Positions 1-64,000 of a stretch of 64,000 nucleotides of DNA are shown one piece after another. Source of the stretch: Brachycybe producta. Taxonomy: Eukaryota; Arthropoda; Diplopoda; Playtdesmida; Andrognathidae. The stretch spans positions 6,558,228 to 6,622,227 of the forward strand of contig JAUPFP010000007.1 of assembly GCA_036925085.1 (NCBI GenBank), read 5' to 3'. Both the position numbers and the translations under genes were made by a program. Under the pieces are notes generated by a model that saw nothing but the letters and a program-made list of their open reading frames with translations, was not told where the DNA came from and searched no databases. Positions within the stretch are counted from its first letter, which is position 1; each line of letters opens with the position of its first letter.

Positions 1-1233
1 GGCAAACATCCAAACAATGAAAAAAATGACCAGTCTAAAGAGGTCTTTATAATAATTGGAGAGGAAGGTTTTGATGACCACAACAACACTTAACAGAATG
101 GAGTTTATATGTAAACGCGATGCACAAACACTATCATCTACATACATATATACAGTGAGTGAGTGAGTGACATTTGGTAGTCAACCGAGTTTAGAAACCA
201 TTTTTCGTACTTTTGTTACATCTGGGAATCTCATACATAAAAACCAAAATAGAAATCCAGCAGGACATTTATGACTAAACCAATGCTTTTAGACAGAAAA
301 AGCGCCCTCTAGCTAATGGTAAACAATGGTTTCAGCAAAACCAAAGGTTATATAAATATTTGGTAGCAGAAACTCAAACTTTTAATACATTTCTGGAGCA
401 TCATTACAGAAAAAAAGTCACAAAATTGTGATAATCATACCTTATAATGTCACTGCATGTGCACTATTATTTTATGACTGTCATATGTTATTCTGCACAG
501 CAGTTAATGGCAGCCATATGATCATACTTGTTATACTCATATTTTGTAATTTGCTTTTGTTACAGTAAAAAGATTATGAGTTAGAGATAAAAATGTACTG
601 TCATATGACAGTCTTATTTTCTATCTGTAATATGGCACCAGGGTTCAAGACTAGAAATAAATCCCACTGACATGTCTAGCTATTGCCATTACAGTTTATT
701 ACAACCAAAGCAGAAAATCAGTCATTCTATAAATTAACTTAGACAATGTTTAAAATCAAAAATTTGATAATATGCACACTTAATAACTTTTTTTAGACAA
801 TGCCTAAAAAGCTATTAATTGTGCATTTTGAAAACTGTCTAGTAATTGTGCAAAATAACTGATTTTCCAGTTTGCCCTGTAAAGTGTATGTGTGCCAAAT
901 ATTCACCATTCTATGCAAAGAACACGTAAGTAGTTTTTCAAAATGATTCATTAGAACAGTTGAGAAATGGTCACATGACGTAGGCAATTATTATGAAGCC
1001 TATATATACTTCAGGTATAACATGAGTTACCCCCTCCCTTCTACTAACCAACACTGCCGCCCCACCACAGCCAACCACTAACATCATGATCATCATCATC
1101 TCCGAATTATTAATTTAAGAGATGAAAAGATTTCAGAATCGAAATTATTCATGACTATGCATAAATTACATAGAAAATTAAGTACGTTTAGAGATTGAAG
1201 CTGTTGTTGTTTCACTTTTTTAATGAAACATTG

Positions 1234-1238
<5 letters not shown>

Positions 1239-1307
<69 letters not shown>
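1239..1307. repeat. CT microsatellite
   Basis: About 34 CT units. Similar shorter tracts lie at 3058-3097, 4734-4752, 11801-11836, 16123-16150 (CA), 17268-17307 (TA), 17599-17622 (GA) and 35872-35895 (GT). Confidence 0.95.
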
Positions 1308-1309
<2 letters not shown>

Positions 1310-1892
1310 ATAACAATCTCTTCTTCCATAAAAAGAAAAAAAAAGGAAATTAGATGCTTTTTAAAAAAACAAAAAAACAACCAAATTCAGCATTTGAAAT
1401 GAGAACAAGCTCATCTTAACCTTTTAGAAATCAAATTCAGAAGCAGAATAAAAAAAATCAACAAATTCATGATGATGTTCTTTTAAAAGGTCAGGAAAAG
1501 GTCTTTTTCTATAGAAAAGTTAACAAAATCAGAAGAAGAAGAAATGTCTGCCCACAAGCATTGAATGAATGAATAAATGAATGATAATTGAATGCAACAA
1601 ACACATAAATAATTCAATTTTAAAACAAAATATAACAAATATACCTCCTAGACCTAATTTATATCTTGTTACAAAATCTAAACTTTGACAGATGGCGCTT
1701 TTTCATCTTTGCAAGATACTGCATGATAAAAACAAAACAGACAAAATAAACGGCATTTGTTGCTGCCAGAGTCGAAAATATTAGGGAAAACCATCAATTT
1801 CCCAGTAAATCTGCAGAATTAATTGAATTTTAAGCTATAGTGATGAAGAATGATTCAAATTTGATTTAATAAGTATAATATATAGAGATTAT

Positions 1893-2033
1893 GATGGCCG
1901 CGTTCAGTTCCAAAGCTCTTTTATAGCAGCTAGATGAGCTTGCTAAATCTGAAAACGGATTTTAAGCATCGTCTTATGGCTATAGCCAGCTTTTCGAGCA
2001 GCTTTAAAGCATTTATGAACCAAACGTAGCCAA
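1893..2033. repeat. Imperfect palindrome, MITE-like
   Basis: GGCCGCGTTCAGTTCCAAAGC is loosely mirrored by the end GCATTTATGAACCAAACG; inner arms AGCTTGC and AGCTGC also pair. Confidence 0.35.
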
Positions 2034-2267
2034 GGTCGTTATGATTTTATTGTGCTATGACTTATTTTAGGCTTTTTTACGTCCATTCATTTGTTATTTT
2101 AGTCTTTATTATAAAGATTGCTTGAAACAATATTAATTTTTCAGATTTACGTCTGACTGGGTGGTTTTACATATTAGCTAGTGATTTTGTAGAATTACTT
2201 ATTGACATAAAAATAATACACCAATTTGACTATTTTTTATGGTATATTATGATATATTCTGATAGAC

Positions 2268-2537
2268 CAGTGATTCCCAAAGGGTGTGTCTTAAGTATTG
2301 CTAGGTGTGCCACGAACTTTTGGACCTTATGTTGAATGTTATCATTATTTAATATTTTCAAATCAATTTTAACTTCATTGGACAAGCAAATTAAGTAAAA
2401 CTGTCCTATTCCATGAACGCAGTAAACCTTTTTTTGCTTTTCAAAGGGTGTACAGGGCCCTATTGTGTGGCACACTCTGACTGGTGCTGCTATTTGGTCA
2501 GACGTTTCCTTAAGCAAAAACAGCTTGGAAACCACTG
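2268..2537. mobile_element. hAT-like non-autonomous element
   Basis: CAGTGATTCCCAAAGGGTGTG at the left and TTGGAAACCACTG at the right are typical Charlie-type hAT ends; GTGTGCCACG and GTGTGGCACAC lie inside. No target duplication was clear. Confidence 0.6.
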
Positions 2538-3056
2538 CTAATAAGACACTTTACTGTTCCAAGCCAGTATCCATTAATAACATCGACAGTTGAAACTTGA
2601 AGATGAAAGTCTTGAGAGAGAGAAAAAAATACACTGGATTTAGTAAAAAATCTAATATGTGATAAGTTCACAATTGTACTGACGTTCATCCATGTATCCA
2701 ATTAATTATGACAATGTCATTTAAGACTCATCTTGTGCTTTTCTTTCATTTGAGCACATCCTGTACACATGTAGGCCTATCCAATCCTTTTTTTTTTTCT
2801 CCTAATAAAACATTAAAAACGAGGCCTAGAAATCACCACGTTAAATAAGTGGTGTGTTTCTTTCTTTTTCATCTAAGAGACCTCTTCTCTCTATATACAG
2901 TATATATACTGTATATAATAAAAAAGATCTAATTCTAAGAACAACCCTTCAGGTTAAATAAACCTTGTAGAGTAAGAAACTAGAAAATGGATGATACCAA
3001 TACATTTTTCATTGTTTTAAGTAACGAAAAAAAAAAGCAGAGGGAACTTAGAAAAT

Positions 3057-3101
<45 letters not shown>

Positions 3102-5890
3102 GGGATAGAAAATACCGACGCAAATGTAATATTGAATAAGAGATGCTCTCCATCATTACCTCATGAAGGCACCCCTATCTAATACAATGTTTATATATTG
3201 GGACCCACTTTTGTACCCAAATAAAGAGAGAAAGAAAAACCCGAAGTCGTTTCTCAGAAAACAAGAAACTATTATAATATCTTATAAAAAGGAGACGAAG
3301 ATGGAAGAAGAGGAATTGGTGTTGCCATAACAACCGTTCCCTACTAAGAAGAAGAAGAACTCATTTTAAAGCAGATTAACTGAACTACATGTAGGCAAAA
3401 AAAAAAAAAGACATGTATTTTTATTCTCGTTCCTCAATATAACAAACTCTCATCATAAGTAGAAATAAATTCCTGAAAATATCCCTCCCTCCTCTCTTAG
3501 TTTGCTCCTAAACCACCCAATTATCATTGTGTGTGTAGGCCCTAATATAGTTAGCCTAAATGGTCAACCATAATAAAAACAGTTACTTGAATTTGATAGT
3601 AATAGTGGACGTGAAATTTTGTATATGTGTTTGTGTGGCTATCAAAACCATGCATTATCATCATCCTACATAAAGACAGGCGGCCCTTCTTCATTGGATG
3701 ACCAAAGTGGTCGTCCAAAGATGAGAGATGACGAGAAGAATCAATAGTTTTTACTTTTTCTTCTTCTTCTTCTTCTTGCAAACCTTTCCATATATTGGAT
3801 GATGATGATGATGATCAGACAGACATCGTTCCAGTCTTTCAATATCAGACATTAGGGAATTCCCTTTGAACAAAATATTCATTCAAGTATCGTCCTCAAC
3901 AGCTTACTACACCTCTTCAACACGTTCAATATCAAACTCTTAAAAGCTTAAACTCATTTCAATTTCAAGTTACCAAAAACAATGTAATGACTGTCAGAAG
4001 TAATGATATTACTTGTAGTTTTCTTTTTTTTTTTTTCTCATGCGATTAAAAAGGCAATTTAATGTCCAATGGACATTAGCTTCTAATTTAAAAATGTGAG
4101 ACTTTAAGGAATAGGAATGCAAATTGTAAAGATAAAGGTGATCGCAACTTAGACGAAGCTTTGAACGAATGATTTTTACATTAAATATTAATTGATGGCA
4201 ACAATTATAACGAATAAATATGATATGGTAATGAGAAAATTACAAACAAAAAAAAAAGATAAGATCAAATATATTATTGACCAATATGAATTAGTATAAC
4301 ATTTGAATCGCACATTGCATTATAGCTAAAATGAAGACATTCTTTGTCTTGCAGACTTCAACTGGTATGTATTATAGCACCCAACATTTCTACTTAAAGT
4401 ACATTAAAAAACACTTTACATACCCTTATTGAATGAAGGGTAAGTAGGCCTACTGAAGTCTTGAGTCTATGAAAATCAGTAGACCAATGGATTATGCAAT
4501 AAAATCAAAGGCTTTGCACAATCCTCAGACAGTTGTGGGGGGGGGGGCTTATATTAAATGAATACAACACACCTGAATACAAAATTGTACACGTTATAAG
4601 TGTACAACATGAAAGTACATTGTCATTTTCTTCAATATAATCCGATAGTTCGTCAATTAAATAGATTGGACATTAGTGGCAAATTGGATTCGTCATAATA
4701 GTCCATCTGTTGGAATTCTAATCTTATTTTTTTTCTCTCTCTCTCTCTCTCTGGACATTCTAACATCAGCATCAGTCGCAGTAGCACTTAATTCTTTGAT
4801 GGTCATTGAGTGTCCATTGTCCTACCTACCAAATCTTTTGTACTAAAATGCTATTTAAGAAGGAATTTGTTTTCTTCAATTAAGAGGCACTCCAATAAAC
4901 CAAAAAAAAAAGCTTTGCTCGGTGCTAATCCAATAGCATTCGAAATCTACTAAACTATTGCAAAGTAGTAGAAATTGTCGCCAGTTGGCAGCACCTGAAA
5001 AAATAAATTATCGATTAACAGGTTCTGACATAAATAACATTGTGCATTTTACATATGTAATGTTGCATTTATACCAGAATCTTTAAATTGATGATAATTT
5101 TTTTAAAGATACTGCCAGCTGGTGGCTGAAATCTGTATTTTCTCTCAATTGAAAAACTTTTAGTTTCAACTAATACCTTTTTCTCTCTATATATATATAC
5201 GAGATTTAAAGCACAATCAACCAGATGCGTTCAAAACCTTAAGGTTTTCTTTAGTTTCACTTAACAATTGTAAGTCCACGGATTGTGTTTGTCAACCAAT
5301 TTCGTTCTTTTCTCAGTTCTCTTAACATCTTTTTTTTTCTTCCTCCACTTCATATATCCAAATGACAGTTACAACCCTAAATATGTGATTTCATGGAACC
5401 ACCACCACTTATTATATATGAAGGAACACACCTCCTAATTTGTAATCTGCTTTTGAAGGATTTTCGATACTTGTAAAACGAAACACTCACAGAAAACATT
5501 TATCCCCTCTCTCTCTCTCTCTTTTTTCTCTTTCTCTCTCTATAGATTCCTATTGAAGAATGACATCGAGAAAAACACTTCAAATCCCCTTCTCAACTTT
5601 TGTCAATATGTTAGCTGTTTTTGGTTGGTTTAATAAAAATCATAATCAATAACTACAAACTGACAAGAATTTATCAGATAGCTAGCTTCAAATAAAAATT
5701 AATCAAGAGGATATTTAAATAAAATAGAAACAGATTTTAGTGAAGTTTTACTGTAACTTTAAAATAGATAAAGCTTACGTTTAAGTCTAGTCTTAATTGC
5801 TTTTTTTTTTAAAAATATATATATATATTTAACTTCTTTAATTAACTATTTTTATAAGTTTAAAATATACTAAGAAAAAAACTAATATAT

Positions 5891-6198
5891 TAAGAGGGCT
5901 CCATAGAAAAAGACTTGTGTAAACGCAAGGCAGATGGCGCATGCAACCTCTATAGGTGGCAAACTACACTCGTGCCAATTAGTTGAAAAAAAAATGCAGC
6001 CTTTTAGCTCTGAAAGCGTCCAAAACAAGCTATTATCAGCACGTGACAAACTTACCCAGAACATAATATAAGTGAAGAGAGCACGTGTAGAATTAGCGAC
6101 CCGCAATTAAACGTTTGCCACGTGAAAAAAAGGGAAGGTGAGTCAAGGGTTGAAGAGTTGTTTAGTACATTTCTATGGAAGGCCTGGTGGCGCCATCT
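5891..6198 (+). repeat. About 300-bp dispersed repeat, copy 1
   Basis: Starts TAAGAGGGCTCCATAGAAA and ends TTTCTATGGAAGGCC...GCGCCATCT, so its ends are short inverted repeats. It holds several CACGTG E-boxes. Related copies lie at 21554-21810 (inverted) and 49251-49539. Confidence 0.8.
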
Positions 6199-7521
6199 AA
6201 CAATACACGCACAAAATAAATAATCTATACTTGCATTCTTAAATAACCTTTAAGATGTTTTATGATCAGCTGATTTTCGAACTAGTTTGCCTGCGTAACT
6301 GCGTTTCAATTTGAAAAGAGCAACACTAAAGAAATTGAAAGTGTTTTAGAAACTAGAAGGGTAGCTGAATCACTAAATAGCATTTTCAAGTTGCTAACTT
6401 AAAAAAAATGTCATCTTTAAAAGATATCAACATGAAAATACCCTAATTGTTTGAGCTACCTTTCCAATTTTAATTTTCTATCCTGTCTTTAATTTTGCTT
6501 CCTGAAAGACAGAATTAACCAGAGTTTGAGGGACGCCGTTTACACTTTAAAACCATCTTAAGTAACATTATTAATTATGCAGACATTAAAAATAAATATA
6601 TTTGTGGCAATAGTTTATAATAAATTCACAAGATTAGATTTTTTACTGCTAACTAATAAGCTTTAATTAAAATCAACAATAAATTCAAACAAAATCCGAA
6701 CCTCCAATTTATTACATTAATTTGCATAATTTTTTTAAAAATAATGTGTGAAATGGATACAAACACAACAACATTGAACATGTAAATAAACCAATCACAG
6801 AAGAGAACAAACAAACAAGAATAACACAAGCATCAATGTCTTTTTGTAAACACTTCAAAAGAATATTATTAGTCCGTGTTAACATAAAAAAAACTCAATT
6901 GAGAAAGAGAAAAAAAAAAAGTGAAGAAGGTCGCAAAACCTCACACACACACACATCATCATCATCATCATATAATGCACACACTAAAAAATGTGCATAA
7001 TCCAACCATAAAACCCATTTTTTGTTGTTAATAATATAAGGGTCCTCTCTCTTTTTTTCACACACACATTTTCCAACGAAGCAGCAAAAATGTGTGTGAA
7101 GTTTAGCGAAACAGATGGAAGAGACATTTGGTCGTCGTCTTTTTTTTTTTTAAAAAAACACTTTTTCTTTCTCTCTTTCTCCATGTGTTTGTTGTTATCC
7201 ATTCAAATTCCTTCGCTAACACATTCTTCTTCTTCACACTTGTGTCTAGACCTATATATTTTTGTATTTGCTACAGAAATTTCAACAAAATTTATATAAT
7301 GCATATTTTTCATTTTTTAATGTTAAAAAAAAATGCAAAAAAAATAATATAAACTACAGTAAGATCGCATCCATATAAAGCGCACGTGCAATATATACAC
7401 GAGCTCAGAAAAATAAATCTATCTTCGGAAACATTAACTTTTTTGGAACTTTGTAGAGTGTAATCTGAATGCAAAAATGCTAATGTAGTTTGCACACCTA
7501 AATACATTCATTGCATGCAAT
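6199..7521. other. No gene recognised
   Basis: AT-rich. A repeat with words GATATCAACATGAAAATA and CCTGAAAGACAGAATTA (6420-6560) has an inverted relative at 10740-10920. Confidence 0.55.
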
Positions 7522-7530
7522 GAAAGAATG

Positions 7531-7736
7531 ACAGGCATTTAGAAATCGGAACGAACACAAGTTGGCTCCGCCCTTTTTATGACGACCGCAACTTCTAAAT
7601 TGGTTTGTTGTGTGGTTCAACGTTGAAAAGGGCGGAGCATGTGACGTCAGACTACATAACCAACCAATAAGAAGTTGCCGGTCGTCATAAAAAGGGCGGA
7701 GCCAACTTGTGTTCGTCCCGGTTTCTAAATGCCTGT
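7531..7736. mobile_element. Palindromic GC-box MITE, copy A
   Basis: Ends are ACAGGCATTTAG and CTAAATGCCTGT, flanked by a perfect 9-bp direct repeat GAAAGAATG (7522-7530 and 7737-7745). Arms carry TTGGCTCCGCCC and its mirror GGGCGGAGCCAA; inner parts carry CCAAT-type and TGACGTCA-type sites. It has no coding capacity. Confidence 0.9.
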
Positions 7737-7792
7737 GAAAGAATGTTGCAAGAAACAAGAAAAAAAAAAAAACCAAAAAAAGTTTAACTTAA

Positions 7793-7840
7793 GACAGTAG
7801 TGCCATCTAGGTAGATACCTAAATGGCACTACTGTCGATG
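7793..7840. repeat. Short palindrome between MITE copies A and B
   Basis: GACAGTAGTGCCAT near 7793 is mirrored as ATGGCACTACTGTC by about 7840, with a small loop; it may be a minimal MITE or hairpin. Confidence 0.6.
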
Positions 7841-7882
7841 TGACCGAAAATATGGGACACAAACAAAATAACGACTATTTTC

Positions 7883-8069
7883 ACAGGCTCACTTGGCTCC
7901 GCCCTTTTTTATGACGACCGGCAACTTGTAATTGGCTGGTTATGTAGTCTGACGTTGAAAAGGGCGGAGCATGTGACGTCAGACTACATAACCAGCCAAT
8001 TAGAAGTTGCCGCTCGTCATAAAAAAGGGTGGAGCCAACTGAAGTTCTGACCGATTTCTAACTGCCTGT
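7883..8069. mobile_element. Palindromic GC-box MITE, copy B (left end shortened)
   Basis: The same core as copy A with TTGGCTCCGCCC and GGGTGGAGCCAA arms; the right end reads CTAACTGCCTGT. CTATTTTC on the left and CTATTGTC on the right look like a decayed target duplication. Confidence 0.8.
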
Positions 8070-9069
8070 CTATTGTCAGGTAAAATAACCTAATAAACAT
8101 AAGAGACTAAACAGCCACTAATAAAAGGCACCCCCATCCATAATGAAATTTTCACTAAATTTCAATCGTGTCAATCAGTTATTACCTAGAAAAATAATTG
8201 AGTATTTGCATCGGCTTAAAATTATTATCACCTATTTTACAACGGAAAAATGTCAAAGTTATGCTCAAAGGTGGTTGTGGTTTATGGAGAGGCAATATAA
8301 ATTTGTAGAAGTTCCAAAGTAGTTAAATGATTTGCTGACTTCAGAAATTATCAATGACAAAATTAATAATAAATAAATAATAAACACAATAGAAACTGTT
8401 TAAAATGAAACTGAATAATGGACCAGATTTTACTTTTTTTTATTGTTAAACGAAAGAATTCTTATGTTCTTATTTAAATAGAGAGCGAGAACTGACCGAA
8501 AATATATTTCGTGTTATCCGATTTTTCCTTGTTAAATCGGTTTCCATTGTAATAATAATTCTAATTTGTGTGAGGCGGCGCTAAACACAAATAAAAGAAG
8601 AGATTTGTTTAGAATTAAGAAATGAATTTCAACAACATTAAATATTAGATCAAACAGTACGTTTTAAACATAATGACTAATTTTCTAAAATGAATATCAT
8701 CAATTGGTTCGAAAAACATCATCATCCTCATCATCATTAAAGTCAAAAATTAATGTAAATCTTGAGGGAGTTAATGCGATTTCCGAACAAATGACTATCA
8801 ATCACGAGCAATTAAATCATTTGAGATTAATCCATCAAACCAAAGAGAGAAGTTTTCTTAAAAAAAATAAATAAAACCCAAGTCAAACAAGAATATATTT
8901 TTCTTCCAAAAAGAAAACGTTCATCGACACTAATTACTTTTAATGAAGACGTCATTTGTGACGTCAGAGCAGATCAGGAGTTCATTTTTTTTTTAAGAAA
9001 AAAGTCAAATTGGTAACCATGACAACCACACATCCGCTGAGAAACATTATCTGCGTGTGTGTCATATCT

Positions 9070-9462
9070 TACGGTGTGTATTCATCAAAAGAGCGAGCAA
9101 GAGCAAACATTTGCAAACAATGCTCGCCCGATGGTTTGCTCGTGTTCTCTTGAAATGCTCATCTTGCGGCAATACCAGAGAGAATATGTTCCAGTTCGCA
9201 GTTGATTTATCGTTTACAGCGAGCACTTGAACCGCACTGCTCCACAAGCATTTCAACAATACAATTACAATTATCACCGTTCACACTAAACGAGCACGAA
9301 CAACTTGACAAGTCTTTTGTTTTTATATACAGCCATTCCCCCGATCTTTTTTGAACGCGAGCGAGCTAATGTTTGTTCGCTTGCTAACCGGTACTCACCA
9401 GACTATTATTGTGTGAAAATGCTCGCTCGTTCTTGTTTGCTCTTTTGGTGAATACCTAACCT
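9070..9462. mobile_element. Palindromic element with GAGCGAGCAAGAGCAAAC-type ends
   Basis: The left end (GTATTCATCAAAAGAGCGAG) pairs with the right end (GCTCTTTTGGTGAATACC); inner parts repeat GCTCGC words. No coding capacity; MITE-like. Confidence 0.65.
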
Positions 9463-9718
9463 ACCTTTAATATTTGTCCCTCTGTGTTTGTGTTTTCAAT
9501 TTCTGTTTAGCCTTGTCCAGACTTTGAAATTTAGTTTGCAAACTGTTATGTTTTTGCATAGTGTTTGTAAATTGTTCATAAACAGTTTGCAAAACTGTTT
9601 CCAAATAAAGTTTTGCGTCCACACTTCATTTGATCTTCAGAATGTCGGTCGTCAGTGAGGCTGCTGCAGTAGCAACCTGTGCAATTGTCGTAGTAATAAT
9701 GGCATCCAAATAAGAAAC

Positions 9719-9923
9719 ACAGGCATTTAGAAATCGGGACGAACACAAGTAGGCTCCGCCCTTTTTATGACGAATACAACTTCTAATTGGTTGGTTATGT
9801 AGTCTGACGTCGCATGCTCCGCCCTTTTCAACGTCGAACCACACAACAAACCAATTAGAAGTTGCCGTTCGTCATAAAAAGAGCGGAGTTAACTTGTGTT
9901 CGTCCCGATTTCTAAATGCCTGT
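9719..9923. mobile_element. Palindromic GC-box MITE, copy C
   Basis: ACAGGCATTTAG to CTAAATGCCTGT, 205 bp, flanked by ATAAGAAAC and GTAAGAAAC (8 of 9 equal). Confidence 0.88.
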
Positions 9924-9932
9924 GTAAGAAAC

Positions 9933-11797
9933 ATGGAAGTTGCTTTACCTTTATAAATTTATCTTGATACAACAATCTCTTACTGCTGTGACATATTTAT
10001 TAAGTTACTGTTTTGTTTTTTTCTCCTTAATCGAAAATGTCACTCATTAAGAGTGACGTATCGTATATATAAGTAGCACAAGAACTTCCCATTCAATGCA
10101 TATGTAATCATGACAAACTATGACAAGAATGAAATGTCAATGCAATTTCTTTTCCAGTCATTTTTTTTTTTTGCTACAAAGAAATAAATCCATTCGCAAC
10201 ACTCTCTTGACCTAACCAGAATTTCTTGTCTTTCTTTCTATTTCCCCCCCCCCCCCCACACACACTTCTCTCATCTCATCAGAACTAATACTTCTTAAGC
10301 TAATTACTGTGCGCCCACGTTGATGACGATGATGATGATGATGATGATGAAACTTAACTAATATTCACATTAAGATGATAATCCTCCCCATCTTAACTTT
10401 TTGATGGTCACCTTTTTATTCTGACTGAGAAACAAGCAAAAGATCATTAAAAAGGTTGTGTGCATGCAGATGGTGGATTCACCAGAAATTTAAAACAAAC
10501 TCAAAGTTGGTTAGAGGCTAGAAGGATAAAAGAAAGAACACATACGAAAATGCATTCCAAAATTTAACATTTTTGCATTTATAAACTTTAAATTAAAAAT
10601 TAAAGAAAATGAAAATTTTTATATGCATTTAAATGTTTTTAGAAGGTATCGTCATAACGCATGGGGATTACTGTTATGTGATTACCTTACTCTTCTAGTT
10701 TATAAATTATAAGCTATAAATTTCTTTTTAAACTAATTTAGCCTTTAGGCAAAGTTAACTTAGCTGTGGGTCGTTTTTTAAAGTGTAAACGCCTTCAAAC
10801 TCTAGTAATTCTGTCTTTCAGGACCAAAATTAAGATAAACTTTAAAGATATTTTAGAACCTGACTATCAGATATCAATATGAAAATACTATTAAGTGGTT
10901 CAACTACCGTTCTAGTTACTAATACACATTCAAGTTCTTCTTAGCTCGAAAATCAACTGTTTATTAAAAGCTCTTAAACAAAGCTAAATTTAAAAGCCCT
11001 TCATAAACTCAAACTATAATAGAGTTTTGCTTTGTACCATTTTTTAAGCTTAGCTCTAGATTTAAGCAAAGGTTTCGAAGAAGAAAAAAAAGGGGGGGGG
11101 GGGGGGGAGGAGTGGGTAAATGATGAATTTAAGGTCATAAAATCTTGATGTCATTTCATTGCAACTATCAACCTTAACTTTCAAATCTTCATTTGCTAAA
11201 AAAAAAACATTCTTTTGATGATAGTTGCAAATTTTGCAATTCTATCTAAAAGAAAAAATATCCTAACAGCATGTTAATTTTCTTAACCGTTATTCTCTTG
11301 ACAATTTTCCTTTTGATTCTAAAATCAATAAGACACTCAAGAGTAGCTTTTAAAAAAAAACCAAATTGAGAAAGAAAAAAAAGTGAATCGACGCCAAATA
11401 AAAAAGAAGTTAGCTACTAGCTAAGCTCAGGCTGACATTACAAATAGAATGGAGGCAAAATACAAAAAGAAAAGGAATTGTAATTCCAGTCGAATCAATC
11501 GAACATCAAACCACAAGTGAAACAAATGACCTGAATAAAACTTGAGAAAAAGATAAGCATTTTCCAAAGAGCTTCTCTCTCTTTTAACCACAAAAAAAGA
11601 GGACGAAACCGTGTCTTAAATGACGTCACAATGATGATACCTCATTTTTCTCTTAACTTTATATATCTCCTACATAGATTTTTATATAGAAAGAGCGAGG
11701 GGGCCCTGTCTTTCTATATAAATATACATGTAGGAGATACGGAGTCTTATTTGGTACCATCCCAAAGCTCCATTTTTCTTAATGACACTTGTAGTCA

Positions 11798-11844
<47 letters not shown>

Positions 11845-13360
11845 CTTTGTTTCACCTATACCATTATTTGCCAAAAGGTTGAATATATGCAAATCTCTTA
11901 TCTCTCTCTCTCTCGCTTTCTCTCTTTTTGCAAAACTCTCAGACAATCGATCCATATAACATACATTAAGAAGGAAGAAACATTTTCTCCTTTTTCAATG
12001 TAATATAGACAGTTTTAAAAATCGTATTTGTGTCCTGTTACTTATTCTTCTTCTTCTTTTGGTCTTTACACGCCCTTTGGCTTTATAAGAACTATCTACT
12101 TAACCACTTTCAATAGAGAGAAGAAAAAAAAACTCCCATTCAGTTTACATAAGGATGCTAAGAAGTTCCCCCTTGAATAATTCAACCCCGCATTACACAA
12201 ACCTTCCTTATTGAGGAATGATGGTTATCTTTTACTCTTTAGAGAATCATAAAAGAATAGAAACCCCAGCCCCCCGCCCCTCCTCTACTTCCCCCATATC
12301 AAACACCTTTGAATGGCAAAATCTCTGCTTTTTTGAACAAAAAAAAAGCAAGAAAGAAACAATTCCCCTCCAAAAACTAGTTTTTTTTTTATTGTTGTCT
12401 TTCTAAAATACTAACACAACCATCGATTCTATTGGCAATTGCCAATTAAACACACACACACACACAATACGTATAAATTGTACAAGGTACCACTTTACTG
12501 TTAACGTCTTTAATTGTTCCCTGAAAGCCACAAAACCATTTTTCTTCTTCTCGATTTCCCAGACGCGTCATTTTTTTTCTCTCCTTTTCTTTTCTTCCTT
12601 CCTTCTTATATTCTTTTCTTAACCCGTTTTCATTTCTTACCATTGCTAAGAAAATTGGTAGATTTTTCTTTGTATTGAAGCACATGAGTCATTAAACCAA
12701 TATTCCCAATTTTACCCCACAATTCCACCAACCCCTCCCCAACCTACTGAGACTTTTCTTCCATTATCAACTCTTCTCTCTTCTTCCTTAGGCCGCCCTA
12801 CCGCGTTCATAGCAATCATCCGATTAATAAAGTCCATGACAAACAACAAAAAAAAGGAATAAATGGAGCAAAGAGTCAAAAGACACAAGATGATGATGAT
12901 GATGATGATGAAGAATGTCTTTTTTTTAAGAGAAGAACAAGAAAGAAAAAAAAAGAACTTCCAAAATAGGGTTATATCGTAATTTGATCACTTTTTTTGT
13001 TCGCCCCATCGTGATGCGGGGTTCGGTGTTGTGTGAGGAGGACCGTTAGATGACAGGTCAATTAACAGCAGAAAATATAGAAGGAAAAGACCACATTTAC
13101 ACACACCTCAACCTCTACACCTCCCCCTTCAACATTTAAGTGTACTTAATCAATTATCTGCATGTACATCATCGAAGACATGTCATAATTAAATTTTCAG
13201 CCCATTACACGACATCATCAACATGATGATAATGATATTCCTTCATATTTGAAATTACACACAAAACACAAAAAAACAAGAACAGGTGTTAATAATTACA
13301 GGTATATATGTCTCACATGAATACGTTTTCTTTTATTCGTATGATTAAATATAATTTCTA
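9933..13360. other. No gene recognised
   Basis: GAT, CT and homopolymer tracts; at 11660-11740 ATATATCTCCTACATAGATT is mirrored (TACATGTAGGAGATA), a weak palindrome. Confidence 0.55.
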
Positions 13361-13683
13361 AGGGCTCGGATTTTTATGCAATATCACATCAAGCAAATGT
13401 TTCTCAACCTGTGGCTCAAAAGCCAATTGTGAAGAAACAATCCCCTATATTTAAATATCAACCAACAATTATGGTTTTTATAATCAAAAACACTGGCTAG
13501 AAGCTAAACTCTTGTTGACAACTTGGTAGCAAACAGACATCTTATCTTAGCCTCTAACTAGCCTTTTTGATTAAAAAAAAAAGCATAATCGAAGTTGCTC
13601 TAATGAAGACGATTATTTCACAATTGGCTCTTGGTCACAGATTACGATACATTTGCTTGATATCCGCATAAAAATCCGAGTCC
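13361..13683. mobile_element. TA-flanked MITE, copy 1
   Basis: AGGGCTCGGATTTTTATGC at the left and GCATAAAAATCCGAGTCC at the right, TA on both sides, as in Tc1/mariner-type elements. Internal arms share CAATTGTGAAG and TTCACAATTGGC. Confidence 0.82.
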
Positions 13684-14614
13684 TAATAATTTAATCAAAC
13701 AACTATAATCGCGCCCGTAATTTATTTAACTTTTTCGTGTTTTTATCTTCTGTTCATCAGAAGTAATTTTTTAGAAAGAAATTATTATAAGTAGAAAGGT
13801 CAGAAATGACGTAAAAGTAATTTCATGACGATTATCTTTTTAAAATGGGAATAATTTTCTAATCGATACCAAGTCAAAGTATATCACGTTACAAATAAGC
13901 AGCTGATTCTCGTTCAGCAAAAAAAAAGTATCAAATAACGAAATATAAGTGGATAAGTCTAACTTAACCAAACATAACCATGAATTACGTTCAATTACTT
14001 ATTTACAGCGGGGTACCTACTACATGTATAACGTAGGGTCGGGTCGATTCGAAACTAATACCCCTCTTAAAGTTGTTTGATAACAACCTTCTAGAACTGT
14101 TAATTCTTGTTGTTTGTCACTTGAAATTTGGCTGATAAACGTGAAATTTAATATTTTTTTTAGACGTTCAAACCTATCATAAAACAATATTAATGAACAA
14201 CACGTGCTTGTATATAATTATGTTATTTCTTTACACTTCTAGTTTATAAAAATAACTTCCGATACGTTAAATAAGTGTAGAATATGCCTCGTCTGTAGCC
14301 GGCATTTCGCAATAACGTTCTTCGAGATTTGCATTCAAATTGCACGCAGATCAGTGAAAACCGGAGGTACTATTCGGAGGTATTATTAAACAAAGCATAT
14401 ATGATACTGTATAATGATGCTGCAATTGAACTTGTTTACGTTCAATGTTTGACAGTGCATTTCTATGCGCTACTTTTGAACTTAAATGGTCCCTCTGTCA
14501 CAGGCCCTCTTGAGCTGCTTGCAAAGTAATTATTCATATTCAAATCCATTTCTTGTAGACAAATATAGGGAGATAAAAAATCAAAACACCTTTTTCCGGT
14601 TCTATTCTTAAATG

Positions 14615-14838
14615 CAGTAGAACGTCGATTATCGGAATTTATGTCGGACATGCATAGTTCCGATAATCAAAAGTTCATATAATCAAACTCCAATTAAAAA
14701 AAAGTCGGGAAAAGTAAGAAAAAACCGATTGCAAAAAAAAAACATTTTTTATTTGGAACCATAAGAGTATTTTCCATAAAAATAATTAAAAAGAATTGGT
14801 TCCGATTACCGACAGTTCCGATAATCGACGCTCTACTG
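14615..14838. mobile_element. pogo/Tigger-like MITE
   Basis: CAGTAGAACGTCGATTATCG at the left and CGATAATCGACGCTCTACTG at the right, typical of pogo-type ends; TA follows the right end. It abuts the TA-flanked MITE at 14848. Confidence 0.82.
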
Positions 14839-14847
14839 TAATAATTA

Positions 14848-15153
14848 GGGCTCGGATTTTGATGCAATATCAACCGGACTGTTTCTCAATATGTGGCCCA
14901 AAGTGCCAATTGTGAAGTGAATCTTGTTTAGATAATAAAAAAAACATTGTTCTTTCCAATTAAAAACAATGGTTAGAGGCTAGAACTCTAGTTGACAACT
15001 GATAGTAACCAGACATCTAGCCTCTCTACCCAGCTTTTTTTTATTAGAAAAAAACATAATTGCAGTTGCTCTAATAATGATTACTTCACAGTTGGCTATT
15101 TTGGCCACAAATTGAGAAACATTCCGGTTGATATTGCATCAAAATCCGAGCCC
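14848..15153. mobile_element. TA-flanked MITE, copy 2
   Basis: GGGCTCGGATTTTGATGCAA to TTGCATCAAAATCCGAGCCC, perfect ends with TA on both sides; 306 bp, no coding frame. Same family as 13361-13683. Confidence 0.88.
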
Positions 15154-15230
15154 TAGTAATAAAATGTCCAAATTCAATCAAGACTTAATACATGTAATTG
15201 TTAGTAAAGACCAAATCTGAAGCATAATAT

Positions 15231-15390
15231 GCTTTGTTTCCATTGGGGCGAAAATTTTTAACTTTTTGAAAATGTCAACTGGTGAAAAATTGAACAAACG
15301 TGTCCCCCGCCCCAATTATTATAATAAGCAAAGGACACATTTCTCCTATTTTTGATCAGTTGAAATTTTTCATCACAGTGGAAACAAGGC
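15231..15390. mobile_element. Palindromic element (TTGTTTCCACTGGGG family), copy 1
   Basis: TTTGTTTCCATTGGGGCGAA at the left and CACAGTGGAAACAAGGC at the right; inner TCAACTGGTGAAAAATTG pairs with ATTTTTGATCAGTTGAAAT. Confidence 0.7.
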
Positions 15391-15680
15391 CTAAAAAGTT
15401 TAAATTATTTAGTTCAATCGGGATTATCAAATAATAGAATTTAAAAAAAAAAAAAAAAACTAAAGACTTTCTCTCCGCCTTGAGAACTATTTGAAAAACT
15501 TCTTTTCTTCTTCTCTTTTTTTTTTTTAAAAAAAAAAAGGATCACACATTCGTCGCCTACTTTATCAACAAAAAAAAACCTCACCATAAATAACATTGTT
15601 GAACACAAAGTCTGAAAAGTCATTTGTACTAACTAGAAATAGTGAGAATGTTGTTTGGTGTTCAAGCGTAACTCTTATAT

Positions 15681-15773
<93 letters not shown>

Positions 15774-17266
15774 GACATGAAATGAAGAATAAAAAAGAGG
15801 ACCAGAGAAAAGAAGACAAAAAAAAAAGAAAACTTAATCCTTTAAAGCTTGACCATCTTTGCACTTTCTACTTTGGTTTATTTCGAAATATATATAGGTA
15901 GAAAATTCAACTGAAATGCAAAAAAAAAAAAGGAGGAGACACACACATCGAGAAATAGATCGATCGACGATGAGAGAAAAGACACACGCAAACATAAAGT
16001 AGAAGAAGAACAAAAAAGATGAAAGAAAATAAACAGTAGTTGGAAAGTGTAAAAATCTTTGGCCCCCAATAATATAACAATGAAGTAGGCTATATCAACC
16101 CCTTGTAAACGGGCAATCACACACAACACACACACACACACACACACACAGAACGCCTATATAAATAAATATACAGATAGATGAGTGCAAGACTTGCGTT
16201 GTTAACACTGCAAAAAGTGCAAATAGAGTAAACACAAAACACGAATCAAATGCAAAAAAAAAAGCTGGGAAGGGAGGAAGGGGAGAAGGGGGGGGGGGGG
16301 GCACGAAAATTGCATTGACACTTCAATATAACCTCTATTAAAGTGTGCATACATTTTCATAGGCTCCTTTCTGTATACCCCCATACATAAAGTCAATAAT
16401 ATGGATCCTAGACAATTAAAAGTAATTGCCAACAAATTACCCCTTTTAATCAGCTTCGTAAATTAGGGGACGTCAAAAAACGCATGTATAGGCAATTAAA
16501 TGCAATCGTGTGGCGTTTTTTTTTTTCTTCTTCTTCTTCTGTAAACCAGATTTAGAGAGGAGGAGGAGTTAATAGAGGAGAGAGGAGGGACCCTAAGCCA
16601 CACAAGCAAAGGAAGAAAAAAAAGACGGGCCCTTTTATTTATTTTCTTTCCATCAGGTTTGGATTCATTCCAAATATATATATATAAAAAAAAACAATCC
16701 TGAAATCCATGCAATTGTGCTCATCATTTGCGTGTTTGTTGTTTTGTGCCTCTTGTTTGTGTATTTTTATTATTTTACGGGAGAAAAAAAATTCGGAAGC
16801 AATGTACTTTAGGTGCCAAAATGTATTGCGTGTCTGTGTCAATGTATTACCCCCCTCCGTTTGTATGAATGTGTGTGTAGTATGTTCGCATATCTAGCAT
16901 TTATGTGTAATTCACTAGCAATTATCCATAGCAGACAATGGCATTAGCCAGATGGCGCTCTCGATGTCCTTTCAGAATTTATTTTCACCATAAATTGTAT
17001 TGCTGCTATTTGTACAACCACACACAAAAGTCATCATTAAATTGGTATTGGTTTGATGTCAATTAATCGATGTCAAGTTATAGAAAGAAAGTTATCTCTT
17101 AAGACCAATGGATGTTTTCAACCAAAAACAGTTCCCACGCAAACCACCCTAAGACTTATATATAAATTGTAGTCACAAACACACATTATAATGTATGTGT
17201 CTGTATATACATACATATATATATATATAGACCACCCCTAACTTACCACCAACAAATAACACTATA

Positions 17267-17310
<44 letters not shown>

Positions 17311-17995
17311 CTTTCTCTTGTATTTATATTTATTATATAAAGATGTATTGGAAAAAGAAAAAGAAGAGTTTGCGGAATGATGTTGAAAATCTCTGGAGAT
17401 TTTTCTTCACAGCTCCGCCTTATGGCAATCGCACAACCGACTGAAATGCGCCACACCATTAAATTGTAACCCTCTTTACCTCCCTCCCACCTCCAAACTA
17501 TGGTGCACTATAGATGTGTATAAACACTCTCCATTGCTCCAACACCACTATTTTGGATAGAGAGCGAGCGCAAGATAAAGAGAGTACACTGAAAGAATGA
17601 GAGAGAGAGAGAGAGAGAGAGCATAAATATCGATCACACTGCGCTTTTTCTCTCTTTCCACATACGCTGAAAACAATAATGATCAACAGAAGCCGCCAAA
17701 ACAAGCCATATAAAATCCAAGATTTGCTGTTTTGTCCCCGAACCCACCTTCAAAACCCACACACACCCTCTCATTTATATATATGTGTTCCCATAAACGT
17801 GTGAAAACCAGTAATTCTTTAGAATTACTGGGTAATATGCAAAAAAAAAAGTACCTAATCCAGTTGTTTGGGTCATAAACCAGCAAAATTACTTGATAGC
17901 GTGCTATATTCACTAGTAAATATGCACAATAACTAGATAATGTGTTTAAAATCATATTTTCGGTAGTAAATTTTCACAATTAACAGCGTATAAAA
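15391..17995. other. Microsatellite-rich DNA, no gene recognised
   Basis: Contains CA, TA, GA, poly-A and poly-G tracts; frames here are compositional. Confidence 0.6.
15683..15770. repeat. CA microsatellite
   Basis: About 43 CA units; the His/Thr and Val/Cys frames across it are artefacts. Confidence 0.97.
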
Positions 17996-18580
17996 GGCCC
18001 TTGGCACATAGACCACTTTTTGAACAACCTTGCGTCTTTCCAAAGAAAATACATTGCAACCACAGAGTAAACATAGCCCAACCTTACCTTTGACCTGCAC
18101 AGAATGCCTAAAACATTAAGCAAATCTAGATATTTTATGTTAATTCTGCCAAATTGGCTTTTTGACTTCGACATTGCCTAAAAAGCTGTTAATTAATTGT
18201 GCAAATTTGCAATTTATAAGTGGATTTTAACCAATCGAAGTAGTAACATGACCTTTGTAATCTTGGATCACACATGCGTAGAAAACAAGCACGAAATACA
18301 AATGAGTATCAATTTCTGCTTTCCTTCATGTTTAAGGGATCTCACATATTACAATAGAAAACAATTCAAATTCACATAAAGGAAGAGGTGGAGCTATGAG
18401 TCTGAAAAACGTCTTTTTATTGGCCGATAACATGTATCTTCACGCGTGGCAGAAAACAATTCCACTAGTTTATTCTGCCTATTTACAGCAATGTAGACTG
18501 AAAGTCATTCAAATTAAATAAACGAAAATTCAGTCGCAGTTTTTTTTTTCTTTCTGCACGTGTGATCTTGACTTTATGCA

Positions 18581-18727
18581 CTCGTTACGATCACGCAGCT
18601 AATGCACTGCATACAGCATTAAGATAATGACGTCACCACTATGATGTACCACATTGTACTGTGGTACAAGGCGCAGGCTGTGACGTCATTTTTCTGTGCA
18701 GTGCATTAGCTGCATGATCGTAACGAG
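18581..18727. mobile_element. Palindromic element with about 30-bp ends
   Basis: CTCGTTACGATCACGCAGCT...ACTGCA at the left is mirrored by TGCAGT...GATCGTAACGAG at the right; TGACGTCA twice and a TGTACCAC/GTGGTACA hairpin lie inside. Confidence 0.75.
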
Positions 18728-20092
18728 ACCATTAGAAATCAAATTGGCTTATGTACATTGACTAGTGATTGTGTAAAATAACATTTTATACATTGAAAAC
18801 AAATTTTATGTATAAAAGAAATCCTTTCATTCTCATCTTATTTTTACTTACTTTTTTAACCTTCAGTTCATTTACTATGGTAACAATAATAACAACAACA
18901 ACAACAGCAAAGAAAACTATGACAAAATATATTCACACAACAATAAATAATAATTACCATATTAAGAGATTTATATTTATTTATGCATATATATCTTCAT
19001 GAATCAATGCAAATGATTCGAAGAATTTAATTAATAGAGCGCGATTAGAAGCACCTCTTATATAATTTAAAATGAATCTTTGAAACGACATCTTCAATTG
19101 ATGCCGCAACAAAGACACTTAGAGTGTGACGTCATCCTTGTAGATTACGCAGAAAGAAAGAGAGAGCGAGATCATGCCGTTGTCATAGCAACCTTCTCTC
19201 TTTTTCTGTTAGTTATAATGGCGCGCATGCAGACGCACGCATGCGCAGTTCAATCTTTTCTCATCCTATCTATACGGCATGCATGGTTTTTCTTGCCTAT
19301 TTTTGTTTTGTTTTTTTTCTTCAGAAACCCATCATGTCAAAGTGTCATCTGATCACAATAGAAGAATTTTGTAGGCAGTAGAAATAGGGCAAAAAAAAAG
19401 TACAGAAAACAAACTCCAGATCTATGTTATTTCTTCCATTTTCCACCATTTTTATTTCGTCAGAAAATGAGATGATGGGGAAAATATGCAAAAAAAAAAA
19501 AAAGTTGGCAGATATTTTAAAGTTTTCTTTAATAAAAAAAAGGCAATAAAAAATACAAAATGACACATTTGTGACAAGTTTTTTCTTCTTTTCCTGCTTA
19601 TAAAAAAATCAGCAAAAAAAAATGTTAAACTATTTCATGTTCGCAAGGGCGCTCATGCGCCACATCTATACAACAGCTTCGCAGTTAATGATCGAAGGCT
19701 AAATGATTACTATTTTTGGTAGTTGTAGTGAAGTTCAGACTGCAATATTTACTTTCTTTAGCTTTAAACCTAAGCTTTGCAGTTGCGTTTTTGTAGCTTT
19801 TTATGTTACTGCATTGTAATGCATCTTTAAAAAGCCAACTGCTGCTACTTGCTTTATGAAGCTTCAATTTGGTTTTTGCAATTTGCAACATTGAAATACT
19901 AACTAACCAATCAGATCCCATGAAAATTGGAAAGACAGGTCACCTGATGATGACGTAGCAGCTACGTATCGTTTATGAGGAGGCTTGCAGGTTAGATTTT
20001 GACGCAAATGTGTAGTACAGTAAAGCCCTGCTTTTAGGCAATCTGTTAATATGGCGCTTTTCCGCCCCAAGTGCTCAACAGCTGAGTAAAAC

Positions 20093-20270
20093 ACATTGGC
20101 TCCGCCCTTTTTTATGACGAACGCAACTTCTAATTGGTTGGTTATGTAGTCTGACGTCACTTGCTCCGCCTTTTTCAACGTCGAACCACACAACAAACCA
20201 ATTAGAAGTTGCCGGTCGTCATAAAAAGGCCGGAGCCAACTTGTGTTCGTCCCGATTTCTAAATAACTAT
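20093..20270. mobile_element. Palindromic GC-box MITE, copy D (left end lost)
   Basis: The core is present; the outer left end has decayed. GAGTAAAAC and GCGTAAAAC (8 of 9 equal) flank it. Confidence 0.8.
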
Positions 20271-21553
20271 GCGTAAAACCGACTGACGCCAATTTTTTCG
20301 TCGCTGACTCAGTCTGTTTCCAGCTTTTTTGCGCTCTGTGTCTCTCTGTGTTTTTGGTTACTTTTTAAGGTTAAGTACCCCCGCTTTTCGGTGGAGGTTT
20401 GGCTCCTAACACGCCGTATATGTGGTGCCCTGCTGTAGTGTCTTTGTTGCTTTAAATTTTGCTTGCTTAAAAAGCTTGCTTTAAAGTTGCAGAAAGCAAA
20501 TATTATGCATTCTGACTTTAAATCTTAATATGATAATTTGATGCTTGTTTAGATTACTATTTATTCCAATTTGAGCTTATTCCTTAATCGGCCTGTCTCC
20601 ACATGTTTGTTGCGACCAAAATGAAATACCAATTAATGCACACAATTATTAAAAAATATGCAAAATCACCAATTTAAACAGCAAACCTGCACATTTTTCC
20701 TTTAGTATTTTAGACAAAGTGCAAAATGTCTGAAACAACAAGCCAATATTAAATGTAGTCGCATTATTGGCTAGTTGATGTAAGCATTTTGCACATTGCC
20801 TATTAAATTGATGATTTTGTACTTTGACTGGTAAAACTGTTGAATGACTTGATTTTCTAGTCTGGTAGTAAAATATATTATTATTATTGATACAATGGCA
20901 AAAAGGCACAACCGAAAAGAGAGACATTTTTGAAAGGTTGGATGGTTTTCTAAAAAAAAAAATGCATCGAAGAAAACTGATTTGCCTGTTTCCATTGGGA
21001 CAACAAACGTCAGAAGAAAAAGAAGAAAAAAAGGAACATTTTTTTTCTTAGTTTTTTTCATCTGAAATTTGCATCTTGCCTTCTCTTTAAAGTAATCAAT
21101 GGTTATTTTATTCGCAGCAGAACATCTAAAGAAAATGTAATGCAAATGACAGACAACGAAGCTCCTTCCATAAATAAGTTTATTTCATTGGAGGAGAGAA
21201 CTTCTCATCTAAAATGATGGAATATCCATTAGATAGATAGATATACATATATTCAGAAAAAAAAAAGTAGAAAAAAAGGACTTTTTCAACAGAAAGAAGC
21301 AAAAGTTTTACATAAGAATTTCATTTCGAGTTTTGAAGCCAATTGTAGGATACATTTACATTGTATGAGTGCAATAACATGTACGCATCTTTATCCGCAT
21401 GCGTGTATTGATGTGCATATATACGCCAACATACAAATTTGTATGCGTTCTCTGTGCTCAGATTTGGCCTGTTCCACACGACGCGGATACACTTTTGACA
21501 TCTTTTCTATTTATAAGAATGCAAGTAGATCATTTATTTTGTCCGTGTAGCGT

Positions 21554-21810
21554 TAGATGGCGCCACTAGCCCTCCTCCCAAATAGAACTGTACTAACACT
21601 CTTCAACTCATGTCTCACCTTCCTTTTTTCACGTGTTCTCTTCACTTAGAATCTATGTGTTCTGGGTGAGTTTGTCACGTGCTGATAATTAAGGACGCTT
21701 TTAGAGCTAAAAGACATTCTATTTCAACTAATTGACGAGTGTAGTTTGCCACCTATGGAGGTTGCATGCGCCATCTATACACAAGTATTTTTTCTATAGA
21801 GCCCTCTTAA
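21554..21810 (-). repeat. About 300-bp dispersed repeat, copy 2 (inverted)
   Basis: Begins AGATGGCGCCACTAG and ends GAGCCCTCTTAA; TCACGTGCTGATAAT and CACGTGTTCTCTTCACTT match copy 1 on the other strand. Confidence 0.8.
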
Positions 21811-22974
21811 GCTAAGGTCTCTACACATGCTGAAAAATAACTGCTGAAAAAACAAACGAAAACGTTTTATATTTTACGTTGCTGTTACTACTTTCTGTGA
21901 CATACAAGTAATCCCACTTGCACAACGAAAAACTTGAACAGAAAACATAAAAAAGCTCCCTCTATTGGTAAGAAGAGACAAATAAACACATGAGCACATT
22001 CAAGAAATTTTGGAGGATAAGAGTGCGCGGCACACTAGTGACCCTTTGCCGGGACAACATTTCTGGGAACCCTTTACTATCGGTTGCTTTTTTCAAAAGA
22101 AACCGTAAACTGAAGTTCGTTTTTTCAGCTCGTTTTCAGTTGTCGTAGTTTTCGTTTTACGTTTTTCGTTTTTACGTCTTGTTTACTGTATTGACGTTTT
22201 ATGCATGTGAGATCCTAGCTAAATTTAAACCGTGTGCACGCGATTCTAAAATAAATGTAGAAAGATTTTAATTTTGTAGGAGCACGTATAGGATAATTTC
22301 ATGTTGGAATTCCGTGCAAAAAATTCAATATGAAAATATATGACAAGTTCACGCATCGTTTGAAACCGGCCTCAGTAATATGACGAGAGTCTGTCTTACG
22401 TGGTTTTTTTTTGTTTTCTATGAAAATGTTACTAGTAAAGATGGATTATATTTGAATTTGAAATATGAAGAAAATGGAAGAAAAACTGTCAAAAAAAATC
22501 AATGGAGTATAACAAAGAATGCTCGACAAATATGAAGAAGAAGAAAAAAGAGACGAAAAAGAAAACACTTTCGTCCATACATTTATATTCTATCTTCCAA
22601 AAAAAAAAAAAAAAAAAACAGTGCAACAAAAAAAATCTCAAAAAAATATTTTTCTGTTTCAAAAATATTCTAACCCATCAAAATTTCCTCCCCAAAAAAA
22701 GGCGGTTCAAGATTAATATTCGTAAGAAACACACAGTTTTTCAAAGTGAGAATTCCTCTTCTCATGTTCATCATCACATAATGACAAGCAACAGAGATTT
22801 CACATCAAACAAAATACAACTAACTATTTGAGTTGCTATGGAAACTGTCAAAAAAGAAAACAATTTCATCATGCAAATGGATTTTTTTCTTCTCTCTTCT
22901 TCAGATTTTTCTGATTAAATAAGAAACTTTTTTTTTTAAATAAGAAAAGACTAAAAAGCTAGATACACACACAC

Positions 22975-23210
22975 ACTATGAGACTCGGTCTGCAGAAACA
23001 AGTCTCACACAGACACAGTCTGTGATGAAACTTACCTCATAAACAACGAGACCAATGTCTCACACACAATGAGAGCTCAATCAATTTTGTACGGCAGAGT
23101 GAACTATGTGCCCTGAGAGAGTCTATCTCCAGTGATCTGTCAGTTGAAAATGAACAAATACGAGATTTGGTCTTTGGGAAGACGGTTTCTGCAGACCGCG
23201 TCTCATAAGT
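22975..23210. mobile_element. Palindromic element with GAGAC ends
   Basis: CTATGAGACTCGGTCTGCAG at the left pairs with CTGCAGACCGCGTCTCATAAG at the right; repeated GTCTCACAC words inside. Confidence 0.65.
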
Positions 23211-23339
23211 CTATGACTTAATTTTTCAAACACACAAAGGGCGAAACCAACTTCGAATCGCAATGATTTATAATCATTTATTATATCATTTTTACTCAAA
23301 TTCATAAATTGTTTTGTTCAGAAATATTTGAAAACATAA

Positions 23340-23620
23340 TTCACAGTGCACGGGGCTTGTTGAACCCATGACCAACAATACTATCGGCCGAGAGCCTGAG
23401 ACACTAACCACTGCACCAACAAGACAAGAGGGGATTAGAGATCTTGTTTTTTCTTACTTTTGAGACTTTTATAAAAACAGTTTAAAAAGTGAAAACACCC
23501 CCCCCCCCCCCCTCTTGTGTTGTTGGTGCCTGGTTAGTCTCTCAGACTCTCGGCCGATAGTATTGTTGGTCATGGGTTCAATTCCCGTGCAGTGTGAATT
23601 ATATTTTGAAATATTTCAGA
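23340..23620. repeat. Fold-back pair of tRNA-like sequences
   Basis: The right arm (23511-23620) reads TTGGTGCCTGGTTAGTCTC, then GGTCATGGGTTCAATTCCC: an A-box-like and a B-box-like pol III element at tRNA-like spacing. The left arm (23340-23430) is the same sequence on the other strand (GTGCAGTGGTTAGTG...GGGTTCAA). A C run of about 16 and AT-rich DNA separate them. A tRNA-derived SINE in inverted duplicate is the simplest reading. No intact cloverleaf was found. Confidence 0.65.
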
Positions 23621-23705
23621 AAGTAATGGACAAACAAATTATGAAGTTAAATAAAATCGGGTAAAAAAAGGCTGGTTTCGCAGCGCGATGGAGATGAACA
23701 TTTTC

Positions 23706-23903
23706 ACAGACAAATAAAGACAGAGAGATACAGTTGTTTGCCCCGCCCTTTTATGAGCGTCAGACCAAACATCAACCAATTGGAAATTGAAAAGGGCGGG
23801 GCATGTGACATCAAACCATAAAACAAACCAATTAGAAGTTGCCATTCCTCAGAAAAGGTGCGGTGCAAACGACTGTATCTTACTACTGTCTTTACTTGCC
23901 GGT
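23706..23903. mobile_element. Divergent GC-box MITE, copy E
   Basis: Long outer arms (left ACAGACAAATAAAGACAGAG, mirrored at the right end) enclose TTTGCCCCGCCCTTTTATGA and a GGGCGGGGCATG centre. ACATTTTC flanks both ends (23698-23705 and 23904-23911). It appears to sit inside the 21-bp minisatellite that follows. Confidence 0.78.
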
Positions 23904-23904
23904 A

Positions 23905-23988
23905 CATTTTCAAGCCGAAGATGGACATTTCGAAACCGAAGACGAACATTTTCAAGCTGAAAACAAACATTTTCAAGCTGAAGATGAA
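23905..23988. repeat. 21-bp minisatellite, four units
   Basis: Four units of the form CATTTTCAAGCTGAAGATGAA, differing at a few sites. The period is a multiple of three, which makes repetitive open frames on both strands; these are not taken as genes. Confidence 0.75.
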
Positions 23989-24021
23989 AAATATTTTGTC
24001 ATGAAAGTTTCTCGACATTAA

Positions 24022-26555
24022 GCTTGTGCATTTATTTATGAGACGAAGATGCCATTTTTGACTAAAACTGAATGTTTTGTTAAGCTGAAATATATGATTC
24101 CATTAGATATTTCTGGTTGTTGTAGCTGACAACCTAGTGATGTCATCCTCACATGATTGCCATCAGCCAACAGGAACGTAAAAACGGCATTATTGGCACG
24201 CAAATAATTCTCATATGAAAGCACATGAAATCAACCTTATGTATTAAAATAAATTCATTGCGGCGCTTTGAACTTAATTTTATGTGAACTGAAAAGCTGA
24301 GATGGCTGAAGATGACTTGAGTACAACAATAGCTAAAAGGCTTTACTGATGATCAGAGCTAAGCTTCAGAAAAACTGGTTTCATCTTCAGTGCGTTACTA
24401 AACCAGCCTTTTTACAACTTGAACAACGTTAAGTTTCTTAAAATTTGCTCTAGGTGTCATTAAATACGATTGATTGTTCAAGATCAACCCGTGCCACAGA
24501 AACTCCATCCTTCAGTTATTTAAGTTTGTAATAAGGTGTTATTTCTAGCCAATATTTAAATAGAAGACGAAATAGTTAAGTAAGTAAAAAAGATCTTTTC
24601 TTCAACTCTCTCTTTCTCTACAAATATCATCACACACCACAATTCACCCATTTCCGTCGTCTTTTTTCTCCCTCCCCACTTTAAATAAAGAAATGCTCAG
24701 CTTAAAACCAAACATTATTCTAATTGCACTGACACCCACACAAGACATAATTCAAATAAACGTCTCAACAACTGAACTGAACTGAACCAAGAGACGAAAA
24801 ACGAAGAAGATACAATTGCAAAATGCAAACAATGAACAAAAGGCAAATCAAATTAATAAGATACAAAAAAAAAGAAAGATTTCGACCTATATTACTTTGG
24901 CATTTGAAATTGTTTGCAATCATTATCTTTTTCTCTTCTTCTTCTTCTTCTTTTTGAGCTATACACATTAATTTAGAAAATACATAATACAAAAGAAACA
25001 ACACATCATCGTCAGAAGTAAAAGACTTCAATGTTTGCAACAAAAATGCATCTTCTATATTATAATATGTAGAACTTAAAATGAAAAAAGAATAAAATGA
25101 GAGATTCCCTTTCTCTCTCTCTCTCCTCTCTATTTCTATTATAATCTCTTTCTTTATATCTTATCTGTATATATCTCTCTCTCTCTTTCAGTGGCGAAGA
25201 AAGAATGAAAGAAAATAAGACCATCTTTTATTCTCTTTATTAGTATTAAAAGGAATTGGTGTTCAGATTGACTCAGAAAACCCGTCCCAAATTAGAACGA
25301 TTTATTGACCAATTATTACAACAAAAGATTCAAATGACAATAAAAGACAAGAAGACACTGGAAATAACTTTATTCTGGACACAATACGAACTGTGTGTGC
25401 CGTACCAAGAGATGTCACCGGTTAGCCAATTACTGGAACTGATACAACTGGTCCACCAGTATAGGTCTAACTGATAAGAACTGGGAGGGGGGGGAAGGGG
25501 TCCGAACCGAATAGATTCGGTTCTACCCTTTGCCACCTCTAAATAATGTGCTGTGCGCAAATCTGCTAATGCATATTGGGAACTGGTTCGTCAAGATCCA
25601 CGACCTGATAAGAACCAGTTTTCAAAAAAAATCGCAAACCGTGAACCGATTAAATCGGTTCCGAACCGAGTAGAAACCGTTCGGTTCCCATTGCCACCTC
25701 TAACTCGTTTGATACAAACGCGTTAGCAAAAAAGTGTAGACCTACGACTTTTCTACTAAAAAAAACTAGTTCGGGACTAGGGTTTACTTGAGTTTTGCAA
25801 TAACCAGGTTTTTGTCCAAAAAACGCATTTTTCAGATTTCCTTGAAAAGTGACGATCTGATCAGCACAGAGAGAACGCACTAATTTGATCTCTACCAGTG
25901 AAGATCCAGGTCTCTCTTTTATGCTATTCACAAACGGATCACATCAGATTCTGGCGATTCTGAACGTAGCATAACAAAACGAATGCACGAGTTATGTTAC
26001 ACGCAGATCTGACAAGTCACAAATCCCGTTAACTTCTTCGGCTCGACGACTAGGCCAGAAAATCTAGACTGACAAAACGGATATTTGTAGCCCATTCAGG
26101 GCCGGATAAATTGATCAAGTTCACCTGTCAAGTCTAGAAGCCAGCCATCCGTCCTATTTTTCCAAACTAACTTAACTGAGATTTCCATAACTAACATAAT
26201 ATTCCAACCTTGAATGACTTCCGTTTTTATAATATTTGCATTTCTCAAGTTTTACTCCATGAAATTAGGACCCACTATTATTATTTATACAAGGTGAAAT
26301 GTGAAGAAAAAAAAGACAAAACAAATCTGAAAGAGGGAGGGAGGGGGCTGAAAGAAGAGGGGGAAAAAACAAAATACGTGATGTGAACGCTAAGAAGTTA
26401 AGAATGGAGGCAACAAAAAAAACCATCCACACTTCACCCACACTATTTAGAAAAAGGAGGGTTAGAGAGTCAATTGAAACACGGTGAAGTAACCACTTCG
26501 CCGCCCTTTATTTCGAAGCTTACTCTCTCATTTCGTCGCAACAGCTATCATGAAG
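24022..26555. other. No confirmed gene
   Basis: Holds the unassigned frame at 25256-25474 and two related GTTCGGTTC...TTGCCACCTCTAA segments ending at about 25542 and 25703, probably ends of a hAT-like repeat. Confidence 0.5.
25256..25474 (+). other. Unassigned open frame of about 70 codons, possible last exon
   Basis: The frame reads with plausible codon use (for example PKLERFIDQLLQQK and WTQYELCVPYQEMSP, then LLELIQLVHQY) and ends in TGA at 25472-25474. It has no simple-repeat bias, unlike most frames nearby. A weak acceptor TTCAG lies at 25262-25266. I do not recognise the protein, no partner exon was found, and it may be chance. Confidence 0.2.
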
Positions 26556-26834
26556 TAAGGCCAGTTTCACACGAACCACTTTGTGTCGCGCCACATAGTG
26601 GAGATCATAATGAAAAACGCCATTTAAACCCATGGTCTATTATACTGACATTGTTGGCCTTTATCACCACAAATAAAGCGGCGTTAGTCGCCACTTGCGG
26701 CAGGAAACAACCACTTATGTATATATGGTGGTTGTGGTTCGACAGTGAACACTGTATGCAATCAATGATGTCTGCTAAAAACGAGCAGTTTATCATGGGA
26801 TGCCACAAAGTGGTACCGTGTGAAGCCGGCCTTA
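26556..26834. mobile_element. Palindromic element with CCACTTTGTG ends, copy 1
   Basis: TAAGGCCAGTTTCACACGAA at the left, TTCACACGG mirrored by CCGTGTGAAGCCGGCCTTA at the right; ACCACTTTGTG and CACAAAGTGGT form the next arm. Confidence 0.78.
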
Positions 26835-29283
26835 CAAAGAGATTAATTAAGTGGCCCTCACACTCTGGGTTTTGGCCCTTTTGAGAGGCTAGCAGAATTA
26901 AGAAGAGATTGGGCGACGAAATGAGACAGCGGCGAAAACAAACGGCAACAAAAGGTAATACCAACCTGAAAAAGGACCATAACAAGTTAATATTACGTTC
27001 CTGAATAGCTAAAGGATCAAGTCCATCGCCCCATTTCATACAAGAGACAGAGAGAGAGAGAAAACGAAAACCTGACATGAAAAAAAATAAGCCTTTAGGC
27101 CAAAAAAACAAGAACCAATTGAAAAAAAAAAATGGAAAGGTGGTTGGAAGAGGGGGTGGAGGGAAAGATCCACCACCCCCACAAACCACCTCCCCCTTAA
27201 CAACAATGAAAGAAGAATGTTATACGAGAAACCAGGAATTATTAATCGATCATTACATGCAATATTTATGTATAAATATGCATGTTACGTACAAGAAAAG
27301 GTTAATTACATTGAAATTCATGAGAAAAATTGAAAACGTGACAATCCATTGTTTTCATAATTACACCTTCAACCCAACCTTTCCATAGGGCAGGTTAACA
27401 GAAATTAATACCAGGCGGCGCTTCATCAATTCATTCCTAGTTCATCTTATAGGCATCCTACTTTTTAAGTGGCAACTTTGAAAAGAAATTGAAAGTTTGT
27501 TTAGAAACAAAAAAAATTCAAAACTTACATTAATATATTTGACCTTTACCTTTAACGATCAGGATGACCTTAATGGCATAATCCTAACTAAGTATGTTTG
27601 AAATCAACTGCACTTGTACTGTACTTGTAAAAAAAAAAACGATGTAAAATTTAGCAGAAAATGACTGTTATACCTTGAGCTGTATGCATTTAAGTTAATT
27701 AAGTTAATTTCAGTTAAGGACACTAATCGAAACTACTAAAAATTAACTATTAGGCCTACTTAAAACAAATTGAAATCTCAAAAATTATATTTTGTTACAC
27801 AAACCCATTATAATGAAACCCATATTTAATATTTATTTAAATAGGCCTATTATAACTCGATATATAGATATTAAATTGAATTTGACATATTGTTCGTTTG
27901 TCCTTAACAGGGCTCTGTATATTGTAGAACATGTTTAATATCAATGATACGTATATAGAGGTAACTCAACTTAAGAGCTCTTCCTATGGAGCATTTCGTG
28001 CCAAAACTGAGTATCACCAATAGATGGCGCAAACTGTACTTAGTGCTTCAGTTACAATGTTCAGTGAACGTACCAAAAAAAATGGATGACATTTTAAGCA
28101 AAACGGCTTCATTTTAGCATCCTAGTTTATTTTTAAATGGCTGCATTTATTCTGAAGGAGCTGCTGTTCTAATTGGCATTATAGAATCTGATAATCCTAA
28201 TACAAAATTCCTATCAATAATACAAACCTAGGCGCGTTCCCAAAATATAAACACACTTTAACAGTTAACACAGTACTTTCAAATTTTTAATACTTAAAAA
28301 AAAGTAGGCCTACAAACTGATTGGTTTATCTTGTATTACAAGATTGGGCGGTTTTAAAAGGGAGGGAGAGAGGGCAAGGTAGTGACTTCACTTGTAAAAT
28401 TATAAACTTTATTAGCCGTTAGCCCTCGGGGAGTAAGGAGGGCGCTTTGCTAGAAATTCGGGGCAAAGTTGTCTTTTCTCTCTATCTCACTCACGAGGTG
28501 CAAGATACGAGTATAATAACCTAAAGTCCTACAGAACCACTGCCCTTCCTAATACAAGATGGAGACAAAGCGCCACCTGGATCACCACATTTGCTCATGC
28601 GGACGCGGTGATTACCATCATCATGATAATGATGATGATGAACTTTCACGGTTTGCAGCAAAGTGAAAATCCATTACAAATCACTCAAGTTCATCAACCC
28701 AAACTCCCAACAAGAAGAACAAAAAAAAATCCCAAAAACGTTTACATCAAAAGTGAATAGTCACTTTTACACAACCTTTCCTCATCATTATCATCATCAT
28801 CATTATGTAAACGCCGAGAGAGAAAAAACAAAATGGCCGCGAAATAAAATAAATATTTTTACCCAACAGAAGAGAGAGAGAGAAAAAACCATTAGTTCCA
28901 AAAGAACCCTTTTAGAAAATCTAATTGACCACAACAACAAGAAAAACCAAGTGGTTAGATGATTCGGACATAAGATAAAAGCAAACACCACTAGAGTGAT
29001 CCATCCACCTAATTCCTCCTCCTCCTCCTCCACAAATAAAATTAACTATTTTGCCTACATGTTGCTGTTTGTTGATGATAGGCCTAATTGAAACAGATGA
29101 AAGTTATTTCGCGCATTCTAAAAGAAAATCTGTTCATTGTCGTTTTCGAAATATATAATGTCGAAAAACAGCTTTGTTTAATTAATAAATAACGAACAAA
29201 AAAACCAATACAGGGTGATAATAAAGTCACAAAAATTGGCTTCGGTTTGTTCGTGAACGACCCTTCACTTATAGGCCTACTTA
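26835..29283. other. No gene recognised
   Basis: Rich in TAGGCCTA octamers (five copies). 28400-28620 is less AT-rich and holds a CTCF-like CCAGGTGGCGC (minus strand, 28570-28580). Confidence 0.5.
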
Positions 29284-30008
29284 CACAGTGAGTCAGGAAA
29301 TCTGGCAGCCTTTTAAACATTTAATAACTCGGTCAAAAATCACCCGATTATTGTGAAATTTGGCACAACTGTAGATGAGAATGCCTTCTTTTAGAATTTA
29401 AATAAGCGCGCCTTTAATTTCTCACCACAGAGTTTTTTTGGTCTGCAGAGGGCGCTGTAGCACAGCGGCGCGATTACCAATTGGTTCGTCTGCTAGCTTG
29501 AAAATGCCCGTTCACTGAAGAAGACAAAATTGCCAACAAATTTCTTCGTGAAAACAAAAATTATGGTACTAAACAAATTCTTAAAGAATTTCCAAACAAA
29601 GGATGGAGTTTACGCAGACTGAACCACCTTCTTCAAAAAATAAACGAAACCGCCAGTGTTCTGCGTCGGAAAGGCAGCGAGGGAAACCGGACTGCGTTCA
29701 TTGACGATAACATCAACGCCGTTAATGAGTTCACTTTGAGTCAGGAAGAACAACCGCAAACACATCGCTCCCAATGTGAAAATGTGTTTCGCTAGACCAA
29801 AGCATCATAAACGCTGCAGTGCAAAAGTAGCGGATCCGACTAAACGCGTGTGTTGCAGCTGGCGGTGGACATTTTGAACACAAATTGAAATAGGCAAAAT
29901 GTTAGTTAACATTTCATCTACAGTTGTGCCAAATTTCATAATAATCGGACGATTTTTGACCGAGTTATTAATTTTTAAAAAGGGTGCCAGATTTCCTGAC
30001 TCACTGTG
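29284..30008. mobile_element. Deleted mariner-type transposon
   Basis: About 95-bp inverted ends beginning CACAGTGAGTCAGGAAATC, perfect at the tips, flanked by TA. The inside holds a transposase remnant. At 725 bp it is shorter than a full mariner of about 1.3 kb. Confidence 0.88.
29502..29795 (+). pseudogene. Mariner transposase remnant, N-terminal DNA-binding part
   Basis: About 97 codons read CPFTEEDKIANKFLRENK, then QILKEFPNKGWSLRRLNHLL and SVLRRKGSEGNRTAF, the usual paired helix-turn-helix region of mariner-type transposases. A TAG follows at 29793-29795; the catalytic DDD/E part is missing. No good ATG is in frame (a TGA precedes). It cannot be active. Confidence 0.8.
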
Positions 30009-30220
30009 TACATGTATATTAGCACCACCTTATATTATAGCACTAATAAAAGAATAGCTTATAAAGGGCCACACTCTCAGAAGGCAAAACCAGTAAAAAT
30101 CTAAACCTCTTTAGAAAAATTTGTTTATTTCATCCTACATTTAGAATTGCATTTTTAACTCAAAATATGCAAAAGTTATTCAATTTTGCATTTGGTCTGT
30201 TAGGTGTTTTGTATGTCGCC

Positions 30221-30337
30221 TTAGTGCCTTTGCACACGGACGACTTTTAAGTGGTAGTTTCCACACGCCAACTTCATTTTGCAGTCAACTCAACCAGTGA
30301 CAACCACTGAAAAGTGGTTCGTGTGCCAAAGACCTTA
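30221..30337. mobile_element. Palindromic element with GTGTGCCAAAG ends
   Basis: CCTTTGCACACGGACGACTT pairs with AAGTGGTTCGTGTGCCAAAG. Confidence 0.6.
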
Positions 30338-30471
30338 CAACAACTACTTTAGACTTTATATGCTCTGGTAAAGTATATGCAACTTGGGATCATGGCTCAT
30401 GGTAGACTTGATCAGTAGTGAGTGACTCCAAAATAACCGTTAAATGGCCTGAAAAAGAAAAAATTTCGACA

Positions 30472-30497
30472 GGGGGGGGGGGGGGGGGGGGGGGGGG
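30472..30497. repeat. G homopolymer run
   Basis: 26 G in a row. Shorter G or C runs lie at 11092-11108, 10245-10258, 16289-16302, 23496-23512, 36901-36914 and 54784-54799. Confidence 0.95.
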
Positions 30498-32821
30498 TTT
30501 GTCATTTTCTACCATAATAATAATGCACCCCTAACTCATCTCCCTTGACGTGTCCGTCTCCCGTATTCTGGATATAATTGGCCAGAACAATACAATTGAC
30601 GCATCCAAATGCATATTGCAGACAGGCACCATAAAAAGCCTGTGATCTACACTACAACTATTTTAAGTAGTGTGTTGCTCTCTCCCTCTCTTTGCTCAAT
30701 ACAACAACGTACGGGTATTCGTGTACTGTAATTATGTTAATGTAAACTATAAACGTCGTAAGAAATTTAGGATGGCGCAAAACCCCTATTATTTTCCAAT
30801 GAACGACATCTTGCCTGTACCTTCCTCTCCTCCTCCCTACCTCCCTCCCGAGGTCTGATTTCTAATGTAAATTTCACTTATTAAGTACAATTAACATATT
30901 TGAAGCTTCTATTTCCAAAACGTTGTAGACGCCAAAATTCAAAAATTTTCAGGAGAAACCAATTATGTACATTAAAGACATAAAATATATTATAATGCAA
31001 TTTACAAGAAGATAAGAAATGAAGAGAATGTATTAAAAATTACTATTAGAATATTTTTTTTTTAAAAACACTTCAGTTCCGAAATTTTAAATGCCAACAT
31101 GTGCAACATATGCTGACAAGTTGTCACTATAGTGACATTGTTGGTATCACATTCCCTGCAAAAAGCATGGCGTTTACAACTCATTTTCGATTAAAAACGC
31201 ATTTTACCCTTATGTGGCATTTACAACGTTATGAAAATGCACGCTTAATATATTCTGTTGATTTTTTTCCATTTTGTTCTCTTTATGAAACACCCTGTAC
31301 AACAACCCAGTTTTTATTATATTACCAGCTTTTTATATTCATTTTAACTGTGAATCGATGTTGTAATTATTACAAGAAAACATCAAACCGAGTCCATTGT
31401 TGTTTGGCAACCATCTTCAACATGCAAATTATATGTAAATGTCTTCTTTTTTAAATAAAAGAATAATTCTTCTGTAGACATTTTTTGCCTCGTCACTTGA
31501 ATATTATCGTGTAAAAAAAGACGAAGAAAAAAGCTGATCACAAAGAATATAGATAAGAATTTTTTTTATTTTGCTTTTTCGTGTTCGTTGGCAATCCTCA
31601 GGAATCTCATCGTCCATTTTTTTTAGGTTCAAAAGAGAAAAAAAAACCTCTTGAACAAACAAATTTAAAACAAGGGATTCAAGGAACCCTATAAACCCCC
31701 CATTGCTTTAATATACGCTTTCATATATCAAGCAACCAATTTTCTTTCATTCTTACATGCGTATGCACATGTACACGCATGTGTACGGTGTACTCGCACG
31801 GCGTATACGGCGCGTGTGGCGCATCTGAACGGCGTAACTTTTAAAGCGTGCAGTGCACACTGGAACTAAAGACATCCCTGCATTCCGGACTTTTCTCGGA
31901 ATGCATCGATTCCATTCCTGCTCGTCTGGTTCAATTGCAATGACTTTTCGAAGTTATATAAATATTCCAAGACCATGAATATTTCTTCACACCGTATTTA
32001 AGGCTCGATTTAAGGGTTACATCCATTGAAAATTCATGAATGTATGTAAAAAAAAAAAAAAAAACCTGCGTCATGGCTGCTATTCCTGAGTAAATCCTTT
32101 CAGTTTGACCTCGAAAACAACAAAACGTTTTATCCTATTTTAGTTTTTATTGAACTATAACAACAGATTCTGTCCTCCATCATATATTTGTGGGATGTCA
32201 ATCACGGTCAAAGAGATTGGATCACTAAAAATGCACAAACATGTCACTTGGCCGGGTGCCCCCCAAAAATCATCATCATCAACACGCGCAAAAAAAAGCA
32301 TAAAAAAGCAAACTAAAATGGAATTCAGTTGTTTTTGGTGAGAAAGATTAAAATTTGGGTGGTTTATAAAATAAAAGGAAAGAAAAAAAAAGGTTTTAGA
32401 AAGAGAAGAATAATAAAAAACAATGAAAACGATATTAAGGTGTTTTTTCTTGCTGTTGTATATATATAAATGCAGAGTAGAAGAAAATGGAGCTAAAACC
32501 GTTGCATAATTAATGCAATACACGTATATAGTTTTACATAGTGCCTTTTCTTCACAGAGAACGCCCCTTACAGTAAGTAGTAAAAAAAAACCTTAATAAC
32601 TCTTCACCCCCCCCCCTTAGCCGTTCTCCCATCCCTAGAAAGCGAAAATCTCTCCCCCCCCCTAAAAAAGAACACTAAAAAAGTTACATTAACCATTTGA
32701 TAAATGATACAGGATGTGTTCAAATAAACCAAAAAGCTATCAATTTTTGACTGATTAATAAGTTAGTTAATAAACTCAATTTTGGGACACTTGAAGAATA
32801 TTAAGATCTTTTTTATTAAAG

Positions 32822-32955
32822 GTGGGACGAATCCAAAATTTTCTCGAATTCGAATCGTAAAAGGTTCTCGAATCCTTCATATAAGAATCCTATATTATTC
32901 ATTAAGAAGATACAAATAAATGAAATAATATTAAATTATTAATAATAAAAAAGTG
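32822..32955. repeat. Repeat with GTGGGACGAATCC start, partial
   Basis: GGTGGGACGAATCC, CTCGAATCCTTCATATAAG and GATACAAATAAATGAAATA match the element at 50065-50651; the right end was not found. Confidence 0.6.
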
Positions 32956-34875
32956 AGGCACTGAAGGTATAGAAACTGGGTAATTACCTGGGTTCGGAAA
33001 TTCAGAGAAAAAATGACCATTTTCGGGCGGAATTCGGGATAGAAATTTCACAAAATTCCGAGAAAAAAATCCGGAACAAAAAAAAAAAAAATTCAACATT
33101 TTAAAAACCGAAACTAAAAATTTTAAGATTCAGAATAAAAATACCATTTTTGGAAATTCGTGAATAAAACCAGCTTTTCGGAAAAATCGAAATTTTAATT
33201 ATAATTAACTTAATTATGTGCAAATGTGTAATAAACGTTAATTACCGTCATTCTGAAACTTTTGTTCATTCGGCATTGTTCTCCTAATTTCCCAATTCTA
33301 GAGTAATTACAAAAAGTATTCAAGAAACCTTTTGTTTTAAACTGTTTTGAGAACATTTTTGCTATCCATCCATCACCATCCGCTTTTTCTTTTTTTCAAA
33401 GAAAATGATACAAGCTGAACTTTTTGATCAACCCCTCTCCTCTAAACGCCACCACCAGCTTCAAGTTAAAAAATATGGCGACTTCAGAGACATTTTTATT
33501 GGAAATATAAATTTGTGGGCTCACATTGCAAATAAGATCGATTATCAACTTATCAGTGAATTTTTTTTTAAAAAAAAAGACGGTTTCAGAAGCAGACAGA
33601 CAAACCTAAGAAATTTACATAATCCTCTTCTCTCTCTCTCTCTCTCTCTCTGCACATTTCCACAACTGACAAATAAATAAATATCCTCATCTATAAGCAG
33701 CAACTGAAATGCAACAAATTAGTTTCATTTTTTTTTTAATAATAATTTTTTTCATCACATCTTTCATCCAAAAGAGAGAGAGAGAGAAAATCATTGCAAT
33801 TAAATTTTTGTTGCATTTTTACATGTCAAAAAAAAAAAAGATTCTCATCTCTTTCTTCTTCATTGATTTTGTCTTCAGTTTTTTTTTAAAAAAATAATAA
33901 TTTATACTTATGAGTTTTATGATATTCAAAAAAAAAATACAAAGGTTGTTTTACAAGCATTTTTTTTTTTAATTTCACGAGAAAAGAGAAAAGCCAAACC
34001 GAGAAGAAAAAATAATAATTTTCAAAATGGCATTTTCAAAAAAAACATTTAACCATTGCCTCTTATGTACACACTCATGAATAATTTAAAGTATCTTTTT
34101 CTCATCTTGAGCTCTTACTAGAAGAAGTCAGAAGAAAAAAATTCGGAGAAACGAAATAAGGGGAAGAGGGGGGAGGACGAGGGAAAGATGTTTTTATAGG
34201 TATAAAAAGAGGATTTAGGGAGAGAATGAGAAGTTGGAAGGTGAAAGGGGAACTTAAAGGGAATGTGAGAAGAGAGGGTGGGTGGGTGTTGAATATGCGG
34301 AAATGAGCAAAGGTGCTACCAAAAGGCGGGGGTGGTATGTTTATTGGGTAAGATCCAAAACCAAGAAAGAGGGGCGGGTTAGGAACAGAAAAAGAGGGTT
34401 AGGGGGGGAAAAACCGTTCCCCAAGAGGAGTAATATTATTATTGCAATATAAAAGGGGGGAGGGGGAGGGGGTTGAGAGAGTCTCTGTGTTGAAATCGAT
34501 TACTGAATGACGTGCTCCAACTTCATATTTTCGGTTAGAAAAAAGAACTCTCACTTTCTCCCGGTGGTTGGGTTGGCCGGGGCCTCAAATATTATACAAA
34601 ACATGGATCTATATTGGATTACAAGCATGGTGTTTCTCTCTGAGATGGAAATAATGAAGGAGAAAACAATGTTTTAGTGGTGATACTGATATGTATGAAA
34701 TTGACGATTTTCTCTCTACAAACAGAAATTATTGTTAGCCTATTTTTTTATTCCTATGTTGTACTATTATTATTTTTGTAGCAAAATATGGATTTATGTA
34801 TAAAGAGAAGCGCCATGGTTTTTCATATTTTTTTAAAAGAATTGTTTCTTTTCCTTTTTCCTTCACCTAAAAACC

Positions 34876-35083
34876 ACAGGCGGTTAGAAATAGGTGAAAA
34901 CTTCAGTTGGTTCCGCCCTTGTTATGACGACTGGCAACTTCTAATTGGCTGGTTATGAAGTCTGACGTCACAATGCTCCGCCCTTTTCAATGTCAGACTA
35001 CATAACCAGCCAATTTAGAAGTTGCCAGTCGTCATAAAATGGGCGGATCCAACTGAAGTTTTCACCTATTTCTAACTGCCTGT
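34876..35083. mobile_element. Palindromic GC-box MITE, copy F
   Basis: ACAGGCGGTTAG to CTAACTGCCTGT, 208 bp, with a perfect 9-bp duplication CTAAAAACC on both sides. Confidence 0.9.
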
Positions 35084-35375
35084 CTAAAAACCTCATCCCT
35101 GATAAAATGCAAATGCAGGGGAGAGGAAGGGATGCATGAGAGAAAAATGCCTGGATTCTCTCTATTCACACAAAACTAAGCTATCCCATGAATACGCAGG
35201 GTGTGTATTATACATTTAAAGGCATGAGCAACAAAAAAAACAATAGGAAATAAACAACAACACAAAAAAGGGTTGTTCATGTGTCTACCTACGCAATGGT
35301 CGAAAAATAAAACCAGGTCGATGGGTTTAGAGTGCAGGAAGTGTGTTATGTATGTCTTGTACGCTTTAAGCGGTG

Positions 35376-35648
35376 CAGGGCCGTCTTAGGGCATGTCGAG
35401 GCCCTTGGGCACACAAGAATTGGGGGCCCCGTTGGATAATAAAAATTAGAAAAAATTTAAAAATCTGATCTGGTGTCCTATTAATTTAGAAATGTTGACG
35501 GTAATTCTTAATAGGTATCTACCTAAAAATAGAAAAGAAATTGAGCGCCTTTTTTAGCGTAAGCGAATATATCGGCCTTTCGGGGCCCCCGTGAGGTCGG
35601 AGGCCCTGGGCACGGGCCCCGTGTGTCCTTATAGTAAAGACGGTACTG
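35376..35648. mobile_element. hAT-type MITE with 8-bp target duplication
   Basis: CAGGGCCGTCTTAGGGC at the left and AAAGACGGTACTG at the right, with AAGCGGTG on both sides (35368-35375 and 35649-35656). GGGGGCCCCG and CGGGGCCCCCG lie inside. Confidence 0.85.
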
Positions 35649-35656
35649 AAGCGGTG

Positions 35657-38600
35657 GTTGTGCCTCGTGGAAAGAAGAGACACTCAGGAACGAACACATA
35701 GACACCATATAAATATATTATCTTCCATATGGCTACACAAATAAACAACACTTTCATTTATTTTCATTCATAATTAATGAAATGAACGCGAATGCAACCC
35801 GAACATCTAAATATAGGCGGTGTCCCCATTCTGATTTATGTGCGTGTGCGCGTGCTAGATGAGAGAAGTGGTGTGTGTGTGTGTGTGTGTGTGTATTGTG
35901 CGCATCTCGTTTCTCTTCTGTAGTTCCTTTCAATTGTAGATCCACGCAATTAATTCAATCTGCAGGCACATTTGAATAATGGCACTGCTAAAATTCAGGA
36001 ACTACATTTGCTGCAGTAGTTAGGACGACGATGCAATTTTATGTTCAAAGGGTGCATTCGAGAACGCACAACACACAGCATATGATTGCATTACCACAAT
36101 TTGTCTAAAGGCCTTGCTACAGCTCAATGAAACACTCAGAAATGATAGTTTTTGGAAGTTTTTTTTCTATCGAAACCTGCCGTTTCAGAGTGGGAAATCT
36201 GAGTACTCTGAAATAATGCTAAAAACATTATTTCAGAATACTCCGAAAAAAAAGCACTGAAATACAATAGGGAATCCAGAGAAATGCAACACTGCAATAG
36301 TCAGGGTGACCATGTGCAGACAGAAGCATACTTTTTTACACAATTGCTTTTGTTTTCAGAGTTTGAGTTCCATTTTGTGAAATTTATGTTTTTGGAATAT
36401 TTTTTATCGTTAAGTTTGTTGCAAGGGGTCTGGAGGTTTAGAGGTACCCACACGAAGTTCATTCAGACCCTCATTTTACTACTACATTCTACTGCCTTAC
36501 AGACTTGCAGTTCTGAACCCGATTCCTTGAGATTTGGATGATTATTGGGCGACAAAATCTAAACCATCAATTGAGCCACGTCCAAAGGGAAAAGAACCAT
36601 CAACAAAAAAAGAGGAATGACATGATTAAATATAAGACAGCGCCATCTGTATATTTTTTTGAACTTCTTATCTATTTTTTTTTACGTATATAATATAAGT
36701 AGAAAGTGTTTTTTGCTCTATTTCACAACCAGGTTTTCATGGATCACTTGCAATAGACGCCGCTGCGAATTCAAGCGAATCAAACAAAAACCTTCGTATT
36801 CCCAAAAAAATTCCCTCACAAAAAGATGTCTCTTTTTCTCGGACACACAAAACGATTCTTGCATGTAACCTATTAGTTTGCAATATTTTTTTTTCTCAAC
36901 CCCCCCCCCCCCCACATATATTCTCTTAACCCACCCCCACCTAATACCCTCTTCTAAATCCCTTTTTTTTTTTCTTCAAAAAGCCAAAACATAAAAAAAG
37001 AAACATTTCCCACGAAAAACTCAACTCACTGACTGACTTTGTTGTTGCTGCTGCTGTGTGTGTTCCTTTTTTCAAAACGAAAAAAAAAAGCACGAATGCT
37101 TGCAAAATGGAAGGGGAAAAGGAGGTAGGTAGGGAGGGAGGGGGTTAAAAGTTGAAAGGAAGAGAGGATAAAGTGTACAACCCCTAACATTTTTCTTATT
37201 AGGCAGTTGAATGGAATTTTTGGCAATTCAACTTTCACAACAGCAGCAGCAGCAACAACAACAACAAAAAAAAAATTCAAGTCTTATTTATGTTTACAAA
37301 TAAAACTGGTTTTCCATTAAATGGATAATTAGTTTTTTCTTTTATGTAAAAGAAAAATTTTGTTCATATTATATATAAAAAAAATCAGTGATGCGCATAA
37401 ATAAACTAAGAAAAATGTTTCATTTTGATTGCATTCTAATCTCTTATTCATATATTTCTTCTCCAATCCTATTTTGCATTTTACGTTTTAAATATCACTC
37501 AACAGAAAAAAGAAATCTTTTTCTCTCTCATTCTCAACAAATATATCTCTCTCTCGGCCCGAATTCAACTACAATTCAACATCAAAATTTGACACTTAAA
37601 AGTAATCATTGATCAGGGTTTCAATAAATAAAACCTGTTTAAGAATTACTTTAAGTGTCAATTCTTTACTTTTTTGGATAAATTCATGCGATGAGTTCCA
37701 TCTCAAACGACGACAATGGTTGGGAGATGGTGGCTAGCAATGATTTAATGGGACCTATGATAATTTTCGTCTCTTGGTCTTGGCCTTAATTACTCTCTTG
37801 CACTGTTCGGAGAGAATGCTATTGTGGATAAGGCCGAGGTGGACAGTGCCATCTTAAGGGCACGAACTACCAGGGCTGTTGCACAGGACCCATTTCTTGG
37901 CTTTAAAAAAAATTCAAAATGCTTTATCTATGTTTAAATGAAGGGGAGGAGCATAAGTGTGGCCAACCAATGTCGAGTTTTATAAAAAGTCGACATGTCG
38001 AGATTAAATTTTTTTTTTTTGCAAAAGTCCTCTGCACGGCTCCGTAGTTTTGTGATTCAGTTTTTCTGTATATTGAAATTATTTTACACAAATAAAAGAG
38101 GACGTAATTACGAAATGCAGACAAGAACTTGATTGATACTTCACTTTGTATTTTAGAAAACCTAAATAAATGAATCATGTATTTTTATAGAATATAAGTA
38201 GAGATTCATTTATGGCAATTTCAACAAATTCTCAACTTTATTATTTTTCTCTTCAAGTTGTTCCACAAATGTCAATGAACGTCAAATTTAGTCCTTTTTT
38301 TCCATAAAGGAGTTTATTAGAAAAAATATGAACATGAAAATCCCCTTAAGTCATTCATTAAGTCCTTTAGTTGCTAAAAAAAAAACACTTTCGATTTTTC
38401 TTATTTAATGTTGCTTCTTAGAATGCGCTGAGAAAAGCCAGAGTTGTTTTCATTGTTTTCTTTAATTTGCACATTTCGCAATGGCTGCTAAACATCAAAT
38501 CGTTACACCAACGTCTATGGAAATAGATAGACGGATAGACACACAACCGTTGAGTTTAAAAATGTACTGTCAATTGTTGTTTCTTCCAACTTTTCTAAAA

Positions 38601-39140
38601 ATAAAAAAAGAACGTTTTGTTTTTGATGAAGAATTATGTTGTTGTTCTTTTGCCTGTCGCATTTTTTTTATTCTTCTTTCCTATCTTAAAAGCCGAAATG
38701 ACAATTTATGCAAAGTCATGTTTATAAAAATAATTAAACCGAATGACATTTAACAGTGTTGGAAATCAAATGAATAAGAGACCACCCCCTCCTCCTCCTT
38801 CTTTTTTCTCCTCCTATTATTTCTTCTAATTAATTAAAAATCAAGTGAAAACAACGGATTTTGTTCGATTCAGCTTCTCTTGCAATTCAAAATAGAAAAC
38901 AATCCGATGGATTATTTTTGAACGGAAAACAAGGGTAGGTGGCTGAGTGGGGGAGGTCTGAGTGGGGGAGGTGTGGGTGGTTATGTTGACTAAGCATTCG
39001 ATTTCAATTCCCCCCTCCCCTCCTACAAATCCCCCTACCCCCCATCTTCATGCAATGAAGTATGCTAATGAGGAAGAGAGACGAGGAGGGGAAAGGAAGG
39101 GGAGGGAGGAACTGAAAAAAAAACGTTGACGTCATTTCAT
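35657..39140. other. No gene recognised
   Basis: Two hairpins: 36205-36245 (ACTCTGAAATAATG / CATTATTTCAGAATA) and 37589-37662 (TTGACACTTAAAAGTAAT / ATTACTTTAAGTGTCAA). 38940-39115 is GA/CT-rich. Confidence 0.5.
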
Positions 39141-39244
39141 TTTGTTCCATTCAACGAACCACTTTGTGGTGCGACGAAGTAGTTGACGCGGCTTGCTTCA
39201 TACGAAACCTGCGATATATGACCTCTTGACCATCACTCACAAAC

Positions 39245-39449
39245 ACAGGCAATTAGAAATCGGGACAAACAGAAGTTGGCTCCGCCCTTGTTATGACGAC
39301 CGGCAACTACTATTTGGTTTGTTGTGTGGTTCAACGTTGAAAAGGGAGGAGCATGTGACGTCAGACTACATAACCAATCAATTAGAAGTTGCGTTCGTCA
39401 TAAAAAGGGCGGAGCCAACTTCTGTTTGTCCCGATTTCTAATTGCCTGT
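39245..39449. mobile_element. Palindromic GC-box MITE, copy G
   Basis: ACAGGCAATTAG to CTAATTGCCTGT, 205 bp, flanked by CTCACAAAC and CTGACAAAC (8 of 9 equal). It begins a run of three related elements. Confidence 0.88.
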
Positions 39450-39479
39450 CTGACAAACATAAAATGGATCGGCACTTGG

Positions 39480-39673
39480 ACAGGCATCTGTAGACAGCTT
39501 CAGGATTTCTTTGGCTCCACCCTTTTATGAGCGTCAGACCAAATATCAATCAATTAGAAATAAAAAAGCCGGGGTATGTTACATCAGACCCAGTAACAAA
39601 CCAATCAGAAATTGATGACGCTTATAAAAGGGTGGAGCCAAAAAAAATTCTGAAGCTGTCTACAGACGCCTGT
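39480..39673. mobile_element. Divergent GC-box MITE, copy H
   Basis: ACAGGCATCTGTAGACAGC to its mirror GCTGTCTACAGACGCCTGT, with a perfect 9-bp duplication GGCACTTGG. The inner part is of the TTATGAGCGTCAGACCAA type, shared with copies E and I. Confidence 0.9.
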
Positions 39674-39696
39674 GGCACTTGGTGGCCGGACTCAAC

Positions 39697-39867
39697 ACAG
39701 GCAAGTGTGCTAAGCAGAATACAGTCGTTTGCCCCGCCCTTTTATGAGCGTCAGACCAAATATTAACCAATCAGAAATTGAAAAGGGCAGGGAACGTGAC
39801 GTCAGGCCAAATAAACCAATTACAAGTTGCCGTACCTCATAAAAGGGCGGGGCAAACTGACTAACTC
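39697..39867. mobile_element. Divergent GC-box MITE, copy I
   Basis: Starts ACAGGCAAGTG; the core from TTTGCCCCGCCC to GGGCGGGGCAAA is intact. The right end has decayed, so the end is approximate. Confidence 0.7.
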
Positions 39868-40017
39868 AAACCACTCATCGCCACTATAATGCAAAAGAAA
39901 AATAATAACTGTTGCCGGTGCGTCGTGTGAAAACCACATATGTAATCAATGTATTTGCTAAAAACGATCACTAATATGTGGCACCACAAAGTGGTCCTTG
40001 TGAAGATGGCCTTAAAC

Positions 40018-40161
40018 TAAGGCCCTTGGCACACAGGCCACTTTTGACTGCAAAATAAAGTCTGGTTGTCATCAAAATCGACCACACCTTCCATCTTTCC
40101 ATAGAAAATACATTGCAACCACATTTGAATTCATTTTGTAGTCGAAAAGTGGTCTGCATAT
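40018..40161. mobile_element. Palindromic element, GGCACACAGGCCACTTTT type
   Basis: GGCCACTTTTGACTGCAAAA pairs with TTTTGTAGTCGAAAAGTGG. A partial relative starts at 17996 (CCCTTGGCACATAGACCAC), sharing AGAAAATACATTGCAACCAC. Confidence 0.65.
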
Positions 40162-41119
40162 TCTAACAGCATGATTAAAAAAAAGATTTATGAAATTTCT
40201 AATTTGTACTTTTACTAATTAGTTTTCATTTTTAATTAAAGTTCATAAAGAAACTGCAATTGAATTTGAATCATTCTTTTTATAAAAAAAAACGTGCACT
40301 ACTCAAATTTCTAATCATTGACGTAATTAATAATCTTGGTTAAGTTTTAAAAACAAATTTAAATCCCTCTTCTATGGACTCCACCATATTCTGTGAATAT
40401 TTCTGTCTTGAGTCCCTTCTAACCCTTGTAAGGTCCAAAAAACCTCATGATAAATTATTATTACAGCTCGTCCTTAATTACATAAAAATGGGCGACTTAA
40501 AATAACCCCACTCGGAATTTTCATTGTTTTAGAAATTATAAAAAAATACATATATAATGACTTGAGTTACATTAAATGAGTAATGACCATGTAAATAGAA
40601 TGAATGAATACATAAAAAATAGACCGTTGAAGAAGACCTGACCTACACAGACATAACCCCCCTCCCCCCACCTCATCATTCTATTGTAATACTATTCATA
40701 ATATATTAATTATGACACATTTGAGATGTTTTCTAAACAGGAAAAAAAAAAAGAAACGGTCTACTAATGAGGAGACGACGATTATGAACTGGAAAACAAG
40801 AAGAAAAAAACCACAATTGTTCTTCTTTCTTTTATGTTTTTAATTTCCGTCCTTTATTATTCTTTATCACACACACACACACATACATACTCTCACTCTA
40901 AACTCTCAAGAAAAGGTCAAAACGAAACAAAAAAACTGATAAAAAATTTCACCTGTTTCTCATGTATTCATCATCACCTGTCAACCCCATCAATTCAAAG
41001 GGTCTAAATAAATAATTACACATGAGAAAAACAGATTCAACTGACTGATTTGAAATTTTGAATGTCACATTAAAAAAATAAGCCAGAGAATCCTCACAAC
41101 AACACCCTCCCTCCCTACT

Positions 41120-41326
41120 ACAGGCAATTAGAAATCGAGACAAAACAGAAGTTGGCTCCGCCCTTTTTATGACGAACACAACTTCTAATTGGTTGGTTAT
41201 GTAATCTGACGTCACATGCTCCGCCCTTTTCAGCGTCGTATCACACAACAAACCAATTAGAAGTTGCCGGTCGTCATAAGAAGGGGCGGAGCCAACTTCT
41301 GTTTGTCCCGATTTCTAATTGCCTGT
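41120..41326. mobile_element. Palindromic GC-box MITE, copy J
   Basis: ACAGGCAATTAG to CTAATTGCCTGT, 207 bp. Clear target duplication was not seen (CTCCCTACT and CCTCTAACC). Confidence 0.87.
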
Positions 41327-41486
41327 CCTCTAACCCCCCCCCCCCCTCCTTCTTCCTTTCTAACCAACCAAAACATGTTGCAGAAAATACCTGCTCTTCA
41401 GAACAATTGGCAGCTAAATTTGATAAGATTTCTGCAGGAAATAGCTGTAGTTTTCAGCACCGTGTATTTTGAGCCCTCCTCGTGTT

Positions 41487-41629
41487 AGAAAATTTCAACT
41501 GATGAAAAACAGAACAAACGTGGCCCCGCCCATTCACTATCATAGGTAGAAGAAGCCACGTTTCTTCTATTTTTCACCAGTTGAAATTTTCATAAAGTTC
41601 AAAATTGTCACCCCAGTGGAAACAAATCC
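41487..41629. mobile_element. Palindromic element (TTGTTTCCACTGGGG family), copy 2
   Basis: Shares TTTCAACTGATGAAAAACAG, ACAAACGTGGCCCCGCCC and CACCCCAGTGGAAACAAAT with 15231-15390; the outer left arm is missing. Confidence 0.65.
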
Positions 41630-41665
41630 TTAACGTACGGTTTTTTTTTAAACCTTTGGTAGCTG

Positions 41666-41865
41666 TAAAGGCTGTTTCACATTATATTGATACTCAAGCT
41701 CCGCTCACGCATTGCTCGCGCTACGGTTAATATCGGGGAAAAAACGGAAATGTATGAGCGCGGCGTTCACCCCAATATGAACACTTGCATAGATATTTCC
41801 ATAGTTTCCATTTTAACCGTAGCGCGATCACTGCGTGAGCATCCCTTTAATGTGAAACAGCTTTA
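41666..41865. mobile_element. Palindromic element, AAGCTGTTTCACATTA type
   Basis: TAAAGGCTGTTTCACATTA pairs with TAATGTGAAACAGCTTTA; inner CGCGCTACGGTTAA pairs with TTAACCGTAGCGCG. Confidence 0.75.
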
Positions 41866-42578
41866 ATGCACCTTAGAAAAGGCCTAGCTTAAAACCGAGG
41901 ATCAAAGCTATATTTTTTCTAAAAAAAAATCTAAACAAATCTAGCTGCAACCTCAAAAAAATGGTCATATTATCTAAAAATTCAACTCAAGTTGGGGCCA
42001 CAATTCCTCAAAAGAAATCAAACACAAATGCGACGAAGAATAAGAAATATTTGAATGTTTTGTGTAATATCAAAGAAAAATGTCTCATGACGTCATCTTA
42101 TCTCAAACTACATTAGTAATGATTGAATTTCATTAAATAACATTTAAAACGTAAAATAATCGAGAACGAATTACAATTTACCAAGTGAACTACAAATAAT
42201 ATTTCTCATGGCAATTATAATTCCACATCTATTGTTCAATTTTCCTTTTTTTATAAAAATTCTTTCGTATTTTAATTAAGATAATTACAGACTGCTTGCT
42301 GAATGCATATTTTTATAATGATTAATTACACTAGCAGGGATTTTACTAAATAAAGTGGAATAAGAAATAAAGATCCATTGTGATCTTTTTTTTGTTCAAT
42401 CTAAATTTGTGTGGTCCACATTTAAATTTACATATATTTTTCTTTTCAATTTATTTCAGGACGTTTTTACGTTGATATCTTTTAAAATAAGCTTTTTATG
42501 TTAAGTTTGAAAATGACAAATTGAAGCAAGACGATATTTTTTTTTTAATTTTACGTCTATAAAAATTTATTTTAAAAC

Positions 42579-42942
42579 TAGTGGGGTAACCCGTCATAAA
42601 TGACAGGAGCAAAATTCACAAGCAGTTGTGCGCATGCGCGTCGTTTTCTTCCTTTTTTTTACTCCTTTTATTTCAATTTCAGTCACCCCCTCCCACTTTT
42701 TCCCCCTCCACGTTTCTCCCCCCCCCTTCTACACTTTCCAACCTTTTCCCCTCTCCACTTTAATATCGTGGGGTTCTTGGATGGGGAGAGTGCAACATAC
42801 AGTTGACCTTGAGGAAAAAAAAGCGGATCATTTATTCGTTTAAATTTATATAAATTCCGACGTGTTTCAAGGTTGTACAGCGTTATTACAGACAGACACC
42901 CACACACGCACACAGATCTGGCTTAATATATATATATATATA
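42579..42942 (+). repeat. Dispersed repeat ending in a TA run, copy 1
   Basis: GTGGGGTAACCCGTCATAAA to GGCTTAATATATATA. Shares most of its length with 53444-54050, including TGCGCATGCGCGTCG and CCCCTCCCACTTTTTCCCC. Confidence 0.8.
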
Positions 42943-44712
42943 ATTATTAACAACTCGTGCAAACGACTCATTACATTAACCATTGTTTAAATTTCTGAAG
43001 AACGAAGTTATCTCAACTGCACTGACACAATGTTGTTAACCACATTACTAACTGGTTAAATACGTCACTTAATTGTGTTCAAACTAAATTTAACTTACAA
43101 GTAAAACAACATGGCGGATAGCGAGAGCAATCAGTTTTTGACTGAATGAGGAATAGAAATTTCACAAAATGGACAACTTGTTTAACAGGAAGTGAAACCA
43201 AACAGAAAATGACACAATCATTTAACCATAGTTAAAAGTTTCTTTTTTTAAATGGAAATACAAACAGTACCCTACTTCCAGCTCGTCTGCAGTTAACTAT
43301 AACTTTGGTTAAATAACTGCAGTTCATTTTTTTGGAACGGAAACCTGGTATTAGTTTCAATCCTAAAGCGCAGAATAAACAGAAATCAAAAATAATTTGT
43401 TTATAAAAACACATTCATTCAACCTTTGTACACCTCTATGACCTTGAACAACATTTTTTATTTCAAAATACAAAATGGCGTCCAAAATACTTACAAAAAT
43501 GTGAAAAGATATTTCAATTAGAAATAAATATAGCCAACAATCTAGAATTTCAATATTTATAAATAAATCAAAACTGCACACCAATTTTGGATCAGGATAA
43601 AAGGATGAACATTATGGGTAATCCGAAAACCTGAAACAGAATGCATATAGAAATGGATAAACACAAAAAAAACCTTGGAATGAACACTATTAAAACATGG
43701 CTGCATCAAACTCACCTAATACAGATGTATAAAAAAAAGTATAGTGTTCATCCAATTCTGTAAACATTCTGTTTCGGGTTATAGAGTTTACCCCGAATGT
43801 TCATCCTTTTAATCTCTCCCCAACATTATTTTTTGTTTCAGAAATATAATAAGCAACATGAAATTAAAAAAAAAACAATTTGTATAAAATTGTGATACAA
43901 TAATAAATAGAATTCTCAATTTTACTAAATTTTTATATTCTGTGTCTCATAATTAATTCATATGAAAATTATTTCTAATAAAATTCAAATTTGAATATTA
44001 TAACTTTGAATAAAGAAAAAAAAAATTCCTTTCAAGGTCAAAAGTCGCTCGATATTCAAAATGGCGTCGAATAGAGAAGAAGACAAAAAAACCGCCAAAA
44101 TAATCGTACCCAAACGCCTTCAGTTGCCTCCCCCCCCCCTTTCCAAAAAACCCCTAAAGGAAATTTAAGAGAGGAATGAACGAAAACGAAAAATATACAC
44201 CACGTTAACACTTTAGAAAAACGTGCTAAACAAGAAAAACATGATAAACATTTATTTTACAATCTCTCTCCCTCCCTCCCCCCCCCCCACACTAAAAAAA
44301 AAACATAAAACGCCATCATTTAAAAATGGCGGCAAAACTTTTCAATTCAAAAATGACTTCACGCACATTCCATCAATACTAAAGGGGAGAGGGAGAGATA
44401 GAGAGAGAACGACATGCAGAGAGAGAAAAAAATCTCCGAGACACAGTTAGGAAAAATTAGCTCCACCCACACTCGATCGTCGCATAGCAACGCATGAGAC
44501 AAAACCTTATGATTGACAGATGAATACTGTAAGGAAAAAAAAAAAACGGCTAAAAGGGTAAAAAAAAAAAATCACAGTTGTATCACGTTTAAAGTCAAGA
44601 AATTTTTATGATTACGTTCTCCTTTACGAAAGAAAAGAGGACTGAATCGTGAAATGATGACAGAAAGATGAATTTGAATAGAAAAAAGAAAAAAAAAAAA
44701 GATGTCTCTTAC
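42943..44712. other. No gene recognised
   Basis: AT-rich; at 43595-43810 AAGGATGAACATT...GGGTAATCCGAAAACC is mirrored by GGGTTATAGAG...AATGTTCATCCTTTTAA, an imperfect palindrome likely to be another MITE. Confidence 0.45.
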
Positions 44713-44779
44713 CTGGGCCAATAACGTTGAGAAAGAGGACGAATAGTGCCAAAATGTGGCATGGTTCCTTCATAACCAT
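44713..44779 (-). CDS. Candidate first coding exon encoding a signal peptide, rest of gene not found
   Basis: On the minus strand an ATG at 44779 reads MVMKEPCHILALFVLFLNVIGP, then the first base of a Gly codon, ending at a strong donor CCCAG/GTAAGA (intron from 44712). This is a textbook signal peptide with a phase 1 exon end, as common in secreted and cell-surface proteins. Upstream on the minus strand the DNA becomes GC-richer and has no in-frame ATG, so the start is clear; a short out-of-frame ATG precedes it by 5 nt. I found no continuing exon on the minus strand down to position 1, so the next exon would be far away or outside the window. Function unknown. It could also be a chance hydrophobic frame. 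Confidence 0.4.
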
Positions 44780-45279
44780 CTCATCTAACTTGCTTTTGTA
44801 TTCAACATCAACAACAAGCACAGAAAACAGCAGCAGCAGTAACAATAATAACAGCAACAGCGAGAAGGAAGAAGAAAAACGGCAGAAAACATTGAGAGAA
44901 AAAAAAAAACTAACTCATCAACATCATCTTCATCTTCTTCTTCTTTATATCCTTCATTCATTCATTCATCTCATCATCATCATCAACCATCCCCCTTTTT
45001 CCATTCCGTAACATAATATCAAGTCGATGATGATGATGATGATTTCTCTTTTAGCTTTCCGAAGAAAAAACACAAAAACACTAACTTCTGAGCTACAATT
45101 ACCGCTTCCTTATTTAATTTTGTCCGTCCTTGAAATTTCAAGAGCTCAGAAGTCCCTTCAAACAAAAAAAAAATAATAATTTCACTCTACTAATGTCATG
45201 ACCCGTCCGTCGTCCATTCAATAAGGAAGGAGAGAAGAAGAAAAAAAAAATAATATCAGCAGCAAGCTTCACTGCAGCG

Positions 45280-45560
45280 CTAATGATTTTTACTACTACG
45301 GCCTCCTCCGCGCCGCCGCCAACAAATACATCGGGTGCCTACCACGACGACGACCGTAACCGAACTTCTCTATGCTAAACGACGACAAACTAGCAAAAAA
45401 AACGCCGCGAAAACAACAAACTCAAATCAGCGGCTCACTAACAGCGCCCTCACTGTATCTATCGCTCGCGATCTCATTCGCTCTCTTCGTACGGTCACCA
45501 ATCCGAAAAACCCCTTCAAAGTTCAAATGAACCAATCGTATTTCAAATAGCCGCAGTGAC
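45280..45560 (-). promoter_or_regulatory. GC- and CpG-richer block, possible promoter and leader of the signal-peptide exon
   Basis: The stretch has GCGCCGCCGCC, many CGA and ACG words and TCGCTCGCGATC, in contrast to the AT-rich DNA on both sides. It lies 0.5-0.8 kb upstream of the candidate exon in minus-strand sense. Frames on the plus strand here (Thr/Lys-rich) are likely shadows. Confidence 0.35.
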
Positions 45561-46704
45561 AAGTGCACTGCACTCGATGCTAAACATTTCTTTTTTTATC
45601 TAATCACCCCCTTGAAATTCGAATAGACTGATTTACATTCCTTCATAGAAATCGTTACTAGACTTACCAGAAACAACTAATTGATCTTTTACCCGGCAAT
45701 TTTACCTGCCGCCGTAAAATCAGTAAAAGAATCTGCATATTCGGGAAATATACGTTGAAGTATTTTTTATACTGAAAAATAAAATATTATTTTATTAGTA
45801 AAAATTTATTCGTATTTTTTTTTGGCATTTAAGTTTGACCTTGAATTTAATGATCTGTTTTAATTATTTAAATTGAAATTTACTCTAAATAAATCATAAT
45901 TATAATTATCTAAATGTCATTTTATGAACCGAAACATTAATTAATTTTAATTGATGTTAACGTAATTAAAGTTTATATTTTTGCCCACTTTTTTTTAAAA
46001 AAAAAAAAGGTCAGTTTGTAAATTTAGCCGTCGTAATATTAAAATTTATAATTGCGCGCAAACTACGGCCCGTGAGTCACATTTGGCTTTTAATACAATA
46101 GAATCGGCCCGCGAGATCACCGTGTAAAATATTATACAACATTACGTCACCGCAATGCATTTTTTAAAATTTCAATTAAGTGCTGCCATCTTACGGAACA
46201 GTTTAACAACTTGCCCCTGTATTTAATTTTGCAAACCCCAAAACGAACCATGTTGCCAATTACCTAAACCGTACATTCTTACGTAACATTTTTTAATTTA
46301 GAAAAAAGAAAATAAATAAATTTAAAAGCCGCAATTGTAATATTTCTATTCTGAATTAGTGCTGGTACTGTTTACTTGTTGATTTTTCTTTACATATAAA
46401 CTAGAATAAAAAATAATAAAAAGATTACCCGTTGAAGGATGAAAACCCAACACGACTTCATATTTATGAAGAAGCTAAAAACAGGACCATGGGAATAAGA
46501 AAATGGCGTCATTTATATTTAGAAGTAAATTCGCCATGTTAGTTCGCCCCATTTTGTCTGCTTGTCGTTACTACCAATGTACCACCAAAGCCCTACCCAG
46601 TTCTTCAAAACGTCATTATGAAATAGACGGTTTATGCCAGTTCGGTAACTATCGTTAAAGGCGATAGGTATTTTATAAAAAGCAGCACTGTCGTATTTTT
46701 TTGT
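45561..46704. other. Intergenic, no gene recognised
   Basis: Between the possible minus-strand promoter and the ubiquitin-L40 gene, so the two would be divergently arranged. Confidence 0.5.
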
Positions 46705-47534
<830 letters not shown>

Positions 47535-47629
47535 AAAGGATGTGAAAGTCAAAGAGGAAACAACAACAGTCGTTTCGATTTTGTGTTTTGCAATCGAAAT
47601 TGTACTGAATATGTACGACTTAACTGATA

Positions 47630-47635
47630 AATAAA
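47630..47635 (+). other. Poly(A) signal of the ubiquitin-L40 gene
   Basis: AATAAA lies 95 nt after the stop codon and is followed by an A run. Confidence 0.7.
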
Positions 47636-47821
47636 AAAAACTGAAGTTTACTTTGAATTAAAAGTTTAAGCGTTTCATTTTATGTTTAATCTACCGTGTG
47701 ATCTTTATGATTGGAGTATTTAAGCGGTATTTAGACTGCTTTTATTTTACAGCAAAAAATTAAGACTTAATATGCTGTGAATCTTATATAATGACTTGCA
47801 TCTTATATAACGACTGCAAAT

Positions 47822-48654
47822 AGGGTGGCAGTGATTTAAATCACATTGATTTAAATCAAATGATTTAAAAAAAAATTCACATTTATTTAAACATTAAAAT
47901 TATACAATAAAAATAAAACAGTTCCCAGCATTTTTCTCTTATGTTTATAAAATAAAATCTGGTGGTAGTCCTTTCATTAATGCATTATTTTTTTGGAAGA
48001 TATCCTTGAGGAAGTATCCCCCAATTGACTGGTGGAAATCAGGAACAAATACTGTAGCTATAAATAGTAATAGTAATCTATTTAAGAACCTCAGAAGTAA
48101 ACAGTTTTAAGTCACCAAACCTAAATTTTACAGTGGAGTAATTTGAAAGTTTTTCTCTTCATTGAAGGAATAGGACTTAACATGGTATACAACCATCTAC
48201 AGGCCAATGTGTAAAATTGTAGACTTACCACTGTTTACTGCTGATAGAACTAGACAAGCTGTTTAAAAAAAAACGAATTTTACATCTTATGAAGATGTAA
48301 AAATCATGGTTTTTTTTTTCAAAAAAGTGACAACCCAGTTTACCTCTTGAGGCACGTATTTGCTTTGGGAACTGAAAAGGCTGCAAAGCTCATGTTTATG
48401 TTCAGAATGTTAAATTAAAAGTGCTTGAAATGTATTATTTTCAAATTTGAATGTTTCTTAACAATTTTTTTTATCATTTTGCAATTATTTTACTAACAAC
48501 TTAACAATTAACAATGTTATTATTACTCATTTTTGCAAACATCGTCATAAAAAAAATAATATTTTATATAAATGAAAAAAATGAAAATCTGATTTAAATA
48601 AAAAAAATCGATTTATTTGATTTTTTAAAAAAATCAAAAAAATCAGCTACCCTG
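47822..48654. mobile_element. hAT-like element with GATTTAAATC ends
   Basis: AGGGTGGCAGTGATTTAAAT at the left and AAAAATCAGCTACCCT at the right; multiple TGATTTAAATC words at the left and ATCGATTTATTTGATTT at the right. No transposase frame seen. Confidence 0.55.
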
Positions 48655-49250
48655 CTTCCAAATTATTAATTTATTACATTTGCAATCAGAATTATTAACA
48701 TATTACAAGAAAAGTATAACAGTAAATCTTGTTGTAAAATTACCAGTATGACTTGAGATCCAAAACTTAGACCTGACATCACAATGGGTGACAAAAAAAT
48801 GTAGGCTTGTATCATTTTGTCTAAAAAAGAACTATGCAAGAACCCCTTTTAACTGTTGAGATCGTTTGCTGTTATCCTTTTTCTATCAGACTAAAAGACG
48901 CAATCTCACATTTTTGTCATCCGCTCTGACGTCATAATTTTCCTCTTATTGTGAGGCAACTATACTATATTTTTTGTGACATACAGATAGATGATACCAC
49001 CTCTACACAGAGCTAAATTCCTTGATTACACCGCAATTCAGTTAGACAAATGGTGGATGGGCCTTGCAGTAGATTCAAGGTTCTCTTTATTTTGAGAAAT
49101 AACGATAACTTTGAAAAGCAGATCTATTAAAGCTCCTTCAGTCATAATTTTAGGTGAACTACCTGTATGTAATACATGTTTCTTTACACCCAAAATATTA
49201 TTTATAACATAACTACATGTTGGTGACAATTACTGTGATAAAGTGACCTT
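48655..49250. other. Intergenic, nothing recognised
   Basis: Unique-looking AT-rich DNA between repeats. Confidence 0.5.
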
Positions 49251-49539
49251 TAAGAGGGCTCCAGAGAAAAATACTTATGTAAACGCAAGGTAATGGTGCC
49301 ACAGTCATTTAGTGGCAACTAAAACTCGCCAATTAGTTGAAATAGAATGCAGAATTTTAGTTAATAAAAGCGTCCAAAACAACGTTTTATCAGCACGTGA
49401 CAAACTCACCCTGAACATATAAGTGAAGAGAGCACGTGTAGAAAGCGACACAATTAAAAGTTTGCGTGAAAAAAGAAAGGTGAGCCAGAGTTGAAGAGTA
49501 GCAGTACATTTCTACGGGAGGGTTAGTGGTGCCATCTTA
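49251..49539 (+). repeat. About 300-bp dispersed repeat, copy 3
   Basis: TAAGAGGGCTCCAGAGAAA to GGTGCCATCTTAC, matching copy 1 through CAGCACGTGACAAACT and GAGAGCACGTGTAGAA. Confidence 0.8.
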
Positions 49540-49617
49540 CGTTTCAGGGACAAAATAAATGATGTACTTGCATTCTTAATTATATACTATTTATACTCTT
49601 GATTCAATTTACTTAAA

Positions 49618-50661
49618 CAGTAAAACCTGTCTATGTTGGACACCCACGGTTCCTCAAAAATCCGTCCAACTTAGGAAGGTGTCCAACATACACAAAAAAG
49701 CACAAACATGCAAACATGATGCAAAGCAATATTATGCCAATTAATAATTGTATATGGGATGAATAAAAAATAACCAATTAGCACAATGAACTGCATCACA
49801 ATAAACTGTCTAAAAATAACTTGTCTGATGATCATGTCCTTTGTTCAACCTACAAGTTAGATAGTGTCCAAAATACCAGCTTGTGTTATTGTGTTTGCTT
49901 GGGAATTTCGTACTCTTCTGTTCAACGTCCAAGTTAGACAGGTAACCAAGATACAGAGGATTCCCATGTTTGTGTTATCATAGGAAATCAAACGGTTCCA
50001 ATGAAATGTGTCCATCCTAGAAAGGTGTCCAGCATCGCAAGGTGTCCAAGTTAATAGATTTTACTAGAGGTGGGACGAATCCTAAAGTTTCTCGAATCTC
50101 AAATCTCTCGAATCCTTCATATAAGAATCCTATATTAGTCATTAAAAAGATACAAATGGGTGTGAGACATTTGCCCTAAACAGTAGTGTAAATCCACGCC
50201 ATTTGGCGTTTTTTGTACGCCGCAGGCGTGCAAAAAGCTATTTAACATAACTCCACCAAAAGACACTAAACCGTTTGAAAAGAAAGAACAAAAAAGTGGT
50301 TTTAGGGCAAATGTCCTTTTAGAGCAAATGGTTTTAGGACAAATGTCCCTTTAGGGCAAATGTCAATATCCCGATACAAATAAATGAAATAATATTAAAT
50401 ATTAAATTAATATTTAATAAATAATATTTAGTAAATAAATATTAAATTAATAAAAAAAAGTGTGGCAGTCAGCGTCGCCACAAGGTGATAGTGGTAATCC
50501 GAAATTGCAACAATCACCGTTTTTGTCAGTGAACGCTTCTAATGGACGTCAATGGAGTTAAAACTAACTTTACCAACGTTTTTAAGTTTTTTCGAGGTTT
50601 TCGAATCATGAATATTTCTCAAGATTCGAGGATTCCAATGGCCCATCCCTAGATTCTACTG
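49618..50661. mobile_element. pogo-like MITE carrying a nested element
   Basis: CAGTAAAACCTGTCTATG at the left; the right end AGATTCTACTG then TA lies at 50651-50663, cut off from the body by the insert 50065-50651. GGTGTCCAAC-type arms repeat through the body. Confidence 0.65.
50065..50651. mobile_element. hAT-like element nested in a pogo-like MITE
   Basis: TAGAGGTGGGACGAATCC at the left and CCCATCCCTA at the right, with GATTTTAC (50057-50064) and GATTCTAC (50652-50659) as an 8-bp duplication with one change. Confidence 0.65.
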
Positions 50662-50663
50662 TA

Positions 50664-51362
50664 TTCCTTTTACCAACCACTATCGTTCCATTTCTTTTTA
50701 TAAAGGGAACATTGATTCTCTTTTAAAATGGGCTGTTTATTTAATCATTGGATTATGGTTTAAATAAGAATTTACCTCTAAGGAAAGGTGGCCAAACTCT
50801 GCTCTGCTCTGGCACAAAATAACCCAGACCTTTTCTTTAAGCTACTGGAATACGTGTTAATTTACCTCTTGTTTTTCTCCCTATTTAACGTGATTAGAAT
50901 ATATAAACACTTATCCTGTTCCAAGAATATATTGCAGTTAGCCAATTTGTATTAAATTTCAATTAAACCATTCCTGAAAAAAAAAATAATGAAAAAGCAC
51001 ATGATCTGAAACGCATGAAATGCATCACGAAAGAAGATTAGGTTTTCAATAACATTTTATGTGGCGGGTAATGCCGCCTTTGTTTATGTATTATTCATTA
51101 ATTTCACCTTATTTATTATGATAAAATATACTGTAGATTTCATAATTATAATATTTTCAAGATTATTTTCCTACAGTTAATTGCAGTATTCTTAACGTTT
51201 TTTTTAATTTCTTTAAATAATAAATTTAATAACACAACAAAATGCCGGAAGATAGACAAGGACACACCAATACAATGTAGGCCTGTCACATTATAAAGTG
51301 GGTGGTTTTTTTTTTTTTTTTGCTGCAAGCGTAAACGTGCAAACATGACACTCAATTTTCAG
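50664..51362. other. Upstream region of NPC2-like copy 1
   Basis: AT-rich; nothing certain except the TATA box at its end. Confidence 0.5.
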
Positions 51363-51370
51363 TATAAATA
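51363..51370 (+). promoter_or_regulatory. TATA box of the first NPC2-like gene
   Basis: TATAAATA lies 73 nt before the ATG, which leaves room for a transcription start near 51393 and a leader of about 50 nt. Confidence 0.55.
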
Positions 51371-51442
51371 CGAAGACCCATTACAAGTTTCCATCATCTC
51401 TACCTGCAAAGTATTTTGAGGATCTTAAAATCGGCCTCAGTC

Positions 51443-52969
51443 ATGAAACACCTTCAATATTTCGCTATATTACTTATATGTATTGGAATTGTTCTTTCCT
51501 TAGATTATGAACAATGTGGTAAGTAACAAATCCATTGTGTGTGATTCAGAGAGAAAGTAATAATTTATACAAGAATTAAAATTAAAATTAGTTTATTCCG
51601 TTAGAATTTGAATATAAAATTATTCTTAGCCCGTTTTCTATCTTTTTTTTTTCAAAAAGACGCTGTACTTTTAAAATATGGAATAAGCACATATATATCA
51701 AATTCAGAAGGTCTCAGAATCAAAGAACCATTTTCTATTACTAAATAATTATAAAGAGTAGCGCCTAAATTGTTTATAATTAAATATCTCATAAATTAAA
51801 AATGCTAGGCATTTATAAATTTTAGTTGACATATCAAAAAATGAAGTTGTACAAGTTCTTCTTTTAAAATCTTTAAAAATAAACGATGATAGTAAAAAAC
51901 CATAAAAATAAATGATATCTTGAATTTATCAGCTACTTTTCTAGTTTATAAAACAAATTTCATTTTTTTTAATATTTCTGTTGAAAACAAATTGGTTTTA
52001 ATTTTACAAAATGAAATTGGATCGGCAACAATACGTCGGCCCACAAGATGTATAGCTTTTATAATCTCTGAAATATTCAATTTTACCAATTAAACCTTGT
52101 TATAATATTATAATAAAACTGGGGTGATGGTTCTGGGATTTATGGTCGTAATCTTTATGTGTGTCCTAACTCAAAACGTAGGAGCTAAACTCGTGAACTT
52201 TAGATAAATATCAAGTAAACATTCATGAGTTCAGCACTAGCTTTGACTATTATAGTTAGTAATCATTAAGAATATTAACCGTATATTTTCTATAAAAACT
52301 GAATAAGTGCTCAATTGATGTGTTCTTTTTTTTTTTGGTAAATAATTGTCATTTCGTACGTTCTAAGTAGGCACAACAAACAGTGGAACTTTGGATAATT
52401 TAACAATCGTTGGATGTGACAAACTAGACGTTTGCATTGTGAAGAAAGGAACTAGCATAAATATGCAAATGAGTTTTACAACAAGTTAGTTTTGATTACG
52501 TGTTTCTAAATGAAATCAATTACAAACTCTTATGTTATAAAAAAAATTAAAACGGGTCTTCATAAAATTTTTTATTTTCAATTGCTTTTTTAAAAAAATA
52601 GGCACTGAGGTCCCATCTGTAAAAAATAATGTGACAGCCAACATCGCCAATTCTCAGATACCATTCGTAACTTTCGAAAAAGACGCTTGTCAACCGCAAT
52701 TCGGACTCCATTGTCCATTGGCTGCAAACACAATGCACAATTATACGGCATCTATTCCAATACTGCCACTGTATCCAACAGTAAGTTTCTAACTTTCGAA
52801 TTGTTTTTTTTACATGTTTATATCTTTGTGTTTGAGTGTGTAATAATTGATTGTTTTTTGTTTAATTTCCATTGTTTACTAGTTAAGCACCAAAGTAACT
52901 TACGAAATAACAGATGACAAAAACAACACAATTGTCTGCTTCATGAAGAAGATAAAAATCGTGGAATAA
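51443..52969 (+). CDS. NPC2-like ML-domain secreted lipid-binding protein, copy 1
   Basis: Exons are 51443-51518, 52371-52484, 52602-52780 and 52883-52969, splice phases 1, 1, 0, totalling 456 nt (151 residues). The start gives a classic signal peptide: charged MKHLQ, then a hydrophobic run to about residue 20, followed by DYEQCG at the mature end. All six cysteines expected for NPC2 are present: CG near residue 25, the GCDKLDVC pair, the CQPQFGLHC pair and IVCF near the end. Other family marks are VCIVKKGTS, YPT at the third exon end and ITDDKNNTIVCF. NPC2 proteins bind sterols or other lipids in lysosomes or outside the cell; the ligand here cannot be told. Several N-glycosylation sites (NLT, NVT, NYT, NNT) are visible. 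It is the first of three tandem copies. Confidence 0.92.
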
Positions 52970-52973
52970 ATTC

Positions 52974-52979
52974 AATAAA
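52974..52979 (+). other. Poly(A) signal of NPC2-like copy 1
   Basis: AATAAA starts only 5 nt after the stop codon, so the 3' UTR would be very short. Confidence 0.6.
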
Positions 52980-53360
52980 TATCACCTGTATTTTTAGGAC
53001 CAACAACTTTCTAACTTTGAGAAAATACGAAGTTAATTTAATATTACTCGCATTTGTTAGAAAAGTAACTTGACAAGTTAAAATTGTACGGAATTAAAGT
53101 TGTTTTCAAATGGTTCTAAAAGCAGAAAATGTAAATGCGAATGCAAATGATGGTTGTCCTTAATTAAAATTTCGTTTCTAACGTGTCCTTCATTGTCATG
53201 TGATTCACAGATGTATTTAATGATAACTTCCACTTTTCTGATTGCACTACAAAAAATTAAACAGTAATTTTATATGTAAACCCAATACACATAAATGTGT
53301 TCATGCAAAAACAACTATATACATATAAAATCATTAATATAAAAACATTAATATAAAAAC

Positions 53361-53363
<3 letters not shown>

Positions 53364-53442
<79 letters not shown>
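53364..53442. repeat. TA microsatellite
   Basis: About 39 uninterrupted AT units. Confidence 0.97.
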
Positions 53443-53443
<1 letters not shown>

Positions 53444-53444
<1 letters not shown>

Positions 53445-53991
53445 CTTGTGGGGTAACCCGTCATAAATGACGGGAGCGAAATTCACAGGCAATTGTGCCC
53501 AGCATTAGAATTTCTTTTCCTCCGCCCTTTTATGACGTCAGACCAAGTAACAAACCAATTAGAAATTGATGACGTTCATAAAAGGGCTGAGCAAAAGAAA
53601 TTCTAATGCTGGGCACGATTGCCTGTGATAAACTGTAGTTTAATTTTGCTACTATTATCCCCTCCCCTTTTTATATTTGAAAGAGAAAATGAGTTTTTCA
53701 TTTTCTCTGGTGTGCGCATGCGCGTCGTTTGTTCCTTTTTAACTCCTTTCATTTCAATTTCAGTCACCCCCTCCCACTTTTTCCCCCTCCACGTTTCTCT
53801 CTCCCTCCTCTACACTTTCCAACCTTTTCCCCTCTCCAATTTAATATCATGGGGTTCTTGGATGGGAAGAGTGCAACATATAGTTGACCTTGAGAAAAAA
53901 AGCGGTTCATTTATTCATTTAAATTTATATAAATTCCGACGTGCTTCAAGGTTGGTACAGTGTTAAACACACACACATACACAGACCTGGC

Positions 53992-54050
<59 letters not shown>
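53444..54050 (+). repeat. Dispersed repeat ending in a TA run, copy 2, with MITE K inside
   Basis: Matches 42579-42942 at both ends and in its body; it has extra DNA at 53485-53700 (MITE K and a T-rich piece). TA microsatellites lie on both sides. Confidence 0.8.
53485..53626. mobile_element. Short GC-box MITE, copy K, within a longer dispersed repeat
   Basis: ACAGGCAATTGTGCCCAGC to its mirror GCTGGGCACGATTGCCTGT, 142 bp, with CTCCGCCCTTTTATGACGTC inside. It lies within the segment that is otherwise shared with 42579-42942. Confidence 0.82.
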
Positions 54051-54056
<6 letters not shown>

Positions 54057-54447
54057 TGAAAATTTCCATTATGAACATTTATTCCTCCATTAGGAAAATT
54101 TAATTATACCAATTCGTATTATTTACTTCCCAGAGAATTTATAAATAAATTCCATGAAAGCAAATAGACAAATTACCGGAAGGTAAAATCCGAATTCAAT
54201 GTCATATTTAATAAGCAAACGATTTCAACATATCGAAATCTTTTGAACCACAAATAAATTTGTTCATAACAATATTTGAGTAAGTAAAAAAAAGTTTTCG
54301 TTATGTCTCCTCCTACCTCTCCTACAGATTCAAATATACACATACATTATGATTAATAAATATCCAGATCTCAAAGCACGTAACTTTCGGTTTAAATAAA
54401 AATGTTTTCCACTTGCTAAATAGTAATTATCATTTCTCATTTCAACC

Positions 54448-55881
54448 ATGCAACTAACTAAATGGACGATCGTTAATGGTGCTTACTTTGTTGGGCATTG
54501 GAACTGTACTTTCTCAAATTACGAACTACATGAATGTGGTAAAATCTGACATTAACTAAAACTGGCATTGGCAAAAGGCTCGATTTTACTTTTTAAAAGC
54601 AACTAAGCCAGTTTCTTGTTGAGGGTTTTATAAGTGTGTTTTCATAAAAAAAATGTTTTTGAAATTTCTCAATTTTGGTGAGAACTTGTGGAAGGTTTTT
54701 GAGGATTTCTTACAACTGAAGAAATCATTCAACTATCTGAGGCCTTTTAGTACTTTTTCTGACCTAGGATCGTGCAACAAAAGGGGGGGGGGGGGGGGAA
54801 ATGGATGTCTGTATGTCCGCATGTCCGGAACCCCGAGTTTGTGGGTCGAACAACTCAAGAACGGAATGAGTGATTTAGTGGGTAAATATGATGCTCCTGC
54901 GCGCACGTGTGTACATGTGCTTGTCATTTTTTGCTTGTGATTTTCCTTCAGTTTTTTGCTCAGTTTTTGGCTTCAGTTTTTCAGTTCAGTTTCGGGCCTC
55001 AGGTTCGGGGCCTCGGGTTTTGGGTTCAGGCCTCGGGTTTCAGGTCTCAGTATCGAAGCTCAGTTTCGGGAAAAAACTGAAGCCAAAAACTGAAGGAAAA
55101 AACTGAAGCCAAAACATGAAGGAAAAAAACTGAAGCGAAAACCTGAAGCCAAAATCTGAAGGAAAAAAACTGAAGCGAAAACCTGAAGGAAAAAATTGAA
55201 GCCAAAAACTGAAAGGAAAAACTGAAGGAAAAAACTGAAGCAATCGGGCCGCTTAAAACATTGCGCCCCCTCTTTGCATCTCCAAAATGCGCCCTCCAAT
55301 CCTCCTGCGCCCCCTTCCCAGCACTCACGGGGGCTGCGGGTCCCCATCTACTCCCCAGATGAAAAGAGGCACAGACAAGACTTTAAGTTAAAGCATGACT
55401 TTCACAACAAGTTAGTTAAATGATAACTTATTTTAAATTATAACAGGAAATTAGAACAAAATCTAAATGTAAATGGTTTAATTGCATATTGTGTAACAAT
55501 GTTACAATTTAGGTTCTGATGCTGCAATCGTAAAAAAAACATGACTGCTAACATCATTAATGTCCAGTTGCCATTTCCAAATTTTTAGATTGGACTTGCT
55601 GTCCACTGATCACAGCCAAAACCAACAATTATGTGATCACTTCTGGTATACTCAAACGATTTCCGACAGTACGTTATTTTTTTTAATTAATTTGCAATCG
55701 TTACTTGGTATATGAACATGAACAACTTATATTTTTATACTTAAATTGTTACTATGCATATTTGTGTGCCATCAACTTCTGTTGTTATTTGCAGTTGAGC
55801 ACCTAAATAACACAGGAAATAACCGATGACAAAAAGAACATAATCGTTTGCTTCAAAGTGGATATCAAGATTGTGGATTAA
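54448..55881 (+). pseudogene. Broken NPC2-like copy 2
   Basis: All four exons can be traced but the gene is dead. The exon 1 relic (54448-54538) has its hydrophobic signal and its ECG end in different frames. Exon 2 survives only as its last bases near 55392-55410, keeping the same junction as copy 1 (AACAA before donor GTTAGT); the rest is lost or replaced by foreign GC-rich and minisatellite DNA. Exon 3 (55513-55668) has lost part of its 5' side and shifts frame; its 3' part still reads CPLITAKTNNYVITSG and ends FPT at donor GTACGT. Exon 4 (55795-55881) keeps the family length of 87 nt and ITDDKKNIIVCF, but its fourth codon is TAA. AATAAA remains at 55935-55940. It arose by DNA duplication, since introns are kept. 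Confidence 0.88.
54600..55385. repeat. Fold-back minisatellite and GC-rich insert inside the NPC2-like pseudogene
   Basis: 54948-55068 has repeated CAGTTTTTGGCTTCAG and CGGGCCTCAGGTT words; 55074-55246 has the opposite orientation, with about 12-30 bp units of the type AACTGAAGCCAAAA and AACTGAAGGAAAAA. The two blocks can pair as a hairpin. A G run lies at 54784-54799. 55247-55340 is C-rich (GCGCCCCCT words) and unlike its surroundings. Open frames here on both strands are by-products of the repeat. Confidence 0.7.
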
Positions 55882-56202
55882 CGCTCAATGATATGGAATT
55901 TTGAATCTGAATACAAAGTGTTCACAAAAGAAACAATAAAACCTGTTGTCAATTCAAGATTACCGGATCGTTATTTAAATGAGAAGGTTCTATTTTGGAA
56001 ATTGCACGCACATTTAATTTTTTTTTTACTAATTTACAATTAGAAATAAAGTGATGTACGTCATTTAAGTAATCAAGCAAAAAAATGTAAGTTAACAAAT
56101 CGTATATACTTGTATTCCATGACATTGCATATAAATTGCAACAAGATTCATTTAAAAATACTCAAGTATTTCGCAAACCTTTTCTCATGGTTATTTCGGC
56201 TC

Positions 56203-56488
56203 TTAGGTTTTGAGAGTCTGATTCACACGGACCACTTCGTGGCGCCACATAAAGCGGTCGTTATTACCAGTCCATTAATTATATAGGGAGGGGGTTCACA
56301 AAAGCCACTACCAGTTTTTATTTACACTACAATGGCGATGAGTGGTAGAGTCCTGCCACAAGTGTCAAGGTCATACCAGTGGTCCACACACATAGCAAGC
56401 CATTGTTTTCATTAAATGGTGGTCCGTGAAGCAAACTGCGTCTATCAATTTGTGGCACCACAAAGTGGCCTGTGTGAAGCTGACCTAA
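56203..56488. mobile_element. Palindromic element with CCACTTTGTG ends, copy 2
   Basis: GATTCACACGGACCACTTCG and CACAAAGTGGCCTGTGTGAA pair; same family as 26556-26834. Solo arms of the family lie at about 39150-39190 and 39912-40016. It sits between the NPC2 pseudogene and NPC2-like copy 3. Confidence 0.72.
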
Positions 56489-57046
56489 CAACTGTAAATC
56501 CTATCCTACTTAAAATACTTTCTATTATCGAAATTTCGATCGTTGCTAACTTCACAGATTTGATTGTGTTGCCAAACTGATCGAAGTGTCACAATCTAAG
56601 TAAATGTGTTTCTCAACTGAAAATCTTTTCATTTGGAGTCAAATATGATGCAATAATTAGCGAAATTAAACCAATTCGCATCTGTGAACTTGCCATTACG
56701 AACGAACACTCTGTAAAATAAGCAGAAGTTGTTTCTTTTTTGCTACATGTTTTAAACCCAATCCAATGAAAGAAATATGTTTTCGTATTTCTTTCATTAG
56801 ATTGGTTTTAAAATTCAATTTTGCAATATAAAACCTGAAATACTTCTTAATCAAAATCAGAAGAAAAAAATTAAAATTTTCAAGGCCTAGCAGCTGTTTG
56901 TGACACCTCCCTTCGAGAAATCTAGGTGATATTTATTCTACCTCTGTAGGACGTCCCTCAATTGTGGTCAACATTGAAATGTATGGTAATTTAGAGAAGA
57001 AAAAAATGAAAATAAGAATTTTACTGACGTCAATAAGGAGGCCAGT

Positions 57047-57052
57047 TATAAG
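57047..57052 (+). promoter_or_regulatory. Possible TATA box of NPC2-like copy 3
   Basis: TATAAG lies 100 nt before the ATG, with a TGACGTCA palindrome about 20 nt further upstream. Spacing suits a start near 57077; this is weaker than the TATA box of copy 1. Confidence 0.35.
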
Positions 57053-57146
57053 TGCAAGCATTCAATAGCAATTTTACTTCTTGTACATAAGAACGAACAA
57101 AATCCTTTTCCATTTAGAAAGTGTCTAGAACTACTAGAAAGAAAAA

Positions 57147-59585
57147 ATGTCATTTTCATTTATGTCCGCAATGGTTATTCCTTTGGTTGTAGCCATTGGT
57201 CTAATGGTTATTCGTAATGGCAGAGCTGATATAGTGTCACCAGCAAATTACACAGACTGCGGTAAGTTCTATGATAGTCTTTTTTAATTAATTTAATAAT
57301 AATTTAGTAAAAGTTGAAAATGGAACAAACCTTTAGAAATCTAAAAGTGAAAAATGTCAGACATAATGAACTAAAAAAAATAAATAACCTAAATTGTAAG
57401 AGTTCAAAACTCAATTTGTAAATGGGAATAAGTATACCATAATTTTTCTTGTCACTTTGAGGCTCTTAAGAAAGCCTAGGAAGTATCTGAAACACAAGTG
57501 AGAGTTTCATAACTCGCAACAAGACACTAACTCTCTTGCAAGTTTGACTGCCAGGGAGTTAAAACTAGTTTATAGTTGATATTTTGCAATCACGTAGACT
57601 CGAATCCATATTTGAATTTGAATAATTGTTCTGCAAGCAGCTCAAACGGCCTATGACAGAGGAATAATTTAGTCCAAAAGCTGCATAAGAAATTCGCTAT
57701 TAAAATAACCTGTTAAACAAATACCATAAAATTCCCCACGCAAATAAAAAATTGCGTTGAAAAACAGCATGAATTTGTAAAATTGGATTTCTCTATAAAT
57801 TTAAATTTTATCACAGTAACATAAATCCAGGCGTATTTGATCATGAATTGTCAACTATAAACGAGGCAAACAACGTGAAACGTACACACACAAAAAAAAC
57901 TCAAACACACCTAAAACCTGAAACTAATTATAAAAAAACAAACAGGAAAGAAATGGGTCATTTCGGATTTGTTGCAGTGAGTGAAATGTAAAAAGTGGTT
58001 TAGTAGTTATATTCAAAAGTTATATTTTCAATTTTACGTGTTTTTATACAGTATATGTGAGATCGGTTTCAATATACTGCATAAAAACACTTAAAATTTA
58101 ATAATTTAATAGTCAATTTTTATACATATTTGAATTTCATGATCTGTATAACAATAACACATTCAAAATGACATCCTCTAGGGCCTAGGTTGAATGCCAA
58201 CTAGAAGCCAAAGGCTGATTTTCAACAGTTATATTTCTGTATACTAGACATTTATTTGATCACCATCATTATTAATAACTTAAATTATAATTATCAATCA
58301 AAAAGAAAGTGCTTTTTAATCAATCTGATCACGTTCTAAATGTTAACCTAATGCCTCAAGCTGACAAATAAAATAACAAAACAAAATTCAGACCAAAAAA
58401 AAAGCAAAACATATAAAAAAAAAAATATTGGTCACGACAACAAGAATAATACCCACTTGAAAAAAGAAATGAGTTTACTTTCATATTTGTTTATTTTCTT
58501 TTTAAATTTCTTATCACTTCATTTATATTCAGGGCCATCAACATTATTTTCGGTGAAGTCTGAAGGAGAAGGGACACCTTGTGCCTGGCTCACAGGCCCA
58601 GGTGGGGCTCAGTTACAAAACATGACCCCCTGTGAAGCTGTAAGCCATAAACACAAGGCTGTGTACATACGTCAAACTGAATTGTTACCATGCTAATAGT
58701 GCTTTTATAGTCAACATTCTTTCCTCTCAGAATTGTATTTAAAGTGTGCTCCGCTCATGGAAAACATGATTGCAAAATGCAAATCTATGAACTCGCATGT
58801 TAACTTTTGAAAAGTTGAATCGCATGTGTAGAATGTGTGTATGTAACTTCAAACTTCTAAATTGTTTGTCTTGTTATAATTAACAGGGTCAGTCGGAGTA
58901 TTTCGCCAATTGAGGGTGACGCCATGTCCTACAGTTCCATGTACAATCAAAAAAGGAACCTCTGTCATAGTTGAAATTGATTTTACTCCAAGTAAGACGA
59001 CCGTTTACACAGATTTATCTCGAATAACCCCCATAACACACGATTCAAGTTTTGGCCGGGTGCTTGGAAGGTTTTTGCGGCATCAATTTTAAAAGTCAGC
59101 ATGAGTATATTTTAATCATGTTTAACTTTCTTGAAAGTGATGCCATAAGAAACATTCTAAAACATCTAACCAAAACTTAAAACAGTCACCTGTCCCAATT
59201 ACAATATTGCGTTCAAATGACACAGAGGAAGCAGTGGATAACATCACTACTCTCGTCACCGGGTTGATAAGAGATAAAGAAATCCGATTTCGAGGAATCA
59301 AACCGAACGCCTGCGAAGACATTGTGAACGCTACAAACGGACAAAGTGAATGTCCGGTTCAGGACTTAGCTAAAACGTACACTTACAAGACAAAACTGAA
59401 TGTCAAAGCTTCGTATCCAACCGTAAATATATTACCTACACATATAATAAATAATTATTATTCCATCCTATTATAATTCATGTTTTCTTTTCATTCAGCT
59501 CGATCTTATCATCAATTGGAAGCTACTGGATCCAAACAACGCAACAATTGTTTGTTTCACGATACCTGGCAAAGTTGTTCCTTAA
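57147..59585 (+). CDS. NPC2-like ML-domain protein, copy 3
   Basis: Exons are 57147-57261, 58887-58991, 59226-59422 and 59499-59585, phases 1, 1, 0, totalling 504 nt (167 residues). It is closer than copy 1 to classical NPC2: CGSVGVFRQLRVTPCPTVPC, then TIKKGTSVIVEIDFTP, a C...C pair (NAC to GQSEC, then PVQ), YTYKTKLNVKASYPT, and a last exon with DPNNATIVCFTIPGKVV. The six cysteines are kept. The N-terminus is long (37 residues before the first Cys) with a hydrophobic stretch MVIPLVVAIGLMVI that could be a signal peptide or anchor. I chose the exon 3 acceptor at 59225 because it alone gives the right phase and gives 29 residues between the exon 2 motif and the third Cys, as in copy 1. Intron 1 is 1.6 kb. 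Its 3' end faces nicastrin. Confidence 0.88.
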
Positions 59586-60511
59586 GTCATAGTTTTCATG
59601 TCAGTGGGCAAAAAAAACCCCTACTTTGGCCCAAACTGGGCCGGTCCACTCACTGCTCCTCCTAAAACCCATTAGCATTGCAATTATATCTAATTTCATC
59701 AAAATGTTCGTTTTAAACACTAATCAATGTATCATAAGCTAATGAGTTAATAATACTTATCAGTTGTCTATTGTTACTGAATGCAAAAATATCTAAAACG
59801 AAATTGGCACCCAACATAATCTTTATGTGGCGCCAAAAACGTTAATGGCTGATGTAAAACATCAAAGTTCCAAACGACTATTTGCATTCTAAATTATGAT
59901 GTAAACTGTTCACATGTAAATGATAAACTTACAAAACATTAAATAAAACTTGTATGTTAATTCCATCACAAGCCAAAAACACGAACAAAAATACGGAGCG
60001 GGAAGGGGGCGACCTGATCCCCCAAACATACAACTGAATTAGCTGCAGAACTTCACAAATGTGAACAAATGCTCTGACCTGCTGCTCAGTGCAATGGAAA
60101 ATAAATAACAGCAAAAATCGTTTTTTTCATATTTGCAAAATTTAAAAAAATATTAAATGCAAAAAAATGTATCAAGAGAAATTTTACTATTTAGAAAATA
60201 TCACAAATTTATAAACTTATTTACAAAAAAAAGTTTGTTAATAAAAATTAAACAAAACGGTTTCTTGATCATTTAAATTTCATAAAACGATTTCCTATTT
60301 TGTGCGTTGAAAAACTTAATGAAAAATGTTGATCGCAGCAAAAAAAAAATGTTTATCCTTGATTCAAATGATTTTGGAAATAATTATTTGGTATAAATCG
60401 ATCGATCGCGTGTCCATCAAAACGTCTAAGCTTGTATTTCGACGAGAAATCATAAGTTTGATCGATCGGATCCAAGAAATCACAACAAAGTGGTTCAATT
60501 AAAGATCACTT
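59586..60511. other. Spacer between convergent NPC2-like copy 3 and nicastrin
   Basis: Presumed 3' UTRs of both genes; ATCGATCGATCGCG and GATCGATCGGATC near 60398-60470 form a weak palindrome. No gene seen. Confidence 0.5.
59942..59947 (+). other. Possible poly(A) signal of NPC2-like copy 3
   Basis: AATAAA lies about 360 nt after the stop and is the first exact match I saw there; the true end may differ. Confidence 0.35.
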
Positions 60512-60517
60512 ACCCTG
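60508..60517 (-). other. Splice donor just after the nicastrin stop codon
   Basis: On the minus strand CAGG precedes GTAAGT, a near-perfect donor with the intron starting at 60513, 11 nt after the stop. It suggests an intron in the 3' UTR or an alternative end. Confidence 0.4.
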
Positions 60518-60524
60518 ATTTCTT

Positions 60525-63305
60525 TTAACAACCGGCTGCAACTGCAGTAGCCGTAGTCGTACTTGTACCAGATCCCACACCATTGCTTGGAAACATAGCG
60601 TCCGAATTCTTATTTAGAAACCATACCACTGCAAACGATACAAACAGAATTGCAATTCCAATGCAAAGCGTTGCAACTTCCTGTCGAACACTCGGTTTCA
60701 AGAAGATTCGCAAAGAATGTTCATCCCAAACACTTTCGGTCCACGTTGAATAACGATTGGACGAATAATCGTAATCTATTCAAAATATAAAAAAATACAG
60801 ACCCTTATAATTAAGAGTTTTGTTACTCTCATTTTTTTCGCCAAAACTAGAAGAGTAAATGAATTATATAAAATTATTTTCATGTTGATATCTTCACAAA
60901 TAAATTCTTATAGTAATTTAAAGTCATTGATTTCGGTATTTCGCCTGAATTTCATTACACCAATTGTCATAAAAAGTTTATTTTTAACTATATCGACAAC
61001 AAGTGCCCTTTACGTGGTTCAATTACTTTTCCAGTTTCTAAAACAATTTAATTTCTTATTAATTTGGTATACCTTGATTCACTTAACAGTACTTCAATGT
61101 TGATATCTTTTTAAATAACGTTAAGTAGATGATAATTTCTTAGTTTTTTGGTCTATAAAAAGTTCTTTTCGAAAGATACCAACATAAAAATATTATTTAA
61201 TGATTCAACTAGCATTCTATAGAAGTTTCTCAAAGACTTTAAATTTCTTCTTAGTTTTGCTCTTCTGAAATGTAATATAACCACGATTCGAAAATCTGCT
61301 GTTCCATCTTTCAAAACACACAAGACTGATGACATAACCAGAACAAAAAAGGGGAAACAACAAACCTGGAATGTCAAAAGCGGGCGAAATGGCTTTTGTA
61401 ATATTAACTGTACTTTTGACGCAAACGCTAACTGTTCCATTGATAGGCATCCAACGATATGTAAAGATCTATTGAGCAAGAATTTATAATCGTATTCAAG
61501 TTACTTCAGTTACAAACATAAATATTTACGGAATTATTGTTTGGATCTTGACAGTCGTTGACAGAAACACCATCCAAAACCTCGCCGACAAGATACGAGA
61601 ACAAGTTACTTGTGATTAGACTTGTCTCGGACATGGAGAAATCGACTCCAATGTACATGTTCGGAGCTCCGATTTTTGCTACAAAACAAATCCAAGTTTC
61701 TAAATTATTAGTATTCATCAAGATAAATATATAGTGAGCCCAATTATAAAAACCGTGCCACGGCTGAGTGTGGCCAATAGATGGCGCTGCCTCTACTTAG
61801 AACTAAATCTTTCTCAGTTACAATATGATTCATTGAAGAAACAAAAACAGTTGACACCCTTGTACAAGGTTCTCATTATAAACAGAAATAGCAAGATAAG
61901 GGAAGGTAAGAGGAATCGAAAAAAAACGTTGAAGCGAGGTTATACAATTGAAGCCACTCACTCACGACATTCAGTTAAGCTACTTCTATATATTCATCTT
62001 GGTTTTCATAAAATCATTTTTTTTTCTTCATCTTTTTGAATGAAAGTAAAATAATTACAGAGTTTATCCCTTCGTATTTCGGGAGTGGTTTTCTGCACTA
62101 AAGAACAATTTCCGCCCGTTGCATAACACTTAAGTAGTTCTGCAATCTAAAGGTACAAACATAAATATTACAAATACAAATAAAAATTAAATAAATTTCG
62201 TACTAAGTCTTTCGATGGTTCGACTCTTCGAGTTCGCTCGGTTAACAACTCAAACAGCGAACTTGCGACAACGCTGGAAATCGAATGAACGTAATCAACG
62301 ACAGAATCGGATGAATTCAGATCAAGAACATCGAGAAAGCTATTGTAATATCTGCATGACAAAACGAAACATTCAATTTCGCGTGTTCTGAACGTAATGG
62401 ATCATTTAAACTGTAAAACGGACTTATTAGCGTAATTGCCATCATGATCTGTTAGAACCAAACCGGGAATCTCCAAGTCTTCTTTCAGGAAACTTTGAAA
62501 TGAAGACGGAGGCAAAGGATTCTCGGAACTTGACGATCGAACGACGAAGTTACCTAAAGAAACTTGTTTCTGTAGAATATTAAGCAAATTCTGTACCTAA
62601 AATTAAAAACAAACATTCCTGATTTAGTTAAACGTTTACTCTTTATGAGATGGACCAAAAAAACTACCGTCGTATTCACTGCCGACGATTTCCTTGTCGA
62701 CAACGGATCGCTATGTGCCCATAAAACTGGATCCGATTCAGAAATACCGACTTGATTCAACTCTATGAAGTGGCTAATGTGAGATAACGATATCAACGGA
62801 GGTTGTGACAGAATTCCATCATCAAGGTGACTTGGAAAAGCGTTTCGTTGCATATCATAAACCATTCTACTCGATCCGATATATTCAAAAGCCTCCTTCA
62901 ATACAAAAGAAACTTAATATAGTTACAAAGAACAATAATGATTCGCTCTCTTTAAATGTTCTAACCCCATTAAAAATAGCAAAAACGACGTTCTTTCCAT
63001 TAGCTTTCTTCTGAATGTCTTCTTTGACATTATTTAAAGCTTTAGCGATTGCAAGTAATGTGACTAAACCGGTTACAGAAGTATCAAATCCGGGAACATA
63101 GTTATCAAACATTGAGAAAGCATCGTGCTATGAGAAGAAAATTATTGTTAGGTAAAGAAGAATTAAAATTCACCGCCATCCAGAATTCGGAATCTTACTC
63201 GAGCCGTAACAAAAATTATAGATCTGTTTCGAATAGAATCCGACTTGTTCATGGGTATAAGAGGAGACCAAATGTTGTAATCTCCGAGAGGATCGCAAAC
63301 TTTAA
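60525..63305 (-). CDS. NCSTN: Nicastrin, gamma-secretase subunit, 3' nine coding exons (5' end outside window)
   Basis: In gene order the exons are 63305-63199, 63127-62966, 62895-62668, 62596-62424, 62351-62204, 62146-62059, 61678-61530, 61468-61366 and 60775-60525. Every junction closes in phase, giving 468 residues plus a split first codon, about the last two thirds of a family protein of around 700 residues. Visible marks: KVCDPLGDYNIWSPL, then NG/EAFEYIGSSRMVYDM (the DYIGS-region motif, here EYIGS), LPPSSFQSFLKED, a Tyr-rich NKYYNSFLDVLDL across a splice, CVKSTVNITKAISPAF, STWTESVWDEHSLRIFLKPS, and one membrane helix VATLCIGIAILFVSFAVVWF near the C-terminus. In the family it is a type I membrane glycoprotein that receives substrates for presenilin. 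The upstream exons must lie past 64,000. The C-terminal tail after the helix is Ser/Thr/Ala-rich and does not resemble the vertebrate tail. Confidence 0.95.
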
Positions 63306-63540
63306 CTTAAAATAACAAAAAAATAACGTACAGTAAAGCCAACTTAACATGAAATTTAAGTGTCGAGTTCTTCATGTTTTTAAGAGCCTAGATCCACGTC
63401 CATCTTGTTGTTTTGAGCAGACGACAACGTGACAAATGAGTGTTCTTATATGGTGTTACTAAAACTGCAAGAAATCGCCTCACAATCGCTCAATTCAAAT
63501 ACAGTAAAGCGCAAAATGCAATAAAAAGTATTGTTCTTCA

Positions 63541-64000
63541 CGTGCTCGATTTATATAATTTTTCAAAAGGTCCTTCTATTTTTAAACAACGTTCAAAGTC
63601 GTTCGTTTTTTCAACCCCATGTTAAATCCCATAGGATCAAAAACCGTCCCACAAACATTTGGAAAACTCTCGTTAAAACTGATTTAGAACAATAACAAAA
63701 TAATTAGCACATACAATCATGTATTGGCTTCACGATGTTTCCTTTTTATAAATTTTGAAAAGGTCCTTCTATTTTTTAATAACGTTTAAAATCGTACGTT
63801 TTTAAATTCCATGTTAAGTCCCATAGGACTAAAACACCGTCCAACAAAAGTTAAGAGAACTCTCATTAAAAATGATTTAGAGCAATCAGAAAAATTAGCA
63901 CGTACTTACATGTGTTTATTGCCTTCAGGATTATTCCTTTTTCTAAATTTTAAAAGGGCTTTCTATTTTTAAATAACATTTAAAATCTTACGTTTTTTTA
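63541..64000. repeat. About 193-bp tandem repeat running past the window end
   Basis: AAAAGGTCCTTCTATTTTT recurs near 63565 and 63758, with a diverged third copy near 63952; CCATGTTAA(A/G)TCCCATAGGA also repeats. At least two full units and part of a third are present. It lies in an intron or the upstream side of nicastrin. Confidence 0.8.

Follow-up and report, generated by a model that had tools for sequence, protein, structure and literature searches.

Related MITE families are usually recognised by common ends that surround variable interiors. Among MULEs, maize Mutator generates a 9-bp target-site duplication (TSD) (PMC2774946), and the Mutator TIRs contain both a MURA site of about 32 bp and promoters (PMC3310237). 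TSDs measure 8–9 bp in mosquito MULEs (PMC5225508) and 8–11 bp in MULEs in general (PMC6446971); Table 1 of the latter source gives 9-bp TSDs and a PHD finger for Rehavkus.

Here we describe a real and very abundant group of MITEs, assigned to the MULE type on the basis of its TSDs, that follows an unusual pattern: the core is conserved, the ends vary, and the spacing between them is nearly constant. The window, i.e. the whole stretch of DNA that was analysed, is 64,000 nt long.

The element at 7531–7736 and its copies

The earlier note on this DNA had placed at 7531–7736 a palindromic MITE whose sites resemble those of a promoter. These coordinates are exact: they delimit a palindromic element of 206 bp with inverted arms and a TSD whose left and right 9-bp copies match perfectly. 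Its features are as follows.

7522–7530, no strand: left 9-bp target-site duplication GAAAGAATG
7531–7736, + strand: MITE copy, 206 bp, ends ACAGGCA...TGCCTGT; starts ACAGGCATTTAG and finishes CTAAATGCCTGT
7531–7563, + strand: left terminal segment of 33 bp (ACAGGCA followed by 26 bases specific to the family), up to the outer GC box
7564–7573, − strand: outer GC box GGCTCCGCCC, 33 bp from the left end
7599–7603, − strand: CCAAT (read ATTGG)
7630–7638, + strand: central GC box GGGCGGAGC
7642–7649, + strand: TGACGTCA, CRE-type site
7664–7668, + strand: CCAAT
7694–7703, + strand: outer GC box GGGCGGAGCC, 33 bp from the right end
7704–7736, − strand: right 33-bp terminal segment
7737–7745, no strand: right 9-bp target-site duplication GAAAGAATG

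The arms at 7531–7623 and 7644–7736 are 83% complementary over 93 nt, making the element a near-palindrome, and as a single DNA strand it folds with −89.6 kcal/mol (z −20 against shuffles). The GC box, CCAAT and CRE sites of an Sp1/NF-Y/CREB-type promoter are present in the element. The mirror order that had been proposed for this kit holds less well: there are three GC boxes in this copy, and TGACGTCA, present once, is off-centre at 7642–7649, the mirror position being occupied by CAACGTTG.

The main family has seven copies within the window. The other six are listed below, followed by four related elements; together the eleven cover 2,150 bp or 3.4% of the window.

7893–8069, + strand: second copy, left terminal segment lost
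9719–9923, − strand: full copy, near 9-bp TSD (one mismatch), without exact TGACGTCA
20090–20264, − strand: copy with one end lost
34876–35083, − strand: full copy, TSD CTAAAAACC
39245–39449, + strand: full copy, near 9-bp TSD (one mismatch)
41120–41326, − strand: full copy, outside the TSD-bearing pairs of the structural scan
39480–39673, + strand: family A (related), pair of core units in direct order, TIR ACAGGCATCTGTAGACAGC..., TSD GGCACTTGG
39697–39860, + strand: related element, TIR ACAGGCAAGTGTGCTAAGC..., right end lost
23706–23903, + strand: family C (related), pair of core units in direct order, exact 8-bp flanking repeat
53485–53626, + strand: family B (related), a single core unit, within a larger young repeat

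The GC box, CCAAT and TGACGTCA recur in the window copies, as the earlier note had claimed. Exact GGGCGGAGC occurs in all seven main-family copies, one to three times in each, CCAAT likewise in all seven and at least twice in six of them, and exact TGACGTCA in every copy apart from 9719–9923. The window totals of 14 for GGGCGGAGC and 17 for TGACGTCA compare with means of 0 and 0.7 in 20 first-order Markov resamples; 9 of the 17 TGACGTCA sites fall outside this MITE group. CCAAT alone was not enriched in the window (164 vs a mean of 176 in 20 such resamples).

Genome counts refer to an assembly of 295.3 Mb in 442 contigs. A copy count across this assembly, the check suggested at the outset, returned 9,082 + 9,094 = 18,176 matches to the 18-bp end with up to two mismatches and 2 + 2 = 4 matches to the reversed control. 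At the same tolerance the 18-bp CCAAT unit had 26,763 matches (control 15), and a 24-mer of the related families had 2,514 (control 0). Since a main-family element has two ends and two units, the number of elements at these thresholds is estimated at about nine to thirteen thousand. The element is thus a MITE by its short length, TIRs, TSD and many copies.

Some copies have been multiplied by other repeats. The family-B element lies near the start of a larger young repeat that begins with ACTAGTGGGGTAACCCGTCATAAATGACGGGAGC and is found at 53440–54016 and 42573–42947; the carrier copy at 42573 has apparently lost most of the MITE. Forty of 983 candidates for the family-B stretch were scored, and all 39 other genome copies among them were 99% identical to the window copy. 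Ten fetched family-B copies (L084–L093) have carrier sequence on both sides, the left part being shortened in L088. Six main-family copies (L020, L031, L033, L034, L035 and L045) have common flanks, GCTTTATAC..., so a single insertion has seemingly been multiplied inside another repeat. Rfam gave no match in the window at the gathering threshold; miRNA-family matches at 53483–53628 are under the cut-off of each family and probably reflect the hairpin. An exon of a ubiquitin-ribosomal protein L40 fusion gene at 47164–47529 was the sole Pfam match among eight window ORFs.

Core, ends and target-site duplications

The four families compared have in common their ACAGGCA ends and a core unit of about 70 bp with a CRE-like site, ACCAATTAGAA and TCATAAAAGGGCGG. 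The general layout is an ACAGGCA end, a 26-base spacer, an outer block GCYCCGCCC-TTTTATGA(G)..., one or two units of about 70 bp, and the mirror-image block and end. Two inverted units are found in the main family, two units in direct order in A and C, and one unit in B. Relatives A, B and C start with ACAGGCA or a sequence one base off, continue with 26 differing bases and then reach the GC box. Among ten end types, mean pairwise identity at positions 8–31 is 46% (8–75%) compared with 25% for shuffles, so the end spacers are not wholly unrelated; the inner block averages 84% over 13 units.

The spacing between end and outer block is nearly constant. Fetched DNA contained 121 GC-box sites, of which 98 had an ACAGGCA-like end 20–59 bp away, and 80 of these 98 lay at exactly 33 bp, a count that comes mostly from the main family, includes both ends of an element and is not made up of independent cases. 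A genome pattern with 12–40 free bases gave 491 matches (control 0), and the spacing was 33 bp in 73 of 100 among the matches listed.

The two ends of one element usually belong together. The same end type was present on both sides in 100 of 103 complete classified elements, ten of them being carrier-multiplied family-B copies. Within an element, the match between its ends extends over no more than the outermost 57 bp in family A and 51 bp in family C. In 37 copies not chosen by similarity, ends differed by 10.8% within a copy and by 18.7% between copies (0 of 5,000 permutations), as expected of paired-end subfamilies or of exchange between arms. Spacer types are mixed in some main-family copies, and the chimera L056:5140–5333 joins a left end of type B to a right end of type A. 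It is flanked by a 7-bp direct repeat, TAGGTTT, and by no direct repeat of 8–9 bp. This single chimera suggests that one machinery may accept different spacers.

TSDs were scored in 89 elements with anchored ends and distinct flanks, 15 of 104 having been left out because of common flanks. An exact TSD of 9 bp was found in 26 elements, of 8 bp in ten and of 10 bp in one, and none was found in 52; 20,000 random pairings yielded no match at 9 bp and four at 8 bp. A structural scan of the window and 26 loci returned 17 ACAGGC...GCCTGT pairs bordered by a 9-bp TSD. The reversed-motif control returned 13, all within one tandem array at L058. One of the 17 pairs, L058:1865–4818 (2,954 bp), was dropped as a candidate element because of its poor end match and A-run TSD. 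A profile search of the genome with PF10551 (MULE) gave 21 matches over the cut-off, and one MULE protein gave 33 match rows. The Merlin IS1595-type transposase PF12762 had no genome match, and Merlin was rejected as the source superfamily. TSDs of 8–9 bp, the 21 MULE-domain matches and the zero Merlin matches together point to a MULE-type element, with membership resting on the TSDs.

Seven MULE loci were read: six with C2H2-like ORFs and L068, whose ends lie beyond the DNA read. No autonomous partner with ACAGGCA-type ends was seen around the ORF in the stretches read at these seven loci. TIR-plus-TSD scans around the six ORFs gave only weak or low-complexity pairs, and these ORFs were rejected as direct partners. 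When aligned, the six ORFs show two C2H2-like Cys/His sets without variation; C2H2-type Pfam families match four of the seven MULE ORFs at E ≤ 0.01, mostly under the curated cut-off. A composite MITE-MULE-MITE transposon at L073 was ruled out, the right-hand MITE having its own TSD GTTATAAAA. Two facing MITE-type ends 3.1 kb apart at G000:C4:8198014-8201098 mark a candidate longer element, which overlaps none of the PF10551 matches or MULE-protein match rows.

At L068:1-7829 (G000:C2:4231200-4239028), two head-to-head MULE ORFs of 1,088 aa lie in inverted arms that are 99.8% identical and measure at least about 3.8 kb. The one ORF scanned matches the MULE domain at E 1.7e-6 and, under Pfam's cut-off, the PHD finger. 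Inverted MULE pairs resembling L068 also occur on C5 and C38. Position C2:4228971 is unlikely to be an end of the L068 palindrome, as the matches listed place no exact counterpart next to the C5 copy. Contig C1 contains, at L060:1327-1646, an interrupted (TTAGG)n array.

Motif conservation and the role of the core

One refutation test named in the earlier note was whether motif bases decay as fast as other bases, and its outcome was against selection on single copies. In 76 aligned main-family copies, rare variants occur at a rate of 3.2% in the motifs and of 3.1% elsewhere in the core; when the motif mask is shifted circularly, 64% of the shifts give a value at or under that of the motifs. 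Rare variants represent decay after insertion. On average, divergence amounts to 3.5% for motif positions and 4.8% for the remaining core positions, a contrast that 9% of shifts match. The 76 comprise 41 copies not chosen by similarity and others from the best 40 genome copies, which were chosen by similarity; the 41 come from the window and from stretches picked by an exact TIR match or MULE match and are unselected for the interior only. Five copies with L020 flanks, the duplicates L001–L008 and BLAST matches covering <165 query bases were left out. CpG decay was rejected as the cause of the motif pattern (divergence 4.5% at CpG and 3.3% at non-CpG motif positions, 9.5% and 4.2% in the other core). 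Since motif and other core bases decay equally, there is no motif-specific retention in single copies, and nothing shows that individual copies serve the host.

Between families the motifs are better kept. Conservation over 25 units, drawn from 14 elements, is 93% for motif columns and 83% for the unit's other columns, a result reached by 0 of 59 shifts; five false anchor matches had been removed, and the units are related rather than independent. The inner GC-box columns, outside the region of this test, are only 40–52% conserved because the box sits in either orientation. CCAAT is exact in 21 of the 25 units, exact TGACGTCA is found in nine and TGAGCGTCA in five. TAG follows CCAAT in 18 of 25, and this is not known to be the preferred NF-Y flank. 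Conservation of the flanks AATTAGAA and TCATAAAA is roughly on a par with that of CCAAT, and non-motif bases of the inner block are 80% conserved between families, so the signal is not specific to the factor motifs. These results thus support conservation of the core in the source elements, and they support the specific Sp1/NF-Y/CREB reading only partly. Motif conservation between families agrees better with a function that benefits the source transposon than with one that benefits individual copies. Overall, the conserved middle hints at importance to the element, and single copies decay like ordinary dead DNA.

TGACGTCA is also frequent beyond the group. It occurs 35,739 times in the genome, compared with 7,349 for the reversed control, and 35 times in 297 kb of fetched DNA with the group masked, where trinucleotides predict 2.3 (15-fold); TA runs apart, it is the most over-represented palindromic 8-mer in this masked DNA. 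Nine of the 35 sites lie in or beside inverted repeats, belonging to five elements, a modest excess over random positions (15 of 150). An unrelated palindromic element at window 18581–18727, with ends CGTTACGATCA...GCTAATGCACTGCA, has TGACGTCA at 18628 and 18681.

The explanation that we prefer, and to which we give an even chance of being right, is a non-autonomous MULE-type MITE group that would combine a transposase site in the outer block with a CCAAT/CRE promoter or enhancer of the TIR serving the transposon. The outer GC-box block, symmetric at both ends, is the putative transposase binding site, since recognition at both ends needs a stretch that is common to both ends of A and C. The ACCAATTAGAA part is highly conserved, yet not common to both ends in these two families, which argues for a second function. 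The CCAAT/CRE unit could derive from the source transposon's TIR and act as a promoter or enhancer; it might keep source copies transcribed or accessible, as Mutator TIRs pair a transposase site with a promoter. Any promoter activity would be better read as serving the transposon than the host. After insertion, most copies would decay neutrally and a few may by chance affect their neighbours.

Several other readings have to be weighed. One takes the whole core as a transposase-binding array only, in which GC-rich and CGTCA sites would be bound by a zinc-finger MULE transposase and the likeness to Sp1/NF-Y/CREB sites would be incidental. The outer block lies 33 bp from the end in most anchored cases, conservation reaches beyond the factor motifs, and the MULE ORFs carry the C2H2-like sets and mostly sub-cut-off Pfam matches described above; moreover, MURA binds its site of about 32 bp within the maize TIR (PMC3310237). 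Still, ACCAATTAGAA is among the best conserved parts but asymmetric at the two ends of the direct-order families A and C, which counts against an array because a simple end-recognition site would need symmetry, and we think this reading somewhat unlikely. It is also unlikely, and more so, that the long-lived part of the lineage is the promoter-like unit and not the terminal repeat, as a selfish CRE/CCAAT/GC promoter that goes on acquiring new ends at a near-constant 33 bp, and that unrelated elements perhaps converge on CREB/ATF-type sites for germline-active chromatin. Such convergence may have occurred given the excess of TGACGTCA outside the group, partly in unrelated palindromic elements.

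Recombination could account for the common core if ends had been swapped onto a common interior without functional constraint. The L056 chimera and the mixed spacer types of some main-family copies are what such swapping would leave, but same-type ends in 100 of the 103 complete elements (ten of them carrier-multiplied) speak against it, and swapping alone leaves the excess of motif columns over other unit columns unexplained; we regard this origin as quite improbable. The same caution, and slightly more of it, applies to the earlier note's proposal of portable promoters that work in both directions, or of enhancers, with the host DNA around many insertions as their target. It would agree with a motif set in both arms and with group elements upstream of MULE ORFs at L073 (41 bp away, with its own TSD), at L069 (some 420 bp) and, as a fragment, at L071 (some 530 bp), but three of five MULE loci is a small, post hoc count, and motif positions within the family decay like the remaining core. 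L070 and L072 have no group element upstream of the MULE ORF in the stretches read. ORF bounds were taken from stop to stop; L056 is contiguous too, but biased, having been fetched for a TIR match. Insertion near the 5' ends of MULE ORFs is suggestive, with too few cases for a claim. More than 26,000 CCAAT-unit matches in a 295-Mb genome would also be a large reservoir of possible regulatory sites, even with most copies inert.

Comparison with described systems

A literature search found no description of this MITE group, which does not establish its absence from print. Pack-MULEs are MULE-type elements with an insert. The present group resembles them in its MULE-type character and in a core that is GC-rich within a window of 31–37% GC; no host gene fragment was identified in the core, and capture of a host promoter in the manner of a Pack-MULE is a possibility. 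L068, with its MULE domain and sub-cut-off PHD match in two near-identical inverted arms, resembles the Rehavkus group; any relation of this locus to the MITE would be hypothetical. The maize Mutator/MuDR and Mu elements are alike in their 9-bp TSDs and, in Mutator, a TIR with an internal transposase site and a promoter (PMC3310237). In contrast to them, the elements described here measure about 140–210 bp, are without a known partner, and have a terminal spacer that differs between families while the core is kept. The Muta MULEs of Aedes aegypti likewise have 8–9 bp TSDs, repeats internal to the TIR in many families and hundreds of non-autonomous derivatives; in the Muta1 derivatives shown in that source (PMC5225508) the TIR is kept and the inside varies, whereas here the inside is kept and the TIR spacer varies. 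In conclusion, the usual relation among MITE families is reversed in this group: the interior is common and the ends vary at near-constant spacing, which makes end recognition separable from the conserved part and both of them testable in one element.
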